A stretch of DNA of 64,000 bases from Bordetella pseudohinzii. GTDB taxonomy: Bacteria > Pseudomonadota > Gammaproteobacteria > Burkholderiales > Burkholderiaceae_B. Positions 1 to 64,000 of this stretch are shown here, piece after piece. How positions within the stretch are numbered: position 1 is the stretch's first letter; each line of letters starts with the position of its first letter. Made by a program: the position numbers and the translations under genes. The notes beneath the pieces were generated by a model. It was not told the DNA's origin, did no database searches, and was given only the letters and a program-made list of their open reading frames with translations. The stretch spans positions 1 to 64,000 of the forward strand of contig NZ_JHEP02000016.1 in NCBI RefSeq assembly GCF_000657795.2. Direction: 5' to 3'.

Positions 1-292
1 GGGTGTCTGACACCGCTGCGCGGGCCGCCGCCAGCCTCGCCGCCATGGCGGAGCCGTTGCCGCGGTGTCAGGCGCCGCCAGGCGCTGCCGGGGATGGCGA
101 GGGCGTGCCACTGGGTGTCTGACACCGCTGCGCGGGCCGCCGCAAGCCTCGCCGCCACGGCGGAGCCGTTGCCGCGGTGTCAGACACCGCCAAGCGCTGC
201 CGGGCATTGCGAGGGCGTGCCGCTGGGTGTCTGACACCGCTGCGCGGGCCGCCGCAAGCTTCGCCGCCATGGCGGAGTCGTTGCCGCGGCAC
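1..292. repeat. Tandem 112-bp repeat, about 2.6 copies, with embedded 63-bp element
   Basis: A 112-bp unit starts at 1, 113 and 225. Each unit opens with GGTGTCTGACACC (2-14, 114-126, 226-238). A 63-bp sub-element begins with GGTGTCAGACACC and ends with GGTGTCTGACACC: 176-238 has intact ends, and 64-126 has a mutated left end (GGTGTCAGGCGCC). The sub-elements are separated by 49 bp that contain a GCCGCCATGGCGG-type palindrome. The same 63-bp element recurs alone and inverted at 31719-31781. The array lies just past the stop codon of the GST gene and extends out of the window to the left. I see no coding sense in it. Confidence 0.9.
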
Positions 293-1159
293 TCAGGCTT
301 TATCCGCCGTCTTGGTATCGAAGTCGCTGGCGTCGTGGCGTTCGCGCAGTTGTTCGGACAGCGGGCCGCGCAGGCGGTTGACGATGCGGCCGCGTTCGAC
401 GGCGGGGCGGGCGAGCAGGGCGTCGGCCCAGCGCTGCACGTGGCGGTATTCGTGCACGGCGAGAAAATCGGCCGCGTCATAGAGCCAGCCCTTGATGAGG
501 CCGCCATACCAGGGAAAGACGGCGATGTCGGCGATGGTGTATTGGTCGCCGGCAAGGTATTCGTGTTCGGCCAGGCGGCGGTCCAGTACGTCGAGCTGGC
601 GCTTGGTTTCCATGGTGAAGCGGTCGATGGCATATTCGATCTTCACGGGAGCATAGGCATAGAAGTGGCCGAAACCGCCGCCGACATAGGGCGCGCTGCC
701 CATCTGCCAGAACAGCCAGGACAGGCATTCGGCGCGTTGCGCGGGATCGGCGGGCAGGAAGTCGCCGAATTTCTCGGCCAGGTAGAGCAGGATGGCGCCG
801 GATTCGAACACCCGTATCGGCTTGGCGCCCGAGCGGTCCACCAGGGCCGGGATCTTGGAGTTGGGGTTGACGTCGACAAAGCCGCTGCCGAACTGGTCGC
901 CTTCGCCGATGCGGATCAGCCAGGCGTCATACTCGGCCTGCTTGTGGCCGCGCGCCAGCAGCTCTTCGAGCAGGATGGTGACTTTCTGGCCGTTGGGCGT
1001 GCCCATGGAGTAGAGCTGCAGCGGATGGCGGCCCACCGGCAGGGCTTGCTCGTGGGTGGCGCCCGCGATGGGACGGTTCAGGCTGGAGGCGTTGGAGGCG
1101 GTGCTGGCGCTGTGCTTGTTCCAGGTCCAGACCTTGGGCGGGAGGTATTCCGTCGTCAT
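293..1159 (-). CDS. yghU: YghU-type glutathione S-transferase / GSH-dependent disulfide-bond oxidoreductase
   Basis: A 288-residue cytosolic protein of the YghU/YfcG group of glutathione transferases, whose members bind glutathione and reduce mixed disulfides rather than conjugate electrophiles. After the roughly 45-residue N-terminal extension typical of YghU, the thioredoxin-fold domain shows STPNGQKV-like SMGTPNGQKV (51-60), the cis-proline loop NPNSKIPAL (98-106) and the glutathione-contacting ESGAILLYLAE (119-129). The helical C-terminal domain has DQYTIADIAVFPW. The length is normal for the family. It is a single gene, and its stop codon abuts the repeat array at 1-292. Confidence 0.93.
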   Translation of the reverse strand: MTTEYLPPKVWTWNKHSASTASNASSLNRPIAGATHEQALPVGRHPLQLYSMGTPNGQKVTILLEELLARGHKQAEYDAWLIRIGEGDQFGSGFVDVNPNSKIPALVDRSGAKPIRVFESGAILLYLAEKFGDFLPADPAQRAECLSWLFWQMGSAPYVGGGFGHFYAYAPVKIEYAIDRFTMETKRQLDVLDRRLAEHEYLAGDQYTIADIAVFPWYGGLIKGWLYDAADFLAVHEYRHVQRWADALLARPAVERGRIVNRLRGPLSEQLRERHDASDFDTKTADKA

Positions 1160-1258
1160 GGGTGCGCGTTCCGTTGGGAGGGTGACAAGGGGGATTCTGC
1201 CGTGTTTTCCGGCCGGCTTGCCGATTACCCCTACCGCGTCCGCCAGTTTCCGCGGCCT

Positions 1259-1924
1259 TCAGGCGGCCAGGTGCTGGCGCACCAGGTTCAGCAGCAGGGG
1301 CAGGCAGCGGGAAAAAAAGTGGTCCGCGCCCGGCACCACGATGACTGGATGGCCGCTGGGCCGCGCCCAGTCCAGCAGCGGGGCCAGCGGCGCCTGGGCA
1401 TCGTTTTCGCCATGGATGAGCGCGACATCTTCGGGCAGTTGCGGCGTATCGTAGACGCGCTCGGCCGGCACTTCGCCCACGGGCAGGCCGGCCAGGACCA
1501 CGCGGTCGGCCGGTGTGCCGGCATCCAGCAGCGCGCGCGCCACGCGGGCCTGGACGTAGGCGCCAAAGGAGAAGCCCACCAGGGCCAGGGGCAGGGCGGG
1601 GGCCTGGACGCGCAGGGCGCGCGCCAGGGCCAGGATGTCTTCGCTTTCGCCGTCGCCATGGTCATAGCGGCCGGCGCTGCCGCCCACGCCCCGGAAGGCC
1701 GGCCGCAAGGCCAGCCAGCCATCGTCGCGCAGTCCGTGGGCCAGGCGGTGCGGGATCTTGTGGCGCGGGCTGCCGCCCAACAGGGGTTGGGGATGGGTGA
1801 TCAGGGCGATGCCGCGCGGCGTCTGGGCCGGCGCGTCGGCCAGCACTTCTATGTCGCCGGCCGGACCGGCAAAGACATGGGTTTCGGTCTTGCCGGCGGC
1901 AGCGGCGAGGACGGATCCGGGCAT
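1259..1924 (-). CDS. Alpha/beta hydrolase
   Basis: A 221-residue serine hydrolase of the short, cap-less alpha/beta type often annotated in Betaproteobacteria next to unrelated genes. The nucleophile elbow is GFSFG (117-121, Ser119). The acid is probably Asp175 in HGENDAQAPL and the base His202 in GADHFF, so the triad looks complete. HPQPLLGG (44-51) is the oxyanion-side motif of this group. I chose the ATG at 1924 because homologues begin only a few residues before the first strand. The frame stays open upstream to 2104, but that part overlaps the next gene and looks non-coding. The substrate cannot be told from sequence. Confidence 0.85.
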   Translation of the reverse strand: MPGSVLAAAAGKTETHVFAGPAGDIEVLADAPAQTPRGIALITHPQPLLGGSPRHKIPHRLAHGLRDDGWLALRPAFRGVGGSAGRYDHGDGESEDILALARALRVQAPALPLALVGFSFGAYVQARVARALLDAGTPADRVVLAGLPVGEVPAERVYDTPQLPEDVALIHGENDAQAPLAPLLDWARPSGHPVIVVPGADHFFSRCLPLLLNLVRQHLAA

Positions 1925-2094
1925 GGAGGCTCCATGGATTGAGGCAGCCGCCATGGTAGCCGGCCTCGTGGACGAATTCGACCGCCCACTGAGGCGGGCC
2001 ATTGAAGACCCAGCCGATCTTGCGGTAGAAACGCATACCCTGCGTGGCGGGCGCCAGCCTGCCGCGCACCCGTTCAATATGAGCAGAGCTGGAC

Positions 2095-3270
2095 ATGAGC
2101 ACACAGGGCAGTCAGAAAGGTTATATCCCGGCCGCCGGCGAGGCAGGCGCCGAGGCCGATGTCATCGTGGCCGGCGCGGGCATGGTGGGCGCGGCCATTG
2201 CCTACGGCCTGGCGGGCCAGGGCCAGCGCGTGCTGCTGGTCGATGGCGGCGACACCGACTATCGCGCCGCCAAGGCGAACTTCGGGCTGGTGTGGCTGCA
2301 GGGCAAGGGCTACGGCAATCCGGACTATCAGCGCCTGTCGCACCGTTCGGTATTGGATTGGCCGGACTTCGCGCGCGAGCTGCAGGCTGAAAGCGGCATC
2401 GATCTGCAATACGAGCGCCAGGGAGGCCTGCATTTCTGCCTGGGCGAGGCGGAGCTGCGGGCGCGCGCCGAGCGCATGGACGCCTGGCGCCGCCAGTCGC
2501 CCGAGGCCGGCGATAGTGTCAGCGTGCTGGCGCGCGACGAGCTGCTGCGGCGCTTTCCGGGCCTGGACCTGGGGCCTGAGGTCAGCGGCGCCAGCGTGGG
2601 CGAGCTGGATGGGCATGCCAACCCGCTGCGCCTGCTGGCGGCCTTGCAGGCGGTCTTTCTGGCGCGTGGCGGCACGCTGTGGGGCAATGCGCCGGTGCGC
2701 GTCATCCGGCCTCTGGACGGCGGCGGCTTCGAGATCGAGGCCGGCGGGCGGCGCGCGCGCGGCGCGCGGCTGGTCATCGCCGCCGGGCTGGGCTCGGCCG
2801 CCCTGGGCGCGCAGGTGGGGCTGGCGCTGCCCTTGCGCCCGCAGCGCGGCCAGATCCTCGTGACCGAGCGGCTCGCGCCGCTGCTGCCCGTGCCGGCCAG
2901 CAGCATCCGCCAGACCGGCGAGGGCACCGTGATGGTGGGGCTGACCCAGGAAGAGGTCGGCTACGACCTGTCCACCACCACGAACGCGGCCGTGCACATG
3001 AGCCGCAATGCCTTGCGCATCCTGCCCGCCCTGGCCCAGGCCAGGCTGGTCCGGCACTGGTCCTGCCTGCGCGTCATGACGCCCGACGGCTGTCCGGTCT
3101 ATGCGCAATCGCGGCAGTTTCCCGGCGCCTTTGTCGCGCTATGCCATTCCGGCGTCACGCTGGCCGCCTTGCATGCGGGCCGTTATGCCCGCGCCCTGGC
3201 GGCGGGCGCCCCGCCTTCCTTCCTCGATGTCTTTCATCATGAGCGCTTCCATGTTCAGAAAGTTGCATGA
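2095..3270 (+). CDS. FAD-dependent oxidoreductase, DAO family (HcnC / D-hydroxyproline dehydrogenase beta-like)
   Basis: A 391-residue flavoprotein of the D-amino-acid oxidase/glycine oxidase family. The dinucleotide-binding GAGMVGAA motif lies near residues 27-34, followed by the usual FAD-binding and substrate-binding alternation. It is the first gene of a tight three-gene operon in which a [2Fe-2S] protein and an HcnB-like flavoprotein follow. This is the arrangement of hydrogen cyanide synthase, opine oxidase and D-hydroxyproline dehydrogenase. By family knowledge this subunit oxidises a secondary or primary amine and passes electrons to its partners. The substrate is not identifiable here. 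Confidence 0.9.
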   Translation: MSTQGSQKGYIPAAGEAGAEADVIVAGAGMVGAAIAYGLAGQGQRVLLVDGGDTDYRAAKANFGLVWLQGKGYGNPDYQRLSHRSVLDWPDFARELQAESGIDLQYERQGGLHFCLGEAELRARAERMDAWRRQSPEAGDSVSVLARDELLRRFPGLDLGPEVSGASVGELDGHANPLRLLAALQAVFLARGGTLWGNAPVRVIRPLDGGGFEIEAGGRRARGARLVIAAGLGSAALGAQVGLALPLRPQRGQILVTERLAPLLPVPASSIRQTGEGTVMVGLTQEEVGYDLSTTTNAAVHMSRNALRILPALAQARLVRHWSCLRVMTPDGCPVYAQSRQFPGAFVALCHSGVTLAALHAGRYARALAAGAPPSFLDVFHHERFHVQKVA

Positions 3271-3550
3271 ATCCGGTGCCGCGTCTGTGACGCTCACCAT
3301 CGACGGCCAGCCCGCGCAGGCCGAGCCCGGCGAGAGCGTGGCGGCGGTGCTGCTGCGCCAGGACGACATGCCGGCCAGCCGCAGCACGCCGGTCAATGGC
3401 AGCCCGCGCGCGCCCTATTGCATGATGGGCGTGTGCTTCGAATGCCTGGCCATCATCGATGGCGTGGCCTCCACCCAGTCCTGTATGGTGCCGGTGCGCG
3501 AAGGCATGCGCGTCGAACGCCAGCATGGCAAGCGGAGCGTGCGGGCATGA
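3239..3550 (+). CDS. (2Fe-2S)-binding subunit (HcnA / gamma-subunit-like)
   Basis: A small ferredoxin-like protein, 103 residues from ATG 3239 or 99 from ATG 3251; neither start has a clearly better ribosome site. The cluster ligands appear as PYCMMGVCFEC plus a later Cys in TQSCMVP, the CxxxxCxxC...C pattern of HcnA, SoxA-alpha and the gamma subunit of D-hydroxyproline dehydrogenase. It starts inside the 3' end of the DAO gene and ends in an ATGA overlap with the next gene, so the three are translationally coupled. It should shuttle electrons between the two flavoprotein subunits. Confidence 0.88.
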   Translation: MSASMFRKLHESGAASVTLTIDGQPAQAEPGESVAAVLLRQDDMPASRSTPVNGSPRAPYCMMGVCFECLAIIDGVASTQSCMVPVREGMRVERQHGKRSVRA

Positions 3551-5010
3551 CGCGCGAATTCGATGCCGTGGTGATCGGCGCCGGCCCGGCCGGCATGAGC
3601 GCGGCCATTCGCCTGCGCGAGCAGCATATGCGGGTGCTGGTGGTCGACGAGCAGCCCGCCCCGGGCGGCCAGATCTGGCGCGCGGTGGAAACCGTGGCGG
3701 GCACGCGCACCGGGCGCCTGCTGGGCGATGAATACCGCGCCGGCGCGGCCCTGGCCGAGCGTTTCCGCCAGTGCGGCGCCGTCTACGAGCCGCTGACCCA
3801 GGTCTGGCAGATCGAGAGCGGCTGGCAGGTCTATATGACGCAGGGCGGGCGCGCCCAGGCCGTGCGCGCGGGCCAGGTCCTGCTGGCCATCGGCGCGCAG
3901 GAGCGGCCCGCGCCTTTCCCCGGCTGGACCTTGCCGGGCGTGCTGACCGTGGGGGCGGCGCAGATTCTGCTCAAGACTTCCAATCAAGTGCCGGCCGGGC
4001 CGGTATGGGTGGCCGGCAGCGGTCCCTTGCCCCTGTTGTACATGGCGCAGCTGCTGCGCGCCGGCGGCCGGATCGCCGGCTGGCTGGACACGGCGGCGCC
4101 GGGCGCCTGGCGCCGCGCCTTGCCCTGGGCCGGCGCGGCCTGGGCTTCCTGGAGCGAGATCCGCAAAGGCCTGGGCTGGCTGCGCGAACTCAAGGCCGCC
4201 GGGGTCAGGCGCGTGCGCGGCGTGACGGCGCTGCGCGCGCTGGGCGAGGGCGCCCTGCGCGAGATCGAATACACGCTGGCCGACGGCAGCCCGCGGCGCG
4301 AAGCGGCCTCGGTGCTGCTGTCGCACGAGGGCGTGGTGCCCTCCATCCATATGACGCGCGCGCTGGACTGCGATCACCATTGGGATGCGCGCCTATCCTG
4401 CCTGGCGCCCGATCTGGACGATTGGGGCCAGACCAGCCGCGAAGGCGTGTATGTGGCCGGCGACGCGGCCGGCATCGGCGGGGCGCTGGCGGCCTGCGCG
4501 CGCGGCGAGCTGGCCGCGCTGGGCATGGCCCAACAGGCCGGGCGCATCACGGCGCGGGCGGCCGGGCAGGCCGCCGCCCCGCTGCGCGAAAAACTGCGCA
4601 GCCTGTTGCGCATCCGGCCCATGCTCGATGCGATCTACCCGCCGCGCGCCGGGATCTTCAACCCGCCGGACGAGACCATCGTGTGCCGCTGCGAAGAACT
4701 CACGGCCGGCGACATCCGCCGCGCCGCGCGCATCGGCCAGCCTGGACCCAATCAGGTCAAATCCTATACCCGCGCCGGCATGGGGCCCTGCCAGGGCCGC
4801 CAGTGCGGCTACACCATTGCCCACATTGTCGCCGCCGAAGAAAAACGGCCGGTCTCGGAAGTGGGTTTCTTGCGCATCCGGCCGCCGCTCAAGCCCCTGA
4901 CGCTGGGCGAACTGGCCTCGCTGGACATCGGCGGCGACGCGGCGGTGCTGGCCGGCGCGCCCGAGTCGCCGGGCGAAATGCCGGCTGGCGGCGGAGAGCC
5001 GCGGCCGTAA
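3547..5010 (+). CDS. FAD/NAD(P)-binding oxidoreductase with C-terminal BFD-like [2Fe-2S] domain (HcnB / alpha-subunit-like)
   Basis: A 487-residue pyridine-nucleotide-disulphide-type flavoprotein. GAGPAG at 11-16 binds FAD, and a second nucleotide-binding fold follows around VAGSGPLPLLYMA. A C-terminal BFD-like cluster domain has Cys380, Cys382, Cys415 and Cys420 (CRC and GPCQGRQC). This matches HcnB, OoxA and the alpha subunit of D-hydroxyproline dehydrogenase. The start at 3547 is fixed by the ATGA overlap with the upstream gene and by the Rossmann motif lying 10 residues in. It is the last gene of the operon. Confidence 0.9.
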   Translation: MTREFDAVVIGAGPAGMSAAIRLREQHMRVLVVDEQPAPGGQIWRAVETVAGTRTGRLLGDEYRAGAALAERFRQCGAVYEPLTQVWQIESGWQVYMTQGGRAQAVRAGQVLLAIGAQERPAPFPGWTLPGVLTVGAAQILLKTSNQVPAGPVWVAGSGPLPLLYMAQLLRAGGRIAGWLDTAAPGAWRRALPWAGAAWASWSEIRKGLGWLRELKAAGVRRVRGVTALRALGEGALREIEYTLADGSPRREAASVLLSHEGVVPSIHMTRALDCDHHWDARLSCLAPDLDDWGQTSREGVYVAGDAAGIGGALAACARGELAALGMAQQAGRITARAAGQAAAPLREKLRSLLRIRPMLDAIYPPRAGIFNPPDETIVCRCEELTAGDIRRAARIGQPGPNQVKSYTRAGMGPCQGRQCGYTIAHIVAAEEKRPVSEVGFLRIRPPLKPLTLGELASLDIGGDAAVLAGAPESPGEMPAGGGEPRP

Positions 5011-5145
5011 GCGCAGGGGGTTGTGGGTTGACCCCTCTGGGCAGGCCGCCGTGCGGCGAGCGGCAGATGCCAGCCATGGGCCGGAGGGTATATTTTGCTG
5101 TCCGGCCCCTCCGGGCCATGCCGTTCCCCGCACAAGGAGATCCCC

Positions 5146-5481
5146 ATGAAGATCCCGTTTCTGGTCCTGGCGTTGGCCGCCGCGGCGGCGCAGGCCGCGC
5201 CCGCCTTGCGCACGCCGCGGGTCGGTGTGTTGTGCGACAGCTATTTCTGCGCGGACCAGCAGGGGGTTTCCCGCGAGTTGACGCGCAAATACCTGGGCGC
5301 CGAGGCCGCCGCCCGCTTGCCGGCGCAAGGCGAATTCGACCGTGGCGCCTTCACTTTTGCCACAGGCCTGTTCTGCGACACCCGGGAGCGCGTGTGCCGC
5401 GAGGACCGCTATTTCGGCCCCGACGGCAAGCGCAGCGGGGCCGTGGATCCGGTTCATACCCGGCTGCTGTTTCCCCAATGA
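5146..5481 (+). CDS. YcgJ-family (Fels-1-prophage-protein-like) secreted protein
   Basis: A 111-residue protein with a Sec signal peptide (basic MK, then a hydrophobic alanine-rich stretch to about residue 19). The mature part carries four cysteines in GVLCDSYFC and LFCDTRERVC, plus SRELTRKYLG, which resembles E. coli YcgJ; one or two periplasmic disulfides are likely. Function in the family is unknown. The ATG at 5146 follows a good AAGGAG. A possible promoter -10 (TATATT, about 5090) lies 50 bp upstream. The name mentions a prophage, but nothing nearby is phage-like. Confidence 0.75.
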   Translation: MKIPFLVLALAAAAAQAAPALRTPRVGVLCDSYFCADQQGVSRELTRKYLGAEAAARLPAQGEFDRGAFTFATGLFCDTRERVCREDRYFGPDGKRSGAVDPVHTRLLFPQ

Positions 5482-5547
5482 AACGGCTCGGTTGGGGGCG
5501 GCGCAATTCAACGATGCATCCAGAAGGCATAGGCCTAAATTAATGGA

Positions 5548-5564
5548 ATACAATTAGTTTGTAT
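5548..5564. promoter_or_regulatory. Probable MarR operator (17-bp palindrome)
   Basis: ATACAATTAGTTTGTAT is a perfect 6-5-6 inverted repeat in an AT-rich island 20 bp before the MarR start at 5585. Size, symmetry and position are typical of a MarR autoregulatory operator overlapping its own promoter. The assignment is inferred from position. Confidence 0.7.
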
Positions 5565-5584
5565 GCCATCTAATTAAGCCTTCC

Positions 5585-6037
5585 ATGCCTGATTCCTCCT
5601 CCGCCGCGGCGCGCTTCGGCTCGCTGCTGTCCCAGGCCGCGCGCAGCTGGCGCCGCGCCGCTGATCGCCGCCTGCTTCCCTTTGGCCTGACCGACGCCAC
5701 CTGGCTGCCGCTGCTGCGTGTTTCGCGCGCCGGCCGCCCGATGCGTCAGAAAGAATTGGCCGCCTCGCTGGGCCTGGACGGCTCGTCCATCGTGCGGGTG
5801 CTCGATGCGCTGGAAGCTGGCGGCCTGTTGGCCCGGCGCGAGGATCCCGAGGACCGCCGCGCCAAGGCGCTGACCCTGACGCCGGCCGGCCAGGCCGTGG
5901 TCGAGCAGGTCGAGGCCGTGGCGCGCCAGGTGCGCGAGGTCGCGCTGGCCGATCTGCCGTCCGAGGAGGTCATCCGGGCCTGCGCCCTGCTCGAACGTAT
6001 CTGCGAGCGGCTGGACGCCGAAGGGGAGGGCGTATGA
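5585..6037 (+). CDS. MarR-family transcriptional regulator
   Basis: A 150-residue winged-helix repressor. The recognition helix region is QKELAASLGLDGSSIVRVLD (about 55-74), followed by the wing RREDPEDRRAKALTLT. It overlaps the downstream efflux pump by four bases (ATGA at 6034-6037), so it very probably controls that pump and itself through the palindrome at 5548-5564. MarR members of this type release DNA when bound by phenolic or other aromatic compounds; the ligand here is unknown. Confidence 0.92.
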   Translation: MPDSSSAAARFGSLLSQAARSWRRAADRRLLPFGLTDATWLPLLRVSRAGRPMRQKELAASLGLDGSSIVRVLDALEAGGLLARREDPEDRRAKALTLTPAGQAVVEQVEAVARQVREVALADLPSEEVIRACALLERICERLDAEGEGV

Positions 6038-7227
6038 ACACGTCCGTGCCCCGCGTGCAGCTATGGATGCTGGCCGTCTTCACGTTCAGCGGCACGCTGG
6101 CCATGCATATCTTCGTGCCGGCGCTCGCCATGGCCGGCAAGGATCTGGGAGCCAGCAATGCTTCCATGCAGATGACGGTCAGCCTCTACATCCTGGGGCT
6201 GGCCGGCGGCCAGCTGATCTACGGGCCCTTGTCGGATCGCTTTGGCCGGCGCCCGGTGCTCATGGGCGGCCTGGTCGTCTACACCCTGGCCGGCCTGGCC
6301 GCGGCCCTGGCGCCGGACGCCCATGCCCTGATCGCCGCCCGGCTCTTCCAGGCGCTGGGCGGCTGCGCGGGCCTGGTGCTGGCGCGCGCCATCGTGCGCG
6401 ACACCGCGACCGACAATTCGGCCGCCAAGCGCCTGGCGCTGATGAATATGATGGTGATGATTTCGCCGGCGCTCGCGCCCCTGGTGGGCAGCTTTCTGGC
6501 GGCCACGCTGGGCTGGCGCTCCATCCTGGCGGTGCTCTGCCTGCTGGGCGTGGCCAATTTGCTGCTGGCCTGGCGCAAGCTGCCCGAGACGCTGGTCCAG
6601 GCCGCGCCGCTGACGCCGGCCAGGCTGCTGCGCGACTATGGCGCGCTGTTCCGCTCGCGGCGCTTCGTGGGCTATACCCTGGGCGGCGGCTGCGCCACGA
6701 CGTCGATGTATGCCTTCGTGGCGAGCGCGCCCTTTATTTTCATTGACCAGCTGCACCGCCCCGAGCACGAGGTGGGCGTCTATCTGGCCCTCCTGGTCTC
6801 CGGCGTGTGGCTGGGCAATGCGGTGTGCGGCCGCCTGCTCAATGTCATCCCCATCGACCGCTTGCTGACGGCCGGCAATCTCTTGAGCGCCGCCAGCGTG
6901 CTCACGCTGCTGGGCTGTGTGCTGGCCGGGGTGATGGACACCACGCTCACCATGACGCTGATGTTTATTTTCTGCGTGGGCGCGGGCGCCTGTTCGCCGG
7001 CGGCGCTGACGCTTGCCATGAGCGTCAACCCGCAGGTGATAGGCTCGGCCTCCGGCCTGTACGGTTGCACCCAGATGGCCATCGGCGCGATCTGCACCAG
7101 CCTGGCGGGCCTGGGCGCCTCGCCGCTGCGCTCGGCCGTGCTGGTGATCGCCGTGGCCTGCGTGCTGTCGCAGCTGGCCTTGCGCATGGCGCAGTCCCGC
7201 CCCGGCGACCGCCAGGCCGCACATTGA
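6034..7227 (+). CDS. Bcr/CflA-type multidrug efflux MFS transporter
   Basis: A 397-residue inner-membrane protein with about 12 hydrophobic segments. The loop 2-3 signature is DRFGRRPVLMGG (about 67-78), and the transmembrane-4 motif ARAIVRDTA is characteristic of the DHA1 Bcr/CmlA drug:H+ antiporters. It is cotranscribed with the upstream MarR gene through an ATGA overlap. The role is presumably export of a toxic small molecule sensed by that regulator; the substrate is not predictable. Confidence 0.92.
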   Translation: MNTSVPRVQLWMLAVFTFSGTLAMHIFVPALAMAGKDLGASNASMQMTVSLYILGLAGGQLIYGPLSDRFGRRPVLMGGLVVYTLAGLAAALAPDAHALIAARLFQALGGCAGLVLARAIVRDTATDNSAAKRLALMNMMVMISPALAPLVGSFLAATLGWRSILAVLCLLGVANLLLAWRKLPETLVQAAPLTPARLLRDYGALFRSRRFVGYTLGGGCATTSMYAFVASAPFIFIDQLHRPEHEVGVYLALLVSGVWLGNAVCGRLLNVIPIDRLLTAGNLLSAASVLTLLGCVLAGVMDTTLTMTLMFIFCVGAGACSPAALTLAMSVNPQVIGSASGLYGCTQMAIGAICTSLAGLGASPLRSAVLVIAVACVLSQLALRMAQSRPGDRQAAH

Positions 7228-7296
7228 TTTTTACGGCGCCCGCATTGGCGTTATGCTCTGCGAGTCGCGTACCCCTGATGAGAGCTGGAGACAGAA

Positions 7297-8391
7297 ATGA
7301 GTCAAGACCAACCCAAATTCCTGCTTGAGCGTCACCCGAATCCGGTGGCGCCCGCCGAGCGCGAGCGCCTGCTCCAGGACCCGGGGTTTGGCCGGATTTT
7401 CACCGACCACATGGCCACCGTGCGCTACAGCGCCGACCGCGGCTGGCATGACGCCAAGATCGTCGCGCGCGGCGATCTGAACCTCAACCCCTCGACCCTG
7501 GTGCTGCATTACGCCCAGGAGATCTTCGAGGGGCTGAAGGCCTATCGCCTGCCCGACGGCGGCGCGACGCTGTTCCGCCCCGACGCCAATGCGCGGCGCT
7601 TTCGTAACTCGGCCGCCCGTCTGGCCATGGCCGAGCTGCCCGAGGACCTCTTCGTCGAATCCGTCGAGGCCCTGGTGCGCCTGGAGCGCGACTGGATCCC
7701 CTCGGCCGACGGCGCTTCGCTCTACCTGCGCCCCTTCATGATCGCCACCGAGGTCGCGCTGGGCACCAAGCCGTCGGCCGACTATCTGTACGCCGTCATC
7801 GCCTCGCCCGTGGGCGCTTACTTCAAGGGCGGCGGTTCGGCCGTCACCATCTGGGTCTCCGACAACTACACGCGCGCCGCGCCCGGCGGCACCGGCGCGG
7901 CCAAGTGCGGCGGCAATTACGCGGCCAGCCTCCAGGCCCAGGCCGAAGGCGCGCGCGAAGGCTGCGACCAGGTGGTCTTCCTCGATGCGGTCGAGCGCCG
8001 CTGGGTCGAGGAGCTGGGCGGCATGAATGTCTTCTTCGTCTTTGCCGACGGCTCGCTGCAGACGCCGCCCTTGACCGGCACCATCCTGCCCGGCATCACC
8101 CGCGACTCGCTGATCACCCTGGCCCGCGACCTGGGCATGACGGTGCGCGAAGAACCGTATTCCATCGACCAATGGCAGGCAGACGCCAAGAGCGGCAAGC
8201 TGGTCGAGTCCTTTGCCTGCGGCACGGCCGCCGTGGTCACGCCCATCGGCCAGGTCAAGGGCCGCAAGCACGGCTTTACCATCGGCACGGGCGGCGCGGG
8301 CGACGTCACGCTGCGCCTGAAGGCCGCCTTGCAGGACATCCAGCGCGGCCGCAGCGCCGACAAGCACGGCTGGCTGCACAAGGTGGACTGA
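7297..8391 (+). CDS. ilvE: Branched-chain amino acid aminotransferase (type II)
   Basis: A 364-residue PLP enzyme that interconverts leucine, isoleucine and valine with their 2-oxo acids. The length and sequence follow the longer type II (mitochondrial-like) branch rather than E. coli IlvE. EIFEGLKAYR lies near residue 70, and the PLP lysine is Lys203 in AAKCGGNYAASL. GTAAVVTPIG occurs late in the protein, near residue 310. It has a GGAGAC ribosome site and its own terminator at 8434-8464, so it appears monocistronic. Confidence 0.95.
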   Translation: MSQDQPKFLLERHPNPVAPAERERLLQDPGFGRIFTDHMATVRYSADRGWHDAKIVARGDLNLNPSTLVLHYAQEIFEGLKAYRLPDGGATLFRPDANARRFRNSAARLAMAELPEDLFVESVEALVRLERDWIPSADGASLYLRPFMIATEVALGTKPSADYLYAVIASPVGAYFKGGGSAVTIWVSDNYTRAAPGGTGAAKCGGNYAASLQAQAEGAREGCDQVVFLDAVERRWVEELGGMNVFFVFADGSLQTPPLTGTILPGITRDSLITLARDLGMTVREEPYSIDQWQADAKSGKLVESFACGTAAVVTPIGQVKGRKHGFTIGTGGAGDVTLRLKAALQDIQRGRSADKHGWLHKVD

Positions 8392-8433
8392 AACCGCGCG
8401 CCCGGACCGCTTCCCGGAGCGGGGCGATGCGCC

Positions 8434-8464
8434 AAGCCTGAGCCCGCCGGCTCAGGCTTTTTTA
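8434..8464 (+). terminator. Rho-independent terminator of ilvE
   Basis: An 11-bp stem AAGCCTGAGCC / GGCTCAGGCTT (8434-8444 and 8449-8459) with a CGCC loop runs into a T tract. It stands 42 bp after the ilvE stop and separates ilvE from the convergent HPP-CBS gene. Confidence 0.92.
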
Positions 8465-8475
8465 TTGGCCGAGAC

Positions 8476-9585
8476 TCAGGCCGCCAGCCGCTGCGGCGCT
8501 TCCTGGGCCAGGGTCATCTGGTAGAGGGCGGCGATCAGGTCCGATTGGGTGATCAGGCCCTGCAGGCGGCCGGCCGCATCGAGCACGGGCACGCAATGCA
8601 GGCCGTCGGCCATGGGGCGCGCAAGCTCGACGGCGGGCAGGTCGGGCGTGGCGAAAGCGCCTTCGGAGCGCATGCATTCGGCCAGCGCCGCGCCGCGCGC
8701 CTGGCCGGCCAGGGCGTCATGCTCGGCCAGGAGGCCCAGGTATGCGCCGCTGGCGGTGTCGACCACGGGCAGCACGCCCAGGCGGTGGCGGCGCATGAGG
8801 TTCAGCGCGTGCTCCAGGTTGTCATGGGCGTGGAGGCTGACGACGTCGCGCGACATGATGTCGGCGCAATGGACCCTGCCGTGGCGGCGCGTCGCGGCGC
8901 GGGTTTCGGCCGCCAGGACGATGGCCTGCAGATCTTCTTCGCTGATGTCCAGCAATTCGTCGCGGGCCGCCAGGGTCTGGCGCAGGTCTTCGGGGGAGAA
9001 GCCCAGGCGTTGGCTGGGAATCGGATCGCGCGTCTGGTGCGGCGTGGCGCTGTCCTGCGGGCGCCGGGGGTAGTGGCGCTTGAGCAGGCCGTTGAAGGCG
9101 ATGGCGATGCTGACCAGCACCAGGGAGTTGATGCCCACCGGCCAGAGCGCGAAGCCAAAGCCCAGCTGGCTGACGGCGGGGCCGCCCAAGACGGCGGTCA
9201 GGGCCACGGCCCCGCCCGGCGGATGCAGGCAGCGCAGCGCGAACATGGCGGCGATGGCCAGGCTGCCGGCCATGGCGGCTGCCCAGGCGGTGTCGGGGAT
9301 ATACAGGGCGCAGGCCACGCCCACCAGGGCGGACACGATGTTGCCGCCCAGGATGGACCAGGGCTGGGCCAGCGGGCTGGCCGGCGCGGCAAAGAGCAGG
9401 ACGGCCGAGGCGCCCATGGGCGGAACGAACCAGGGACTGGCCTGGCCGAGGGCGTGGCGGCCTATCCATTCGGTGCACAGCAGGCCGAGCAGCGCCCCGA
9501 TGGCGCCGTAGCATTTTTCGCGGGGGCTGGCCCCCACGGGGACGGGGGCGAAGGCGCGCAACCAGTTGGCGAAGCGGGCAGACAA
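8476..9585 (-). CDS. HPP-family membrane protein with tandem CBS domains
   Basis: A protein of about 370 residues. The N-terminal half is the four-helix HPP domain, with the motif PPMGASAVLLFA and HPPGGAVALTA that gives the family its name. The C-terminal half has two CBS motifs (CADIMSRDVVSLHAHDNLE onward, and a second ending GLITQSDLIAALY) that usually bind adenine nucleotides. Plant and cyanobacterial HPP proteins transport nitrite. I prefer the TTG at 9585, which sits after GAGGAGAAAGTC. An ATG at 9633 would add 16 residues but lacks a ribosome site. Confidence 0.82.
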   Translation of the reverse strand: MSARFANWLRAFAPVPVGASPREKCYGAIGALLGLLCTEWIGRHALGQASPWFVPPMGASAVLLFAAPASPLAQPWSILGGNIVSALVGVACALYIPDTAWAAAMAGSLAIAAMFALRCLHPPGGAVALTAVLGGPAVSQLGFGFALWPVGINSLVLVSIAIAFNGLLKRHYPRRPQDSATPHQTRDPIPSQRLGFSPEDLRQTLAARDELLDISEEDLQAIVLAAETRAATRRHGRVHCADIMSRDVVSLHAHDNLEHALNLMRRHRLGVLPVVDTASGAYLGLLAEHDALAGQARGAALAECMRSEGAFATPDLPAVELARPMADGLHCVPVLDAAGRLQGLITQSDLIAALYQMTLAQEAPQRLAA

Positions 9586-9756
9586 GACTTTCTCCTCGTG
9601 GCCGGCCGGCCACGCGGGGGAGGACTGTAGCATGTGCGCCCAACCCGAATCTGAATAAGCTTATGACGCGCCGGCCGCGAGCTGGCGGGCGGGTCCGCAT
9701 TTTGGTTCAATCGGCAGGCCGTCCGCGGGGCGGGCGGCCGCTTCCAGGAGCATGCG

Positions 9757-10338
9757 ATGACGTCCTCTCATTTCCGGCCGGTGGCGCTTGAGCACGCCAG
9801 CCGCCTCATCAATCACGGCCCCACGGTCTTGATCACCACGCGCCATGGCGCGGTGCGCAACATCATGGCGGCGGCCTGGTCCATGCCGGTGGAGTTCACG
9901 CCGCCGCGCGTGTCGGTGGTGATCGACAAGCACACCTATACGCGCGAGCTGATGCAGGCCAGCGGGCATTTCGGCCTGCTGATCCCGGGCGCGGCGCTGG
10001 CGGACCTGACCTATGCGGTGGGCAGCGTGTCCGGCCGGCAGGGCGACAAGTTCGCGCGCCATGGCATCGAGGCTTTCGAGGGGCCGGCGCTGGGCCTGCC
10101 CCTGGTCGAGGCCGGCATGGCGGCCTGGATGGAGTGCCGCTGGATCCCCGAGCCGCATACCGAGGACGCCTACGATACCTGCTTTGCCGAGGTGTTGAGC
10201 GCGGCCGCCGACAGCCGCATCTTCGCGGACGGGCACTGGCATTTCACCGAGGCCAACCGCGAGCTGCACACCTTGCACCACCTGGGCGCGGGCAATTTCG
10301 CGGTGGCCGGCACGCCCATCAAGGCGCGCGGGGGCTAG
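9757..10338 (+). CDS. Flavin reductase-like (FMN-binding split-barrel) protein
   Basis: A 193-residue protein of the flavin reductase-like domain family (FMN-binding split barrel). PTVLITTRHGAVRNIMAAAW near residues 24-43 and PPRVSVVIDKHTYTRELM form the flavin-binding core, and FGLLIPG follows. Members use NAD(P)H to reduce flavin for partner monooxygenases or act as stand-alone flavoproteins of unknown role. No monooxygenase is adjacent. The ATG at 9757 follows CAGGAGCATGCG. Confidence 0.85.
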   Translation: MTSSHFRPVALEHASRLINHGPTVLITTRHGAVRNIMAAAWSMPVEFTPPRVSVVIDKHTYTRELMQASGHFGLLIPGAALADLTYAVGSVSGRQGDKFARHGIEAFEGPALGLPLVEAGMAAWMECRWIPEPHTEDAYDTCFAEVLSAAADSRIFADGHWHFTEANRELHTLHHLGAGNFAVAGTPIKARGG

Positions 10339-10425
10339 TCAGGCGGGCGCGGCGCTCAGGTGTTCGTGGAGAATGGCCGAGCCGATGGCGATGAGGGCCA
10401 GCCCGCCCAGGCTTTCGGCGGGATC
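10339..10425 (-). pseudogene. mntP: 3' relic of mntP (manganese efflux pump)
   Basis: Read on the minus strand, 28 sense codons end in TGA at 10341-10339. They encode LGGLALIAIGSAILHEHL flanked by a few residues, which is the last transmembrane helix and tail of MntP/YebN family pumps (compare the E. coli ending in AEILGGLVLIGIG). No start codon or upstream mntP sequence exists: the frame is closed at once by the TGA of the DUF2894 gene at 10426-10428. I read this as the C-terminal scrap left after a deletion joined mntP to DUF2894. The identity rests on my recall of the family sequence. Confidence 0.6.
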
Positions 10426-11022
10426 TCAGGGCGTGGATGCGGCCCGGCCCGGACGCCGCTTTGCCGGCTTGCCCGCGCTTGCCTTGGGCGTCGGCGCGGG
10501 CGCCGTGTTCAGGCGTTCCAGCCAGGACAGGGTTTCCACATAGGCCATGAACTGATGCAGATAGTCGGGCGAGAGCGCGCGCATGTGCGACAGCGCCCGG
10601 TGCACCAGGTGGTCGGAGTTCAAGGGGCCGGCGTTCTCCGGCAATTGCTCCAGGGATTGGCGCAGCTGCTGGTCGGCGCTCAGGCGCGTCCAGATGGCGC
10701 GGAAGGCGTCCAGCAGCGGCAGCTCGGGGTAGTGCTCGCGCAGCTCGCCGGGCGGCATCGCGGCGCGTTCGGCGATATGCGCCAGCAGGTCGGGCAGCGC
10801 GCTGGCGGCCGTGGCGGGCGGCTCGGCCGCGGCCGGCGTTTCGGCCAGGCGGGCATCATAGTCTTCGATGAGGCGCGCCAGCTTGTCTTCGACCACCTGG
10901 CGCGCGCCGCCCGTGAGCTGGCCGGCGCGCCGCGCCAGGGCCTCGAGCAGGGCGAAACGCACCGGGTCGGCGCGATGGGCGCCCTGCTCGCGCCAGGCCT
11001 GCAGGCGGGCCGCGCTATCCAC
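10426..11022 (-). CDS. DUF2894 domain-containing protein
   Basis: A 198-residue, alanine- and leucine-rich, probably helical cytosolic protein ending in a Lys/Arg/Pro-rich tail. It is the fourth gene of the DUF3348-DUF802-OmpA-DUF2894 operon, and DUF2894 proteins are known from this context. I place the start at GTG 11022, which overlaps the OmpA stop by eight bases (GTGGATAG); a longer reading frame upstream is wholly inside the OmpA gene. Function is unknown. It is presumably an accessory or regulator of the membrane motor encoded just before it. Confidence 0.8.
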   Translation of the reverse strand: MDSAARLQAWREQGAHRADPVRFALLEALARRAGQLTGGARQVVEDKLARLIEDYDARLAETPAAAEPPATAASALPDLLAHIAERAAMPPGELREHYPELPLLDAFRAIWTRLSADQQLRQSLEQLPENAGPLNSDHLVHRALSHMRALSPDYLHQFMAYVETLSWLERLNTAPAPTPKASAGKPAKRRPGRAASTP

Positions 11023-11671
11023 CCGCGCTGCCTTCGGGCTGGCCGGCGCCGGTCTGGCGCGGCACCGGCGCGATTTCCACGCGGCGATTCTTGGCCCGGC
11101 CCTCGGCATCGGCATTGGAGGCCACGGGCTGCTGCGCGCCGAAGGCCGCCGCGAACAGCGTGTTGGCGGGCACGCCGGCCTCGATCAGCGCGCGCGTGAC
11201 GGTCAGCGCGCGCTGGGCGGAGAGGTCCCAGTTGTCGGCAAAGCGCCGGTTGAACTCGCTGACGGGCTGGTTGTCGGTAAAGCCGCTGACCATCAGCATC
11301 TCGTCGCGGTTGCGCAGATAGGCCGTCAGCGGCGCGGCCAGGCTCTTGAGCACGTCGCGTCCTTCAGGCTGGAGCTGGTCGGAATTCAGCGCGAACAGCA
11401 CGCTGCCGCTGATGCCGATGCGGCCGTCGACCAGGGTCACGCGGCCGGCGGCCAGCGGGCCGGCCAGGGCCTGCTCCAGCGTCTCGCGCCGCTGCGTCTC
11501 GGCCTGGCGCTCCTTGACCTCTTCGTCCAGCTTGACCGAAAGCTGCAATTGCAGGCCGATGATGCCCACCAGGATGAGCACGAAGGCGCCCAGCAGCACC
11601 GACATCAGGTCGCCAAAAACCGCCCAGGCGGGGGCCGGGGTGTCCGGGCCGGCGTCGAGCTCGTCTCTCAT
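11015..11671 (-). CDS. OmpA/MotB-like peptidoglycan-binding stator subunit (ZorB-like)
   Basis: A 218-residue protein with a short cytosolic N-terminus and one transmembrane helix (about 16-44) preceded by FGDLMSVLL; Asp21 sits where MotB and ZorB carry the proton-binding aspartate. A coiled stretch (45-75) and a C-terminal OmpA domain follow, with SGFTDNQPV, NWDLSAQRALTV and NRRVEI, the peptidoglycan-binding residues. It overlaps the MotA-like gene by four bases (ATGA at 11668-11671). Together they should form an ion-driven inner-membrane stator anchored to the cell wall. Defence, motility or another role is not shown. Confidence 0.88.
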   Translation of the reverse strand: MRDELDAGPDTPAPAWAVFGDLMSVLLGAFVLILVGIIGLQLQLSVKLDEEVKERQAETQRRETLEQALAGPLAAGRVTLVDGRIGISGSVLFALNSDQLQPEGRDVLKSLAAPLTAYLRNRDEMLMVSGFTDNQPVSEFNRRFADNWDLSAQRALTVTRALIEAGVPANTLFAAAFGAQQPVASNADAEGRAKNRRVEIAPVPRQTGAGQPEGSAGG

Positions 11672-14493
11672 GCGGCCTCGGCGCCGTCGCGGTTGAGCTG
11701 CCGCAGTTCATGCATGATCTGCTTTTGCGACAGCAGGGAAAGATCGACGACCTCGCGGGCCTGGGCCACGTAATAGGCCAGCTGCTCATCGCTGCGGGCC
11801 AGCGACTTGGCCAGCGCCGATTCGATGCGCTCCAGCTGGGCGACCAGCTTGACGTTGGTTTCGTCGAACAGGCGCACGGCCGCGCCCAGGGCTTCGCCCA
11901 GGCTTGCGACCTCGACCGCGCTGCCGGTGACCTGGTCGGCCACGGCGCCCAGCTTGCCGGTCTCGCCTTCGACGTGTTCAGTGAAACGCCGGCCCACGCG
12001 CTCGAGCAGTTCGGACGAGGAGGCCACCAGCGCATCCACCGCGCCGCGCTGTTCGTGGCTGGCGTGGTTGATGGCCTTGAGCAGTGTATCCACGGTGTCC
12101 AGGAGATGGCCGCGCTCCTGCAGCATGGCGTTGTCGCGCGCCATGCTGTCGGAGAGCTGCTGGCGCAATTCGGCCAGCATGCCGGCGGCGGCCTTGGGCG
12201 CTTGCGAGGCGGCTTCCAGCAGGCGCTCGATCTCGGCGATCATGCGCTCGGACTGCGCCGCGGCCTGGGTCGTGAGGCCGCCGACGGCGGCCGAGAAGTT
12301 GTCGCAGATCTCCTGCTGACGCGCCAGGGTGCGGTTGCCGGTGTCTTCCCATTCGGCGCGTAGCGCCGCGGCCACGCCGGCCAGCGATTCGGTCCAGGCG
12401 GCCAGGCGCGCCTCGTCGCGCGCCGCCAGTTCGCCGTGCAGGCGGCCATGGGCCTGATCGACCGTGGCCAGCAGCGAGGCCGAGTGGCCTTCGAAGCGTT
12501 CGGCCGCCGCATCCAGGGCGGCGCGGTGGGCGTCGGCCAGCGCGCCGCTGGCCGCATCGTGGCGCGCCAGGGCTTCGTGCCAGGCCTGGGCCAGTTGCTC
12601 GGTGGTCTGGTCCATGCGGGCGGCGACCTGGTCGACCAGACCGGCCGAACGGGTCTCGAACGCCGTCGCGAAGCCATCCAGCGTCTCGCGCAGCCGCGCG
12701 GCCAGCTGGGCCTGGCCCTGCGCCTGGTCGGCCAGGGCGGCCTGCCAGCCCCGCAGGGCGCCGGCCGTGCCTTCGGAGACGGCCAGGGCCGCGCCGTCCA
12801 GGCGGGCGGCGATGTTGTCGACGAGGCTGCCGGAGCGCGCCTCGAAGGTGGCGCAGAAGTGTTCCAGCGCGGCGCGCAGCCCCTGGGCCGCGTCCTGCTG
12901 GCCGCGCTGCTGCTCGCCCAGCGCCGCCTGCCAGGCGCCCAGGGCGGACTGCACATTGCCGGCGATGGCGCCGGCCGTGCCGTCCAGGCGCAGGCCCACG
13001 CTGTCGACCAGGGCCGTGGCGCGGCTGTCGAAGCCCGTGCTGAATTGCTCCAGGGCCTGGCGCAGGTCCCCGGTCAGGGCGGCCTGGGCCGTCTGCTGTT
13101 CGGCCAGCGCGGCCTTCCAGATGTCGGCCACGCCGGCCGTGGTGGCCGCGACGCTGTCGGTGGTGCTGGTCAGGCGAGCGGCCACGTCGTCCAGCAGGCG
13201 GGCCGAGCGGGTTTCGAAGGTGGCGGCAAAGCGGCCCAGCGCGGCGTCGAGCGCTTCGGCCTGGGCGGCCTGTCCCTGGCGCTGCCGGTCCAGCGCCTCG
13301 CTCCAGGCCTGGGCGGTGGCCTGCGAGCTGGCGGCCAGGGCCGAGGTGGTGTGCTCCAGGCGGGACGAGACATCGGTCAGCAGGGCCGAGGCGCGCTGCT
13401 CGAAGCCGGCGGCGAAGTGTTCCAGCGCTCCGCGCAGGTCCTGGTTGAGCGCCTGGTTGGCCGTGGCCTGGCCGGCCAGGGCCTGGGTCCAGTGGCCGGC
13501 CAGGGCCGCGCTGGTGTGTTCCAGGCGCTCGGACAGGCGGTCCATCTGCTGCTGCAGGGCCTGGGTGACGGTGTCGCGCCAGGCGGTGGTCTCGCGCGCC
13601 AGCGTCTGCATGGCGCTCTGCACGGCGGGCTGGATGGCCGCGCCGGCGGCCTGGGCGCTTTCGGCCACGCTGTGCGTGAGCGCGGTTTCCACCGAATCGG
13701 CCAGCCGGCCGTAGACGGCCTCGGTCTTGCCGTGGAAGGCTTCCTGGCCGGCCAGCAGGCGCTGGTTCAGGGCCTGGCTCTGGCTTTCCATCGCGGCCAT
13801 CATGGCCGCCAGTCGGTCGGCCAGCAGCGGCAGGGCCTCGGCCTGGCCGCGCAGCAGCTTGAAGCTTTCTTCGCGCTGGTGGGCCAGCGAATAGCCGCGC
13901 AGCGTCGTGGCGGCCTTGGTGTCGAGGTATTCGCCGGCCTGCAGGCGGGCGCGGCGGCACAGGGCCGACAGCAGGCCCAGCATGGCCGAGGCCGCGACCC
14001 CGGCCACCGAGGTGCCGAAGGCAAAGCCCAGGCCCTTGACCGGCGCGGCCAGCGAGGCGCGCATGGCGGTCAGGTCGGTGGCGCTTTCGAGGGCCAGGCC
14101 CGTGCCGCGCAGCGTCGCCACCATGCCCAGGAAGGTCCCCAACATGCCCAAGAGCACCAGCAGGCCCACCAGATAGGGGGTGAGGGCGGGGCCGGGCAGG
14201 CCGGCGCGTTCGCCCTCGATGCGCAGCCTGGCCGCATTGCGCAGGCTGGGATGCAGGCCGTCCAGCCAGCTGCCCAGCTGCGCCGGCGCCTCGGCCAGGC
14301 CCTCCAGGGCGCGCGTCAGGCCGCGCGTGGCCTGCTGGTAGCGCAGCAGTTCCAGGGCGCCGGCCAGGTAGCAGACCCCGATCAGGGCGGTGATGGACAG
14401 GGCCAGCGGATTGCTGCCGATGTAGCCGGCGCCTATCCAGCCGATGGCGGCCAAGCCCGCGAGGAAGACGATGAGGGGGAGGATGCGAGTCAT
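11668..14493 (-). CDS. DUF802 protein: MotA/ExbB-like membrane domain with long repeat tail (ZorA-like)
   Basis: A 941-residue protein. Two hydrophobic helices (about 4-22 and 30-50) and a MotA/TolQ-type pair follow: GMLGTFLGMVATLRG (115-129) and KGLGFAFGTSVAGVAAS (about 150-166). The rest is a very long, alanine/glutamine-rich, predicted helical tail. From residue 357 there are five copies of a unit exactly 62 residues long, each starting LEHFAATFE-like and containing R(S/A)..LLDDVAARLD and W..AL..Q. As I recall, DUF802 is itself described as a repeated region. The ATG at 14493 was chosen because the membrane helix starts at once; an upstream ATG at 14556 lies within the preceding gene. The architecture is that of ZorA. 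Confidence 0.88.
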   Translation of the reverse strand: MTRILPLIVFLAGLAAIGWIGAGYIGSNPLALSITALIGVCYLAGALELLRYQQATRGLTRALEGLAEAPAQLGSWLDGLHPSLRNAARLRIEGERAGLPGPALTPYLVGLLVLLGMLGTFLGMVATLRGTGLALESATDLTAMRASLAAPVKGLGFAFGTSVAGVAASAMLGLLSALCRRARLQAGEYLDTKAATTLRGYSLAHQREESFKLLRGQAEALPLLADRLAAMMAAMESQSQALNQRLLAGQEAFHGKTEAVYGRLADSVETALTHSVAESAQAAGAAIQPAVQSAMQTLARETTAWRDTVTQALQQQMDRLSERLEHTSAALAGHWTQALAGQATANQALNQDLRGALEHFAAGFEQRASALLTDVSSRLEHTTSALAASSQATAQAWSEALDRQRQGQAAQAEALDAALGRFAATFETRSARLLDDVAARLTSTTDSVAATTAGVADIWKAALAEQQTAQAALTGDLRQALEQFSTGFDSRATALVDSVGLRLDGTAGAIAGNVQSALGAWQAALGEQQRGQQDAAQGLRAALEHFCATFEARSGSLVDNIAARLDGAALAVSEGTAGALRGWQAALADQAQGQAQLAARLRETLDGFATAFETRSAGLVDQVAARMDQTTEQLAQAWHEALARHDAASGALADAHRAALDAAAERFEGHSASLLATVDQAHGRLHGELAARDEARLAAWTESLAGVAAALRAEWEDTGNRTLARQQEICDNFSAAVGGLTTQAAAQSERMIAEIERLLEAASQAPKAAAGMLAELRQQLSDSMARDNAMLQERGHLLDTVDTLLKAINHASHEQRGAVDALVASSSELLERVGRRFTEHVEGETGKLGAVADQVTGSAVEVASLGEALGAAVRLFDETNVKLVAQLERIESALAKSLARSDEQLAYYVAQAREVVDLSLLSQKQIMHELRQLNRDGAEAA
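12496..13425 (-). repeat. Five 186-bp in-frame repeats in the DUF802 gene
   Basis: Units begin at 13425, 13239, 13053, 12867 and 12681 (minus strand), each 186 bp or 62 codons with no length variation. DNA identity is only moderate, so the periodicity is kept at protein level: a LE.F...FE.R start, LLDDVAARLD in the middle and WQAAL.EQ..GQ before the end. A diverged half-unit precedes the first copy. Constant spacing suggests a rigid helical rod. Confidence 0.85.
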
Positions 14494-14503
14494 GAGGGCC
14501 TGA

Positions 14504-15199
14504 TTAGCGGGCGCGAAGGGCCGCAAGCAGCCCCTCGACCGGTTGTAGTCGAACATCCAGTTCGGCGAGCAATACGCTCTGCATGTCCTTGCGGAAACGC
14601 TCTAGCCAGCCGCCCCGGCGGGCGTCGGGCTGTTCCGCCGGCGCGGCCGCTTCGGCCTCGCGCAGGCGGTTGAAATGCTTTTCGAGCAGCCCCGGCACGG
14701 CCGCCAGCAGGCTGCGCTCTCGCGGCAGCAGGCCGCGCTCCATGATGGCGTCCATCACGGCCAGCTGCGTGAGCGCCGGCGTGCTGGCCGCCAGCGTGGC
14801 GCGCAAGCGCGTGCGCAGGTTGCCGATGCGCGTCTCCATGGTCTGCTGCAGGGCCAGGTAAAGCTGCCGGTAGGTCTTGTAGTCGTCTTCGGCGGGCGCG
14901 TCCTTGGCCTGGAACGGCGAGGGGCCGCGCTGCTTGATGTCGCGGGCGATGGCGTTGGACAGGCCGGCGCGCAGCAGGATGAGGTCGCGCTCCTGGACGC
15001 GGTCCAGGCGGGCCTCGCCGGGCACGGGCTTGCTGTTGAGCGCCGCGGCCAAGGCGAGGCCGTCGGTCCAGCCCAGCCATTGGCTGAGATGGTCCGACAG
15101 GAGTTGGCCGGATTCGGGAACATCGGCGTCGGTCAATCGGGTCAGCAGACGGATGAAAGCCGGTCCGCCGACGCCGGGGCGCCGGGACGATTGCACCAT
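14504..15199 (-). CDS. DUF3348 domain-containing protein
   Basis: A 231-residue, probably cytosolic, helix-rich protein and the first gene of the four-gene motor operon (10 bp before the MotA-like gene). A conserved start FIRLLTRLTDADVPES leads into LSDHLSQWLGWTDGLALA. A central basic region contains LRTRLRATLAASTPALTQLA. DUF3348 is known almost only from Betaproteobacteria and always, as far as I recall, beside DUF802. Function is unknown. It has no membrane segment or nuclease motif that would match the ZorC-E effectors of Zorya. Confidence 0.85.
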   Translation of the reverse strand: MVQSSRRPGVGGPAFIRLLTRLTDADVPESGQLLSDHLSQWLGWTDGLALAAALNSKPVPGEARLDRVQERDLILLRAGLSNAIARDIKQRGPSPFQAKDAPAEDDYKTYRQLYLALQQTMETRIGNLRTRLRATLAASTPALTQLAVMDAIMERGLLPRERSLLAAVPGLLEKHFNRLREAEAAAPAEQPDARRGGWLERFRKDMQSVLLAELDVRLQPVEGLLAALRAR

Positions 15200-15299
15200 G
15201 CAGCAGAACCAAAAAGCCAGGAGTTTACACGCGCCCGGGCGCCGTGCCCGGCCGCGCGCGCGCGATCGAGCCGATAGGTCCGAGCCTGTAGCAATATTT

Positions 15300-15327
15300 C
15301 ACAAAAGCCGGGAGGGCGCCGGCTTCA
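15300..15327 (-). terminator. Terminator of the DUF1090 gene
   Basis: On the minus strand, AAGCCGG (15325-15319) and CCGGCTT (15311-15305) form a stem with a 7-base loop followed by TTGT. The stem begins at the gene's stop codon. It separates DUF1090 from the motor operon downstream. Confidence 0.65.
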
Positions 15328-15708
15328 GCGATAGACCTCGGCCCGCGCCTGCTGTAATTCGTGCCTGGCCTCGTCCAGCTTGCGCTGCGCCTTGGCGATG
15401 TCCTTGACCTTGCCTTCGGCTTTTTCTTCGGCCAGTTCGGCCTCGCGCTCCTTGACCTTGGCCTCGGCGGCGCGGACCTTGTCCTCGCGTTCGCGCTGCA
15501 GCTGGGCGTCATTGCAGTCCTGCGAGGCCGACAGGGCGCGCTCCAGGCCGCGCAGCCGCTGGGTATTGCCGGTTTCACGCGCGTAGGCGATCTCGCGCTC
15601 GATGGCCTGCTTCTTGGCCGCGCAGCCGCGCGGCACCTCCTGGGCCTGGGCGGCCGCGCTGCCCAGGCAGAGCGCCAGGGCCAGGGGGGCGTGCTTGATG
15701 AATGACAT
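15325..15708 (-). CDS. DUF1090 (YqjC-like) periplasmic protein
   Basis: A 127-residue protein with a clear signal peptide (hydrophobic ALALCLGSAAAQAQ, cleavage near residue 25). The mature part is highly charged and coiled-coil forming, with two cysteines (RGCAAKK and SQDCNDAQ) that likely form a disulfide. This matches E. coli YqjC and the DUF1090 family, whose function is unknown. The ATG at 15708 follows GAGGAAGCCGGC; an earlier in-frame ATG at 15735 would spoil the signal peptide. Confidence 0.88.
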   Translation of the reverse strand: MSFIKHAPLALALCLGSAAAQAQEVPRGCAAKKQAIEREIAYARETGNTQRLRGLERALSASQDCNDAQLQREREDKVRAAEAKVKEREAELAEEKAEGKVKDIAKAQRKLDEARHELQQARAEVYR

Positions 15709-15746
15709 GCCGGCTTCCTCCGCGTCAAAAGCCAAGCATACCGGTC

Positions 15747-17786
15747 CTAGCCGCGGTAAGGCGGCGCGGCGCCGAAAAACGCCAGCCGCAGACCGGCCAG
15801 CGCGGCGAGGATCTCCGTCAGCCCGCGCGCCGGGGGCGCCAGCCTGACCTGGGTCAGGGCGGTGTCCAGATAGCGCAGGGTTTGTTCGTCGGGCCCTTCG
15901 CGGCGCTTGCGCCGGGCATCGAACAGGCGCGCCATCGCGCCCAGCAAGTCGTCCATGGCCGCGCGCGAGGCCAGCGGCAGTTCGCCGCGCAGGCGCTGCA
16001 GTTCCACCAGATTGACGGCCGCGCCGAACTCGAAACTGGTGCGCAGCGCCCGGGCGCGCACGGCGGGCGCGGTGGCGCTGGCGCGCGGGGCCAGCATGGC
16101 CACGCGGTCATACATGCGGCGCGCGAAGGAGTCGCGCGTGAGCGCCACGCGGCCGCGCGCCACCTCGCCGAGTTCGGCCCAGCCGCCGGCGATCAGGCGG
16201 CGCACGCTGGTGTCGGGATTCATGGCGCGCACAAAGCTGATGACGATGGTGGGAATGGCGAAGCCGATCACCGAGGCGATGGCCCCGTTCAGATAGGTGT
16301 CGAAGACTTCGCTCTGCACGTTGTGCAGGTTCAGCAGCAGGATGCTGTTGGCGATCATGGGCAGCGCGATGCCGAAATGCGCCATCGAGGCCTGCATCAT
16401 GCCCAGCGGCAGCAGGAACACGGCCAGCACCATCACCAGCAGCGCGAAGTGATGGATCATGGGCAGCAGGCCGAAGAGATAGAGCGCCACGATGAGGGCC
16501 GACAGCAGCGTGCACTGCAAAAAAGTCTTGAGCGCCGGCACCGGGTCGTCCATGAAGGACAGGATGCAGGAGCCGACCGAGGCCATCTGCACGGCGAGCA
16601 CGCCGGAGGGCCAGCCCGTGCCTATCCAGACCAGGGCGCAGAAACCGACGGACAAGGCGGCCGCCACGCCGCAGCGCAGCGCCACGCCATGGTCGCGCAG
16701 CTCTCCGCCGTGCAGGTGGCGGGCCACGCGCCGGCGCGGAGCCTCGCCGCGCCGGATGTGGCTCCAGAGGTCGTGCGCGTCCTGGCGCAGCTCGATGAGG
16801 CGCTCCAGGCGCATGGCCAGGCTGCCGCGCAGAATGCTTTCCCAGGCCGCCGTGCCGGGCCGGCCGTCGGGCGCGGCCGTGCGCAGGCGGGCGATGGCCG
16901 CGCGCAGGGCCTGCAGTTCGGCGGCATCGTCGGCGCCGGCGCGCAGCCAGCGTTCAAGCACCGTGGTCAGCTCGGCGATGTCGGCCGGACGCTGGCCGCC
17001 GGCCAGGCTGGACAGCGCCGTGACGCGGTCGGAGATGGCGCCGATGATGGGCAGCATCAGCGACATGCGGTCGTGCAGCACGCGCAGCGCGCCTTCGCCC
17101 CCGCGCAGCTGGGGCTTTTCGTAGGCCAGGTGGACAAAGAGGGTGCGCAGCTCGGTCACGCCGGCGGCCAGCTGCTGCATGTCCTGCGGCAGGCGCTTGC
17201 GGCCTTCTTCGCCGTGCAGGCTGTCGATCAGCAGCTTGGCCGAGTCGCGCAGCCAGCCCTCGATGCGCATGGCGATCAGGCCGCCGACGTGACGCGGCAG
17301 CACCAGATGGCTGACCAGGGTGGCGCAGAGGATGCCCACGGTGATTTCTTCGCAGCGCGCCAGGGCCGTGTCGAACACATTGAGCGGTTCGGTGGCGCTG
17401 GCGAAACCGACGATGGCGGCGGTGTAGCCCGCCAGCATGAAGATGTAGCTGCGCGGGCGCCGGTCCAGCATGGAGACGTACAGGCACAGGCCGACCCACA
17501 GGGCCAGCACGCCCGACATGAGCAGCGGCGCGTTGACCAGCCGCGGCACGATCAGCACGGCCACGGCCGCGCCGAACAGGGTGCCGATCACGCGGTAGAT
17601 GGCCTTGGAGGTCAGGGCGCCGGACAGCGGATGGGCAATGATGTAGGCCGTCGCCATGGCCCAGGCCGGCCGCTGGAAATCCAGGCACAGCGAGATGTAG
17701 AGCGCCAGCATGGACGCGATGAAATTCTTGGCCGAGAAAATGGCGTCGTTCAGGCTGGGGCGGTAGCTCAAGATGCGCGCGATCAT
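15747..17786 (-). CDS. FUSC-family (fusaric acid resistance / aromatic acid efflux) inner-membrane protein
   Basis: A 679-residue protein with two blocks of about six transmembrane helices (residues 15-165 and roughly 360-530) separated by a cytosolic region, the layout of FusC/AaeB/YccS proteins. Early motifs include LSGALTSKAIYRVIGTLFGA and RSYIFMLAGYTAAIVGF. AaeB relatives export aromatic carboxylic acids such as p-hydroxybenzoate. The ATG at 17786 overlaps the stop of the upstream MarR gene (ATGA, 17783-17786), so the two form an operon and the pump is probably induced by the ligand of that repressor. Confidence 0.9.
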   Translation of the reverse strand: MIARILSYRPSLNDAIFSAKNFIASMLALYISLCLDFQRPAWAMATAYIIAHPLSGALTSKAIYRVIGTLFGAAVAVLIVPRLVNAPLLMSGVLALWVGLCLYVSMLDRRPRSYIFMLAGYTAAIVGFASATEPLNVFDTALARCEEITVGILCATLVSHLVLPRHVGGLIAMRIEGWLRDSAKLLIDSLHGEEGRKRLPQDMQQLAAGVTELRTLFVHLAYEKPQLRGGEGALRVLHDRMSLMLPIIGAISDRVTALSSLAGGQRPADIAELTTVLERWLRAGADDAAELQALRAAIARLRTAAPDGRPGTAAWESILRGSLAMRLERLIELRQDAHDLWSHIRRGEAPRRRVARHLHGGELRDHGVALRCGVAAALSVGFCALVWIGTGWPSGVLAVQMASVGSCILSFMDDPVPALKTFLQCTLLSALIVALYLFGLLPMIHHFALLVMVLAVFLLPLGMMQASMAHFGIALPMIANSILLLNLHNVQSEVFDTYLNGAIASVIGFAIPTIVISFVRAMNPDTSVRRLIAGGWAELGEVARGRVALTRDSFARRMYDRVAMLAPRASATAPAVRARALRTSFEFGAAVNLVELQRLRGELPLASRAAMDDLLGAMARLFDARRKRREGPDEQTLRYLDTALTQVRLAPPARGLTEILAALAGLRLAFFGAAPPYRG

Positions 17787-18238
17787 GCTTCGTGGCCTGG
17801 CGCGTTGAGGGTTTCGAGCCGCTGCTGCACGGCGCGCAGCACGCGCTCGGCGGTGGCGAGTTCGGCCGGATCGATGCCGCTGACGACTTCGGCGCGCACG
17901 CGATCGACGATGCGCGCGATATCGGCCGCCTTGGCCTGGCCCGCGGCCGACAGGGTCACGCAGCGGGCCCGGCGGTCCTCGGGGTCGGCCAGCCGCTCGA
18001 TGAGGCCGGCGGCCTGCAGCGCATCGATCACGCGCACCAGCGAGGCGCCTTCGATGCCGATCTCGTCGGCCAGGACACCCTGGCGCAGCGGCACGCCATG
18101 CACCCGCAGCACCAGGAGCGGCCAGGCGGTTGCCTGCGACAGGCCCTCGACAGCCAGGGCCTGGTCGATGCGCTTGCGCCACTGGCGCCCGCTATTGACC
18201 AGCAGGCGCCCGATGGAGGCTGAGGGAGGAGGGGACAT
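17783..18238 (-). CDS. MarR-family repressor of the FUSC pump
   Basis: A 151-residue winged-helix protein with RQGVLADEIGIEGASLVRVI as the recognition region (about 52-71) and the wing RLADPEDRRARCVTLSAAG. Closest in type to SlyA/HpaR/FarR regulators paired with aromatic efflux. It is the first gene of the MarR-FUSC operon, and its start lies 12 bp from an AT-rich putative operator (18250-18290). Confidence 0.9.
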   Translation of the reverse strand: MSPPPSASIGRLLVNSGRQWRKRIDQALAVEGLSQATAWPLLVLRVHGVPLRQGVLADEIGIEGASLVRVIDALQAAGLIERLADPEDRRARCVTLSAAGQAKAADIARIVDRVRAEVVSGIDPAELATAERVLRAVQQRLETLNAPGHEA

Positions 18239-18249
18239 GGCGGGCTCGA

Positions 18250-18290
18250 TTATATAGTTAGCATTCTAAATGTTATCATACTAAGCATAT
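18250..18290 (-). promoter_or_regulatory. AT-rich promoter/operator of the MarR-FUSC operon
   Basis: A 41-bp island, much richer in A+T than its surroundings, lies directly before the MarR start. It contains the 7-bp near-repeats TTAGCAT and TAAGCAT, a CATT-CTA-AATG inverted repeat and TATATAG, a candidate -10. Position and composition fit MarR autoregulation. Confidence 0.5.
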
Positions 18291-18292
18291 CT

Positions 18293-18308
18293 GTGGTTTC
18301 AAAACCAC
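18293..18308. repeat. 16-bp palindrome upstream of ABC exporter leader
   Basis: GTGGTTT-CA-AAACCAC is a perfect inverted repeat between the divergent MarR and ABC exporter transcription units. It could be an operator for either. It lies upstream of the likely -10 (TAGAAT, 18352-18357) of the exporter. Confidence 0.6.
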
Positions 18309-18364
18309 GCGCCCGCTGCGCAACCTCATGGTTTTCCCTGGGGCGCCGCGATAGAATGCGCAAT

Positions 18365-18387
18365 ATCGGCGCAACGCCGATGTTTTT
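18365..18387 (+). promoter_or_regulatory. Hairpin with T-run in the leader of the ABC exporter
   Basis: ATCGGCG-CAA-CGCCGAT followed by GTTTTT is a compact intrinsic-terminator-like hairpin. A TAGAAT -10 sits at 18352-18357, so a transcript from it would begin almost at the hairpin, which would then act as a stabilising 5' stem. A transcript from further upstream could instead terminate here. Confidence 0.6.
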
Positions 18388-18424
18388 GCCCTTTATCACC
18401 CTCAACACACAGGGAGGCTGGAAG

Positions 18425-18469
18425 ATGCACAAGCAAGCCCACCCGCGCGTGTTCCCGCGACACGCTTAA
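18425..18469 (+). CDS. 14-codon leader ORF upstream of ABC exporter
   Basis: ATG to TAA encodes MHKQAHPRVFPRHA and is preceded by a strong AGGGAGG eight bases away. The exporter itself has no obvious free ribosome site. The peptide is basic and rich in His, Pro and Arg, and lies 156 bp before the exporter start. A role as a regulatory upstream ORF is inferred from the ribosome site and position only; it could also be an unregistered micro-protein. Confidence 0.45.
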   Translation: MHKQAHPRVFPRHA

Positions 18470-18600
18470 GTCGTCGCCCGCGCGGCCTCCGCTCCCGGCT
18501 CCCGCCTGGCGCGCGGACCGCCGCAAGCCGTCCCGACCCTCCCGACATCCTGAGCCGCCACAGCCGCGGCCGCCAGCGATTTCCCTTTCTCTATCGAGCG

Positions 18601-18616
18601 CCGGTCTGAAGGCCGG
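18601..18616 (+). promoter_or_regulatory. Hairpin just before the ABC exporter start codon
   Basis: CCGGTC-TGAA-GGCCGG can fold into a 6-bp stem with a tetraloop, ending nine bases before the ATG at 18626. The only ribosome-site-like bases (AAGG, 18609-18612) are inside it, so folding would hide the site. Confidence 0.5.
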
Positions 18617-18625
18617 TTTACCAAT

Positions 18626-20446
18626 ATGGCTAGAACCAACAAAGAACGACGTGGCCAGACATTCCGCAATGTGCTGGGATTCACTTTCCGCCATTGGGCC
18701 AAGCAGCCCGGGCGCCTGACCATCGTGGCCGTGATGGCCTTGCTGTCGGCCGTGGCCGACGTGCTCACCCCCATGTACGCCGGCCGCCTGGTCGACGCCG
18801 TGGCGTCGGGCGCGCCGGGCGATGCAACCGCCTGGCAGGCCGCGCTGACCGCTTTCTGGCTGCTGGTGGCGCTGGGCGTGGGCGGCACCCTGCTGCGCCA
18901 GGCGGCATTCCAGAACATCATTCCCTTTACCCTGAGCATGATGCGCGGCATGGCCACCGACGCCTTTCATCGGGTGCAGCGCCTGTCTTCGGACTGGCAT
19001 GCCAACAGTTTCGCCGGCTCCACGGTGCGCAAGATCACGCGCGGCATGTGGGCGGTCGACCTGCTCAACGACACCCTGCTCACGGCCCTGCTGCCTTCCT
19101 TCGTGATGCTGGTGGGCGCGACCGTCCTGCTGGGCCTGACCTGGCCGGTGATGGGGCTGGTGGTGGGCCTGGGCGCGGTGCTGTACATCGGCGTCACCGT
19201 CATCATGACGCTGCGTTTCGTGGCGCCGGCCGCGCGCCTGTCCAATGCCTGGGACACCCGCATGGGCGGCGCGCTGGCCGACGCCATCAGCTGCAACGCC
19301 GTGGTCAAGGCCTTTGGCGCCGAGGCGCGCGAAGAAACCCGGCTCGAAGGCGTGATCGCCAAATGGCGGGTGCGCACGCGCCGCTCCTGGGTGCGCGCGA
19401 CCATCAACGGCGGCCTGCAAGGCGCCATGATGACGGCCATGCAGGCGGCCATGATGGGCGCCTCGCTCTACCTCTGGGCCAATGACAAGGCCAGCGTGGG
19501 CGACATCACCTTTGCGATGACGATGTTCTTCGTTCTCAAGGGCTATCTGCGCGAAGTCGGCATGGACCTGCGCAATCTGCAGCGCTCGGTCAACGACATG
19601 GAAGAACTGGTCATGCTGGACCGCCAGCCGCTGGGCGTGGACGACCGTCCGGGCGCGCGCGCCATCAAGGTGAGCGCGGGCGAGATCCGTTTCGACCACG
19701 TCACCTTCCGCTACGGGGCCCAGCAGCGGCCGCTGTATGAAGATTTCTCCATGCGCATCGCGCCGGGCGAGCGCATTGGCCTGGTGGGGCATTCGGGCTC
19801 GGGCAAGACCACCTTCATCAAGCTCATCCAGCGGCTGTACGACGTCGACAGCGGACGCATCACCATAGACGGGCAGGACATCGCCCAGGTCAAGCAGGCC
19901 TCGCTGCGGCGCCAGATCGCCATCGTGCAGCAGGAGCCCATCCTGTTTCATCGCACGCTGGCCGAGAACATCGCCTACGCGCGCCCCGACGCCTCGCGCG
20001 CCGAGATCGAAGAGGCCGCGCGCCAGGCCAGCGCCCATGACTTCATCATGGCGCTGCCCAAGGGCTATGAGACCCTGGTGGGCGAGCGCGGCGTGAAACT
20101 GTCCGGCGGCGAGCGCCAGCGCGTGGCCATCGCGCGCGCCTTCCTGGCCGATGCGCCCATCCTCATCCTGGACGAGGCGACCTCCAGCCTGGACAGCGAA
20201 AGCGAAGTCCTGATCCAGGAGGCCATGACGCGGCTGATGCAAGGGCGCACCACGCTGGTCGTGGCCCACCGCCTGTCCACGGTGCGCGCCCTGGACCGCC
20301 TGCTGGTGATGGACCATGGCAAGGTCGTGGAAGAGGGCAGCCACGACATGCTCATCCGCCGCGAGGGCGGCATCTACCGCCGCCTCTTCGAGCGCCAGGC
20401 CCTGGAATTGACCAAGGGCCTGGAGGATGTGCTGCTGGAGGTCTGA
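18626..20446 (+). CDS. ABC transporter, fused permease and ATPase (exporter type)
   Basis: A 606-residue half-transporter. The N-terminal six-helix membrane domain (about 25-320) is followed by an ATPase with Walker A GHSGSGKTT (about 387-395), signature LSGGERQRVAIARA (about 491-504), Walker B ILILDEAT (about 511) and the H-loop VVAHRLST. Such proteins work as homodimers and export lipids, peptides or drugs. I cannot assign the substrate; the closest general class is the MsbA/LmrA-like group. It is preceded by an unusual leader with hairpins and a mini-ORF and followed by an unrelated permease. Confidence 0.93.
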   Translation: MARTNKERRGQTFRNVLGFTFRHWAKQPGRLTIVAVMALLSAVADVLTPMYAGRLVDAVASGAPGDATAWQAALTAFWLLVALGVGGTLLRQAAFQNIIPFTLSMMRGMATDAFHRVQRLSSDWHANSFAGSTVRKITRGMWAVDLLNDTLLTALLPSFVMLVGATVLLGLTWPVMGLVVGLGAVLYIGVTVIMTLRFVAPAARLSNAWDTRMGGALADAISCNAVVKAFGAEAREETRLEGVIAKWRVRTRRSWVRATINGGLQGAMMTAMQAAMMGASLYLWANDKASVGDITFAMTMFFVLKGYLREVGMDLRNLQRSVNDMEELVMLDRQPLGVDDRPGARAIKVSAGEIRFDHVTFRYGAQQRPLYEDFSMRIAPGERIGLVGHSGSGKTTFIKLIQRLYDVDSGRITIDGQDIAQVKQASLRRQIAIVQQEPILFHRTLAENIAYARPDASRAEIEEAARQASAHDFIMALPKGYETLVGERGVKLSGGERQRVAIARAFLADAPILILDEATSSLDSESEVLIQEAMTRLMQGRTTLVVAHRLSTVRALDRLLVMDHGKVVEEGSHDMLIRREGGIYRRLFERQALELTKGLEDVLLEV

Positions 20447-20567
20447 GCCCGGCCGCGGCCGATTGCGCCGCGGCCGCGGCTTGAAGTAATGTCGGCCAGG
20501 GGCGGGCAGGCTTGGGTTATGCTCGCCGGTTTTCCGGCCGCCTGGCGGCCGCAGCCGGAGGATAGTC

Positions 20568-22070
20568 TTGACGCCAACGCCTTCCCGCCGGGCCCAGGGC
20601 ATGCCCGCCGCCTCGGTCAGCACGCCCACGGGCCTGAGGCGCACGCTATCGGCGCGCCATCTTTCCATGATCGCGGTCGGCGGCTCCATCGGCACCGGCC
20701 TGTTCGTGGCCTCGGGCAACACCATCGCCCAGGCCGGCCCGGGCGGCGCCCTGCTGGCCTACGGCCTGGTCGGCCTGATGGTCTACTTCATCATGACCAG
20801 CCTGGGCGAGCTGGCCGCCAGCATGCCCGTGTCCGGTTCCTTCGCCACCTATGGCGCGCGCTATGTCGAGCCGGGCTTCGGCTTCGCCCTGGGCTGGAAC
20901 TACTGGTACAACTGGGCCGTCACCGTCGCCGTGGACCTGGTGGCCGCGCAGCTGGTGATGGCCTATTGGTTCCCGGACGTGCCGGGCGTCTATTGGAGCG
21001 CGCTCTTCCTGGCCATCACCTTCGGCCTGAACGCGCTGTCGGCGCGCGGGTTCGGCGAGGCCGAGTTCTGGTTCTCGCTGATCAAGGTGATCGCCGTGCT
21101 GGTCTTCATCGCCATGGGCGTGCTGATGCTGCTGGGCATCGTGCGCGGCGGCGAAACCGGCGGCTGGCATAACTGGACCGTGGGAGACGCGCCGTTCGCC
21201 GGCGGTTTCGCGGCCCTGATCGGCGTGGCCATGGTGGTGGGCTTTTCCTTCCAGGGCACCGAGCTCATCGGCATCGCCGCCGGCGAATCCCGGAACCCCG
21301 CGCGCGACCTGCCGCGCGCCGTGCGCCAGGTATTCTGGCGCATCCTGCTCTTCTATGTCCTGGCCATCGGCGTGATCGGCCTGCTGATCCCCTACACCGA
21401 TCCGCAGCTGCTGCGCAACGAGGTGGGCGATATCGCGGTCAGCCCCTTCGCCCTCATCTTCGACCGCGCCGGCCTGCTGGCGGCGGCTTCCATCATGAAC
21501 GCCGTGGTGCTGACCTCGGTGCTGTCGGCCGGCAATTCGGGCATGTATGCCGCCACGCGCATGCTGTATGCGCTGGCTCGCGAAGGCAAGGCGCCGGCCT
21601 GCTTCGGCCGCGTCTCGGCCCAGGGCGTGCCGGTCATGGCGCTGCTGGCCACGACCGCCATCGCGGCGCTGTGTTTCTTGTCCTTTCTGTTCAGTCCCAA
21701 CGAGGTCTATATCTGGCTGCTGAACACCTCGGGCATGACGGGTTTCATCGCCTGGCTGGGCATCGCCATCAGCCACTACCGTTTCCGGCGCGGTTATCTG
21801 GCCCAGGGCGGCAGGCTGGAAGCGTTGCCCTATGTCTCGCCTTACTTCCCCTTCGGCCCATTGTTCGCCTTCACGCTTTGCCTGGTCATCACCCTGGGGC
21901 AGAACTACCAGGCTTTCCTGCAGGACCGCATCGACTGGACGGGCGCGGCCGCCACCTATATCGGCATCCCGCTCTTTTTCCTGATCTGGGGCGGCTATCG
22001 CCTGGCCCGAGGATCGCGCTTCGTGCGCTATGCCGAGATGGATTTCCCCATCCGCCGGCGCGAAAGCTGA
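20568..22070 (+). CDS. lysP: Amino acid permease, LysP-like
   Basis: A 500-residue APC-superfamily transporter with 12 transmembrane helices. IAVGGSIGTGLFVASGN is the conserved first helix motif. LGELAASMPVSGSFATYGAR, FGFALGWNYWYNWAVT and VDLVAAQLVMAYWFPDVPG match the E. coli lysine permease closely, so lysine uptake is the best guess. The TTG start at 20568 is supported by CCGGAGGATAGTC directly before it. LysP of E. coli also acts as a co-sensor with CadC; no cad gene is nearby. Confidence 0.87.
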   Translation: MTPTPSRRAQGMPAASVSTPTGLRRTLSARHLSMIAVGGSIGTGLFVASGNTIAQAGPGGALLAYGLVGLMVYFIMTSLGELAASMPVSGSFATYGARYVEPGFGFALGWNYWYNWAVTVAVDLVAAQLVMAYWFPDVPGVYWSALFLAITFGLNALSARGFGEAEFWFSLIKVIAVLVFIAMGVLMLLGIVRGGETGGWHNWTVGDAPFAGGFAALIGVAMVVGFSFQGTELIGIAAGESRNPARDLPRAVRQVFWRILLFYVLAIGVIGLLIPYTDPQLLRNEVGDIAVSPFALIFDRAGLLAAASIMNAVVLTSVLSAGNSGMYAATRMLYALAREGKAPACFGRVSAQGVPVMALLATTAIAALCFLSFLFSPNEVYIWLLNTSGMTGFIAWLGIAISHYRFRRGYLAQGGRLEALPYVSPYFPFGPLFAFTLCLVITLGQNYQAFLQDRIDWTGAAATYIGIPLFFLIWGGYRLARGSRFVRYAEMDFPIRRRES

Positions 22071-22083
22071 AGCGCGGCGCGGC

Positions 22084-22353
22084 TCAGATCTTGCTGCCCT
22101 GGGTCACGGCCAGGGCCAGGTGCAGCGTCTCGGTGATGCGCTTCTTGGCCGCGGCCTTGTCCCCGGCCGGCAGGGCCAGGCTCCTGGCCAGATATTGCAG
22201 CAGCGAGTCGGCCACGTCTTCCAGGACGCCCAGCGCTTCTTGCGGTTTTTGCTGGCGCATGGCGAACAGCGCGATATGGGCGGCGTTCAGGGCCAGGTCG
22301 CCCAGGGCTTGCGGGTCGGTGGCGTTGGCGGGCGGGGTGGCGGATGCGCTCAT
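22084..22353 (-). CDS. Hypothetical protein, small helical
   Basis: An 89-residue protein starting MSASATPPAN at the ATG 22353, preceded by AGGAGC. After a Pro/Ala-rich start it is helical, with heptad-like ALGVLEDVADSLLQYLARSL and a C-terminal KKRITETLHLALAVTQG. I recognise no family. It is convergent with the LysP-like gene, 13 bp from its stop. Confidence 0.6.
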   Translation of the reverse strand: MSASATPPANATDPQALGDLALNAAHIALFAMRQQKPQEALGVLEDVADSLLQYLARSLALPAGDKAAAKKRITETLHLALAVTQGSKI

Positions 22354-22509
22354 GGTGTCGGCTCCTGTGGCCAGAGATGCGGCGACGGCGGCGAACGCCG
22401 GCGCCAAAAGGCGAGACTATAGGGAAAACGGGTCCGCGGAACAAACCGGCCGCCGCGGGCGCAAGTTCGGCGCGCTTGAGCCGTTATAGACGCGAACGCA
22501 CTGAACAGG

Positions 22510-23160
22510 TTGTGGAACGTGGAAATCCTCTGGAAAATCATCCCCGTGCTGGCCGCCGTCGTTGCCAGCGCCAAGATTTTGTACGAGCTGGCCCTGGGTG
22601 GCCGGGGCCGCCTGCGCGAGGAGTACCGATTCGCGCATGATTTCATGCAGCAATTGAAGAACGAGCCCGATATGCATCCCTTTGTCAGGGACAAGGGATA
22701 CCAGGCGATCGCGGGAGACGCCAGCCTGGCGGCCGAAGAGGTCGCCTATCTGCTTTCGCTCGAAAACCCGGGTCGGGCGCTCAGGGACTATGCCTTGGGT
22801 CGTCCCTATCTTGAACATCTTACGGCACAGGGCAATCTGCGCCTGGATTTCCGGCCCGAGTATAAGAGCGCATATGCACGGGGGTGGCGCAAGCTGCTCT
22901 ACAGTGCCCTTTATTTCGGGCTGGCTTCGACGACGTTTGCGCCGCTCTATTTTTCCGCGGCGCTCGGCATGAGCGTCATGCAGTCCCTGGCCGTCTTCCT
23001 GGCCAGCATACCGATTTTCTTCTGGCTGGCGCGCATGGCCCTTACCGCGGCGGTGCGTGTGCACCGCGCGGAAAAACTGGTGAAGAACCAGGCCAGGCAC
23101 AGCCAGCGCATCGTCATTGCGCCGACGCGGCCCGCCAGCGCCAGGCTGGTGGTCAAGTAG
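22510..23160 (+). CDS. Hypothetical membrane protein
   Basis: A 216-residue protein not assignable to a family. Hydrophobic segments lie at about 6-27 (ILWKIIPVLAAVVASAK) and about 130-175 (two helices around a short turn). Between them is a soluble, charged domain of about 100 residues with EEYRFAHDFMQQLKNEPDMH. The start is TTG 22510 or GTG 22519; neither has a strong ribosome site. A TATAGA box is at about 22488. G+C is lower than in neighbouring genes, which may point to foreign origin. Confidence 0.65.
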   Translation: MWNVEILWKIIPVLAAVVASAKILYELALGGRGRLREEYRFAHDFMQQLKNEPDMHPFVRDKGYQAIAGDASLAAEEVAYLLSLENPGRALRDYALGRPYLEHLTAQGNLRLDFRPEYKSAYARGWRKLLYSALYFGLASTTFAPLYFSAALGMSVMQSLAVFLASIPIFFWLARMALTAAVRVHRAEKLVKNQARHSQRIVIAPTRPASARLVVK

Positions 23161-23173
23161 GCGCAGCGCCCGA

Positions 23174-23191
23174 CATACGGATCTTCGTATG
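23174..23191. promoter_or_regulatory. 18-bp inverted repeat upstream of Bug/aldolase operon
   Basis: CATACG-GATCTT-CGTATG is a perfect 6-6-6 inverted repeat in an AT-rich stretch about 85 bp before the Bug gene at 23275 and 14 bp after the upstream stop codon. It may be a repressor operator for the operon. A weak terminator stem is possible but has no T-run. Confidence 0.45.
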
Positions 23192-23274
23192 GATAATAAG
23201 AAAATATGATTTGAACCGGCATGGCTGTGTCCACATAATGGCCGCACTCTAATAATTCCCATGCGGAGACAAAC

Positions 23275-24264
23275 ATGCCCACAGCCAAGCTGCTGCGCGG
23301 GGCAAAGCACGCCCTTGCTCTTGCCCTTCTGAGCGCGCTCGCGCCGGCCCAGGCCGCCGACGCCTATCCCAGCCGATCCATCACCATCGTCGTGCCCTTT
23401 GCCGCCGGTGGCGGCGCCGACGTGGTGGCGCGCCTGATGGCCGCCAAGCTGCCCGCCCATCTGGGCGGCCAGACCGTCATCGTGGACAACAAGGCGGGCG
23501 CCTCGGGCAATATCGGCGCCGGCCAGGTCGCGCGCGCGCCGGCCGATGGCTATACCTTTCTGCTGACCAACAGCACGCTGACCATCAACGCGGCGCTGAA
23601 CATGCGCGGCACCCCCGATGTGCGCAAGACGCTGGCGCCGGTGTCGCTGCTGGTGAGCGCGCCCGTGGCCCTGGGCGTGAACCAGGCCGTGCCGGCCAAG
23701 ACCGTGCCGGAGCTGGTGGACTACATCAAGAAGAATGGCGACCGCCTGAGCTACTCCTCCTGCGGCAACGGCACGCCGCAGCATTTCACCGGCGAGTCCT
23801 TCAAGCAATCGGCCAAGCTGGACATCGTGCATGTGCCCTACAAGGGTTGCGCGCCGGCGGTCAATGACGGCCTGGGCAACCAGGTGCCCATCCTCTTTAG
23901 CACCATCCCCAATCTGGCGCCGCATGCCGACGCCGGCAAGCTGCGCCTGCTGGCCGTGGCCTCCGCCAAGCGCGTCTCCTTCATGCCCGACATCCCGGCC
24001 ATCGCCGAGACCCCGCCCTTCGGCCAGCTGGATATCTCGGTCTGGTTCGGTCTCTTCGCCCCCCAGGGACTGCCCCAGGATGTGAAGGAAAAGTTCGAGA
24101 AGGCCGTGACCGCCACCATGGCCGACCCGGCGGTGCAGAAAGAATTCCGCGACCGCTATTACGAAATCGAGAAGACCGGCTCGGCGGCGATGGCCGAGCA
24201 GATCGGCAAGGACCTGAGCATGTACGATGCGCTGTCCAAGCAGTCCGGCATCACCCTCGAATAA
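23275..24264 (+). CDS. Bug-family (TctC-like) periplasmic substrate-binding protein
   Basis: A 329-residue protein with a signal peptide (AQAADAYPSRSI marks the mature start near residue 26). The Bug signature VVPFAAGGGADVVARLMAAK and the second motif DNKAGASGNIGAGQVARAPADGYTF (read in two parts) are present, and SCGNGTPQHFTGE follows in the middle. These proteins bind small carboxylates for tripartite tricarboxylate transporters or act as orphan receptors. No TctA/TctB gene is adjacent. An aldolase follows 17 bp downstream, suggesting that the ligand is a hydroxy- or sugar acid. Confidence 0.93.
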   Translation: MPTAKLLRGAKHALALALLSALAPAQAADAYPSRSITIVVPFAAGGGADVVARLMAAKLPAHLGGQTVIVDNKAGASGNIGAGQVARAPADGYTFLLTNSTLTINAALNMRGTPDVRKTLAPVSLLVSAPVALGVNQAVPAKTVPELVDYIKKNGDRLSYSSCGNGTPQHFTGESFKQSAKLDIVHVPYKGCAPAVNDGLGNQVPILFSTIPNLAPHADAGKLRLLAVASAKRVSFMPDIPAIAETPPFGQLDISVWFGLFAPQGLPQDVKEKFEKAVTATMADPAVQKEFRDRYYEIEKTGSAAMAEQIGKDLSMYDALSKQSGITLE

Positions 24265-24281
24265 AGTTGCAAGGAAAGACC

Positions 24282-24989
24282 ATGAACGCAGAAATCAAGC
24301 GCTGCATCGACGATCTGGTCGTCGCCAACCGCGTGCTGGCCCGCTTCGGCGTGCTGGACGGCTTCGGCCACGTCAGCGTGCGCAATCCCCAGGACCCCAC
24401 GCGCTTCTTCCTGTCGCGCTCGCTGGCGCCCGAGCTGGTCACCGCCGAAGACATCATGGAGTTCGGCATGGACTCCGAGGTGGCCGGCGCCGATGACCGC
24501 AAGCCCTATCTCGAACGCTATATCCACGGCGAAATCTACCGCGCCCGCCCTGATGTGAACGCCGTCGTTCACAGCCACTCGCCCTCGGTGATTCCCTTCG
24601 CGGGCTCTTCGGTGCGGCTGCGGCCCATCTACCACATGGCGGGTTTCCTGGGCGGCGGCGCGCCGGTGTTCGACATCGCCTGCTGCTTCGGCCATACCGA
24701 CATGCTAGTGCGCAACCGCGATCACGGCCGCGAACTGGCCAAGACCCTGGGCGACGGCCATATCTCGCTCATGCGCGGCCACGGTTTTGTCGCCGTCGGC
24801 CCGGGCATTCCCACCGCCGTCTACCGCGCCGTCTATACCGAGATGAACGCCGGCATGCAGCAGAAAGCCATCGGCCTGAACGGCGACATCACCTTCCTGA
24901 CCGCCGAAGAGGCGCGGCTGGCCGACGAGATGATGGCCGGCGTGATGAACCGGCCCTGGGAGCTCTGGAAGAAAAAGGCGTTCGACTGA
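24282..24989 (+). CDS. Class II aldolase/adducin-family protein
   Basis: A 235-residue zinc-dependent aldolase/epimerase-fold protein. Metal ligands are seen in VVHSHSPSV (His-x-His) and MRGHGFVAVG (His), with the acid supplied by the ERYIHGEIYRARPDV region. Family members cleave or decarboxylate phosphorylated or free hydroxy-keto acids (fuculose-phosphate aldolase, 3-oxo-tetronate decarboxylase and others). It is in an operon with the Bug receptor, 17 bp apart, with AAGGAAAG before the ATG at 24282. Confidence 0.9.
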   Translation: MNAEIKRCIDDLVVANRVLARFGVLDGFGHVSVRNPQDPTRFFLSRSLAPELVTAEDIMEFGMDSEVAGADDRKPYLERYIHGEIYRARPDVNAVVHSHSPSVIPFAGSSVRLRPIYHMAGFLGGGAPVFDIACCFGHTDMLVRNRDHGRELAKTLGDGHISLMRGHGFVAVGPGIPTAVYRAVYTEMNAGMQQKAIGLNGDITFLTAEEARLADEMMAGVMNRPWELWKKKAFD

Positions 24990-25007
24990 GGCCGGCCCCG
25001 GCCGCCT

Positions 25008-25424
25008 TCACTGGGGCCACTCGGGATTCCAGACGATTTCCCAGAGATGTCCATCGGGATCCTGGAAGTAGCCGGAATAGCCGCCCCAGAATGTGTCGTG
25101 GGGCGCCTTGACGATCGTCGCTCCGGCCGCGCCGGCCTGGGTGATGATCCGGTCGACTTCGGCCTTAGCGTTGACGTTATGGCCCAGCGTCATCTGCGTC
25201 GGGTTGAACGGCGCTGCCGCCAATCCGGTGTCATGCGCCAGGCTTGCGCGCGGCCAGAGCGCCAGGCGCAGGCCGGGCTGCAGGTCCAGGAAGACAACGG
25301 CGCCGTATTCGAACTCGGCGCCGATGATGCCGTCGGTCGGAAGGCCCAGGCCATCGCGGTAAAAACGCAGGGAGGCCTCAAGGTCTTCAACGCCGAGCGT
25401 GATGACGGTAATTTGTGGCTTCAT
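25008..25424 (-). CDS. VOC-family (glyoxalase/bleomycin-resistance fold) protein
   Basis: A 138-residue single-chain VOC protein. ITLGVEDLEASLRFYRDGLG opens the first beta-alpha-beta module. The second ends with WGGYSGYFQDPDGHLWEIVW, the conserved DPDGH.WE motif carrying a metal-ligand Glu. The fold serves isomerases, dioxygenases and antibiotic-binding proteins; the activity here is unknown. The ATG at 25424 is used in preference to an upstream in-frame ATG at 25466, which lacks a ribosome site. Confidence 0.87.
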   Translation of the reverse strand: MKPQITVITLGVEDLEASLRFYRDGLGLPTDGIIGAEFEYGAVVFLDLQPGLRLALWPRASLAHDTGLAAAPFNPTQMTLGHNVNAKAEVDRIITQAGAAGATIVKAPHDTFWGGYSGYFQDPDGHLWEIVWNPEWPQ

Positions 25425-25522
25425 GGGGGTGTCTCCATTCCAGTGGCCAGTGTATCGCCGCCGCATCCGGCGGCCCCGCGCCAGGCAGGCGCCCCTGGGC
25501 GGCAGGGTAAAATCTCTTCCCC

Positions 25523-26578
25523 ATGCGCTTTTCCGACTTCGACCAACGCCTCGCCGCCTGCGGCGCCTTGCCCGTGCATCGCGGCCGGCTCGTGCGCGCC
25601 TGGCTGCAAGGGCAGGCGCTTGACGCCGGCACGCGGCGGCAAAGCTCCGAACACTTCCTGCCGCTCGCGGTGCGCGGCGCCATGCCCGCCCTGACGGCGG
25701 AGCTGGCCGGCCTGGCGCGCGTGCGCTCCGAACACGCCGGCAGCGATGGCTCGCGCCTGCTTGTCGAACTGGCCGACGGGCAGATGGTGGAAAGCGTGCT
25801 GCTGCCGCGCGGCGGGCTGTGCGTGTCCACCCAGGTGGGCTGCGCGGTGGGCTGCCGCTTCTGCATGACCGGCAAGAGCGGCCTGATCCGCCAGATCACG
25901 AGCATGGAGATCCTGGCCCAGGTGGTGCTGGCGCGGCGCCTGCGCGCCGTGAAAAAAGTCGTCTTCATGGGCATGGGCGAGCCGGCGCACAATCTCGACA
26001 ACGTGCTCGAGGCCATCGACCTGCTGGGGGCCGAAGGCAATATCGGCCACAAGAATCTCGTGTTTTCCACCGTGGGCGATCCGCGCGTGTTCGAGGCCTT
26101 GCCGCGCCAGCGCATCAAGCCCGCGCTGGCGCTGTCGCTGCACACGACCAAGGCCGCGCTGCGCGAACAGCTGCTGCCGCGCGCGCCTAAGCTTGCGCCG
26201 CAGGCGCTGGTCGAGCTGGGCGAGCGTTATGCGCGCGCCACCGACTATCCCATCCAATATCAATGGACGCTGCTCAAGGGCGTCAACGATGGCGACGACG
26301 AGCTCGATGCCATCGTGCCGCTGCTCAAGGGCAAGTACGGCGTGCTCAACCTCATCCCCTTCAACAGCCTCGAAGGGGATGACTACCAGCGCCCCGATGC
26401 CGAACGCATCCGCGAGATCGTCCGCCAGCTGCACCGTAGAGGAGTGCTGGCCAAGGTGAGGAATAGCGCCGGGCAGGACGTGGACGGCGGCTGCGGCCAG
26501 TTGCGCGCGCGCGCCGTCGGCGCGGCGCGGACGGTCGAGCTGCGCCGCAGGCCCGCGGCCAGGCCGCAAGCCGTCTAG
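25523..26578 (+). CDS. RlmN/Cfr-family radical SAM RNA methyltransferase (RlmN-like paralogue)
   Basis: A 351-residue radical SAM enzyme. The [4Fe-4S] ligands are Cys107, Cys111 and Cys114 (CAVGCRFC); the methyl-carrying cysteines of this family correspond to Cys324 (DGGCGQL) and Cys100. SAM motifs VVFMGMGEPAHNLDNV and FSTVG follow. The family makes 2-methyladenosine in 23S rRNA A2503 and tRNA A37. The usual rlmN of Betaproteobacteria sits beside ndk and hisS; this one is isolated and shorter at the N-terminus, so it is probably a second copy with an unknown RNA target. Confidence 0.85.
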   Translation: MRFSDFDQRLAACGALPVHRGRLVRAWLQGQALDAGTRRQSSEHFLPLAVRGAMPALTAELAGLARVRSEHAGSDGSRLLVELADGQMVESVLLPRGGLCVSTQVGCAVGCRFCMTGKSGLIRQITSMEILAQVVLARRLRAVKKVVFMGMGEPAHNLDNVLEAIDLLGAEGNIGHKNLVFSTVGDPRVFEALPRQRIKPALALSLHTTKAALREQLLPRAPKLAPQALVELGERYARATDYPIQYQWTLLKGVNDGDDELDAIVPLLKGKYGVLNLIPFNSLEGDDYQRPDAERIREIVRQLHRRGVLAKVRNSAGQDVDGGCGQLRARAVGAARTVELRRRPAARPQAV

Positions 26579-26673
26579 GCCGGGCGGTCCATCCGGCGGG
26601 GCAAGGGCGCAAGGCGGCCTGCCGCGCCGACCTCGGGTTCTTCCCAATATTCCAGCGGCGCTGCCGCAAAGTA

Positions 26674-26688
26674 GGATGTCCAACATCC
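26674..26688. promoter_or_regulatory. Probable GntR operator (15-bp palindrome)
   Basis: GGATGT-CCA-ACATCC is a perfect 6-3-6 inverted repeat 25 bp before the CoA-transferase start. The operon encodes a FadR-type GntR regulator as its second gene, making this its likely operator. No other palindrome is seen in the 135-bp gap. Confidence 0.65.
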
Positions 26689-26713
26689 AACAACTAGATG
26701 ATGAGACAGCCCC

Positions 26714-27892
26714 ATGATGTTTTCTCCCCTCAAGCGCTTTGTGGTCCTGGATCTGTCGCGCGTGCGCTCGGGGCCGGCGGCGGTGCGGCAGTTCGCCGAT
26801 TGGGGCGCCGATGTGATCAAGATCGAGGAGCCCAGCGAGGTCAAGGACGACAAGCCGGGCGGGGCGGCCAAGTTCAGCGATTACCAGAACACGCATCGCA
26901 ACAAGCGCAGCCTGACGCTCAATCTCAAGCATCCCGAGGGCCGGGCCGTCTTCCTGGAGCTGGTCAAGCGCGCCGATGTGCTGGTGGAGAACTACCGGCC
27001 CTCGGTCAAGGCCAAGCTGGGCATCGACTATGCATCGCTGTCGCGCATCAATCCGGGCCTGGTCTACGCCAGCATCTCGGGCTTTGGGCAGGATGGCCCT
27101 TATGCGGACCGTCCCGGGCTGGACCAGATCGCCCAGGGCCTGGGCGGCTTGATGTCGGTGACCGGCGAGGCCGACCGCGGCCCGATGCGGGCCGGCATCC
27201 CCGTGGCCGACCTGAGCGCCGGCCTGTTCGCGGCCATCGGCATCCTGATCGCGCTGCTGGACCGCGAGCAGACCGGCAAGGGCCGCTGGGTGCAGACCTC
27301 GCTGCTGCAGTCGCAGATCTGGATGATGGATTTCCAGGCCACGCGCTGGTTGATCGACGGCGAAGTGCCCGGCCAATCGGGCAATGACCATCCGACCAGT
27401 TCGCCCACCGGCGTCTATCCCACCGCCGACGGCTACATCAATATCGCCGCCATGGGGTCGAGCATGTTCACGCGGCTGTGCGAGGTGCTGGAGCTGCCGG
27501 CCCTGGCCGAGGATCCGCGTTTCGCCTCGGCGGGGCTGCGGGTGGAGAACCGCGCGGCGCTCAATGCGCAGATCGTGGCGCGCACGCGCCAGCGCGGCAG
27601 CGCGGAATGGATAGAACGCCTGAACGCGGCCGGCGTGCCTTGCGGTCCCATCTTGAGCATGGATGGCGCCTTCGAGAACGAACAGGTGCGGCATCTGAAC
27701 GTGACGCGCCGGGTCAGCCATCCGCAGCGCGGCGAGATCGATATCCTGGCCCAGCCCGTCATCTTCGGCGACACCGAGCCCGGGCCGGTGACACCGGCGC
27801 CCGAAACGGGGGCGCACACCGATGACATCCTGCTGTGGCTGGGCTTGGACGAGGCGGCGCGCGGGCGTTTGCGCGCCGTCGGCGCTGTGTGA
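26714..27892 (+). CDS. CaiB/BaiF-family (class III) CoA-transferase
   Basis: A 392-residue class III CoA-transferase, moving CoA between carboxylic acids (formyl-CoA, carnitinyl-CoA, succinyl-CoA type). VLDLSRVRSGPAAVRQFADW is the N-terminal motif and GADVIKIEEP follows. The catalytic aspartate is Asp166 in IPVADLSAG, and the C-terminal domain has AGVPCGPILSMDGAF. It is first in a cluster with a GntR regulator, an enoyl-CoA hydratase and a Bug receptor. In this setting it probably activates an imported acid to its CoA thioester. Confidence 0.93.
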   Translation: MMFSPLKRFVVLDLSRVRSGPAAVRQFADWGADVIKIEEPSEVKDDKPGGAAKFSDYQNTHRNKRSLTLNLKHPEGRAVFLELVKRADVLVENYRPSVKAKLGIDYASLSRINPGLVYASISGFGQDGPYADRPGLDQIAQGLGGLMSVTGEADRGPMRAGIPVADLSAGLFAAIGILIALLDREQTGKGRWVQTSLLQSQIWMMDFQATRWLIDGEVPGQSGNDHPTSSPTGVYPTADGYINIAAMGSSMFTRLCEVLELPALAEDPRFASAGLRVENRAALNAQIVARTRQRGSAEWIERLNAAGVPCGPILSMDGAFENEQVRHLNVTRRVSHPQRGEIDILAQPVIFGDTEPGPVTPAPETGAHTDDILLWLGLDEAARGRLRAVGAV

Positions 27893-27926
27893 CACCATCG
27901 GGGCTTTTGCTTCCATCAGGATTCCC

Positions 27927-28661
27927 ATGGCAACGTCCGCGTCCGACACGCTGTTCGGCAGTCTCAACCGGCCCGAGAACCTGGCCGATGAGATCGCGCA
28001 GCAGATCCGCCAGAAGATACTCAGCCAGGCTTTCGAGCCGGGAGAGCGCCTGCCCACCGAGTTCGAGCTGGCCCAGCGTTTCGGGGTCAGCCGCAATGTG
28101 GTGCGCGAGGCTATCGCGCGCCTGAAGCTGTCGGGCTATGTGGAGACGCGGCGCGGGGTGGGCAGCTTCGTGGCCGCCGGCGGGCAGGCCAACTTCGAGA
28201 TCCTGCCCGAGGACCTGCTGCGCGCCGAGGCGCTGGAGCAGATCTACCAGCTGCGCGTGGAGATCGAGGCCGGCGCCGCGGCCCTGGCGGCCCAGCACCG
28301 CAGCGACGCCCAGCTTGAAGCCCTGCGCGGCGCGCTGGCCCAGGTGGACGCCGCCCGCGAAGACTGGCGCCAAGGGGCCGACCGGGCGCTGGACTTCCAC
28401 ATGGCGGTCTGCCAAGCCAGCAACAACCCCTATTTCGTGCGGCTCTTGTCGCTGTTCGGCCGGGCCATCGGCGATGCGGTGCGCACGCTGCGCTATGGCA
28501 GCACGGGCACCGGGCGCATGGCCGAGGTCGAAGCGGAACACCACCGGATTTTCGACGCTATCGCCGCGCGCGATAGCGAAGGCGCCCGCGCGGCGATGCG
28601 CGAGCATTTGAGCAACGGCATGCTGCGCCGGCAGGCGCAGCTGCGCACACGCAGCGATTGA
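27927..28661 (+). CDS. GntR-family regulator, FadR (FCD) subgroup
   Basis: A 244-residue repressor. The winged helix (about 15-80) contains ERLPTEFELAQRFGVSRN and VVREAIARLKLSGYVETRRG. The all-helical FCD ligand domain (about 95-235) has the metal-site pattern with DFHMAV, EHHRIF and MREHL histidines. The start at 27927 follows ATCAGGATTCCC. It is embedded between the CoA-transferase and hydratase genes, so it likely controls the cluster through the palindrome at 26674-26688, with a cluster metabolite as inducer. Confidence 0.92.
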   Translation: MATSASDTLFGSLNRPENLADEIAQQIRQKILSQAFEPGERLPTEFELAQRFGVSRNVVREAIARLKLSGYVETRRGVGSFVAAGGQANFEILPEDLLRAEALEQIYQLRVEIEAGAAALAAQHRSDAQLEALRGALAQVDAAREDWRQGADRALDFHMAVCQASNNPYFVRLLSLFGRAIGDAVRTLRYGSTGTGRMAEVEAEHHRIFDAIAARDSEGARAAMREHLSNGMLRRQAQLRTRSD

Positions 28662-28675
28662 TCACGAGACAGCCC

Positions 28676-29491
28676 ATGGATAGCCAGCGCATTTTGCAGG
28701 ATCGCATCACCGACAACCTCATCGTGGAAAAGCGGGGCGCGGCCGGGTGGATCACGTTCAATGATCCGGCGCGGCACAATGCCGTGTCCTTCGCGATGTG
28801 GGAGGGGATCCCGATCGCCCTGCGGGCGCTGGCCGAAGATCCGGCCATCCGCGTGGTCGTGCTGGCCGGCGCGGGCGAGCGCGCCTTTGTCAGCGGCGCC
28901 AATATCTCGCAGTTCGATACGCTGCGCTCGGGCGAGGAGGCGGTGCAGGCCTATGAGCGCGTGGCCGAGGCCGCCCAGCTGGCCCTCTATGACTATGACA
29001 AGCCCACCATCGCGCGCATCAAGGGCTATTGCATTGGCGGCGGGCTGAACATCGCGCTGTGCTGCGATCTGCGCGTCGCTTCGGAAGACAGCAGTTTCGC
29101 CATCCCGGCCGGCAAGCTCGGCCTGGGCTATCGCATGACGGCCATCCGCAATCTGGTCACCGCCGCCGGGCCGGCCCGCGCGCTGGAGATTTTCCTGACG
29201 GCGGCGCGTTACACGGCCGCCGAAGCCGCGCAGCTGGGGCTGGTGCACAAAGTGGTCCCGGCCGGCGAGCTGGACCAGGCCCTGCGGACCTATCTCGACC
29301 AGATCGGCGCCAATGCGCCGCTTACGCTCATGGCCGGCAAGAAGATGATCCGCCAGATGCAGCAGCTGGGGCCGCAGGTCGACATGCGGGCCATGAACGA
29401 GCTGGTGCTGGCCTGCTTCGAGAGCAATGACTACCGCGAGGGCCGGCGCGCCTTCGCCGAAAAACGCGCGCCGGTGTTCACCGGCAGCTGA
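28676..29491 (+). CDS. Enoyl-CoA hydratase/isomerase-family protein
   Basis: A 271-residue crotonase. The oxyanion-hole motifs are RAFVSGANISQF (about 68-79) and KGYCIGGGLNIAL (about 117-129), and the region that supplies catalytic acids reads SFAIPAGKLGLGYRM. The usual catalytic Glu positions are not both obvious, so hydratase activity is not certain. Crotonases also act as lyases, isomerases or hydrolases. It lies 14 bp after the GntR gene; the ATG at 28676 is preferred over a TTG overlapping the previous stop. Confidence 0.88.
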   Translation: MDSQRILQDRITDNLIVEKRGAAGWITFNDPARHNAVSFAMWEGIPIALRALAEDPAIRVVVLAGAGERAFVSGANISQFDTLRSGEEAVQAYERVAEAAQLALYDYDKPTIARIKGYCIGGGLNIALCCDLRVASEDSSFAIPAGKLGLGYRMTAIRNLVTAAGPARALEIFLTAARYTAAEAAQLGLVHKVVPAGELDQALRTYLDQIGANAPLTLMAGKKMIRQMQQLGPQVDMRAMNELVLACFESNDYREGRRAFAEKRAPVFTGS

Positions 29492-29630
29492 TTCCGCCTT
29501 TGGCAGTGTGTTGTTTGATGCCGGCCTGGCCGGCAGGACCGCGTGCGCCCGCCACGCGGCGGGCGCGCGCGCCCATCGCGGGACGCCGGGCCGGGCGTGG
29601 CGGCCAACAAAAACAATGACGGAGACCTTC

Positions 29631-30593
29631 ATGAAAAAAGCCCTGGCAGCCCTGCTGCTGACAACCGCCCTGCCGGCCGCCCAGGCCGCCTATCCCGAGC
29701 AGCCCATACGCATCGTCATCGGCTATGCCCCCGGCGGCACCACCGATATCCTGGCGCGCGCGCTGGCCGAACAGCTGGGCAAGACGCTCAAGCAGTCCAT
29801 CATTGTCGAGAACAAACCGGGGGCGGCGGGCAATATTGCCGCGGCCTCGGTGCAACAGGCCGCGCCCGACGGCTACACGGTCTTCATGGCCACGGTGTCC
29901 AGCCACGGCATCAATCCCGCCTTGTACAAGAAGTCGCTAGGCTATGATCCCGTGGGCGGCTTTGTGCCGGTCGGCATGGTGGCGGCGATCCCGCTGGTGC
30001 TGGTGGCCAACCCCAAGCTGCCCGCCACCGATGTGGCCGGCCTGGTGGCGCTGGCCAAGTCCAAGCCGGGCGAGATGAACTATTCATCAAGCGGCAATGG
30101 CTCGCCCGTGCACCTGGCCGGGGCCATGTTCGCGCAGCAGGCGCATCTGGACATCGTGCACGTGCCTTATCGCGGCGGCTCGCTGGCCAACACCGCCGTG
30201 ATGACGGGCGAGGCGCAGTTCAGCTTCGCCACGCTGCCTGGCGCCATGCCCCAGGTCAAGGCGGGCGCGCTGCGCGCCCTGGCCGTCACCACCCGCGAGC
30301 GTTCGCCGCAGCTGCCCGATGTGCCGACGGTGGCCGAAGCGCCGGGCTTCAAGGGTTATGAAATCAACACCTGGAACGCGCTGCTGGCGCCCAAGGGCAC
30401 GCCGCCCGAAGCCATCGCCACGCTTAACGCCGCCCTCAAGCAGGCCATGAGCTCGGACAAGCTCAAAGCGCATTTCCAGCGCGAAGGCGCCACGCCGGTC
30501 TCCAGCACCCCGGATGAACTCGCCGGCTTCATCCAGGCCGAGCTGGCCAAATGGGCCGAGGTGGTCCAGAGCGTCAATATCCGGGTGGACTGA
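29631..30593 (+). CDS. Bug-family (TctC-like) periplasmic substrate-binding protein
   Basis: A 320-residue protein with a textbook signal peptide (MKKALAALLLTTALPAAQA). The mature protein has the Bug motifs IVIGYAPGGTTDILARALAE and VENKPGAAGNIAAASV. Then come YSSSGNGSPVHLAGAMF in the ligand loop and DVPTVAEAPGFKGYE near residue 240. The ATG at 29631 follows GGAGACCTTC. It closes the CaiB/GntR/hydratase cluster and should bind the acid that the cluster degrades. No membrane partner genes are present. Confidence 0.93.
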   Translation: MKKALAALLLTTALPAAQAAYPEQPIRIVIGYAPGGTTDILARALAEQLGKTLKQSIIVENKPGAAGNIAAASVQQAAPDGYTVFMATVSSHGINPALYKKSLGYDPVGGFVPVGMVAAIPLVLVANPKLPATDVAGLVALAKSKPGEMNYSSSGNGSPVHLAGAMFAQQAHLDIVHVPYRGGSLANTAVMTGEAQFSFATLPGAMPQVKAGALRALAVTTRERSPQLPDVPTVAEAPGFKGYEINTWNALLAPKGTPPEAIATLNAALKQAMSSDKLKAHFQREGATPVSSTPDELAGFIQAELAKWAEVVQSVNIRVD

Positions 30594-30621
30594 GGTCTTG
30601 CGCGCTGTCGGTCCGGATCTT

Positions 30622-30665
30622 ATGCCGGCAGCGCGCGCTCGATGCGCGGCAGCTGCCGTTTTTTT
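30622..30665 (+). terminator. Probable terminator after the CaiB-Bug cluster
   Basis: GGCAGC near 30627 pairs with GCTGCC at 30652-30657 around an inner GCGC/GCGC stem, and a run of seven T follows (30659-30665). It lies about 30-70 bp after the Bug stop codon and is the only T-rich hairpin before the next gene. Confidence 0.6.
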
Positions 30666-30754
30666 GCCCGTGCTTGCCAAAATATGTATAAAACTGGATC
30701 TGGAATCAACCAGCCCCTGGCGCGCAGAATACCGCATCCCACACGGAGAAAAAC

Positions 30755-31480
30755 ATGACCGCCGCCCATCCCGCCAGCTATCCCGTCGATGACATCAACC
30801 GCGCCAAGCGCCGCTACGACCGCGCCGCCTATGACCACGCCACCGTGCATGCCCTGCTGGACACGGCGGCCCTGTGCCACGTGTCATATGTGATCGACGG
30901 CCAGCCCTATTGCACGCCGACGCTGTTCTGGCGCGACGGCAACCGGCTGTACTGGCATGGCTCCAGCGCCAGCCGCATGCTGCGCAATCTGTCCGAAGGC
31001 GAGCCGGCCTGCCTGACCGTCGCCCACCTGGACCGCCTGGTGCTGGCGCGCTGCGGTTTCAACCACTCGGTGGACTATCGCAGCGTCATGGCCTTTGGCC
31101 ATGCGCGCCTGGTCGAGGAGGGCGAGGAAAAGCAGCACGCCCTGGCCATGATGGTCAACCGCCTCTACCCCGGACGCACGGCCGGCCTGCGCGCCTCTCA
31201 TCCCCAGGAGCTCAAGGCCACCTCGGTGGTCTACATGGATATCGAGCGCGCCTCGGCCAAGGTGCGCGACAAGGGTGTGCTGGACGACGAGGAGGATTAT
31301 CCCTTGCCCATCTATGCCGAATCCATTCCGGTGCTGACCGTGCTGGGCCAGCCCCAGCCCTGTCCGCGCCTGGCGCCCGGCGTGGCGCGGCCGGCCGGGC
31401 TGGACGGCTACCAGGCGGGCCGGCGCCTGGACGAGGTGCTGGTCCAGGCGCATGCGGCGACCTTCGGGGCCGACAACTGA
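30755..31480 (+). CDS. Pyridoxamine 5'-phosphate oxidase-like (split-barrel) flavoprotein
   Basis: A 241-residue protein of the PNPOx-like FMN-binding family. ALCHVSYVIDGQPYCTPTLF with RLYWHGSSASRMLRNLSEG forms the split-barrel flavin site. VDYRSVMAFGHARLVEE and KATSVVYMDIERASAKVRD follow. True pyridoxine-phosphate oxidase residues are not evident. Homologues are often annotated only as 'pyridoxamine 5'-phosphate oxidase family' and may handle FMN or F420. GGAGAAAAAC precedes the ATG. Confidence 0.88.
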   Translation: MTAAHPASYPVDDINRAKRRYDRAAYDHATVHALLDTAALCHVSYVIDGQPYCTPTLFWRDGNRLYWHGSSASRMLRNLSEGEPACLTVAHLDRLVLARCGFNHSVDYRSVMAFGHARLVEEGEEKQHALAMMVNRLYPGRTAGLRASHPQELKATSVVYMDIERASAKVRDKGVLDDEEDYPLPIYAESIPVLTVLGQPQPCPRLAPGVARPAGLDGYQAGRRLDEVLVQAHAATFGADN

Positions 31481-31716
31481 CGCCGCCCTAAATCGCGTCG
31501 CGCGCCTGCCGTTAAGCCTACGTCAGAGGCCCGCTTTGGCCTCGCGTTCACAAAGGCTGTCATGACCGGCATTTCCGTCCTGACGGCAAGCATGCGCACG
31601 CCGCTTGCCGATTCTGCGCTGACGCCAAGCGCGTCAGCGCCCGTCCCGTCCATCGAGAGCCAGGATGGCGTGCGCGTGGCCCTGGGCGTGCTGGTAGATC
31701 GGGCGGGTGGGTCCGG
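31481..31716. other. Intergenic stretch with a short reading frame, otherwise empty
   Basis: The gap between the PNPOx-like gene and the iron receptor is 307 bp in all; its right end is the 63-bp repeat element. In the rest I see no promoter or RNA. A plus-strand frame from ATG 31562 (AAAGG eight bases before) reads MTGISVLTASMRTPLADSAL onward and runs into the repeat element, stopping at 31777. It resembles nothing I know and could be a remnant broken by the element. Confidence 0.35.
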
Positions 31717-31783
31717 CAGGTGTCAGACACCGAGCGGCACTCCCTCACGCGCCAAGCCGACGCTTGTCGGTGTCTGACACCTG
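31717..31783 (-). repeat. Solo copy of the 63-bp palindrome-bounded element
   Basis: A 17-bp perfect inverted repeat, CAGGTGTCAGACACCGA (31717-31733) and its complement (31767-31783), brackets 33 bp. The 63-bp core, 31719-31781, is the same length as the unit at 176-238. In inverted orientation it shares the inner CAAGCG, GAGGG and GTGCCGCT words. It sits five bases past the stop of the convergent iron-receptor gene. Confidence 0.85.
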
Positions 31784-31787
31784 GGGG

Positions 31788-33902
31788 TTAGAACTTCACG
31801 CTCGCGCTCAGGCTGTAGGTGCGCGGGTCGCCGGGCTTGATGTATTCGGGCGTCTGGTAGAGCCAATAGCGTTTGTTGGCGAGGTTGTTGATGCCGGCGC
31901 GGAAGGTGGTTTCGTAGCCGGCGATGCGGGTGTCGTAGGTGGCGCCGATGTTGAGCAGGGTGTAGCTGTCGACCTGGATGTCGTTGGCCTGGCGCAGTTC
32001 GGTCTTGCCGGTAAAGCGCAGGTCGGCGCGCAGTTTGAGGCCCGGCAGCTGCGGCACGCTGTAGGCCAGTTGGGCGGCGGCCACGAAGCGCGGGGCGCCC
32101 GCGACGCGGTTGCCGTTGTAGCGGGTGCCTTGGCGGTACTCGCTGTCCAGGAACATCAGGCTGCCGCCGAGGTTCCAGTTCTTGGCCAGCCGGGCCGAGG
32201 CGGCCAGTTCCAGGCCCTGGTAGCGCGACAGCCCGTTCTGTTCCAGGCGCGCGCGGCCGCTGTCCGGATCCACCACGGGGTTCTCGGCTTTTTTCTCGAT
32301 GCGGAATAGCGCCGCGGTGGCGGCCCAGTCGTCCTGTTCGGTCTTCAGGCCGAACTCATACTGCTTGCTCTTGAGCGGGTCGAGCAGCGCGCCCGCGTTG
32401 GTATAGGTGTTGCCCACCACCGAACCGGCTTCCAGCGATTCGATATAGCTGGCATAGGCCATGGTGCGCGGCGTGAGGTTGTACATCAGCGCCAGCGTGG
32501 GCGTGAGCACGCCGTTCTTGTCGTACTCCGAAGTCCGGGCGCCGTCGGCGCCCAGGCCCTTCTGGCTGTAGTCGGTCAGGCGCAGGCCGGCCAGCAGGGA
32601 CCAGCCATGCGTCAGATCCACGGTGTCGCTGGCGAAGACGGCTTTTTGGGTGATTTCGGCGGCGCGGTACAGCGACATATTGCCTTCGCTGTAATAGGCG
32701 TTGCGGTTGCGCGCATAGAGGTTGCCGCCGCCGACCGAGCCATAGAAATAGTTCGAGGAATAGTCGTTCTTCTGTTTCTGCCAGGACGCGCCCACCACGA
32801 TCTGGTGCGCGAGCGCGCCGGTGTTGAAGCGGCCTTCCAGCATGGCGCGCCACTGGTTGTAGCCATAGGCTTCGCCATAGTCCGAGCGCTGGTCGTCGTA
32901 GTTGCCGGCGCTGTCCTGCAGCGCCAGCACGACCTCGTTGCGCCGCGTCTCGGTGGTGCTGTAGCTGTAGTTGGTGCTGACCGACCAGTCGTTGTTGATC
33001 TCGTATTTGAGGCCGGTGTTGTAGTAGCGGAAGTGGTTCTTGATGTACGAGCCCTCGCCCACCAGGGCGTCGTCGTCCTGCCGCAGCGGCGAGGGCAGGC
33101 GGGTGCCGGCCAGGCCGAAGGTGTTGATGGTCGGGTCCTGGCCTATGGTCTTGCGGTCCTGGTAGATCGTCTGGAAGTCCCAGCTCAGTTTGTCGCTCAG
33201 GCGCGCATCCAGCGCCAGCGAGGCCGAGTCGCGATAGAGCGAGCCATCGTTATAGGTGCCGCCCTCTTCGTGGGTGGCGTTCAGGCGGTAGCCGAAACGC
33301 TCATCCGGGCCGCCCCGGCCGCCCAGGTCCAGATGCTCATGGATGAGGCTGTTGGACAGCACGCCGATGTCGATGCTGCGCAGGGGCTCGTCGGTGGGCT
33401 TCTTGGTCACGTAGTTGATCATGCCGCCCGGCGAGCCAAAGCCGTACATAAAGCCCGTGGCGCCTTTGAGCAGGTCGATCTGCTCAAGCTGTTCGTAGGG
33501 CAGCACCGTGACATAGGTCGGGAAGGGATTGCCGTCGATGCGGAAGGAGTTCTGCCAGTCCAGCGGCAGGCCGCGCACGGTCAGATAGCTGGCCCAGGCG
33601 CCCGAGGATGCGCCGTTGTCATTGACCGAGGCGTCCAGGGCGAAGACATCGCCCAGCTTGGTGATCTGGCGCTCTTGCAGCTCGGCATTGCCCACGACCG
33701 TGGTCGAAAACGGCGTTTCGAGCTGGCTGCGGCTGCCCAGGGCGCCGGTGTTGACGGGCGCGCGCAGGTTTTCCAGGTCATCTTCGGCGGCGGCGGCCTT
33801 CACCGAGACGGCGGGCAGCTGGGTGACGTCCGCGGTCTGGGCATGGGCCGATGCGCCCAGCGCCAGGGCCAGTGCGGTGGGAATGAGTCGGGGCGAGGGC
33901 AA
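31788..33902 (-). CDS. TonB-dependent siderophore receptor
   Basis: A 704-residue outer-membrane receptor: signal peptide to about ALGASAHAQ (residue 22), a TonB-box-like segment near PAVSVKAA, a plug domain (LETPFSTTVVGNAELQERQI, GLPLDWQNSFRIDGNPFP) and a 22-strand barrel ending in the aromatic SLSASVKF. The start is TTG 33902 with AGGAGAAAGGTC before it; no in-frame ATG gives a signal peptide. A Fur-like palindrome lies 43 bp upstream. The ligand is probably a ferric siderophore; FpvA-like NNLANKRYW is present near the end. No biosynthesis genes are adjacent. Confidence 0.93.
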   Translation of the reverse strand: MPSPRLIPTALALALGASAHAQTADVTQLPAVSVKAAAAEDDLENLRAPVNTGALGSRSQLETPFSTTVVGNAELQERQITKLGDVFALDASVNDNGASSGAWASYLTVRGLPLDWQNSFRIDGNPFPTYVTVLPYEQLEQIDLLKGATGFMYGFGSPGGMINYVTKKPTDEPLRSIDIGVLSNSLIHEHLDLGGRGGPDERFGYRLNATHEEGGTYNDGSLYRDSASLALDARLSDKLSWDFQTIYQDRKTIGQDPTINTFGLAGTRLPSPLRQDDDALVGEGSYIKNHFRYYNTGLKYEINNDWSVSTNYSYSTTETRRNEVVLALQDSAGNYDDQRSDYGEAYGYNQWRAMLEGRFNTGALAHQIVVGASWQKQKNDYSSNYFYGSVGGGNLYARNRNAYYSEGNMSLYRAAEITQKAVFASDTVDLTHGWSLLAGLRLTDYSQKGLGADGARTSEYDKNGVLTPTLALMYNLTPRTMAYASYIESLEAGSVVGNTYTNAGALLDPLKSKQYEFGLKTEQDDWAATAALFRIEKKAENPVVDPDSGRARLEQNGLSRYQGLELAASARLAKNWNLGGSLMFLDSEYRQGTRYNGNRVAGAPRFVAAAQLAYSVPQLPGLKLRADLRFTGKTELRQANDIQVDSYTLLNIGATYDTRIAGYETTFRAGINNLANKRYWLYQTPEYIKPGDPRTYSLSASVKF

Positions 33903-33944
33903 GACCTTTCTCCTGCGGAGTCTTTCAAAGGATGCGATCCTATA

Positions 33945-33965
33945 TGCAAATGGGATTGATTTGCA
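33945..33965. promoter_or_regulatory. Fur-box-like palindrome
   Basis: TGCAAAT, a 7-base spacer and ATTTGCA form a perfect 21-bp inverted repeat just upstream of the TonB receptor start. The central 19 bp match 11 of 19 positions of the classical Fur consensus. Position before an iron receptor supports Fur; another regulator is possible because of the high symmetry. Confidence 0.7.
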
Positions 33966-34059
33966 ATAAAGATTTGAAGCAGGAGGCGAGATTGCGCCCA
34001 ACATCCCCTTAACATCGCCGAAAATCCGCGACCGGGTGAGGCGGGCGCGCCACAGTTGC

Positions 34060-35784
34060 TCAGGCCGGTTCGCGGTCTTCCCAGTCCACCCAATCGATCT
34101 GGTGGCGGTCGAGATAGACGCCCACGGCCTCGTCCACGGTGGTGAAGAAATAGGCATCGAAGCGCGAGTAGAGCTCGAAGCGGCGCAGCTTGTCCTTGAC
34201 CGGGTCCTTGAGTTCGGCGAAGCAAAGCTGCACCTGGCGCTGGCGCAGGGTTTCATCCAGGCCGGCGAGCATATCGGCGGCCGTGATGTCCACGCTGGTG
34301 ATGGGCTCGGCGGCGATCACCAGCCAGCGCGGCGGGGTGGGCGAGGCCTGCAGCGCGCGCAGCACGGCGGTCTGGAAGCCATCGGCGTTGGCGAAAAAGA
34401 GCGGCGCATCCCAGCGGAACAACACCAGGCCGTCGATCCGCCGCGCCTTGGGATGGCGGCGGATGTCGTGGTAGCCCTTCATGCCGTCGACACGGCCGAG
34501 CACGGTGTGATAGGGGCGCCAGCCGTCCCACAGGAATTCGATCACGGCCAGCACCACGGCCAGGCCGATGCCGGTGATGGGGCCGGCCATGACCACGCCC
34601 AGCGAACAGCCCACCGAAAGCCAGCATTCCCAGGGCTGCATGCGGTGGAGGCGCAGCAGCTCACGGAAGGAAAACAGCTTGCAGACCGCGGCGATCACCA
34701 CGGCGGCCAGGGCGGCCTGGGGCAGGTCGCGCAGCAGGCCGGGCGCCCAGACCAGCAGGGCGGCCACCGCCAGCGCGCCCACCACCACGGCCACCTGGCT
34801 GCGGCCGCCGGCCGCTTCCAGCACGGGCGTGCGCGAAGCGCTGCTGCTGATGGGAAAACCCTGGAACAGGCCGGCCATGATGTTGGCCGCGCCCAGGGCG
34901 GTCATTTCCTGGTTCTGGTCCACCCGCATGTCCAGGCGCGCGGCATAGCTGCGCGACAGCACGGCGGTTTCGGCCGAGGCCAGAAAGGCCACGGCCAGTC
35001 CGCCGGCGATGATGGGGCCCAGGTCGCTCCAGCCGATGACCGGCCAGGCAAAGGCCGGCAGCCCTTGCGGCAGCTCGCCCAGCACGGCCACGCCTTGGCG
35101 CTCCAGCCCGAAGCCCGCGGTGGCCGCGAGGGCCGCGATGACGGCGACCAGGATGGCGGGCACGCGCGGCCAGCGCGCCAGCAAGGCGATGATGGCCAGC
35201 GTGCCCAGGCCCACCAGCAGGCTGGGCGTATGGATGCTGCCCGCGGCGCGCAGCAGGGCCGCCAGGCGTTCGGGCGTGTTGTCGATCTGGCCCAGCGAGA
35301 TGCCGGCCAGGGCAGGCAGCTGGCTGATCAGCACGGTGAGCGCGATGCCGTTCAGGTAGCCATGGCGGATGGGCGTGGACAGCAGGTCGGTGAGAAAACC
35401 CAGCCGGGCCAGTCCGGCGACGATGCCCGCGATGCCGGCCACCAGGGCCAGGGCGCCGGCCAGCGCCACGGTGCGCTGCGGGTCGCCGGCGGCCAGCGGC
35501 ACCACGACCGACAGGATGACGCCGGCCAGGGAAGAATCCGGGCCGATCACCAGGATGCGGCTGGGTCCCAGCAGGGCGTAGACCAGCAGGGGCACGATGG
35601 TGGCGTACAGGCCATGGATGCCCGGCAGGCCGGCCGCCACGGCATAGGCGATGCCTACCGGCACCAGCATGGCCGCCAGCACCAGTCCGGCCGGGATGTC
35701 GTGCCGCAGCGATTGCGGCCGGTAGGCCGACAGCAGGGTCAGTCCGGGCAGCCACCGCTGCCCGCGCTCGCGCAGAGAGGTCAT
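34060..35784 (-). CDS. SulP-family anion transporter with STAS domain
   Basis: A 574-residue protein. A membrane domain of about 10-14 helices begins with LRHDIPAGLVLAAMLVPVGI, the SulP signature, and includes LVIGPDSSLAGVILS. A cytosolic C-terminal STAS domain follows (about 430-550), with GLVLFRWDAPLFFANADGF and VIAAEPITSVDITAADML. Bacterial SulP proteins carry sulfate, bicarbonate or C4-dicarboxylates. The substrate is not resolved. The ATG at 35784 matches the family start; no carbonic anhydrase or sulfate genes are nearby. Confidence 0.92.
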   Translation of the reverse strand: MTSLRERGQRWLPGLTLLSAYRPQSLRHDIPAGLVLAAMLVPVGIAYAVAAGLPGIHGLYATIVPLLVYALLGPSRILVIGPDSSLAGVILSVVVPLAAGDPQRTVALAGALALVAGIAGIVAGLARLGFLTDLLSTPIRHGYLNGIALTVLISQLPALAGISLGQIDNTPERLAALLRAAGSIHTPSLLVGLGTLAIIALLARWPRVPAILVAVIAALAATAGFGLERQGVAVLGELPQGLPAFAWPVIGWSDLGPIIAGGLAVAFLASAETAVLSRSYAARLDMRVDQNQEMTALGAANIMAGLFQGFPISSSASRTPVLEAAGGRSQVAVVVGALAVAALLVWAPGLLRDLPQAALAAVVIAAVCKLFSFRELLRLHRMQPWECWLSVGCSLGVVMAGPITGIGLAVVLAVIEFLWDGWRPYHTVLGRVDGMKGYHDIRRHPKARRIDGLVLFRWDAPLFFANADGFQTAVLRALQASPTPPRWLVIAAEPITSVDITAADMLAGLDETLRQRQVQLCFAELKDPVKDKLRRFELYSRFDAYFFTTVDEAVGVYLDRHQIDWVDWEDREPA

Positions 35785-35929
35785 GGCGGCTAGCTTGCCA
35801 CAGTTCCCGCGCGCCGGGGGCCGCGTCGGCGCCGCCGGCCGCAAGCTTCCACCGGCGTCGAAGCATCGGCGCCTGGCGCGCGCCACAATGCGCGCCTGTT
35901 CATGCGCCATGGCGCGCGGGAGAGGGGAT

Positions 35930-37153
35930 ATGCAGGCGTCGAAGTTCTTTGGCGGCACCGTGGTGCGCGCCGCTTTCGTGCTGGCGATGTTCGGCTGGGG
36001 AGTGGGTTTTTATGGGCCGCCCATTTACCTGGCCGAGATCGTGGCCACCCGTGGCTGGCCGCTGACACTGGTGTCGGCGGCGGTGACGGTGCATTTTCTG
36101 GCCGGCGTGCTGGTGGTCGCGCGCCTGCCCCGGCTGTATGCGCGCATCGGCCTGGCCCAGGTCACGGCCGCCGGCGCCCTGCTCACGGCGCTGGGCGTGC
36201 TGGCCTGGAGTCTTGTGCGCGAGCCCTGGCAGCTGTTCGGCGCGGCGCTGTTGAGCGGGGCGGGCTGGGTCACGCTGGCCGCTGTCGCGGTCAACGCCAT
36301 CATCGCGCGCTGGTATGCGCGCGGCCGTCCGGCCGCCCTGTCCAAGGCCTATAACGGCGCCAGCCTGGGCGGGGTGGTGTTTTCGCCCTTGTGGGTGGCC
36401 CTGATCGGCCTGTGGGGGTTCCGCGTGGCCGCGCTTGTCGTGGGCGCGGCGATGGTGCTGGTGGTGGGGGTGCTGGCGCGGCGGGTATTCGCGTTCACGC
36501 CGCAGCAGCTGGGCCAGGAGGTCGATGGCGCGCCGCCCGCGCAGGCGGCGCCGCAGCCGGCGTCCGCCGCCTTGGTGTTGCGGCATGACCGCCGCTTCAT
36601 CACGCTGGCGTTGAGCATGGCCCTGGGCCTGTTTGCCCAGATCGGCCTGCTGGCGCATCTGTTCAAGCTGGCGCAGCAGCCCCTGGGCGCGCAGGCGGCC
36701 GGCTGGCTGATGGGGTCGGCCACCGCCTGCGCCGTGGCCGGCCGCTACCTGGGCACGGCCGCGCTGGCGCGTCTGCCCGACCGCCGCCGGGTGGCGGCCG
36801 CCAGCTATCTGGCGCAGGCCTGCGGCGCGGCCCTCCTGGCGGTCTCGGGCTTCGAATCGGTGCCGCTGCTGTGCCTGGGCGTGTGGTGTTTCGGCGCCGG
36901 GATAGGCAACGCCACCTCTTTGCCGCCGCTTATCGCCCAGCAGGATTTCGCCAGCGGCGACGTGGCGCGCGTGGTGGCCGCCATCGTCGCCATGTCGCAG
37001 GCCGCCTATGCCTTCGCGCCCCTGGTGTTCGGCGCGGTGCAGCTGCTGCCGGGCGGGCCGGCCTGGCTGCCGCTGCTGGCCCTGGCGCTGCAACTGGCCG
37101 CCGCGCTGCTGCTATGGCGCGGCCGCGCCTTCACCGTTGCCGCAAGGACGTGA
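35930..37153 (+). CDS. MFS transporter
   Basis: A 407-residue 12-helix permease of the major facilitator type, with AFVLAMFGWGVGFYGPPIYL as first helix and KAYNGASLGGVVFSPLWV in the fifth-to-sixth helix region, as in monocarboxylate/oxalate-type MFS members. GAGAGGGGAT precedes the ATG at 35930. Its 3' end overlaps the convergent LysR gene by 23 bp. The substrate is unknown. Confidence 0.88.
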   Translation: MQASKFFGGTVVRAAFVLAMFGWGVGFYGPPIYLAEIVATRGWPLTLVSAAVTVHFLAGVLVVARLPRLYARIGLAQVTAAGALLTALGVLAWSLVREPWQLFGAALLSGAGWVTLAAVAVNAIIARWYARGRPAALSKAYNGASLGGVVFSPLWVALIGLWGFRVAALVVGAAMVLVVGVLARRVFAFTPQQLGQEVDGAPPAQAAPQPASAALVLRHDRRFITLALSMALGLFAQIGLLAHLFKLAQQPLGAQAAGWLMGSATACAVAGRYLGTAALARLPDRRRVAAASYLAQACGAALLAVSGFESVPLLCLGVWCFGAGIGNATSLPPLIAQQDFASGDVARVVAAIVAMSQAAYAFAPLVFGAVQLLPGGPAWLPLLALALQLAAALLLWRGRAFTVAART

Positions 37154-38015
37154 GGGCGTCCAGGACATGGCGCGTGGCCGCCTCCATCGCGCCGGCGCGA
37201 TGGGCGATGCCCAGCGGGCGCCACAGGGCCGGCCGCAGGGGGCGCATGGCCACCCGCGCATCCGGCGGCGGCGCGGTGGCCTCCTGCGGCAGCAGGGTCG
37301 CGCCATAGCCGGCCGCCACCAGGCTCTTGATGGCGTCGTTGAAGTTCAGGTGGATGCGCGCCCGGGGCTGCAGGCCCGCCGCGCCAAACCATTCGCTGGT
37401 GATGCGCGACAGCCGGGTGGTGGCGTCGTTGAGGATAAGAGGACGTTCGGCCAGCCATTGCGGCGTGATGCGGGCCGGGGGCCGCCAGGCCGAAGGCACG
37501 AAGGCCATGACGGGATCGCGCCGCCAGGGCAGCACGGCCAGGCCGGGCGCCGGCGCCTGCGGCAGGGCGACCAGGGCGATGTCCAGCGTGCCCAGGGCCA
37601 GGCGGGCCAGGCTTTCCTGGGAGGTCAGGACGGCGACCTGGACATCGATGCCGGGGTGGTCGCGTCCCAGGGCTTCCAGCGCCTGGGGCAGCAGATGGGC
37701 GATGGCGCCGGTGGAGGCGCCCAGCCGCACCCGTCCCGCCAGGCCCAGCACCTGGCGCTGCACGTCATCCAGGGCCTGGTCGGCCTCGGCCAGCAGCCTG
37801 CGCGCGCGCTCGAGCAGGGTTTCGCCGATGGCGGTGGGCCGGACCTGGCCGCGCTGGCGCGTGAGCAGCGGCGCGCCGATGCGGGCCTCCAGCTCGGCGA
37901 TATGCAGGCTGACGGTGGGAGGAGCCAGGTGCAGCGCGCGCGCCGCCTGCGCGAAGCTGCCGAGATCGGCGATCGCCACCAGGGTGCGCAAGCGGTCCAG
38001 GCTGATTTCGCGCAT
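37131..38015 (-). CDS. LysR-family transcriptional regulator
   Basis: A 294-residue LysR protein: a winged helix-turn-helix with FAQAARALHLAPPTVSLHIA (about 21-40) and a periplasmic-binding-like effector domain from about 90. It is divergent from argC (105 bp between starts) and convergent, with a short overlap, with the MFS gene. The intergenic region has TGAAT...ATTCA half-sites (38037-38060 region) that could be its binding site. The target is more likely argC or itself than the MFS gene. Confidence 0.9.
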   Translation of the reverse strand: MREISLDRLRTLVAIADLGSFAQAARALHLAPPTVSLHIAELEARIGAPLLTRQRGQVRPTAIGETLLERARRLLAEADQALDDVQRQVLGLAGRVRLGASTGAIAHLLPQALEALGRDHPGIDVQVAVLTSQESLARLALGTLDIALVALPQAPAPGLAVLPWRRDPVMAFVPSAWRPPARITPQWLAERPLILNDATTRLSRITSEWFGAAGLQPRARIHLNFNDAIKSLVAAGYGATLLPQEATAPPPDARVAMRPLRPALWRPLGIAHRAGAMEAATRHVLDALTSLRQR

Positions 38016-38119
38016 GGGGTCTTCCTTCAGGAAAACTGAATCTGATGGTTATGAAATTCAACTTTTCCTAGTTTATGCCATGGCCGAAGATAAGCGCATC
38101 CGACACCGAGGCATGCACC

Positions 38120-39055
38120 ATGACCCAAGCTCTTGTTTTCATCGATGGCGACCAAGGCACGACCGGCCTGCAGATCCATGAGCGCCTGCGCGGGCGCGAC
38201 GATATGCGCATCCTGACCCTGCCGGCGGCCGAGCGCAAAGACAGCGCCCGCCGCGCCGAGGCCATCAATAGCTGCGATATCGCCATCCTCTGCCTGCCCG
38301 ATGCGGCCGCGCGCGAGGCGGTGGCCGCCATCCGCAATCCCGCCGTGCGCGTGCTGGACGCCAGCTCGGCGCACCGGCTGGGCGAGGGCTGGGAATACGG
38401 TTTCGCGGAATGGCGGCCGGGCCAGGAAGGGCGCATCGCCACGGCCAGCCGGGTCAGCAATCCGGGCTGTTATCCCACCGGCGCGATCGCGCTGCTCTCT
38501 CCCCTGGTGGCCGGCGGCTGGGTTCAGGCCGATTATCCGGTCACGGTGCACGCCGTCTCGGGATATTCGGGCATGGGCCGCGCGGGCGTGGACGAATACG
38601 AAGGCCCGGACGCGGATAAGGCGCTGCCCTATGCGGCCTATGGCCTGACGCTGGCGCACAAGCACACGCCCGAGATGCAGCGCTATGCCGGCCTGGCGGC
38701 GCGGCCCGTGTTCACGCCGGCCTATGGCGCGTATCGCCAGGGCATCGTGCTGACCATAGGCCTGCAGCGCCGGCTGCTGCCGGCCGGCGTGGACGGCGCG
38801 GCCCTGCGCGCCAGCCTGGAGCGCCACTATGCGGGCAGCCGCTATGTCCATGTGGTGCCGGCCGAGGCGGCGCCCGAGCGGCTGGATCCGCGCGTGGCCA
38901 ATGACAGCAATCATCTCTATCTGCATGTCTACGAGAACGCCGAGCATGGCCAGGTCCTGCTGGCGGCGGTGTACGACAACCTGGGCAAGGGCGCCTCGGG
39001 CGCCGCGGTGCAAAACCTGGACCTGATGTTGCAAGGCGGCCGCCAGCGCCGTTGA
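38120..39055 (+). CDS. argC: N-acetyl-gamma-glutamyl-phosphate reductase (type 2)
   Basis: A 311-residue NADPH-dependent reductase of arginine synthesis, converting N-acetylglutamyl phosphate to the semialdehyde. The short type 2 form is recognised by [17 protein letters not shown] at the start and the active-site [13 protein letters not shown] with Cys117. [13 protein letters not shown] and HKHTPEMQ carry other catalytic residues. It stands alone, away from other arg genes, and is divergent from a LysR regulator. The ATG at 38120 was preferred to 38075, which is upstream of the conserved N-terminus. Confidence 0.93.
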
Positions 39056-39123
39056 CTTCCGCCCGGCCGCGCTCTAGGCTTGGCTCGCAAGTCCCGCCAG
39101 GCCAGCGCATACGGGGAGAGGCG

Positions 39124-40524
39124 ATGTCGACGTCCAGCAGGCAGGAGCAAGGCAAGGCATTGCGCGCCAAGGTGGGCCGCGCCGATCAGGCGGTCTTGGG
39201 CAAGCTGGACCGCGATCCGGTCGCGCTGCTCAAGCTGAGCAGCGAGGGCCGCGTGCCCCGTCTGGCGCCGCTGCGTTTCGGGCGCATGCTGGCCTCGCCG
39301 CTGGCCTTTTTTCGCGGCAGCGCCATCATCCAGGCCCACGACCTCGCGCATACGCCCCACAGCGGGCTGACGATGCAGATCTGCGGCGATGCGCATCTGT
39401 CCAACTTCGGGGGCTTCGCCTCGCCCGAGCGCACGCTGCTCTTCGACCTGAACGATTTCGACGAAACCGCGATCGGCCCCTGGGAATGGGATCTCAAGCG
39501 CCTGTGCGCCAGCCTGGTCGTGGCGGCGCGGCACCTGAACTACAAGCGGCCGGTCGCCGAGGCGGTGCTGCGGCAAGCCGTGCTCGACTACAGCGCCCAG
39601 ATGAAGCGCTATGCCGGCATGGGCACGCTGGAGATCTGGTACGACCGCATCCGCTTCGAGGATCTGATGGCCGAAGCCGCCGATGGCGACGTCCGCCGCC
39701 GCATCCAGCGCGCCATGGAAAAAGCCGCCGGGCGCACGGGCGATGCCTTGCTGCCCAAGCTTTCCATGGACGTCAATGGGCGGCGCGTCCTGCGCGATGA
39801 GCCGCCGGCGCTGTTTCACGTCCGGGGCAAGAACACCTTGTTCACGGCCCAGGACGATTGGCTCAAGTTCAAGGACCACGCCGCGGTCCTCGGGCAGTAT
39901 TTCAAGGACTATCTGCAATCGCTGGCCACCGACCGGCGCGAGCTGTTGAGCCATTTTTCGCATCATGACGTGGCCTTCAAGGTGGTGGGCGTGGGCAGCG
40001 TGGGCACGCGCTGCCTGGTTCACCTGATGATGGATCCCATGGGCAAGCCCATGTTCCTGCAGAGCAAGGAGGCCGGGCGTTCGGTGGTTTCGCGCTACTT
40101 CAAGGCGCGGAGGATGCGCCACGAAGGCCAGCGCGTGGTCCATGGCCAGCGCCTCATGCAGGCGGCCAGCGATCCTTTCCTGGGCTGGGCCAAGGGCCCC
40201 AATGGCCGGCATTTCTACGTCCGCCAGCTGCGCGACATGAAATGGTCGGCCCAGGTCGAGCTCATGCCCGAAGCGATTCTGCAGGCCTACGGCGGCCTCT
40301 GCGGCCGGGTGCTGGCGCACGGCCATGCCAAGGCCGGCGGCCAGGCGCCGGAGCTGGCCGGCTATCTGGGCAGCGGCGAGCGCATGGCCGATGCCTTGAC
40401 GCGCTACTCGCTTGATTACGCCGACCAGGTCGAACGCGATTACGAGGCGTTCGCGCAAGCCTGCCGCAAGGGCGCGTTGGAAGCGCGCACCGACGCCGAC
40501 ATGGAAGCGGACTTCCGCATCTGA
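39124..40524 (+). CDS. DUF2252 domain-containing protein (kinase-like fold)
   Basis: A 466-residue cytosolic protein of the DUF2252 family. ICGDAHLSNFGGF (about 90-102) and LFDLNDFDE (about 108-116) resemble the catalytic H.D..N and D-F-D motifs of aminoglycoside phosphotransferase-like kinases, though no activity is established for the family. KVVGVGSVGTRCLVHLM and QSKEAGRSVV are other conserved blocks. It is monocistronic; GGGGAGAGGCG precedes the ATG. Confidence 0.88.
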   Translation: MSTSSRQEQGKALRAKVGRADQAVLGKLDRDPVALLKLSSEGRVPRLAPLRFGRMLASPLAFFRGSAIIQAHDLAHTPHSGLTMQICGDAHLSNFGGFASPERTLLFDLNDFDETAIGPWEWDLKRLCASLVVAARHLNYKRPVAEAVLRQAVLDYSAQMKRYAGMGTLEIWYDRIRFEDLMAEAADGDVRRRIQRAMEKAAGRTGDALLPKLSMDVNGRRVLRDEPPALFHVRGKNTLFTAQDDWLKFKDHAAVLGQYFKDYLQSLATDRRELLSHFSHHDVAFKVVGVGSVGTRCLVHLMMDPMGKPMFLQSKEAGRSVVSRYFKARRMRHEGQRVVHGQRLMQAASDPFLGWAKGPNGRHFYVRQLRDMKWSAQVELMPEAILQAYGGLCGRVLAHGHAKAGGQAPELAGYLGSGERMADALTRYSLDYADQVERDYEAFAQACRKGALEARTDADMEADFRI

Positions 40525-40690
40525 GGCGGATCCCTTCCGCCCGTCCCTGAAGGGGCGGCCCCTCCCGGGTATCTCCCACCCAAAAAAAACGGTTGCACGC
40601 GCAAATTTTCAGGTTGTTGTCAGAAACCTGGGCGCGGCCGAGCTTTTCTTGTTGCTATTACACGACAAGCGCCCTGGCGGCTCACGGATT

Positions 40691-40739
40691 GGCAGTCATT
40701 CTCATTAGAATTCCGGCCTGCGAATAAGAATGATTAACA
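40691..40739 (+). promoter_or_regulatory. Probable double Fur box upstream of iron operon
   Basis: GCAGTCATTCTCATTAG (about 40692-40708) and GCGAATAAGAATGATTAA (about 40720-40737) each resemble a Fur site built on AATGAGAATGATT-type words, facing each other 12 bp apart. They lie 22-70 bp before the GTG start of a siderophore receptor. The rest of the 236-bp gap (40525-40690) shows only a GGGGCGGCCCC-type palindrome and no gene. Confidence 0.65.
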
Positions 40740-40760
40740 TCACATTTCCGGAGAAGTAGC

Positions 40761-43022
40761 GTGTCAGACGCGCAGAGCCAATCTTCCTCTTCCACGGTCT
40801 GGGCGGGCAGCCTGGCCACGGCCATTGTTTCGCCGGCCTTCCTGATGCTGCCGCAGGCCGCCCTGGCGCAGGAATCCAGCGTGCCCCAGCTGGCCCCGGT
40901 GCAGGTGCAGGGCGAGGCGGAATCCTTCGATGTGAAGGACTCCGCTTCGTCGAAGTTCACCGCGCCCTTGCTGGATACCGCCAAGACGGTGCAGGTCATC
41001 CCCCAGCAAGTGATCGAAAGCCAGGCCGCCGCGTCGCTGACCGATGTGCTGCGCAACTCGCCGGGCATCACCTTCGGCGCGGGCGAGGGCGGCAACCCCT
41101 TGGGCGACCGTCCATTCATCCGCGGATATGACGCCCAGTCGAGCACCTTCATCGACGGCATGCGCGATATCGGTTCGACCTCGCGCGAAGTCTTCAACCT
41201 GCAGCAGGTCGAGGTCATCAAGGGCGCCGATGGCGCCTTCGGCGGCCGCGGCGGCGCGGGCGGCACCATCAACCTGATCAGCAAGACCGCTCAGGCGAGC
41301 GACTTCACCAATGCCTCGCTGGCGATCGGCACCGATGATTACTATCGCGGCACCATCGACTCGAACTGGAAGCTGGGCGAGACCAGCGCCTTCCGCCTGA
41401 ACCTGATGTACCACGACCAGAATGTGGCCGGCCGCGATGCGGTCGATTACAACCGCTGGGGCGTGGCGCCGACCTTCTCCTTCGGCCTGGGTACGCCCAC
41501 CCGCGTGACGCTGAGCTACTACCACCTGCAATCCGACGACACGCCGGACAGCGGCATCCCCTACAAATATCCCAGCTCCAAGATCAAGCCCGACGGCAGC
41601 TATCTGGGCGTGACCCGCACCGGCCCGGCCAATGTCGACCGCGACAACTTCTATGGCCTGACCAGCGACTACCGCAAGACCCAGACCGATATGGCCACGG
41701 TGGGCATCGAGCACGACATCACCGACCGCCTGATGCTGCGCAACACCACGCGCTACACCTATAGCAAGCAGCGCTACGTGGTCACGCAGCCCGACGACAG
41801 CCAGGGCAATGTGCTCAACGGCCTGGTCTGGCGCCGCGCCAACACCCGCGTCAGCGACGTCGAAACCATCGCCAACAATACCGAGCTGACCGGCAAGTTC
41901 GATACCGGCTCGCTCAAGCACAGCTTCTCCATGGGCCTGGAGCTGTCCTCGGAAGAGGGCAAGAAAGACGCGCTGGCCGTCAATCGCGGCACCGGCGCCG
42001 TCTGCGCCAAGGGCGCGGGCGCGCCCTCGGGCTACAACTGCACCAGCCTGTGGTCGCCCAATCCCCATGATCCCTGGGTCAATACGCTCGATGGCGGCGC
42101 GGTGGGCGATCCGACCCGCTCCAAGACGGTCACCAAGGCGCTCTATGCCTTCGACACCGTGGAGTTCAACAAGAACTGGCTGGGCAACGTGGGGCTGCGC
42201 GTCGACGACTACGACACCAAGTTCACGCAGAACAAGGCGGCCAAGAACGCCGTGGTGCGGCGCGACGACACGCTGTTCAACTACCAGCTGGGCCTGATCT
42301 ACAAGCCGGTCGAAAATGGCAGCTTCTATGTGTCGTATGGCACGTCGTCCACGCCCGCCAATGCCTCCATGGGCGAGGGCAGCGAAAGCCAGAGCCTGAC
42401 TCCGGGCCGCGGCGGCGTGGGCCTGAACGCGGCCGACCTCGCGCCGGAAAAGAACAAGACCTACGAAATCGGCACCAAGTGGGATGTGCTGGACCGCCGC
42501 CTGACGTTGACCGGCGCCTTGTTCCGCATCGAGACCACCAATGCGCGCATCACCGAACCGGATGGCGATTACGCCATGGCCGGCAAGAAAAATGTGCAGG
42601 GCCTGGAGCTGGGCTTCTCGGGCGCGATCACGCCCAAGTGGCAGGTCTACGGCGGCTACACCTACATGAAGTCCAAGATCAAGGACGATGGGGTGGCGAC
42701 CGACAAGGGCAATGCCTTCCCCAACACCCCGGAGAACGCCTTCAGCCTGTGGACGACGTATGCGCTGCTGCCGCAGCTGACGGTCGGGGGCGGCGCCTAT
42801 TACGTGGACAAGCAGTACGGCAATGCCGCCAACACCACCTATATCCCCTCGTACTGGCGCTTCGACGCCATGGCGGGCTACGAGTTCAGCAAGAACCTGA
42901 ACGTGCAGCTCAATATCTACAACCTGTTCGACAAGCAGTACTACGACAAGGCCTATGCCGCGCACTACGCCAACATCGCTCCGGGGCGCTCGGCCATCCT
43001 GACCTTCAACGTCAAGTACTGA
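40761..43022 (+). CDS. TonB-dependent catecholate siderophore receptor (Fiu-like)
   Basis: A 753-residue outer-membrane receptor. A long, serine-rich signal peptide ends at ALAQ (about 37). The plug has LDTAKTVQVIPQQVIESQ, RGYDAQSSTFIDGMRD and VEVIKGADGAFGGRGGAGG. The barrel ends in AILTFNVKY, with a C-terminal aromatic residue. The resemblance is to Fiu/PiuA and Bordetella Bfr catecholate receptors. The GTG at 40761 follows CCGGAGAAGTAGC. It is followed by a Sel1 protein and PiuC, the conserved iron-uptake trio, and preceded by Fur boxes, so it should be iron-repressed. Confidence 0.95.
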   Translation: MSDAQSQSSSSTVWAGSLATAIVSPAFLMLPQAALAQESSVPQLAPVQVQGEAESFDVKDSASSKFTAPLLDTAKTVQVIPQQVIESQAAASLTDVLRNSPGITFGAGEGGNPLGDRPFIRGYDAQSSTFIDGMRDIGSTSREVFNLQQVEVIKGADGAFGGRGGAGGTINLISKTAQASDFTNASLAIGTDDYYRGTIDSNWKLGETSAFRLNLMYHDQNVAGRDAVDYNRWGVAPTFSFGLGTPTRVTLSYYHLQSDDTPDSGIPYKYPSSKIKPDGSYLGVTRTGPANVDRDNFYGLTSDYRKTQTDMATVGIEHDITDRLMLRNTTRYTYSKQRYVVTQPDDSQGNVLNGLVWRRANTRVSDVETIANNTELTGKFDTGSLKHSFSMGLELSSEEGKKDALAVNRGTGAVCAKGAGAPSGYNCTSLWSPNPHDPWVNTLDGGAVGDPTRSKTVTKALYAFDTVEFNKNWLGNVGLRVDDYDTKFTQNKAAKNAVVRRDDTLFNYQLGLIYKPVENGSFYVSYGTSSTPANASMGEGSESQSLTPGRGGVGLNAADLAPEKNKTYEIGTKWDVLDRRLTLTGALFRIETTNARITEPDGDYAMAGKKNVQGLELGFSGAITPKWQVYGGYTYMKSKIKDDGVATDKGNAFPNTPENAFSLWTTYALLPQLTVGGGAYYVDKQYGNAANTTYIPSYWRFDAMAGYEFSKNLNVQLNIYNLFDKQYYDKAYAAHYANIAPGRSAILTFNVKY

Positions 43023-43069
43023 GCGGAAAGGCGCCGGCCGGGCCGCCAGGCCAGGTCGGCGCGCTCGAT

Positions 43070-43813
43070 ATGATCACCACGCAAGACCTCAACGCCGTCA
43101 CGCCCGGGCAGTTCGCGGCCATCCTGGCCGGCCCGCCCGAAGAGGCGCTGGCCTGGATGCGCGCGGCGGCGAAGGCCGGCGTGACCGAGGCCCAGGCCGT
43201 GCTGGGCCAGATGCTGCTCGACGGCCATGGCCAGGCGCGCGACCCGGAGGAAGCGCTGCAATGGTTCCAGCGCGCCGCGCGCAGAAACCACCCCATGGCG
43301 ATGAATATGCTCGGCCAGTGCCACCAGCATGGCTGGGGCCTGCCGCCCAATGCCGTCATGGCCGCCTATTGGTTCCGCCTGGCCGCGCAGGCCGGGCTGG
43401 ACTGGGGCATGTACAACTACGCCACCGCGCTGGCCCTGGGCCAGGGCGTGGAGCGCGACCGCAAGGCGGCCTTGGCCTGGCTGAACCAGGCGGCCGAGCT
43501 GGGCCATGCCAAGTCGCTCAACATCCTGGGCGGATTTCACGAAGACGGCTGGGAAGTGCCGGCCGACGAGGACGCGGCGCTGGCGCTGTACCGGCGCGCG
43601 GCCGAAGGCGGTGATTTCCGCGGGCATTTCAATCTGGCGCGCCTGCTGGCCAGGCGCGGTCGGATCGACCAGGCCCTGGAAAGCCTGGACCGCGTGCCCG
43701 AACATGCCACGCCGGCCTTTCTGGCGCAGGCGGCGGACTTCCTGCTGGCCAGCGGCGATGCGCGGCTGCGCGCCAAGGGCCAGGCGTTCAGGGCTATGCT
43801 GCGCACTGGATAA
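43070..43813 (+). CDS. Sel1-repeat (SLR/TPR-like) protein
   Basis: A 247-residue solenoid with five or more Sel1-like repeats of about 36 residues: [56 protein letters not shown] and [18 protein letters not shown]. No signal peptide is present, so it is cytosolic. It sits between the receptor and piuC, a position conserved in Betaproteobacteria and pseudomonads. The role there is unknown, presumably protein-protein contacts. The ATG at 43070 lacks a strong ribosome site. Confidence 0.88.
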
Positions 43814-43824
43814 GGAGAAACTTC

Positions 43825-44508
43825 ATGCTGCTGCATCTTGCCTCGGTATTGACCAAGGCGCAGGTCGCGCAGGCCCGCGCGCGCATCGATGCCGCGCAAT
43901 GGGTCGATGGCAACGTGACTTCGGGCGCGCAATCGGCGCTGTCCAAGCACAACGAGCAATTGCCCGAGAACGCGCCCGAAGCGCGCGAGGTCGGCCAGAT
44001 GATCCTGGATGCGCTGGGCCGCCATCCGCAATTCATGTCGGCGGCGCTGCCATTGAAAGTCTTTCCGCCGCTGTTCAACCGCTACCAGGGCGGCCAGCAG
44101 TTCGGCAACCATATCGACAATGCCGTGCGCCAGCTGCGCGGCACGGATTTCCGCATCCGCACCGACCTGTCGGCCACGCTCTTCCTGGCCGAGCCGCAGG
44201 ACTATGACGGCGGCGAGTTGTCCATCGAGGACAGCTTCGGCGTGCAGCGTGTCAAACTGGCCGCCGGCGACATGGTGCTCTATCCGGCCAGCAGCCTGCA
44301 TCATGTCACGCCGGTGACCCGGGGCGCGCGCGTGAGCGCGTTTTTCTGGATACAGAGCATGGTGCGCGCCGACGCCGACCGCGCCACCCTATACCAGCTG
44401 GATCAGTCGGTGCAGCAGCTGGCGGCCGAGCGCGGGCAGAACGACGCGGCGGTCGTGCAGCTCACCGGCATCTATCACAACCTCATCCGCCGCTGGGCCG
44501 AGCTGTAG
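43825..44508 (+). CDS. piuC: Fe(II)/2-oxoglutarate-dependent hydroxylase, PiuC/YbiX family
   Basis: A 227-residue prolyl-4-hydroxylase-fold dioxygenase. The iron triad is His96, Asp98 (GNHIDNA) and His159 (SSLHHV), and Arg169 (TRGARVS) is placed to bind 2-oxoglutarate. The family is cotranscribed with Fiu/PiuA receptors under Fur control; its substrate, perhaps a siderophore or receptor, is unsettled. It lies 11 bp after the Sel1 gene and overlaps the convergent flavoprotein gene by 26 bp. Confidence 0.95.
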
Positions 44509-45733
44509 CCAGGTCGGCCAGCAGGCCCAGGGCGGCGGCCTTGCCGCTGGCCATGCAGGCGGTCAGCAGATAGCCGCCGGTGGGAGCTTCCCAGTCCAGC
44601 ATTTCGCCGGCGCAATAGACGCCCGGCAGCGCCTTGATCATGAGGCTGGCCGTGAGCGCCTCGAAGCGCACGCCGCCGGCGCTGCTGATGGCTTCGTCGA
44701 TGGGACGGGGCCGCGTGAGCCGGATGGGCAGGGCCTTGATGCGGCGGGCCAGCAGATCGGGGTCATCGAAGTCGGGCAGGCATTCGCGCAGCAGCGCGGC
44801 CTTGACGCCCTTGAGGCCCAGTCGGCTTTGCAGATGGCTGGACCAGGAGCGCGCGCCGCGCGGATGATGCACGGCCTGGGCCACCCGTTCGGCGCTCCAT
44901 CCCGGCAGCAGGTCCAGCCAGGCCGTGGCCTGGCCCTCGGCCGCGATGCGGTCGCGCAAGGGCGCCGACATGGCATAGACCAGGCTGCCTTCGATGCCCT
45001 GGGCGCTGATCACGCATTCGCCCAGCCGGCCCGGCGCGGCTTCGTCCAGCGACAGCGCCACGGACTTCAGGGGCTGGCCGGCATGGCGGTCGATGAAGTG
45101 GCGGCTCCACGCCACATCGAAGCCGCAGTTGGCCGGCAGCAGCGGCGTGACTGCCACGCCGCGCGCGGCCAGCGGCGCCAGCCACGCGCCGTCCGATCCC
45201 AGGCGGGCCCAGCTGGCCCCGCCCAGGGCCAGCAGCACGGCGTCGGCCGAGGTCTGGACCAGGCCTTGCGGGGTAGCGAAATGCAGCTGCCTCGGGCCGG
45301 CCGGCATGGCCTCGGGCCAGCCCAGCCAGCGGTGGCGCATATGGAAGCGCACGCCCTGGGCGCGCAGCCGGGCCAGCCAGGCGCGCAGCATGGGAGCGGC
45401 CTTCATTTCCTTGGGGAAGACGCGGCCCGAGCTGCCCACGAAGGTCTCCACGCCCAAGCCGTGGGTCCAGTCGCGCAGCGCCTGGGGGCCGAGCAGCTCC
45501 AGCCAGGGGGCGATCTGGTCGGCGCGCGCGCCATAGCGGCCGATGAAGGCCGGCGGGGCCTCGCTATGCGTCAGGTTCAGGCCGCCGCGGCCGGCCAGCA
45601 GGAACTTGCGGCCCACCGAGGGCATGGCGTCATACAGGTCGACCTGGGCGCCGCCCAGCGCCAGCGTCTCGGCCGCCATCAGGCCGGCGGGGCCGCCGCC
45701 GATGATGGCAATGCGCAAGGGAGAGTGAGACAT
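44483..45733 (-). CDS. TIGR03862/HI0933-type NAD(P)/FAD-binding flavoprotein
   Basis: A 416-residue flavoprotein. [20 protein letters not shown] is the N-terminal FAD motif, followed by [18 protein letters not shown], the family hallmark (YhiN/HI0933 group). The C-terminus has [18 protein letters not shown], the second FAD contact. Function is unknown; tRNA or membrane roles have been guessed for relatives. The start codon lies ten bases after a strong terminator hairpin, leaving almost no room for a leader. Confidence 0.9.
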
Positions 45734-45742
45734 GAAGAAAGA

Positions 45743-45767
45743 AATGCCGGCTGTTCAGGCCGGCATT
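45743..45767 (-). terminator. Terminator after the DUF3300-DUF2950 operon
   Basis: On the minus strand, AATGCCGGC and GCCGGCATT form a 9-bp stem with a 7-base loop followed by TCTTTCTT. It lies 16 bp past the DUF2950 stop (45784) and only ten bases before the flavoprotein ATG. Confidence 0.85.
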
Positions 45768-45783
45768 GTCGCACGCGGCGGCT

Positions 45784-46575
45784 TCAGGGCAGGGGCGTCC
45801 AGTCCGCGCCCGTGGCTGTGCCGGGCCGGCCGGGCTGCGGACTCTGGCGTATGCCCTGCGGTCCGGCGATGAAGCGGTGCACGCCCGTGACGCCGAAGCG
45901 CGCCGGCCAGGCCGCCACGCGATAGCCCTGGCCGTCTTCGCCCGGCAGGATGGCGTAGCGATAGCCGTAGTAGGCGGCCCGCAGCGGCGTGTCCGGCCCC
46001 ATGACCAGGGCCTCGATGCCCAGCGGGCTGGGCGGGGCATTGTCGGCCGAGGGCCAATACAGGCCGTCCTGCTGGCCGCGCCGGCTCACCAGGCGCTGGG
46101 CGTATTGGCCGCCGTGCTGGCTGGCATAGCTTTGCTGGGCAGCCTGGATGGCGCGCAGGGTTTCGATGGCGCCGAGCTCGTTGCGGCCGATTTCGCGGCG
46201 GCGGATCTCGGGCGCGGCCGCCTTCAGGTCAAAGCGCCATTGGCCCTTGTTCTCGGCCAGCGGAATAGGCAGGCGCCAGCGCGAGGGGCCCACGTCCATC
46301 CAGGCCCGGCCATCGGCATCGCGCGCCATCTCGTGGCTGTGCGACCAGGCGGCCAGGAAATCATAGACATCGTCATCATCGATGTCGTTGGGCAGGACCT
46401 GTTTGTAGTGGGCGCCCAGGATGCCGCCCAGCGCGGCGCGGTCGCCGGTCGACAGGGCCCGCACCAGGGCGTCGCCGGCGGCTTCGGGCGAGGCGTAGCC
46501 CGTCTGGGCCTGTGCGGCCGGCAGGGCCAGCGATAGCGCCAGCAGGGCCAGGACTTTCCGTGTGGATGGGTTCAT
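45784..46575 (-). CDS. DUF2950 domain-containing exported protein
   Basis: A 263-residue protein with a signal peptide (VLALLALSLALPAAQA, cleavage near 23). Conserved blocks of DUF2950 include ASPEAAGDALVRAL, RRREIGRNELGAIETLRAIQ, SQHGGQYAQRLVS and PLRAAYYGYRYAIL. The family is periplasmic and of unknown function, and is usually encoded next to DUF3300, as here. GGAGATAACC precedes the ATG, two bases after the DUF3300 stop. Confidence 0.92.
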   Translation of the reverse strand: MNPSTRKVLALLALSLALPAAQAQTGYASPEAAGDALVRALSTGDRAALGGILGAHYKQVLPNDIDDDDVYDFLAAWSHSHEMARDADGRAWMDVGPSRWRLPIPLAENKGQWRFDLKAAAPEIRRREIGRNELGAIETLRAIQAAQQSYASQHGGQYAQRLVSRRGQQDGLYWPSADNAPPSPLGIEALVMGPDTPLRAAYYGYRYAILPGEDGQGYRVAAWPARFGVTGVHRFIAGPQGIRQSPQPGRPGTATGADWTPLP

Positions 46576-46577
46576 GG

Positions 46578-47900
46578 TTATCTCCGGCCCCTGCCGAGAT
46601 GGGCGCCGCCGCGCTGCATATGGAAGGAAGATTGCGCCGCGCCGCCGCGTTCGAGCTGGCCGCGCATGGCTTCGCCATTGCCCGCGCCCCGGAAGGCCGA
46701 GGAGCGGTTCATGGTTTCGGCATGATGCTGGGCGTTGCGTTGGTCCATGCGCTGGCGCTGCTCGGGACTCAGCTGCGCCTGCCCGGCGCGCGGGCCGAAG
46801 CCGCCGTCGTGGGCGCGCGCCTGGCCGCCCTGGCCCATGCCGGCTTCGCCCGCGCGGCCCGGGCGCTGCACCGCGTGTCCCGGTATGGATTGGCCCGTGC
46901 GGTTCTGGAAGGCTTGCGCGGCGCGCTCGCGCTCGGCATCGCGCCCCTGCATGGCCGGACGGCCCGCGGGCGTGGCGCCGCCGGGGCGGCCAGCCTGGCG
47001 CGCGGCATCGAAGCGCTGCGCCACTTCCGGGTTGCGATAGGGCACGTTGCCCCGGTTGGCCGGGTTGTGCTGCCAGGCGGCGCGGCCGTTGGCATTGGGC
47101 GGCGGCGGGGGCATGCGATGGCCGGGATTGATGTTGTTGTAGCGGTTCACATTGATGTCGACATCGTAGTGCCCCCAGTTCATGCCGCCCCACAGCGAGT
47201 TCACCGCGGCCACGCCCAGGCCGAATCCGATGCCGCTCACCAGGGCGGTGGCGAAGACCGAGCCGGGCGGCGGCGGGTAATAGGCGGGCGGATAGGCCGG
47301 ATAGGGCCAGGCGCCGTAGACCACGGTGGGGTTGTAGCTGGGCACGTAGACCACCTGCGGATTGGCCGGCGCGATGCTGATGACCGTGGTGTTGCCGGGC
47401 CCGGACTGGGTGCTGACCGTCTGCTGCGGCGTGCTCTTGAGCGTGCCGGCCTGCTTGGCTTGCGCGCGCAGGCGCTGGGCGGCGTTCATCACGTCGTCGG
47501 GCTGGGCCAGGAAGGCGTCGCCCACCGAGGCGACCCATTGCGGCTGGCGGCCCATCATGTCCAGCACGGAAGGAAATGCCGCCAGCGATTTGACACTGGG
47601 ATCCCAGCCCTGGTCTTGCACGGCCTTGACGGCGGCGTCGCCGGACAGCGACGTGTGTTGCGCGGACCAGGCGGCCGCGGCGGCCACATCGGCCGGATAG
47701 GTGGCCGCCATCAGGATCTGGGACAGCAGGGCATCGGGGTAGAGCGCGATCGGCGCCAGCATCTGGTCCAGCTGGGCGCGGTCCAGCTTGGCCGAGGGCG
47801 CCTGGGCGGCGGGCGCGGCCTGGGCCCAGGCCGCTGGCGGCGGCGCCGCGATGAGACAAAGCACCCACAAACCCGCCAGCAAACCAGAACGTGCACGCAT
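46578..47900 (-). CDS. DUF3300 domain-containing exported protein
   Basis: A 440-residue exported protein. The signal peptide ends at AWAQ (about 27). The DUF3300 domain (about 40-250) has LDQMLAPIALYPDALLSQIL, WSAQHTSLSGDAAVKAVQDQ and VVYVPSYNPTVVYGAWPYP. A low-complexity tail rich in Gly, Arg, Gln, Asn and Pro (about 265-440) resembles disordered or aggregation-prone regions. It forms a two-gene operon with DUF2950. Function is unknown; cell-envelope location is certain only from the signal peptide. Confidence 0.92.
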   Translation of the reverse strand: MRARSGLLAGLWVLCLIAAPPPAAWAQAAPAAQAPSAKLDRAQLDQMLAPIALYPDALLSQILMAATYPADVAAAAAWSAQHTSLSGDAAVKAVQDQGWDPSVKSLAAFPSVLDMMGRQPQWVASVGDAFLAQPDDVMNAAQRLRAQAKQAGTLKSTPQQTVSTQSGPGNTTVISIAPANPQVVYVPSYNPTVVYGAWPYPAYPPAYYPPPPGSVFATALVSGIGFGLGVAAVNSLWGGMNWGHYDVDINVNRYNNINPGHRMPPPPPNANGRAAWQHNPANRGNVPYRNPEVAQRFDAARQAGRPGGATPAGRPAMQGRDAERERAAQAFQNRTGQSIPGHAVQRPGRAGEAGMGQGGQARAHDGGFGPRAGQAQLSPEQRQRMDQRNAQHHAETMNRSSAFRGAGNGEAMRGQLERGGAAQSSFHMQRGGAHLGRGRR

Positions 47901-47997
47901 CGCAGCCTCCGCCGTCAGGCAAGAACATTAGGGGGCCGCCCGGCGGCCCTGCGGTCATGCTTGGGTTCGCCCATTCTCGCGGGAAATCCGCCGGATT

Positions 47998-49158
47998 TCA
48001 AATCGCCCGGACCAGGCGGACCAGGCTGATTTCGGAAGGGGCGGCCAGCCGCATGGGCGGCCCCCAATAGCCGGTGCCCCGGCTGGTGTAGACCCAGAGG
48101 CCGTCCTGCCGGTGCAGGCCGGCCGTGAAGGGCTGCTGCAGGCGCACGAAAAACCCCCAGGGGAAGAACTGGCCGCCATGGGTATGGCCCGAGAGCTGCA
48201 AGGTATAGCCCAGCGGCGCGGCGGCCAGGGCGCTGCGCGGCTGGTGGGCCAGCAGAAGCTTGACCGGAGCACCGGCCGGCGCGCCGCGCAGGGCCTTGGC
48301 GGGGTTGCTGCGCTGGCCGGGGTCGAAGGCGCCGGCGCCGAAGTCGGTGACGCCGGCCACCACCACCTGCCGGCCCTTGATCGTCAGCGCCACATGCTCG
48401 TTGAGCAGGACTTTCAGGCCCAGCCGGCGGAACTCGGCGATCCAGGACGCCGCGCCCGAGTAGTACTCGTGGTTGCCGGTCACCAGATAGACGCCGCCGG
48501 GGGCGCGCAGCCCCGCCAGCGGCCGGGTGTGCGGCGCGAGCTGCGCCACGCTGCCGTCGACCACATCGCCGGTGATGGCGATGATGTCCGGTTGCTGGGC
48601 GTTGACCGCGTCCACGATGGCCTGCACATAGGGCGCCTTGATGGTCGGACCCACATGGATGTCGCTGATCTGCGCGATGCGCAGGCCGTCGAGCTCGGGC
48701 GGCAGGCCGGCGATGGGCACATCGACCTGCGTCACGCGCGCCAGGCGCCGGGCATTGAAGAAGCCCAGCGCGCTGCCGGCCAGGGCCAGGAGGGGCACGG
48801 CCAGGGCCGTGCCCTGCCGCCACCGCGCCAGATCCGGCCAGCCGGCGGCCAGCCGCAGCAGGCCGCCGGCCGCCAGCGTCGCGTCGCGCAGCACGGTCAG
48901 CACGAAGAGCGAAGAGAAAAACCCCATGGCCAGAAAGCCCGCCCAGGCCAGGCGGTCGGCCCAGGGCGGGCGTCCCGAAGAGCGGCTGAGCATGCCCAGG
49001 GGGATGAGGAGGCAGGAGGCGATGAGCACCAGGGCCGCGCCCGCCCGCCAGGCCGGGCCTAGCGGGGCGTCGGGGATCAGGCGGATACCGACATAGACAT
49101 GGGCCAGCGCGCCCAGCGCCAGGAAGCGGATGAAGAAAGAGGACTTGCGTAGCGCCAC
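47998..49158 (-). CDS. Membrane-anchored metallophosphoesterase
   Basis: A protein of 386 residues with four N-terminal hydrophobic helices (about 5-140) and a calcineurin-type phosphoesterase domain: SDIHVGP, GDVVDGS, TGNHEYYSG and SGHTHGGQFFPW supply the di-metal ligands. The layout matches YkuE/YaeI-like enzymes, some of which act on lipid pyrophosphates. I chose GTG 49158, preceded by CCGGAGCCAAT; an ATG at 49239 would add 27 residues but has no ribosome site. Confidence 0.88.
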   Translation of the reverse strand: MALRKSSFFIRFLALGALAHVYVGIRLIPDAPLGPAWRAGAALVLIASCLLIPLGMLSRSSGRPPWADRLAWAGFLAMGFFSSLFVLTVLRDATLAAGGLLRLAAGWPDLARWRQGTALAVPLLALAGSALGFFNARRLARVTQVDVPIAGLPPELDGLRIAQISDIHVGPTIKAPYVQAIVDAVNAQQPDIIAITGDVVDGSVAQLAPHTRPLAGLRAPGGVYLVTGNHEYYSGAASWIAEFRRLGLKVLLNEHVALTIKGRQVVVAGVTDFGAGAFDPGQRSNPAKALRGAPAGAPVKLLLAHQPRSALAAAPLGYTLQLSGHTHGGQFFPWGFFVRLQQPFTAGLHRQDGLWVYTSRGTGYWGPPMRLAAPSEISLVRLVRAI

Positions 49159-49256
49159 ATTGGCTCCGGGGAGTACGCGGACGGGATAGGCTAACCCATC
49201 CCGTTCTTGGACGGCCGGCCTAAAATCGGCTTTTCCCATCCTGCGAAGGCCCGTCC

Positions 49257-49565
49257 ATGCATAGGCTTGTCCGCGCTCCCAGTCTGTTGTTGGCCCAGCA
49301 TTGGCTGAACCTGCTCAGGCAGGCCCGCGTGGCCGCCGAGCTGCACAACCGGCATTTGCAGGGCGCCTTGGGCGAGATTCCCGTCGATCAGTGCGGTCCG
49401 GAAATCTGGATCGAGCGCGAGGCCGACCGCGAATTGGCGCTGCGCCTGATCGGCTTGTCGCCGGCGGCCGAAGCGCCCGCCCTGTCCTGGGCCTGCCCGG
49501 ACTGCGGCGAGCGGCTGGAGCCGCAGTTCAGCGCCTGCTGGCGCTGCGGCGCCGACCGCTCCTGA
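49257..49565 (+). CDS. DUF2007-family protein with C-terminal zinc ribbon
   Basis: A 102-residue protein. The N-terminal DUF2007 domain (LLAQHWLNLLRQARVAAELH, then DQCGPEIWIERE) has a ferredoxin-like fold resembling signal-transducing PII-like proteins. The C-terminal CPDCGERLEPQFSACWRCG is a four-cysteine zinc ribbon. This two-part form is common in Betaproteobacteria, where function is unknown. It is divergent from the phosphoesterase. Confidence 0.88.
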   Translation: MHRLVRAPSLLLAQHWLNLLRQARVAAELHNRHLQGALGEIPVDQCGPEIWIEREADRELALRLIGLSPAAEAPALSWACPDCGERLEPQFSACWRCGADRS

Positions 49566-49596
49566 GGGCTTGCCGGCATGACCGTCTGGCGTCCTG

Positions 49597-50838
49597 TCAG
49601 GCCGGCGCGCTGAGCGACTTCAGCTTGCGCAGTTCCGGAAACCGCCACATCCACAGGCCGGCCACGGCCATGGTGCCCAGGCCGCCCAGCACCACGGCCG
49701 GCACGGTGCCGAAGAGGGCGGCCGTCAGGCCCGACTCGAATTCGCCCAGCTGGTTGGAGGTGCCGATGAACAGCGTGTTGACGGCGCTGACCCGGCCCAG
49801 CATGTCATCGGGCGTGTTCAGCTGCACCAGCGAAGAGCGCACCACCACGCTGATCGAGTCCGCCGCGCCCAGGACGACCAGGGCGCCCAGCGACAGCGGG
49901 ATGGAGGTGGACAGGCCGAAGACCACGGTGGCCAGGCCGAACAGAAAGAGGGCGCCGAACAGCAGCCGGCCCACATGGCTGCCCAGGGACAGCCGGGCCA
50001 GGGCCAGCGACATCAGGGCCGCGCCCACGGCGGGCGCGGCGCGCAGCGCGCCCAGGGCCCAGGGTCCGGCGTCCAGGACATCCTTGGCGAACACCGGCAA
50101 GAGCGCGGTCGCCCCGCCGAGCAGGACGGCGAACAGATCCAGCGACAGCGTGCCCAGCAGAATGCGCCGGCGGGCGATGAAGCCGATGCCGGCAAACAGC
50201 GTGCGCCAGGTGGTTGGCGCCTTGCGCGCCGGCGTCCGATCCGTGCGCACGCGCAGAATGCATACCAGGCCGAAGAGATACATCACCGACGCGGCGCAAT
50301 ACACCCAGCCCGCGCCGATGCCATAGCCGATGCCGCCCAGGGCGGGGCCCGCGATCTGCGCGATCTGGTTGGAGGAGGCCGACAGCGCGGTGGCGCGCGG
50401 GATCCACTCGCGCGGCACGATGGCCGGAATCAGCGTCGGCAGGGTGGGCGCTTCGAAGGCGCGCGCCGAACTGATCGCCACGACGGTGAGATAGACCAGG
50501 GCCTTGCCGCCGAAACCCTGCAAGGCCGCCGCCGCCAGCAACAGCGTGGCCGCCGCTTCCAGCGCCATGCAGATGGCCACGATGCGCCGGCGGTCGTAGC
50601 GGTCGGCCACATGGCCCACCAGCAGCGTCAAACCCATCATGGGAAGGAATTGCGCCAGCCCGATCAGGCCCAGGTCCAGCGCGCTGCCGGTCAGGGCATA
50701 GATCTGCCAGCCCACGGCCACCGAGACAATCTGGTAGGCCAGCGAGGTGCAGAAGCGCGCGGCGAGAAAACGCCGGAAGGCGGGGCGGGCGAGCGGTGCG
50801 TCGGGGAGAGAAGCGTCGGCGGAGCGGGCCGTGGACAT
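49597..50838 (-). CDS. MFS transporter (MFS_3/EntS-like)
   Basis: A 413-residue 12-helix permease of the group that contains the enterobactin exporter EntS. FRRFLAARFCTSLAYQIVSV begins the first helix, VADRYDRRRIVAICMAL is the loop 2-3 motif, and SSNQIAQIAGPALGGIGYG is the helix 5 motif. GRVSAVNTLFIGTSNQLGEFE is typical of this family. No siderophore genes adjoin, so a drug or metabolite exporter is equally likely. Confidence 0.9.
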   Translation of the reverse strand: MSTARSADASLPDAPLARPAFRRFLAARFCTSLAYQIVSVAVGWQIYALTGSALDLGLIGLAQFLPMMGLTLLVGHVADRYDRRRIVAICMALEAAATLLLAAAALQGFGGKALVYLTVVAISSARAFEAPTLPTLIPAIVPREWIPRATALSASSNQIAQIAGPALGGIGYGIGAGWVYCAASVMYLFGLVCILRVRTDRTPARKAPTTWRTLFAGIGFIARRRILLGTLSLDLFAVLLGGATALLPVFAKDVLDAGPWALGALRAAPAVGAALMSLALARLSLGSHVGRLLFGALFLFGLATVVFGLSTSIPLSLGALVVLGAADSISVVVRSSLVQLNTPDDMLGRVSAVNTLFIGTSNQLGEFESGLTAALFGTVPAVVLGGLGTMAVAGLWMWRFPELRKLKSLSAPA

Positions 50839-50979
50839 GAGGGGCGCGGCTAGGGTGGGGTGGCCGGGCCACCGAAGGCGACGATTGTAAGGACAGCCCG
50901 CTGACGCCGGCCTGGACGCGCCCGGTTCGGTCCCTGGTTTCCACGGCCCCGAGCGCCGTGTCCAGGGAGCCGGGCCGGC

Positions 50980-51312
50980 TTATTCACCGGCGGGAGGGTA
51001 GTCCTCCTGGTCGCTTCCCATCATGCCCATATGGCGGGCCCGGTCCATGTCATCGACGACTTGCTGGCGCGAGGCCGTCGGGTTGGCCAGGATGGGGGGA
51101 GGATAGTCTTCCTCGCCGAAACCGTACTGGCCATTGGCCTTGGCGGCCTGCAATTCATCCTGGACCTGCTGGGCGCTTTTGGCGGGCGGCGGCGTGTAGT
51201 ACACCTTCCAGTCGCCGCTGCGGTCGCGCTCATAGTGGGCATCGGCGGCCTGGGCGGCCGCGCCTGCGCCCAGGGCGGCACAGACAAACAGGGTAGTAGT
51301 CAGGATCTTCAT
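50980..51312 (-). CDS. DUF4148-like small exported protein
   Basis: A 110-residue protein with a signal peptide (TTTLFVCAALGAGAAAQAAD) and a short mature region containing KSAQQVQDELQAAKANGQYG, a DUF4148-type motif, and two repeated EEDYPPP/QEDYPPA segments. DUF4148 proteins are abundant in Burkholderiales and have unknown function. The ATG at 51312 follows GAAGGAGGC. An in-frame ATG at 51357 has no ribosome site and would spoil the signal peptide. Confidence 0.82.
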   Translation of the reverse strand: MKILTTTLFVCAALGAGAAAQAADAHYERDRSGDWKVYYTPPPAKSAQQVQDELQAAKANGQYGFGEEDYPPPILANPTASRQQVVDDMDRARHMGMMGSDQEDYPPAGE

Positions 51313-51469
51313 GAAAAAGCCTCCTTCGCTTGCGGCGGCCCGGGCGGGCCGCCTCATCGGCCTTGTGGGCCGATCCTGTCATGGGCTTTTGACCGCGCGC
51401 TGGCCGCGCAAGTTGCAGCAATAAACAGGGGAGGATTCCCGCAGTTGTCACCGATCGTAAGAGGACGGA

Positions 51470-52858
51470 TCAGAACGAGCCGAAAAGCGTCCCCAGCACG
51501 ATCACGGTGACCAGGGCGGTGACCGGCATCAGGATGGTGACGGCGGCGATATCGCCATATGACTTGCGGTGGGTCAGGCGGCAGATGGACAGCAGGGTGA
51601 TGATGGCGCCGGAGTGCGGCAGGGTGTCCATGCTGCCGGAGGCCAGCACCGCCACCCGGTGCAGCAGTTCCGGGCTGATGCCGGCCTGCTGCGCCATGGC
51701 CAGGTAGTCGCCGCCCAGCGTGGCCAGCGCGATGCTCATGCCGCCCGAGGACGAGCCGGTGATGCCGGCCAGCGTGCCCATGGCGATGGCCTCGGAGATC
51801 AGCGGATTGTGCGGCGCGACCTGCAGCACGGCGTCGCGGATGACGATAAAGCCGGCCAGGCTGGCGATGACCGCGCCGTAGCCCACTTCGGAGGCGGTGT
51901 TGAACAGCGGCAGCATGAAGCCGAACACGCCCTTGTTGACCGAGTCGCGCAGCGAGACCCAGTGCTTGAGGCGCAGCGCGATCAGCACGACGCAGGCCGT
52001 GGCCAGCGCGATGATCAGCGACCACAGGCCGGTGACCCGCTGAGGCTCCAGGCCGGCGTAACGCTCGCTCATGGCGCTGAAATCCATGTGCGGAAAGATG
52101 CCGTAGGTGAACAGGGCATTGATGCCGATCACCAGCAGCAGGGGCAGCACGGCCAGGACCAGCGGCATGCCGGGATGATCGCCCTCGTCTTGCGGCGCGG
52201 ACGGCTCATCGTGCTCGCCATAGCCTTCGCCCGCGCGCGCGGCGCTCGCCGCGCGGCCGCGCAGCCAGGCCATGCCGGCCAGGAGCATGATGGCCGCGGC
52301 GATCAGGCCCAGCCCCGGCGCGGCGAAGACATTGGTGCCGAAGTAGGGGATGGGAATGGCGTTCTGGATGGACGGCGTGCCGGGCAGGGCGGTCATGGTC
52401 AGGGTGAAGGAGCCCAGCGCGATCGAGGCGGGGATGAGCCGCTTGGGGATGTCGGCGTCGCGGAACAGGGCCACGGCGATGGGATACACCGCGAACGCCA
52501 CCACGAACAGCGACACGCCGCCATAGGTCAGCACCGCGCAGGCCAGCACCACGGTCAGGATGGCGTGGCGGGTGCCGAGCTTTTCCTTGATCCAGCGCGC
52601 GATGGCATGGGCGGCGCCGGAGTCGGCCATCAACTGGCCAAACAGCGCGCCCAGCAGGAAGATGGGCAGGAACTGGACGACATAGCTGCCCAGGGCGGTC
52701 ATGAAGGTCTGCGTATAGGCCGGCAGCAGCACGGCCAGGTCGCCGGAGAGGATGACCGCCAGCGCGGCCATGATGGGCGCGAGGATCAATACGGTCACGC
52801 CGCGATAGGCGAAGAACATCAACAGCAGCAGCGAAATGACAATGGCCAGCGTTCCCAT
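51470..52858 (-). CDS. GntP-family (gluconate/hydroxy-acid:H+) permease
   Basis: A 462-residue, 12-14-helix transporter. FLPIFLLGALFGQLMADSGA and LTYGGVSLFVVAFAVYPIA match the GntP family, and GSFTLTMTALPGTPSIQN and GITGSSSGGMSIAL are further signatures. A soluble loop of about 40 acidic residues lies near the middle. The family imports gluconate, glycerate, serine or beta-hydroxybutyrate. No kinase or dehydrogenase is adjacent, so the substrate is open. It is divergent from the GST gene, 141 bp apart. Confidence 0.92.
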   Translation of the reverse strand: MGTLAIVISLLLLMFFAYRGVTVLILAPIMAALAVILSGDLAVLLPAYTQTFMTALGSYVVQFLPIFLLGALFGQLMADSGAAHAIARWIKEKLGTRHAILTVVLACAVLTYGGVSLFVVAFAVYPIAVALFRDADIPKRLIPASIALGSFTLTMTALPGTPSIQNAIPIPYFGTNVFAAPGLGLIAAAIMLLAGMAWLRGRAASAARAGEGYGEHDEPSAPQDEGDHPGMPLVLAVLPLLLVIGINALFTYGIFPHMDFSAMSERYAGLEPQRVTGLWSLIIALATACVVLIALRLKHWVSLRDSVNKGVFGFMLPLFNTASEVGYGAVIASLAGFIVIRDAVLQVAPHNPLISEAIAMGTLAGITGSSSGGMSIALATLGGDYLAMAQQAGISPELLHRVAVLASGSMDTLPHSGAIITLLSICRLTHRKSYGDIAAVTILMPVTALVTVIVLGTLFGSF

Positions 52859-52999
52859 CGGTGGATTTCCCTTGAAGCGTGAAGAGATGCCCTTGCATGG
52901 TAGCAGCCGGCGGTTGCGCCCGCGCCAGGCCGCAACGGTATCTGTCGTTATCCCGGCCGCCGCCGTAGACTGGCGTTTTCAATCTGGCGGCGGATAGGC

Positions 53000-53611
53000 A
53001 TGCGTATCCTGGGCAAGGCTTCTTCCATCAATGTGCGCAAAGTCCTGTGGGCTTGCGACGAACTGCGCGTGCGCTACACGCGCGAAGACTGGGGCTCGGG
53101 GTTCCGGGCCCTGGACGAGCCGGGTTTTCTGGCGCTCAACCCCAATGCCCAGATTCCGGTCCTCGTCGATGGCGATTTCGTGCTCTGGGAATCCAACAGC
53201 ATTCTGCGCTATCTGGCCAACCAGTATGAGGGCGCCTGGCTATACCCGGCCGCGCCGCGCGAGCGGGCGCGGGTGGATCAATGGATGGACTGGCAGGCGA
53301 CCGACCTGAACTCGGCCTGGCGCTACGCCTTCATGGCCCTGGCGCGGCGCGCGCCGGCCTTCCAGGACGCGGCGCAGATCCGCGCCTCCTGCCTAGCCTG
53401 GTCACGCGCCATGGGCGTGCTGGAGGCGCGCCTGGCCGACACTGGCGCCTATGTGGCGGGGGCGGCTTTCAGCCTGGCCGATATCGTGATCGGCCTGTCG
53501 GTGCTGCGGTGGCGCGCGACCGATTTCGACCGGCCGGCGCTGCCGGCCGTCGAGGCCTATTGCGCCAGGCTGGCCGAGCGGCCCGGCTTCACGGCCTACG
53601 CCGAAGCCTGA
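53000..53611 (+). CDS. Glutathione S-transferase family protein
   Basis: A 203-residue GST of the theta/beta-like type. The thioredoxin-fold domain has KASSINVRKVLWACDEL (about 6-22), NPNAQIPVLVDGDF with the cis-proline, and LWESNSILRYLANQY (Glu-Ser glutathione motif). The C-terminal domain has FSLADIVIGLSVLRW. Its end overlaps the convergent oxidoreductase gene by 16 bp. Substrate unknown. Confidence 0.92.
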   Translation: MRILGKASSINVRKVLWACDELRVRYTREDWGSGFRALDEPGFLALNPNAQIPVLVDGDFVLWESNSILRYLANQYEGAWLYPAAPRERARVDQWMDWQATDLNSAWRYAFMALARRAPAFQDAAQIRASCLAWSRAMGVLEARLADTGAYVAGAAFSLADIVIGLSVLRWRATDFDRPALPAVEAYCARLAERPGFTAYAEA

Positions 53612-54663
53612 GCCCGGCGCCATTCCTCGGCCAGCGCCGCCACCAGCTCGGCGGCGGGCAGGCCGCGGGACAGGGCGGCGGCCTGGCCGGCCCATTGCGC
53701 GGCATAGCCGTGCTCGCCCTTGGCTTTGGCTGCCGCGTTCAGCGCCTTGCCGGCATCGTAGGTCATGGGGTAGTCGGGCGCGGGCGGGGTGCCGGCGGCT
53801 TCGCCGAACTCGGTAAAGCGGTTGACGACGCTGCGCGCCAGCCGGCCGGAGATGGCGCGCGTGAAGGCGGTGGCCACATGCTCATGGCCCAGCAGGGCCT
53901 GGCGGTAGGCGGCGTCGGCCGAAGACTCCGGGCAGCTGATGAAGGCCGTGCCCAGCTGGGCGGCCTGGGCGCCCAGGGCCAGGGCCGCCGCGATGCCGCC
54001 GCCATCCATGATGCCGCCGGCCGCGATCACGGGCCGCTGCAGGCGGGCCGCCAGCAGGCGGGTCAGGGCCAGGGTGCCCAGGCGCTCGTCGCGCGGCGTG
54101 TCATCGAAGGTGCCGCGATGTCCGCCCGCCTCGATGCCCTGCGCCACGATGGCGTCCACGCCGGCCTCGGCGATGCGGCGCGCCTCGTCGGGCTGGGTGG
54201 CCGTGGCCATCAGATAGATGCCGGCGGCGCGCAGGGCGTCCAGTTTCTTGCGCGCCGGCAGGCCGAAATGCAGGCTGACCACGGCCGGGCGCGTCTCCAG
54301 CAGCATCTGCAGCATCTCTTCGTCGGTCTGAAAACTGGTGTAGATCTCCTTGAGCGCGGCGGGCGGCGCGGCGCCGAATTCGGCAAAGCGCGGGGCCAGC
54401 GCCCGCAGCCAGGCGGCCTCGCGCGCCGGGTCGGACACGGCCGGGCGATGGCAGAAAAGATTCACCGCGAAGGGGCGCGAGGTCAGCGCGCGCGTTTCAT
54501 CGATGGCTTTGCGCGCGGCCTGCGCATTGCCCGCGCCCAGGCCGAGCGCGCCCAGGCCGCCGGCATTGGAGACGGCGGCGGCCAGGGCAGGGGTGCTGAC
54601 GCCGGCCATGGGCGCCTGCACGAGCGGCAGCGCCAGGCCCAGGCGGGAGGTGAAATCGTTCAT
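53596..54663 (-). CDS. NAD(P)H-dependent flavin oxidoreductase / nitronate monooxygenase-like
   Basis: A 355-residue FMN-binding TIM barrel. LPLVQAPMAGVSTPALAAAV at the start, VDAIVAQGIEAGGHRGTFDD in the middle and VIAAGGIMDGGGIAAALALG (phosphate-binding) are diagnostic of nitronate monooxygenase and 2-nitropropane dioxygenase family members. The active-site His is in GGHRG. Many such proteins have quinone reductase or other activities. It starts 18 bp after the LysR gene's stop and is in the same orientation; GGAGTTTCCCC precedes the ATG. Confidence 0.92.
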   Translation of the reverse strand: MNDFTSRLGLALPLVQAPMAGVSTPALAAAVSNAGGLGALGLGAGNAQAARKAIDETRALTSRPFAVNLFCHRPAVSDPAREAAWLRALAPRFAEFGAAPPAALKEIYTSFQTDEEMLQMLLETRPAVVSLHFGLPARKKLDALRAAGIYLMATATQPDEARRIAEAGVDAIVAQGIEAGGHRGTFDDTPRDERLGTLALTRLLAARLQRPVIAAGGIMDGGGIAAALALGAQAAQLGTAFISCPESSADAAYRQALLGHEHVATAFTRAISGRLARSVVNRFTEFGEAAGTPPAPDYPMTYDAGKALNAAAKAKGEHGYAAQWAGQAAALSRGLPAAELVAALAEEWRRAQASA

Positions 54664-54680
54664 GGGGAAACTCCGTAAAG

Positions 54681-55526
54681 TCAGTCGCGCAGCGCCCCGA
54701 GCAGCGCTTGGTAATTGGCGCTGTCATGGCCTTCGCGGCGGATGAGAAAACAATGGGCCGGGCCGATGACGCGCGTCGGCAGGGACGCCGGCTGCAAGGC
54801 CAGCACCGAGCGCGGCAATACGGCCATGGCCGAGCCTGCCATCACGCAGGCCAGGATGGCGTGATAGGAGGCCAATTCCAGCATCTGCAGCCGGGCCGGG
54901 TCCGTGCCCGCCTCGCGCAGCCATTGTTCGGCGCGTTCGCGATAGGCGCAGCCCCGCGCGAAAGTGGCCAGGGCGCGTGGCTCGGCGCCGCCGGGCGGCA
55001 TGACCAGCAGCAGTTCTTCGGTGAACAGATATTCGCCATGCAGCCCCGCGCCCAGCGCGCCGACGTCGGCGGGCCGTTCGGCGGCGGGGTGGGCGACGAT
55101 GGCGCAGTCCAGCGCGTGGCTGGCCACGGCGTCGGCCAGAAAGCGCGTCGTGCCGGTGCGCAGCTGGATGTCCAGGTCCGGCCAGCGGCCATGCAGGCGG
55201 GCCAGCGGCGCGGGCAGGCGGCTGGCCGCCGTGCTTTCCATCGAGCCCAGGCGCAGGCGGCCGCCCGGCTCGGCCGCGCTCAGGGCCTGTTCGGCTTCCT
55301 GGGCCAGGTCCAGCAGGCGCACGGCGTAGGCGGCCAGGGTCTGGCCGGCGTCGGATAGCTGCATGCGCTTGTTTTCGCGCGTGAACAGCGCGCGGCCCAG
55401 GCGGTCTTCCAGCTGCTGGACGCGGGTGCTGACATTGGACGGGACGCGATCCAGGGCCTGGGCCGCCCGCGTCACGCTTTGTTCGCGCGCCACCGCCAGG
55501 AAGATGCGCAGATCGGAGAGTTCCAT
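54681..55526 (-). CDS. LysR-family transcriptional regulator
   Basis: A 281-residue LysR protein. The DNA-binding part has ITRAAQALDR-like VTRAAQALDRVPSNVSTRVQ (about 20-39), and the effector domain follows from about 88. It is 18 bp upstream of the nitronate monooxygenase-like gene, probably cotranscribed, and divergent from the deaminase gene. The AT-rich intergenic region with AGAATAATTCT is its likely control region. It closely resembles LysR proteins that repress efflux or detox genes, but this is only a class-level remark. Confidence 0.9.
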   Translation of the reverse strand: MELSDLRIFLAVAREQSVTRAAQALDRVPSNVSTRVQQLEDRLGRALFTRENKRMQLSDAGQTLAAYAVRLLDLAQEAEQALSAAEPGGRLRLGSMESTAASRLPAPLARLHGRWPDLDIQLRTGTTRFLADAVASHALDCAIVAHPAAERPADVGALGAGLHGEYLFTEELLLVMPPGGAEPRALATFARGCAYRERAEQWLREAGTDPARLQMLELASYHAILACVMAGSAMAVLPRSVLALQPASLPTRVIGPAHCFLIRREGHDSANYQALLGALRD

Positions 55527-55557
55527 GCGGGGTTCCTTGTGCTGCCGGCCAGCATAA

Positions 55558-56610
<1,053 letters not shown>

Positions 56611-56631
56611 GCCAGCGCCGCCGCGCCCGGT

Positions 56632-57120
56632 TCAGGCCCCGCCAGCGCCCAGCCGGCGTATCAGCGCCTCGTGCGAGGAATAGGCCCGCAGCAGCGCCGC
56701 GGTGTCGCCCAGCTCAAACTCGCTGAATTCAAAGCCCGGCGCGACCGTGCAGCCCACCAGCGCATAACCGGCGGGATCGGCCAGCTCGGCGCCGAACCAA
56801 TTGCCCGCGCGCACCACGGCCTGGAAAGCGGTCTCGCCCGGCGTGGCGCCCAGCCGGTGCGTCACGAGGCCGCCCTGGGCCTGCAATTCGTGCACGCGCA
56901 ATTCGCTGCCGGCATAGAAATGCCAGATTTCATCCGACTGGATGCGGTGCCAGGCGGAATACGCGCCATCGCACAGCAGGTAGTAGATGGCCGTGCCGGC
57001 CGCGCGGCTGGCGCCGTCGCCGCGGCGCACGGTTTCGGCGGCGCGATAGGTTTCGCGGTAATAGCCGCCCTCGGGGTGCGGGATGAGCCCCAGGCGGCGC
57101 ACGATGTCTTCAGGGTTCAT
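56632..57120 (-). CDS. DUF985 cupin-domain protein
   Basis: A 162-residue single cupin. LGLIPHPEGGYYRETYRA opens the DUF985 fold. FHRIQSDE-like WHRIQSDEIWHFYAGS carries the metal-ligand His residues, and VVRAGNWFGAEL and VGCTVAPGFEFSEFEL end it. Members may be sugar epimerase-like or lyase-like; no activity is known here. The ATG at 57120 is used; the upstream in-frame TTG at 57138 has no ribosome site. It is convergent with the deaminase. Confidence 0.9.
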   Translation of the reverse strand: MNPEDIVRRLGLIPHPEGGYYRETYRAAETVRRGDGASRAAGTAIYYLLCDGAYSAWHRIQSDEIWHFYAGSELRVHELQAQGGLVTHRLGATPGETAFQAVVRAGNWFGAELADPAGYALVGCTVAPGFEFSEFELGDTAALLRAYSSHEALIRRLGAGGA

Positions 57121-57143
57121 GGCCGTATCCGCCGGCAAAGCCT

Positions 57144-58031
57144 TTATTCTGCCGCGATATCGAGCAGGCGCAAGAGGTTGTCCACGACCGCCGAGCGTCG
57201 GCCATGGCGGATGGCCAGGCCCAGCACCGCGCGCGGCCAGTCCAGCTCCAGCGGCAGGTAACGGATGCCCCGGGCGCGCATATGCCGCATGGAGGCCGGC
57301 ACGACGGCCACGCCGATGCCGGCGGCCACCAGGTTGACGGCCGACGAGAGCTGCGGCGCGCGCTGGCGGATGGCGGGATTGAAACCGTGGCGGCGGCAGG
57401 CGGCGATGATGTCGGCCGACAGGCCATAGCCTGACTTGCGCGAGTAATCGATGAAACGCTCATGGCGCAGATCGGCCAGCGTGAGCCGCTTGCGGGCGGC
57501 CAGGGCATGGCCGGCGGGCAGGGCGGCGATCAGGGTCTCTTCGGCCAGCGGCAGATAGCGGATCGCGCCGGACAGGGCAAAGGGCGGCCGCACGAAAGCG
57601 GCGTCGAGATCGCCGGCGGCCACGCGCTTGACCAGGGATTCGCTCTGGCTTTCATCCAGGCGCAGCTCTACATCGGGATGGCGCTGCTGATAGCCGCCGA
57701 TGGCCTGGGTGACCGTGTCATTGAAAGAGGCCGATTCGGTGAACCCCAGCCGCAGCACGCCGACCTCGCCGCGCGCGGCGCGCCGGGCGATATCGCCGGC
57801 CTCGGCCACGCGCGCCAGGATGTCCTCGGCGCAGGGCAGAAAGGCGCGGCCCGCGTCGCTCAAGGCCACGCCCCGGCCCACGCGGTCAAACAGGGGAGTG
57901 CCGATTTCGCGTTCGAGTTCGCGGATCTGCTGGCTCAGGGGCGGCTGCGCCATGCCCAGCAATTCGGCGGCCCGGGTGAAATGCTGCGTCTGGGCCGTCA
58001 CCACGAAGTACCGCAAATGCCTCAACTCCAT
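57144..58031 (-). CDS. LysR-family transcriptional regulator (CatR/BenM-like subgroup)
   Basis: A 295-residue LysR protein beginning MELRHLRYFVVTAQTQHFTR, with AAELLGMAQPPLSQQIRELE as the DNA-binding helix pair. These features mark the aromatic-catabolism subgroup (CatR, BenM, TfdR). It is divergent from the lyase-Bug operon. The 119-bp gap has an AT-rich region with TACTTTAAAGGTA, a nearly perfect palindrome typical of a LysR site. It probably activates the divergent operon in response to the Bug ligand or a product. Confidence 0.92.
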   Translation of the reverse strand: MELRHLRYFVVTAQTQHFTRAAELLGMAQPPLSQQIRELEREIGTPLFDRVGRGVALSDAGRAFLPCAEDILARVAEAGDIARRAARGEVGVLRLGFTESASFNDTVTQAIGGYQQRHPDVELRLDESQSESLVKRVAAGDLDAAFVRPPFALSGAIRYLPLAEETLIAALPAGHALAARKRLTLADLRHERFIDYSRKSGYGLSADIIAACRRHGFNPAIRQRAPQLSSAVNLVAAGIGVAVVPASMRHMRARGIRYLPLELDWPRAVLGLAIRHGRRSAVVDNLLRLLDIAAE

Positions 58032-58150
58032 TGCCTGAATCCATACTTTAAAGGTACTGGTAAGTCATTTTCCATATATTAGACATTTGGATTGAATCTG
58101 ACCATCATGGCGACCCCTGGGGCCGCGGCCCGCATGCAAGGAGTTTGCTG

Positions 58151-59002
58151 ATGAAACCCACCCAACAACTGCGCCAGGCCCTGTCGGCCGGCAAGACCCT
58201 GGTGGCGCCTGGCGCCTATGACGGCATGTCGGCCCGCCTGGTCGCCATGGCCGGCTTCGAGGCGGTCTACGCCAGCGGCGGCGCCATCGCGCGCGCCGCC
58301 GGCTATCCCGACCTGGGCATCCTGAGCTTTACCGAAGTGCTGGACCGCATCGAGAAAATCGTCGAGGCCAGCGGCCTGCCCGTGGTGGCCGATGCCGACA
58401 CCGGCTTCGGCGGCTCGGCCAATGTCGAGCGCACCGTGCGCGCCTTCGAGCGCGCGGGCGTGGCGGCCTTCCATATCGAAGACCAGTCTTTCCCCAAGCG
58501 TTGCGGCCATCTGGATGACAAAAGCCTGGTGGACGCTGACGAGATGTGCCTGAAGATCCGCATCGCGCGCCAGACCCTGGCCGATCCCGATTGCCTGGTG
58601 ATCGCGCGCACCGACGCGATTGCCGTGGAGGGCTTCGAGGCCGCCATCGCGCGCGCCGAGCGCTATGTCCAGGCCGGCGCCGACATGATCTTCGTCGAGG
58701 CGCCCGAGACGCTCGAACAGATCCGCGAGATCGCCCGCCGCCTGCCCGGCCCCAAACTCATCAATATGTTCTACGGCGGCAAGACCCCGCTGGTGCCGAT
58801 CGACGAACTGTCGGCCCTGGGATACCAGCTCGCCATCATTCCTTCGGATCTGCAGCGCGCCGCCATTCATGCCATGCAGAAGACGCTCGCCCAGATCCGT
58901 GCAACCGGCGATTCCAGCGCGTTGGCCGAGGAGCTCACCAGCTTCAAGGAACGCGAGGAAATCGTGCAAACGCGCCGCTATCTGGCGCTGGACGCGCTGT
59001 AG
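58151..59002 (+). CDS. Isocitrate lyase/PEP mutase-superfamily protein (oxaloacetate decarboxylase or lyase)
   Basis: A 283-residue TIM barrel. VAPGAYDGMSARLVAMAGF (about 18-36) and VVADADTGFGG (Asp81, Asp83, Mg-binding) are diagnostic. IEDQSFPKRCGH contains the Cys118 general base found in lyases (isocitrate and methylisocitrate lyase) and lacking in mutases. Likely reactions are cleavage of a substituted malate or decarboxylation of oxaloacetate. AAGGAGTTTGCTG precedes the ATG at 58151. It is followed by a Bug receptor 34 bp downstream. Confidence 0.92.
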   Translation: MKPTQQLRQALSAGKTLVAPGAYDGMSARLVAMAGFEAVYASGGAIARAAGYPDLGILSFTEVLDRIEKIVEASGLPVVADADTGFGGSANVERTVRAFERAGVAAFHIEDQSFPKRCGHLDDKSLVDADEMCLKIRIARQTLADPDCLVIARTDAIAVEGFEAAIARAERYVQAGADMIFVEAPETLEQIREIARRLPGPKLINMFYGGKTPLVPIDELSALGYQLAIIPSDLQRAAIHAMQKTLAQIRATGDSSALAEELTSFKEREEIVQTRRYLALDAL

Positions 59003-59036
59003 TCCGCGCGTTCTTGTTTTTAGAGGAGACACTCCC

Positions 59037-60002
59037 ATGAAACCTTCGTTCAAGGCCGCCGCCGCGCTGGCCCTGGCCGGCCTGGCCTTCGGCGCCCAGG
59101 CCGCCGAATGGCCCGCCCATCCGATCACCTTCGTCGCGCCCTTCTCGGCCGGCGGCGCCAATGACCTGGTGGCCCGCATCATCGCCAAGGCGGTGGGCGC
59201 CGAGCTCAAGCAGAACATCATCGTCGAGAACCGGCCAGGCGCCGGCGGCGTGGTCGGCTCGGCCCATGTGGCCCGCAGCGCCCCCGATGGCTATACCTAT
59301 CTGGTCGGCAGCAATGGCACCGTCACCAACAGCCTGATCCGTTCCGACCAGCCCTATAAGGACGAGGAACTCACGCCGGTGGCCCTGTTGTCGGTCACGC
59401 CCTCGGTCATCGTCACCAGCCCCGACAATCCCGCCAAGGACCTGAAGGAATTCGTCGCGAACGCGCGCGCCAAGAAGACCGACCGCATCACTTTCTCGAC
59501 GGCCGGCAACGGCAGCACGCCGCACTTCGTGGCGGTCATGATGAAGGAGGCCACCGGCCTGCCGGTCGAGCCTATCTCGTACAAGAGCGGTTCGGAAGGC
59601 GTGACCGCCGTGGTCGGCAAACAGGTCGACGCCACCTCCGAGGCCAGCATCGTCACGCTGCCCCTGGTCAAGTCGGGCAAGCTCAAGGCCCTGGCCACCA
59701 CGCTGGACAAGCGCATGGCCAGCGCGCCGGATATTCCGACGACCAAGGAGGCCGGTTTCCCCGGCATCCTGATCGGCCACTGGGCCGGCCTGTACGCGCC
59801 GGCCGGCACGCCAGCCGACGTGATGGACAAGATGAACGCCGCCGTCAACCGGGCGCTGCAGACCAAGGAGGTGCAGGACGCGCTCAAGCAGAGCAGCATC
59901 GAGCCGGGCGGCGGCAGCCGCGCCGAGTTCAGCGCCTTTGCGACCAACGAGCGCGCCCGCCTGGGCGAGGTGGTCAAGCAGGGCCATATGCGCGGCGACT
60001 GA
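59037..60002 (+). CDS. Bug-family (TctC-like) periplasmic substrate-binding protein
   Basis: A 321-residue protein with a signal peptide (AALALAGLAFGAQAAEW; cleavage near residue 22). Bug signatures: FVAPFSAGGANDLVARIIAK, VENRPGAGGVVGSAHVARSA and TAGNGSTPHF. It is paired with the upstream lyase, 34 bp apart, with AGAGGAGACACTCCC before the ATG, so the ligand is probably a dicarboxylic or tricarboxylic acid used by that enzyme. It ends in a strong terminator. Confidence 0.94.
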   Translation: MKPSFKAAAALALAGLAFGAQAAEWPAHPITFVAPFSAGGANDLVARIIAKAVGAELKQNIIVENRPGAGGVVGSAHVARSAPDGYTYLVGSNGTVTNSLIRSDQPYKDEELTPVALLSVTPSVIVTSPDNPAKDLKEFVANARAKKTDRITFSTAGNGSTPHFVAVMMKEATGLPVEPISYKSGSEGVTAVVGKQVDATSEASIVTLPLVKSGKLKALATTLDKRMASAPDIPTTKEAGFPGILIGHWAGLYAPAGTPADVMDKMNAAVNRALQTKEVQDALKQSSIEPGGGSRAEFSAFATNERARLGEVVKQGHMRGD

Positions 60003-60029
60003 GCGGCCCTCGTGGCTTGCCGCAACGCA

Positions 60030-60065
60030 AAAACGCCGGGCACGTCCCGGCGTTTTGTCTTTTTT
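60030..60065 (+). terminator. Rho-independent terminator of the lyase-Bug operon
   Basis: An 11-bp stem AAAACGCCGGG (60030-60040) and CCCGGCGTTTT (60046-60056) with a CACGT loop, followed by GTCTTTTTT. It lies 27 bp after the Bug stop codon and isolates the downstream transporter/transferase pair. Confidence 0.93.
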
Positions 60066-60109
60066 CACAAGAGTAGAATGGCCGGCAATGTTTCTAGGGG
60101 GAAACCTAT

Positions 60110-61609
60110 ATGTCCAAACTCCGTCTCGCCCTGGCCATCGCCGGCCTGGCCGCCACCACCGCCGTTTCGGCACAAACCCTGCGCATCGGCCTGCAGGATG
60201 ATCCCGATGTGCTGGACCCCGCCCGCGCGCGCACCTTCGTGGGCCGCATCGTGTTCGCCTCCCTGTGCGATCGCCTGGTGGACATCACGCCCGACCTGAA
60301 ATTCGTGCCCCAGCTGGCCGAGTCCTGGTCCACCTCCGAGGACGGCAAATCGCTGACCTTCAAGCTGCGCAAGGGCGCCGTCTATCATGACGGCACGCCC
60401 ATCGACGCGGCCTCGGTCAAGGCCAATCTCGAGCGCGCCATGACCCTGCCCGACAGCAACCGCAAGAGCGAGCTGTCCTCGGTGGGCAGCGTGGAAGCGC
60501 CCGATGCCCAGACCGTCGTGCTGCGCCTGAAGGACGCCGACGCCTCGCTGCTGTCGCAGCTGTCCGACCGCGCCGGCATGATGATTTCGCCGGCCTCCTT
60601 CGACAAGGATCCGGGCAGCAAGCCCGTCTGCTCCGGTCCCTACCGCTTCAAGGAGCGTGTCCAGAACGACCGCATCGTGCTGGAAAAATTTCCGCAATAC
60701 TGGGATGCGGCCAGCTACCACTTCGACCAGCTGGTCTTCACGCCCATCCCCGATTCGACCGTGCGCCTGAACAATCTGCGCGCCGGCGGCCTGGACATCG
60801 TCGAGCGCATCGCGCCCACCGATGCCGATGCGGTCAAGAACGATGCCAAGCTGACCCTGGCGCCGGTCACCGGCCTGGGCTTCCAGTCCATCGCCGTGAA
60901 CATCGCCAACGGCGCGCGCGCCGATACGCCCCTGGCCAAGGACGCGCGCGTGCGCCAGGCGCTGGACCTGGCCATCGACCGCGATGTCATCAACCAGGTC
61001 GTGGGCCAGGGCATGTTCCAGCCGGCCCACCAGCCCTTCCCGCCGGCCAGCTTCGCCTATGACAAGCGCGTCGAGCACGCCGGCCGCGATCCCAAGAAAG
61101 CCCAGGCCCTGCTCAAGGCCGCCGGCCTGGACCGCGTGAAGTTCGAGCTTACCTACGGCAACAACACCACCATGCAGCAGGTGATGGAGCTGATCCAGGC
61201 CATGGGCGCCGAAGCCGGCTTCGACATCACCCTGCGTCCGCTGGAGTTCGCCGCAGTCCAGGCCGCCCTGGCGCGCGGCGATTTCCAGGTCGGGCAGACC
61301 GGCTGGTCCGGCCGCGTCGATCCGAGCGGCAATATCCATCAGTACGTCAGCTGCAAGGGCAATCTGAATGACGGCCGCTTCTGCGACGCCGAGATCGACA
61401 AATGGCTCAACGAAGCCCGTTCGATCGCCGACGAAGGCAAGCGCCGCGCGCTCTACAGCCAGGTGCTGCAGAAGATGACGGCCGAGCGTCCGCAGATCTA
61501 TCTCTTCTACCTGCCTTGGATTTTCGGCGTGCAGAAGACGATCGACGGCTTTGTCGCCTACCCCGATGGCCTGATCCGCCTGAAGGACGTCAAGGTGGCC
61601 AAGAAATGA
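60110..61609 (+). CDS. ABC transporter substrate-binding protein, peptide/opine family (SBP_bac_5)
   Basis: A 499-residue periplasmic binding protein with a signal peptide (LALAIAGLAATTAVSAQ; mature from about residue 22). GLQDDPDVLDPARARTFVGR opens the cluster C binding fold, with LAESWSTSEDGKSLTFKLRK and KDARVRQALDLAIDRDVINQ as further DppA/OppA/GsiB-like motifs. No permease or ATPase gene lies here. It overlaps the gamma-glutamyltransferase by ATGA (61606-61609), which suggests the ligand is glutathione or a gamma-glutamyl peptide. Confidence 0.93.
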   Translation: MSKLRLALAIAGLAATTAVSAQTLRIGLQDDPDVLDPARARTFVGRIVFASLCDRLVDITPDLKFVPQLAESWSTSEDGKSLTFKLRKGAVYHDGTPIDAASVKANLERAMTLPDSNRKSELSSVGSVEAPDAQTVVLRLKDADASLLSQLSDRAGMMISPASFDKDPGSKPVCSGPYRFKERVQNDRIVLEKFPQYWDAASYHFDQLVFTPIPDSTVRLNNLRAGGLDIVERIAPTDADAVKNDAKLTLAPVTGLGFQSIAVNIANGARADTPLAKDARVRQALDLAIDRDVINQVVGQGMFQPAHQPFPPASFAYDKRVEHAGRDPKKAQALLKAAGLDRVKFELTYGNNTTMQQVMELIQAMGAEAGFDITLRPLEFAAVQAALARGDFQVGQTGWSGRVDPSGNIHQYVSCKGNLNDGRFCDAEIDKWLNEARSIADEGKRRALYSQVLQKMTAERPQIYLFYLPWIFGVQKTIDGFVAYPDGLIRLKDVKVAKK

Positions 61610-63420
61610 TCATGGACACGCGCATGTTCACGACCCGCCCGGAGATCCTGGGCAGCTTCGGCGTGGTGACCTCCACGCACTGGCTGGCCAGCGCCAGCGG
61701 CATGAGCCTGCTGGAGCGCGGCGGCAATGCTTTCGATGCCGCGGTGGCCGCCGGCTTCGTGCTGCAAGTGGTCGAACCCCACCTGGTGGGTCCGGCCGGA
61801 GAAGTGCCGGTGCTGTTTCACGCCGCGCGCACGGGCAAGACCGAGGTGCTTTGCGGCCAGGGCCCCACGCCGGCCGGCGCCACGCTGGAGCACTACCGCG
61901 GACTGGGGCTGGACCTCATCCCCGGCAACGGTCTCCTGCCGGCCGTGATCCCGGGCGCCTTCGACGCCTGGATGCTGCTGCTGCGCGACCACGGGTCCAT
62001 GCGCGTGCGCGATGTCCTTGAACCGGCGATCTTCTACGCCGAATCCGGCCATGCGCTGATGCCCCGCATCAGCAACACCATCGCCGGCCTGAAAGACTTC
62101 TTCCAACAGCATTGGCCGACCACGGCCGAGGTCTACCTGCCCGGCGGGCAGGTGCCGGCCGCGGGCAAGTTGTTCCGCAACCCCGCGCTGGCGCGCACCT
62201 GGCGCCGGGTGCTGGAGGCGGCCGAGGCCGCGGGCAATGAGCGCGAGCGCCAGATCGACGCGGCGCGCGACGCTTTCTACCGGGGCTTTGTCGCCGAGGC
62301 CATCGACCGCTTCGCCCAGACCGAAGTCATGGACGAAAGCGGCCGCGCGCATCGCGGCGTGCTGCGCGCCAGCGACCTGGCCGGCTGGTCGGCCAGCTAC
62401 GAGGCGCCGCTGACCTACGACTACGGCGAATACACCGTCGCCAAGGCCGGCGCCTGGAGCCAGGGGCCGGCCTTTTTGCAGACCCTGGCCCTGCTCAAGG
62501 GCACGGACCTGGGCGCGCTGGGCGCCAACAGCGCCGCCTTCATCCATCGCGTGACCGAGGCCATGAAACTGGCTTTCGCCGACCGCGAGGTCTATTACGG
62601 CGATCCGCGCTTTACCGAGGTGCCGCTCGACGTCCTGCTCTCGGATGCCTATAACGATGCGCGCCGCGCCCTCATTGGCGAGGCGGCCTCGCATGAATTG
62701 CGGCCCGGGCAGGTGCCGGGTTTCGAGGCCCAGCTGGCGCGCGTGATGGACACGCTGTCGCGCCTGTCCAAGGTCACGCCGGTGGGCGCGGCCGGCAGCG
62801 AGCCCACTCTGGCCGACATGCGCGCCTCGGTCAAGCGCGGCGACACGACCCACGTGGACGTCATCGACCGCTGGGGCAATATGGTGTCGGCCACGCCTTC
62901 GGGCGGCTGGTTCCAGTCCTCGCCCGTCATCCCGGAGCTGGGCTTCGGCCTGAACACGCGGGCCCAGATGTTCTGGCTGGAGCCGGACCTGCCCTGCTCG
63001 CTGGCGCCGGGCAAGCGGCCGCGCACCACGCTCACGCCCTCGCTGGCGCTGCGTGGCGGCAAACCGTATATGGTGTTCGGCACGCCGGGCGGCGACCAGC
63101 AGGAGCAATGGCAGTTGCTGCTCTTCCTGCGCCACGTGCACCATGGCCTCAATCTCCAGGAGGCCATCGACATGCCCATGTCGCATACCCAGCATTTCCC
63201 GACCTCTTTCTACCCGCGCGACCGCAAGCCGGGCCATCTGGCGCTCGAAGCCAGCTTCGGCGCCGAGGTGATCGACGACCTGCGCGCGCGCGGCCACCAG
63301 ATCGAGGAAGTGCCAGCCTGGAGCGTGGGCCGCCTGACGGCCGCCACGCGCGACGCAGACGGTCTCCTGCACGCCGCGGCCACGCCGCGATTGATGCAGG
63401 CCTACGCCATCGGCCGTTAG
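61606..63420 (+). CDS. Gamma-glutamyltransferase family protein
   Basis: A 604-residue Ntn-hydrolase precursor that would self-cleave before Thr414 in RGDTTHVDVIDRWGNMVSA, yielding large and small subunits. Other GGT motifs: ASGMSLLERGGNAFDAAVAA at the start, GAGGSPRI-like FGTPGGDQQEQWQ late, and a helical middle. It has no clear signal peptide, unlike periplasmic GGT, so it may be cytosolic and act after import. The glycine-rich PSGGWFQSS may replace the usual loop. The start is fixed by the ATGA overlap; alternatives are ATG 61612 and 61624. Confidence 0.92.
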   Translation: MIMDTRMFTTRPEILGSFGVVTSTHWLASASGMSLLERGGNAFDAAVAAGFVLQVVEPHLVGPAGEVPVLFHAARTGKTEVLCGQGPTPAGATLEHYRGLGLDLIPGNGLLPAVIPGAFDAWMLLLRDHGSMRVRDVLEPAIFYAESGHALMPRISNTIAGLKDFFQQHWPTTAEVYLPGGQVPAAGKLFRNPALARTWRRVLEAAEAAGNERERQIDAARDAFYRGFVAEAIDRFAQTEVMDESGRAHRGVLRASDLAGWSASYEAPLTYDYGEYTVAKAGAWSQGPAFLQTLALLKGTDLGALGANSAAFIHRVTEAMKLAFADREVYYGDPRFTEVPLDVLLSDAYNDARRALIGEAASHELRPGQVPGFEAQLARVMDTLSRLSKVTPVGAAGSEPTLADMRASVKRGDTTHVDVIDRWGNMVSATPSGGWFQSSPVIPELGFGLNTRAQMFWLEPDLPCSLAPGKRPRTTLTPSLALRGGKPYMVFGTPGGDQQEQWQLLLFLRHVHHGLNLQEAIDMPMSHTQHFPTSFYPRDRKPGHLALEASFGAEVIDDLRARGHQIEEVPAWSVGRLTAATRDADGLLHAAATPRLMQAYAIGR

Positions 63421-63425
63421 CCGCC

Positions 63426-63830
63426 ATGGCCGGACGCCATCCGCTGTTCGAACCGCCCCGGAAAAAGACGCGCGCGCGCCTGAATTCCCTGGCCTGGGTG
63501 TTCGAGCCGCTGGAAGACGAGCCCGGCTATGCGCGGCGCAAGATGTTCGGCTGCGACGCCGCCTATCTGGACGGCCTGCTCTGTCTGGTTGTCGCGGACC
63601 GGGCGGAGCCCTGGAACGGCCTGCTGGTCTGCACCGCGCAAGACCAGCATGCCAGCCTCATGGCGCAGATGCCGGCCTTGCGGCCGCATCCCGTGCTGGG
63701 CAAATGGCTGTATCTGCCGCAAGACCACGAAGACTTCGAGTCGCTGGCCAGCGCCATCGTCATGGGCGTGCGGGCGCGTGACGGGCGCATCGGCGTGGCG
63801 CCCAGGCGGCGCGCGCGCAAGACGGCGTAG
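63426..63830 (+). CDS. TfoX/Sxy-like hypothetical protein
   Basis: A 134-residue protein starting six bases after the transferase stop. LEDEPGYARRKMFGCDAAYL recalls the RKMFGG-like motif of TfoX N-terminal domain proteins, with LLCLVVADRAEPWNGLLV next. The C-terminus is basic (RRRARKTA). Only family-level resemblance is claimed; no competence role is implied. Confidence 0.75.
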   Translation: MAGRHPLFEPPRKKTRARLNSLAWVFEPLEDEPGYARRKMFGCDAAYLDGLLCLVVADRAEPWNGLLVCTAQDQHASLMAQMPALRPHPVLGKWLYLPQDHEDFESLASAIVMGVRARDGRIGVAPRRRARKTA

Positions 63831-63841
63831 CCGCCCGTCAT

Positions 63842-63866
63842 AAAAAAGGCCGCCCCGCCGGCGGCC
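63842..63866 (-). terminator. Terminator of the minus-strand gene at the window edge
   Basis: On the minus strand, GGCCGCC and GGCGGCC pair across a 5-base loop and run into six T (63842-63847 as A on the plus strand). It lies 33 bp after the stop codon of the partial gene. Confidence 0.85.
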
Positions 63867-63898
63867 GTTGTCAGGTCCTCTCGCGGGGCGGCCCGGTC

Positions 63899-64000
63899 TC
63901 AGTTTTCCATCATGTCGCGGCCGCTGCGGGCCTGCAGCCACTGCTGCGTGTCGTGACGCAGGCTGCGGACATACTGCAGCAGGAAGGCCTGCACCGCGCG
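63899..64000 (-). CDS. Partial gene, C-terminal end only
   Basis: The last 33 codons of a gene that begins beyond the right edge. The tail reads LLQYVRSLRHDTQQWLQARS then GRDMMEN and a TGA at 63901-63899. Helical and charged, with no recognisable family. Codon use matches the neighbouring genes, and a good terminator follows. Confidence 0.6.
   Translation of the reverse strand, partial: RAVQAFLLQYVRSLRHDTQQWLQARSGRDMMEN

Follow-up and report, generated by a model that had tools for sequence, protein, structure and literature searches.

Zorya types I and II have a 5:2 core and a rod built from the ZorA tails, and changing the ion-site aspartate, the peptidoglycan binding or the tail abolishes protection, as given in the available text of PMC11890865. 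The ion-site aspartate of type II is D21 (PMC11890865, same text). Zorya type III was defined in 2021, with PADLOC, by the DUF3348 and DUF2894 families, and 6,401 type III gene pairs were counted (PMC8565338). When placed in Escherichia coli, a type III operon of Stenotrophomonas nitritireducens lowered the plaquing of at least one phage, and the only role proposed for DUF3348 and DUF2894 in the available part of that report is regulation of ZorAB (PMC8565338). Upon infection of B. cenocepacia, transcription of a Zorya III operon changes at its first one or two genes, and the authors leave Zorya III off their list of transcriptionally active systems (PMC12584637, available text). Sources use the names ZorF and ZorG in opposite senses; both papers that use them call DUF3348 ZorF and DUF2894 ZorG, and PADLOC-DB labels DUF3348 ZorG3 and DUF2894 ZorF3.

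The locus analyzed here is a genuine and well-formed operon of Zorya type III and thus belongs to a known kind of system. It probably encodes an anti-phage machine in which a peptidoglycan-anchored, ion-driven stator docks its partners at the tip of a long tail, and it has probably been inherited mostly by descent.

Gene organization and identification of the operon

The window, which is the whole 64,000-nucleotide stretch of DNA that was analyzed, contains four genes on the minus strand (15199 to 10426) in the order DUF3348-ZorA-ZorB-DUF2894. The DUF3348 gene (14504..15199, 231 aa) matches Pfam PF11828 (E 4.1e-87) and PADLOC ZorG3 (E 1.6e-86). A 10-base gap separates it from the ZorA gene (11668..14493), whose 941-aa product combines a MotA/TolQ-type core with a long tail; the longest open ZorA frame (962 aa) begins within the DUF3348 gene, and the 941-aa form starts at 14493. 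The ZorA stop codon overlaps the ZorB start by four bases (ATGA). ZorB (11015..11671, 218 aa) matches PADLOC ZorB3 (E 1.2e-114) and the Pfam OmpA domain PF00691 (E 1.5e-19), and its stop codon lies within an 8-base overlap with the GTG of the last gene. The longest open frame of the DUF2894 gene is 229 aa (11115-10426), and the start is placed at GTG 11022-11020 because several homologues begin there. The resulting putative gene (10426..11022, 198 aa) matches PF11445 (E 4.1e-53) and PADLOC ZorF3 (E 1.1e-71).

All four proteins match PADLOC Zorya type III models, with ZorA reaching 1296.6 bits against ZorA3, and Pfam DUF802 matches ZorA in six stretches (E 6.8e-70). The S. nitritireducens operon consists of the same four families, in which DUF3348 and DUF2894 flank zorA and zorB (PMC8565338, available text). 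Of 80 named loci, 76 have the order DUF3348-ZorA-ZorB-DUF2894; 75 show it directly in the gene calls, and the other is L111, whose over-long ZorA frame overlaps DUF3348. The remaining four meet a contig edge upstream. The named loci, which are the 80 with the best scores out of at least 585, are biased towards near relatives, and all counts based on them are limited accordingly. NCBIfam's three antiphage ZorA models gave 15.9-30.5 bits, under their cut-offs of 100-250, and appear not to cover type III. Because ZorA stays below these cut-offs and the best NCBIfam match of ZorB is a 'hypothetical protein', NCBI annotation would probably not label the operon as Zorya.

ZorA and ZorB also give weak profile matches to Zorya types I and II (PADLOC), as a type I or II system that had lost ZorC, ZorD or ZorE might. 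Such decay is so improbable that it can nearly be set aside, given that the type III models score far higher, that the partner genes keep their order and that ZorC, ZorD and ZorE find no match at E 1e-5 among the 50 other window frames. Membership of Zorya type I or II was rejected on this last result. In the same 50 frames, mad3, CARF5--CARF_ADA, 2OG, mad8 and PDC-S06 (PADLOC) each match one frame and are taken as generic; no other defence system was recognized within the window.

A flagellar, Tol or Exb stator paralogue with an extended tail would share membrane and OmpA-type domains of the same kind. This explanation is very improbable: Pfam PF01618 (MotA_ExbB) detects four other proteins of that family in the genome and not ZorA, and the ZorA3 models give more than 990 bits on the 941-residue protein. 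Membership of the flagellar MotAB stators was likewise considered and rejected, and no flagellar gene was found among ten flanking genes scanned with Pfam. The flagellar complex is alike in stator architecture and in its OmpA-type domain; to our knowledge, it has no giant tail.

The initial annotation had read this anatomy correctly and had not recognized the Zorya type. The four genes that it described as joined by short gaps and overlaps were found as open frames on the minus strand, and the absence of ZorC, ZorD and ZorE from the window frames and of flagellar genes from the scanned flanks was borne out. The proposed ZorAB-like motor with different partners holds in that the partners are those of type III and not ZorC, ZorD or ZorE; they are not new, having been published in 2021 (PMC8565338, available text).

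Two loci depart from the intact form. In a Cupriavidus locus (L092:6878-8786), the DUF3348 frame has only 167 aa and the ZorA frame 348 aa although neither meets a contig edge, which may reflect assembly error or decay. In another genome of the same genus as the window (L016 in G005, about 7761-11032), ZorA is open (931 aa), DUF3348 is not detectable, ZorB ceases to match beyond residue 112, and of DUF2894 no more than the end is retained in the same frame. This locus is a degenerate operon copy at the same site.

The ZorAB stator core

ZorB contains one predicted membrane helix (residues 22–40) and an OmpA-type domain. Asp21, which the initial annotation had placed at the proton-site position, is encoded by codon 11611-11609, lies at the edge of the helix and is kept in 81/81 ZorB proteins (the window and 80 named loci, the best 80 of at least 585); its loss from homologues, named in the initial annotation as a refuting result, is thereby excluded in this set. 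In the same set, five residues of the OmpA-type domain, D133, R154, N195, R196 and R197, are each present in 81/81 proteins. Four of them (D133, R154, R196 and R197), equated by motif and not by superposition with residues mutated in type I, support putative peptidoglycan binding by the OmpA-type domain.

The most conserved part of ZorA is the channel core, residues 101–180 (13954..14193, minus strand), with majority-residue frequencies of 0.88-0.97. Conservation was calculated as the mean majority-residue frequency per 20-residue block over 95 proteins, with three genomes counted twice. A conserved GTS at residues 160–162 may form a polar ring. The core matches that of the solved type I ZorA (PDB 8VVN) at E 2.1e-6. 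The Shewanella type I ZorAB resembles the Bordetella proteins in the ZorA core, the ZorB ion-site aspartate, the peptidoglycan domain and the long tail, but its partners are ZorC and ZorD, and its ZorA has 696 aa in 8VVN. Type I-like ZorA was found in nine genomes (best E <1e-20) with best-match frames of 563-781 aa, one of which passes the model cut-off; a tenth genome with a 224-aa fragment was left out. Zorya type II (PDB 8VVI) has a similar ZorAB core with its ion-site aspartate, D21, at the same position as in Bordetella, but its partner is the nickase ZorE and its ZorA is shorter, the tail spanning residues 100–378 in Sulfuricurvum (PMC11890865, available text).

The ZorA tail and its repeat units

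The giant ZorA tail, described in the initial annotation as about 770 residues, was confirmed at about 760 residues after the membrane core. It is presumed to be cytoplasmic and is helical in character, with a hydropathy period of 3.66. This period is the strongest in 63/97 ZorA frames and 3.64 in 14/97, values that we take to be those expected of an 11-residue coiled coil. The distal part, residues 762–921 (11731..12210, minus strand), forms a conserved tail tip with frequencies of 0.76-0.91 and a maximum in residues 902–921. Blocks measured between core and tip give frequencies of 0.34-0.76 (residues 341–641 unaligned). Within this region, the variable tail middle, residues 321–700 (12394..13533, minus strand), has frequencies of 0.34-0.66 in the blocks measured (321–340 and 642–701, with 341–641 unaligned) and shows self-similarity repeats at lags of 62 and 124, then 55. 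Compared with the shortest recurrent type III form, in which ZorA has about 697 aa, the Bordetella protein has 941 aa and contains the 62-residue repeats.

Tail length was counted from the residue equivalent to 101 through the C-terminus. The core was found in 97 of 100 ZorA frames, drawn from the window, 19 family genomes and the 80 named loci (best 80 of at least 585). Dropping the short L092 frame left 96 lengths from 93 distinct genomes, since L015/L053, L018/L054 and L017/L122 are identical sequences. Members of Dyella, Rhodanobacter, Xanthomonas, Burkholderia, Paraburkholderia, Trinickia and Variovorax repeatedly show a base length of 596-597. Lengths within 2 of 597+87k make up 43/96, a figure inflated by kinship, compared with 5.5 expected if uniform, and 53/96 fall outside; with each length counted once, 11/51 are within 2 compared with 2.9 expected. 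Internal repeats are strongest at a lag of 87 in 25/97 frames, of 62 in 14/97 and of 131 in 9/97.

The ZorA tails of close relatives differ by whole repeat units of 62, 87 or 174 residues. The most similar pair was taken for each of five length-class pairs in Burkholderia, Paraburkholderia and Caballeronia, and all five align with a single clean gap each. The gap is 87 residues in L080/L102 (91% identity), L066/L082 (95%), L082/L068 (81%) and L063/L065 (96%), and 174 residues in L057/L074 (96%). Compared with the window ZorA, that of L018 has an additional piece of 62 residues and that of L014 one of 124 residues. In DNA, the gap relative to L014 is 372 bases in the window and 186 bases in L018, and neighbouring repeat units reach 96% identity. 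Strains compared agree in length: 710 residues in three Paraburkholderia caribensis and three related records, and 926 in both of two Cupriavidus metallidurans. The tail-length state (base or longer) changes 14 times on the operon tree. No description of ZorA3 tail repeats was found in the titles or abstract openings of the open PMC papers listed. Natural ZorA tails that are one or two units apart at 91-96% identity are ready-made tests of tail length in Zorya signalling, and this unit-wise tail is worth following together with the near-fixation of the operon in several genera.

Partner proteins and proposed mechanism

AlphaFold2 predicts DUF3348 as an all-helical bundle (mean pLDDT 86.4, pTM 0.82) and DUF2894 as helical with a low-confidence basic C-terminal tail (mean pLDDT 79.8, pTM 0.43). 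The last 25 residues of DUF2894 carry a net charge of +3 or more in 79/80 named loci (best 80 of at least 585). Matches in fold comparison of the two proteins did not exceed the level that helical bundles commonly give, and no solved relative of either was found by sequence. Since the comparison stayed at this background, the operon shows no enzyme-like effector, which is weak evidence for the absence of one.

By analogy with types I and II, an ion-driven stator of five ZorA and two ZorB chains would sit in the inner membrane. Its ZorB chains would grip peptidoglycan disturbed by an infecting phage, the ion flow would pass Asp21, and the bundle of ZorA tails would turn or rearrange in the cytoplasm. 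The tail middle would act as a tolerant shaft, its length shifting by whole repeat units, and the conserved tip may be the docking site for DUF3348 and DUF2894, which may be adaptors built of helices. Through its basic tail, DUF2894 may contact nucleic acid or recruit a host factor, a role suggested because neither partner gave an enzyme-like match.

Deviating forms of DUF3348 were also observed. In genomes G204 and G205, the DUF3348 profile matches in three stretches each, as if interrupted by insertions. Weak DUF3348-like stretches in another family of the order (G275:C2:1211789-1212199 and G405:C1:1473838-1474245) have E values of 4.1e-5 and 5.4e-6 as a pair and lie in frames of 453 and 460 aa, respectively; they are a possible distant variant.

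Distribution across genera and replicons

Among 268 same-family genomes, DUF3348 was detected in 98 and DUF802 in 100, and the operon is apparently single-copy. The counts per genus refer to the larger genera, coded g1 onwards, whose full membership was read or inferred from handle order (G108 was put in g10 by inference). DUF3348 is present in 10/15 genomes of the window's own genus (g1), 41/43 of g2, 9/9 of g8, 6/6 of g9, 10/11 of g31, 4/4 of g34 and 0/10 of g3. The two g2 genomes without it are 57% and 78% complete. In the same genomes, the control restriction gene HsdR_N is found in 6/15 (g1), 18/43 (g2), 3/9 (g8), 2/6 (g9), 4/11 (g31), 4/4 (g34) and 7/10 (g3). The spread of DUF3348 is thus unlike that of this patchy gene in most genera compared; g34 provides no contrast because HsdR_N is also present in 4/4. 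Mixed genera are g1, g33 (two genomes with DUF3348 and at least one nearly complete genome without) and g42 (one with and at least two without). The near-fixation in several genera raises the question of whether a system classed as accessory defence belongs to the ordinary biology of these bacteria.

DUF3348 occurs in 17/43 genera of the family, and an order-wide sample gave 25/399 positive genomes (24 over the cut-off) in 19/159 genera. It was detected in 27 of 72,556 plasmid records, and all of the 25 matches listed are on records of at least 588,872 bases. None of 50,697 phage records contained DUF3348, and the 30 pattern matches for it in viral contigs were not confirmed. On a Paraburkholderia megaplasmid, the operon adjoins fusA_3, whose annotation is elongation factor G (L137:10505-12550).

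Descent and genomic neighbourhood

The operon tree was built from the window and 75 of the 80 named loci (best 80 of at least 585), leaving out L092 and four loci without DUF3348. The two orders, Burkholderiales and Lysobacterales, are split by one change. Five families need five changes (minimum four), and 16 genera need 24 (minimum 15; shuffled mean 50.4). Operon and RpoB distances correlate at 0.60 over 19 genomes and at 0.88 over nine genomes of the genus, and in each case 0/5000 permutations were as high. Descent has not been strict, because the exact rpoB topology fails the AU test for the operon (p 0.002, with a program warning of too few replicates) and because the operons of three Bordetella subclades are 63-67% identical, compared with 94-97% for RpoB. 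The flavin reductase, HPP/CBS and FUSC flanking genes are common only to the B. hinzii-like subclade among the loci fetched. Together, the tree, the correlations, the AU rejection, the subclade divergence and the flanks suggest that inheritance was mainly by descent and that some replacement or relocation took place long ago, so that the operon looks mostly inherited in the relatives compared. The same locus lies in G003, a single 3.7-Mb contig, and B. hinzii is 96% identical; the host is judged to be a Bordetella close to B. hinzii and, from the single-contig relative, the operon to be chromosomal.

A housekeeping cell-envelope motor, for example one that senses or repairs peptidoglycan stress, with the protection in E. 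coli as a by-product of overexpression, would fit the near-fixation in several genera, the apparent single copy, the absence of DUF3348 from phage records and of confirmed matches in viral contigs, the large size of all plasmid records among 25 of 27 listed, and an operon tree that tracks orders and nearly families. It would also fit the ten flanking genes, of which nine resemble transport, metabolism or regulation genes and one is a DUF1090 gene (Pfam). This account is nonetheless unlikely, since most genera are without the operon (17/43 in the family and 19/159 sampled in the order have it), which indicates that it is dispensable, and one genome of the genus (G005) holds the degenerate copy. 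Anti-phage activity was moreover measured for the homologous operon (PMC8565338, available text), and the Bordetella copy may protect likewise.

A further reading, possible but doubtful, is an old clade-core chromosomal motor that was inherited in the two proteobacterial orders rather than a mobile defence system, and that may serve envelope surveillance as much as phage defence. Its torque or signal shaft would be tunable in length, with a lineage-specific setting: channel and tip would stay fixed and the shaft would grow by whole coiled-coil modules, not as a fixed ruler but perhaps to fit the geometry of the envelope or the partners. An anti-phage Zorya type III operon inherited mostly by descent remains the preferred interpretation. 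Points against it are the NCBIfam scores under the cut-offs, the omission of Zorya III from the list of transcriptionally active systems (PMC12584637, available text), a distribution unlike that of HsdR_N in most genera compared, the lack of another recognized defence system in the window, the departures from strict descent, and the short L092 frames and degenerate G005 copy.

The DUF1090 gene is the immediate upstream neighbour of the operon and has the same orientation (window 15328-15735). In a comparison of 20 family loci, homologues of its product were seen in L014, L015, L018 and L021.

Follow-up and report, generated by a model that had tools for sequence, protein, structure and literature searches.

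The four-gene operon between positions 10426 and 15199 of the window, as the whole analysed stretch of 64,000 nucleotides is called here, raises the question of what a MotA/TolQ-type stator protein with a giant tail may drive when no flagellar family is found among the neighbouring genes examined. The initial annotation had proposed four adjoining genes, a tail of about 770 residues and a ZorAB-like motor associated with different partners. The genes indeed adjoin, all of them on the minus strand and with intergenic spacings of +10, -4 and -101 nt, whereas the identity of the partners leads to a different conclusion from the one first drawn. The host is a Bordetella close to B. hinzii, with 97% identity between the DUF3348 protein and its counterpart in B. 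hinzii LMG 13501. GC content is 70-74% in the operon and 67-72% in its surroundings, and no tRNA was found within the window.

The operon is a Zorya type III system with the order ZorG-ZorA-ZorB-ZorF, and all four proteins match the PADLOC-DB models of this type (E 1e-71 to 0). The first gene (14504 to 15199) encodes a DUF3348 protein of 231 aa (PF11828, E 4e-87; PADLOC ZorG3, E 1.6e-86), followed by ZorA3 (11668 to 14493; 941 aa from the better start and 962 aa from a longer one; PADLOC ZorA3, E 0), by ZorB3 of the MotB/OmpA type (11015 to 11671; 218 aa; PADLOC ZorB3, E 1.2e-114; NF006547, E 4e-115) and by a DUF2894 protein (10426 to 11115; 229 aa; PF11445, E 4e-53; PADLOC ZorF3, E 1.1e-71). 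Type III is recognised by ZorA3 and ZorB3 matches, by DUF3348 and DUF2894 genes flanking zorAB, and by an ion-site aspartate in ZorB together with Ser and Thr residues in the ZorA channel, all of which were found here. According to the available text of PMC8565338, which defined this type in 2021 on the basis of 6,401 cases, the system of Stenotrophomonas nitritireducens lowered phage plating in E. coli. Because the same gene set was published then, the system is not new, and the reading as a novel ZorAB system with unknown partners has to be rejected; the analogy to ZorAB stands, but the supposedly different partners are those already published for Zorya type III. As regards their names, DUF3348 is ZorF and DUF2894 is ZorG in the accessible parts of PMC8565338 and PMC11890865. 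The labels of PADLOC-DB 2.0.0 are reversed with respect to those papers (DUF3348 as ZorG3 and DUF2894 as ZorF3), and it is in the PADLOC-DB sense that ZorG (DUF3348) and ZorF (DUF2894) are used throughout this text. The overlap of 101 nt between zorB and the DUF2894 gene is probably a start-codon artefact, since a GTG at 11022, the likelier start, gives a protein of 198 aa and an overlap of 8 nt, as in 8 distinct relatives and in a database entry of 198 aa.

The order G-A-B-F on a single strand is kept in 49 of 52 loci, the remaining three being cut by a contig end, so that the proposed co-occurrence of DUF3348 and DUF2894 holds in every uncut locus (49/49). These 52 loci comprise the window and 51 fetched ones, some fetched twice, and yield 45 distinct ZorA and 45 distinct ZorB sequences. 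A second set, in which 4 of the 43 entries repeat loci of the first, shows the same order with all four genes in 43/43 entries, 22 of them belonging to one genus and 21 to another. This conservation across all uncut loci indicates that the grouping is not due to chance. In three of the 49 loci (L085, L099 and L102), in-frame stops near the ends of the presumed ZorF leave its borders unsure, and they were omitted from the ZorF set.

Conservation of the ion site is equally strict. The aspartate noted at position 21 of ZorB (codon at 11609 to 11611, minus strand) is invariant in 45/45 distinct ZorB, and an Asp in a GDLM, SDLM or ADLM motif near the ZorB start is present in 43/43 entries of the second set. 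In ZorA, the channel region (residues 104-181; 13951 to 14184, minus strand) keeps Thr120, Thr161, Ser162 and Ser169 in 45/45 distinct ZorA, and its GT and TS motifs align with those of the type I ZorA of structure 8VVN. Moreover, a profile of 19 ZorA sequences found chain C of 8VVN as the sole solved chain at E <= 0.01 (E 1.9e-6), which, together with the ZorA3 and ZorB3 matches, bears out the ZorAB-like nature of the stator. The OmpA domain of ZorB, of the peptidoglycan-binding type (residues 92-196; 11084 to 11398, minus strand; PF00691, E 1.5e-19), has Asp133 and Arg154 invariant in 45/45. Residue 131, within the G-x-T-D motif of this domain (window positions 11273-11284), is Phe (42) or Tyr (3), the usual residue at that position being presumably His.

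The ZorA protein is built in three parts: a channel region, which is the most conserved, a variable middle, and a last portion of about 190 residues that is conserved again. The tail, first estimated at some 770 residues, is indeed giant, with about 745. It comprises a stalk (about residues 196-751; 12241 to 13908) and a tip (about residues 752-935; 11689 to 12240), both on the minus strand. In the 45 distinct ZorA the conservation of the tip block is 0.62-0.86 versus 0.40-0.47 immediately before it; 33 tip positions are conserved at >=95%, and the peak lies at residues 900-926 (11716-11796), where 24 of 27 positions reach >=85%. The stalk of the window ZorA carries diverged repeat units of 62 residues, with self-similarity peaks at 62, 124 and 186, matches to PF05650 (DUF802) in 6 stretches, and prolines beyond residue 200 at 222, 289 and 766 only. 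TRF detected no long-period array in the window DNA, which indicates that the stalk units in the window are old. The hydrophobic period is 3.640 residues over the 45 ZorA, 3.645 in the window sequence and 3.645 in 19 array-free tails, and a value of about 3.64, between 3.5 and 3.67, is the one expected of a helical bundle that is almost straight. In a locus of the same family with a ZorA-I-like protein (L135), the sole usable frame among 5 such loci, the tail period is 3.60, a single value that supports no contrast with type I.

The length of this stalk is far from constant. Among 84 distinct sequences ZorA spans 555-1229 residues in total, and the part beyond residue 195, tip included, ranges from 360 residues in the shortest to 1034 in the longest. 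Tandem arrays occur in 62 of these 84 proteins, at an array score threshold of 200 chosen by us, with 15 unit lengths (22, 29, 40, 51, 55, 62, 69, 73, 76, 80, 87, 95, 102, 113 and 131 residues). At 3.64 residues per turn none of the 15, which are not all independent, departs by more than 0.15 turn from a complete number of turns, a fit that 0 of 200,000 random draws equalled. When the period is estimated solely from the unit lengths, it comes out at 3.641. In a smaller set of 13 lengths, with the dependent ones removed, 1 of 200,000 random sets was as good. The helical register itself raises similarity scores, as seen in a weak offset of 55 in 12 of 22 array-free tails. Independent support for a variation in unit steps comes from 10 within-genus pairs, picked by length from two genera and aligned with a high gap-opening cost, each of which differs by a single gap of at least 7 residues (131, 131, 102, 22, 87, 87, 87, 174, 174 and 113).

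A joint reading of these data, which we regard as probable, is that of a Zorya type III operon in which an ion-driven ZorAB would use the ZorA rod as a drive shaft, the tip acting on ZorF and ZorG to block phages. Homology to types I and II suggests that two ZorB, anchored to peptidoglycan, are surrounded by five ZorA, and that ions passing Asp21 rotate the ZorA ring. The anatomy of ZorA suggests that the five stalks may form one continuous helical rod carrying rotation or torsion into the cytoplasm. The length of the rod would be free provided that the helical register is kept, and the almost threefold variation in tail length with its register maintained argues for a shaft instead of a ruler. 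The conserved tip would then meet ZorF and/or ZorG, helical proteins that would relay the signal, the most likely outcome being that phages are blocked after infection disturbs the envelope. An anti-phage activity of the Bordetella operon may be presumed by analogy with the Stenotrophomonas relative for which it was shown (available text of PMC8565338). Several points count against this reading. First, ZorB of type III carries Phe or Tyr at position 131, where type I has His186 (positions equated by the H-T-D motif, not by alignment), a residue needed for peptidoglycan binding and defence according to the accessible part of PMC11890865. Second, infection of B. cenocepacia altered just one or two genes at the start of its Zorya III operon (PMC12584637). 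Third, an almost complete presence in three genera, with no clear defence genes beside the loci analysed, is not what typical defence genes show.

This last point leads to the best surviving alternative, which we still hold to be unlikely: an envelope motor of long residence that would mainly serve a purpose other than phage defence, for example the sensing or relief of envelope stress, phage protection being a side effect of expression in E. coli. The distribution of the system, followed with DUF3348 as a marker and one genome per species, speaks on both sides. An even sample of the class has the marker in 7 of 232 genomes, and a sample of the order has it in 15 of 250. Among these 15, the orphan DUF3348 matches in L023 and L024 were rejected as coiled-coil false hits within HlyD-family secretion proteins (HlyD_3, E 2e-19 each), which leaves 13 credible cases. 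The same model weakly matches HlyD-family proteins in L197 and L198 as well, a source of false hits. Within the family, 51 of 151 genomes and 15 of 42 genera have the marker, which is near-fixed in the genera taken to be Achromobacter (41/41 species genomes) and Paraburkholderia (55/58) and in Bordetella (10/13). In the same Achromobacter genomes PF02384, a DNA methylase family common in restriction systems, appears in 27 of 41, a thin control as a single family. In contrast, a more distant genus shows DUF3348 in only 6 of 11 genomes, one of these being a fragment at a contig end, and 27 of the 42 family genera gave no match in the genomes sampled. Zorya III is thus unevenly spread across genera, yet close to fixation within some of them; near-fixation in some genera points to a long-resident function, and patchiness elsewhere argues against a universal one. 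In the consulted parts of the literature, the PADLOC authors describe defence systems as patchy at genus level (PMC8565338), and the distribution of Zorya subtypes is called typical of anti-phage systems (PMC11890865). As for ZorA of type I (NF033914), 0 of 151 family genomes gave a match above the cut-off among the <=7 candidates scored per genome, and weaker matches, partly located at type III loci, appeared in 34 of 151. The L135 protein (genome G497) is a type I relative just below the curated cut-off (184.9 of 190 bits).

Inheritance data are similarly divided with respect to an envelope motor. Distances between Zor proteins track those of gyrB in 39 genomes (Pearson 0.72 for ZorG, 0.71 for ZorB and 0.67 for ZorA) as well as in 27 family genomes (0.74, 0.57 and 0.57, respectively), with 0 of 1000 permutations as high in each case; two of 41 genomes (G519 and G577) had been dropped, their operon running off the contig. 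Moreover, a search of 50,697 phage records with ZorG gave no match, no ZorB relative was found in viral contigs by exact peptide patterns, and the 27 matching records among 72,556 plasmids all correspond to replicons of at least 366 kb, many of them chromid-sized. However, 7 of these 27 are predicted to be mobilizable, and in a joint Zor tree with 23 supported branches, 15 are common with gyrB and 6 conflict with it, as in the case of two same-order genomes, one of them Paraburkholderia, that group with Achromobacter. Distances that follow gyrB together with some conflicting branches indicate mostly within-genus inheritance with occasional passage between families.

The neighbourhood also bears on this alternative. 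The window operon lies between DUF1090, FUSC, MarR and ABC exporter genes on one side and flavin reductase, HPP/CBS, aminotransferase, MFS and MarR genes on the other, with no flagellar family among the neighbours examined, in keeping with what had been noted. An MFS-type gene family downstream of the operon is common to 18 of 22 Achromobacter loci, and none of 10 neighbours sampled at one Achromobacter and one Paraburkholderia locus matches a PADLOC model at E <= 1e-5, both of which would suit a resident motor. Three of the 9 window neighbours do match PADLOC-DB models, which would speak for a defence context, namely a CARF model for the two MarR proteins (E 1.6e-4 and 8.5e-4), and mad3 (3.5e-30) plus three other models for the ABC exporter, but these neighbours are read as sharing ABC or MarR-type domains and not as defence genes. 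Most of the window's neighbours are kept in 3 of 8 other Bordetella loci. Another Bordetella genome (G622, locus L196, about 4700-8050) carries, between regions matching the window flanks, a decayed operon in which a ZorA stretch is free of stops, ZorB is reduced to residues 1-112 and ZorF to residues 165-229, and ZorG is absent. Remnants at the same place indicate that the operon was once present and then decayed, so that it can be lost, which, like the phage blocking by the cloned relative (available text of PMC8565338), weighs against this alternative.

If phage defence is the outcome, as in the preferred drive-shaft reading, the way in which the two partners contribute becomes the next question. 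DUF3348 and DUF2894 are families without an assigned function in Pfam, and their AlphaFold2 models consist of helices only (ZorG, mean pLDDT 75.3 and pTM 0.72; ZorF, mean pLDDT 76.7 and pTM 0.42). No Foldseek match at E <= 0.001 was obtained for either of them, and any role assigned to the pair is for this reason a guess. ZorG shows a weak match to a DnaG-DnaB-binding family, below its cut-off (E 0.034). In five genomes (G506, G556, G489, G567 and G529) the DUF3348 match is split into 2-3 pieces within longer frames of 305-404 aa, as if ZorG had insertions. Pfam and PADLOC profiles detected no nuclease or helicase family among the operon partners, nor any recognised catalytic domain in ZorF or ZorG. 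Such partners would fit an abortive-infection mechanism, which we judge improbable, where the opening of ZorAB would leak ions and collapse the membrane potential, ZorF and ZorG would only gate it and the rod would be passive. In the same direction, the 2021 authors suggest that ZorF and ZorG regulate ZorAB (available text of PMC8565338). However, a passive rod would need neither a helical register nor a conserved tip, and defence by types I and II depends on the extension of ZorA, as reported in the accessible part of PMC11890865. A stalk working as a length ruler tuned to cell dimensions, which the discrete length steps inside two genera might suggest, is very improbable given total lengths of 555-1229 residues and whole-unit differences between species of a single genus, which leave no fixed length to be measured.

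The drive-shaft reading can be taken a step further, as a possible though doubtful proposal: in several Burkholderiales genera Zorya III may be a vertically kept core envelope motor instead of an exchangeable defence island, with a ZorA drive shaft whose length would evolve freely by complete helical turns, while the channel at one end and the tip at the other, to which a conserved partner docks, stay fixed. If true, the whole-turn rule would be a genomic signature of torque transmission by a rod. The data offer testable mechanics for Zorya III, in which the stalk might lengthen or shorten only by complete turns and docking would probably take place at the tip. They also cast doubt on treating Zorya III as an ordinary accessory defence system. 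No description of the unit-step variation of the stalk or of the near-fixation was found in the literature searched, mostly outside subscription journals.

Compared with known systems, the operon shares with flagellar MotAB/PomAB a MotB-like OmpA domain and a stator channel with an Asp, but it differs from them in its very long ZorA tail and in the absence of flagellar genes among the neighbours examined. The Pfam MotA_ExbB model (PF01618) does not match the present ZorA, the kinship of which becomes visible through ZorA profiles and 8VVN. Four other MotA_ExbB-type proteins are encoded in the same genome (L001-L004). Among other stators, the A subunits of TolQR and ExbBD are not known to carry a long tail. 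According to the consulted portion of PMC12505986, these are related ion-driven stators, and the B subunits of such generic ion transporters lack an OmpA-type domain.

The closest relatives outside type III are Zorya I (ZorABCD) and II (ZorABE), which likewise have a ZorA channel with a rod and a ZorB with an ion-site Asp and an OmpA-type domain. In these two types ZorA5B2 structures are known, and the Asp, peptidoglycan binding and the ZorA rod are needed for defence (available text of PMC11890865). Unlike them, and as first noted, the present operon is devoid of ZorC, ZorD and ZorE, none of which was matched in the operon or in its 9 neighbours, and its ZorA scores far under the curated cut-offs of both type I (24.8 of 190 bits) and type II (29.8 of 100 bits); the NCBIfam model antiphage_ZorA_2 likewise matches below its cut-off (E 3e-7). 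With Zorya type III, on the other hand, the gene content is identical, the same four families adjoining with DUF3348 and DUF2894 around zorAB, although the published system that was tested comes from Stenotrophomonas and the present one from Bordetella. The component sizes of types I and II are well conserved within each type, according to the accessible part of PMC11890865, whereas the 84 distinct ZorA of type III extend over 555-1229 aa. What is less ordinary in this system, and worth following, is thus its near-fixation in some genera together with a stalk that changes its length in steps of approximately whole helical turns.
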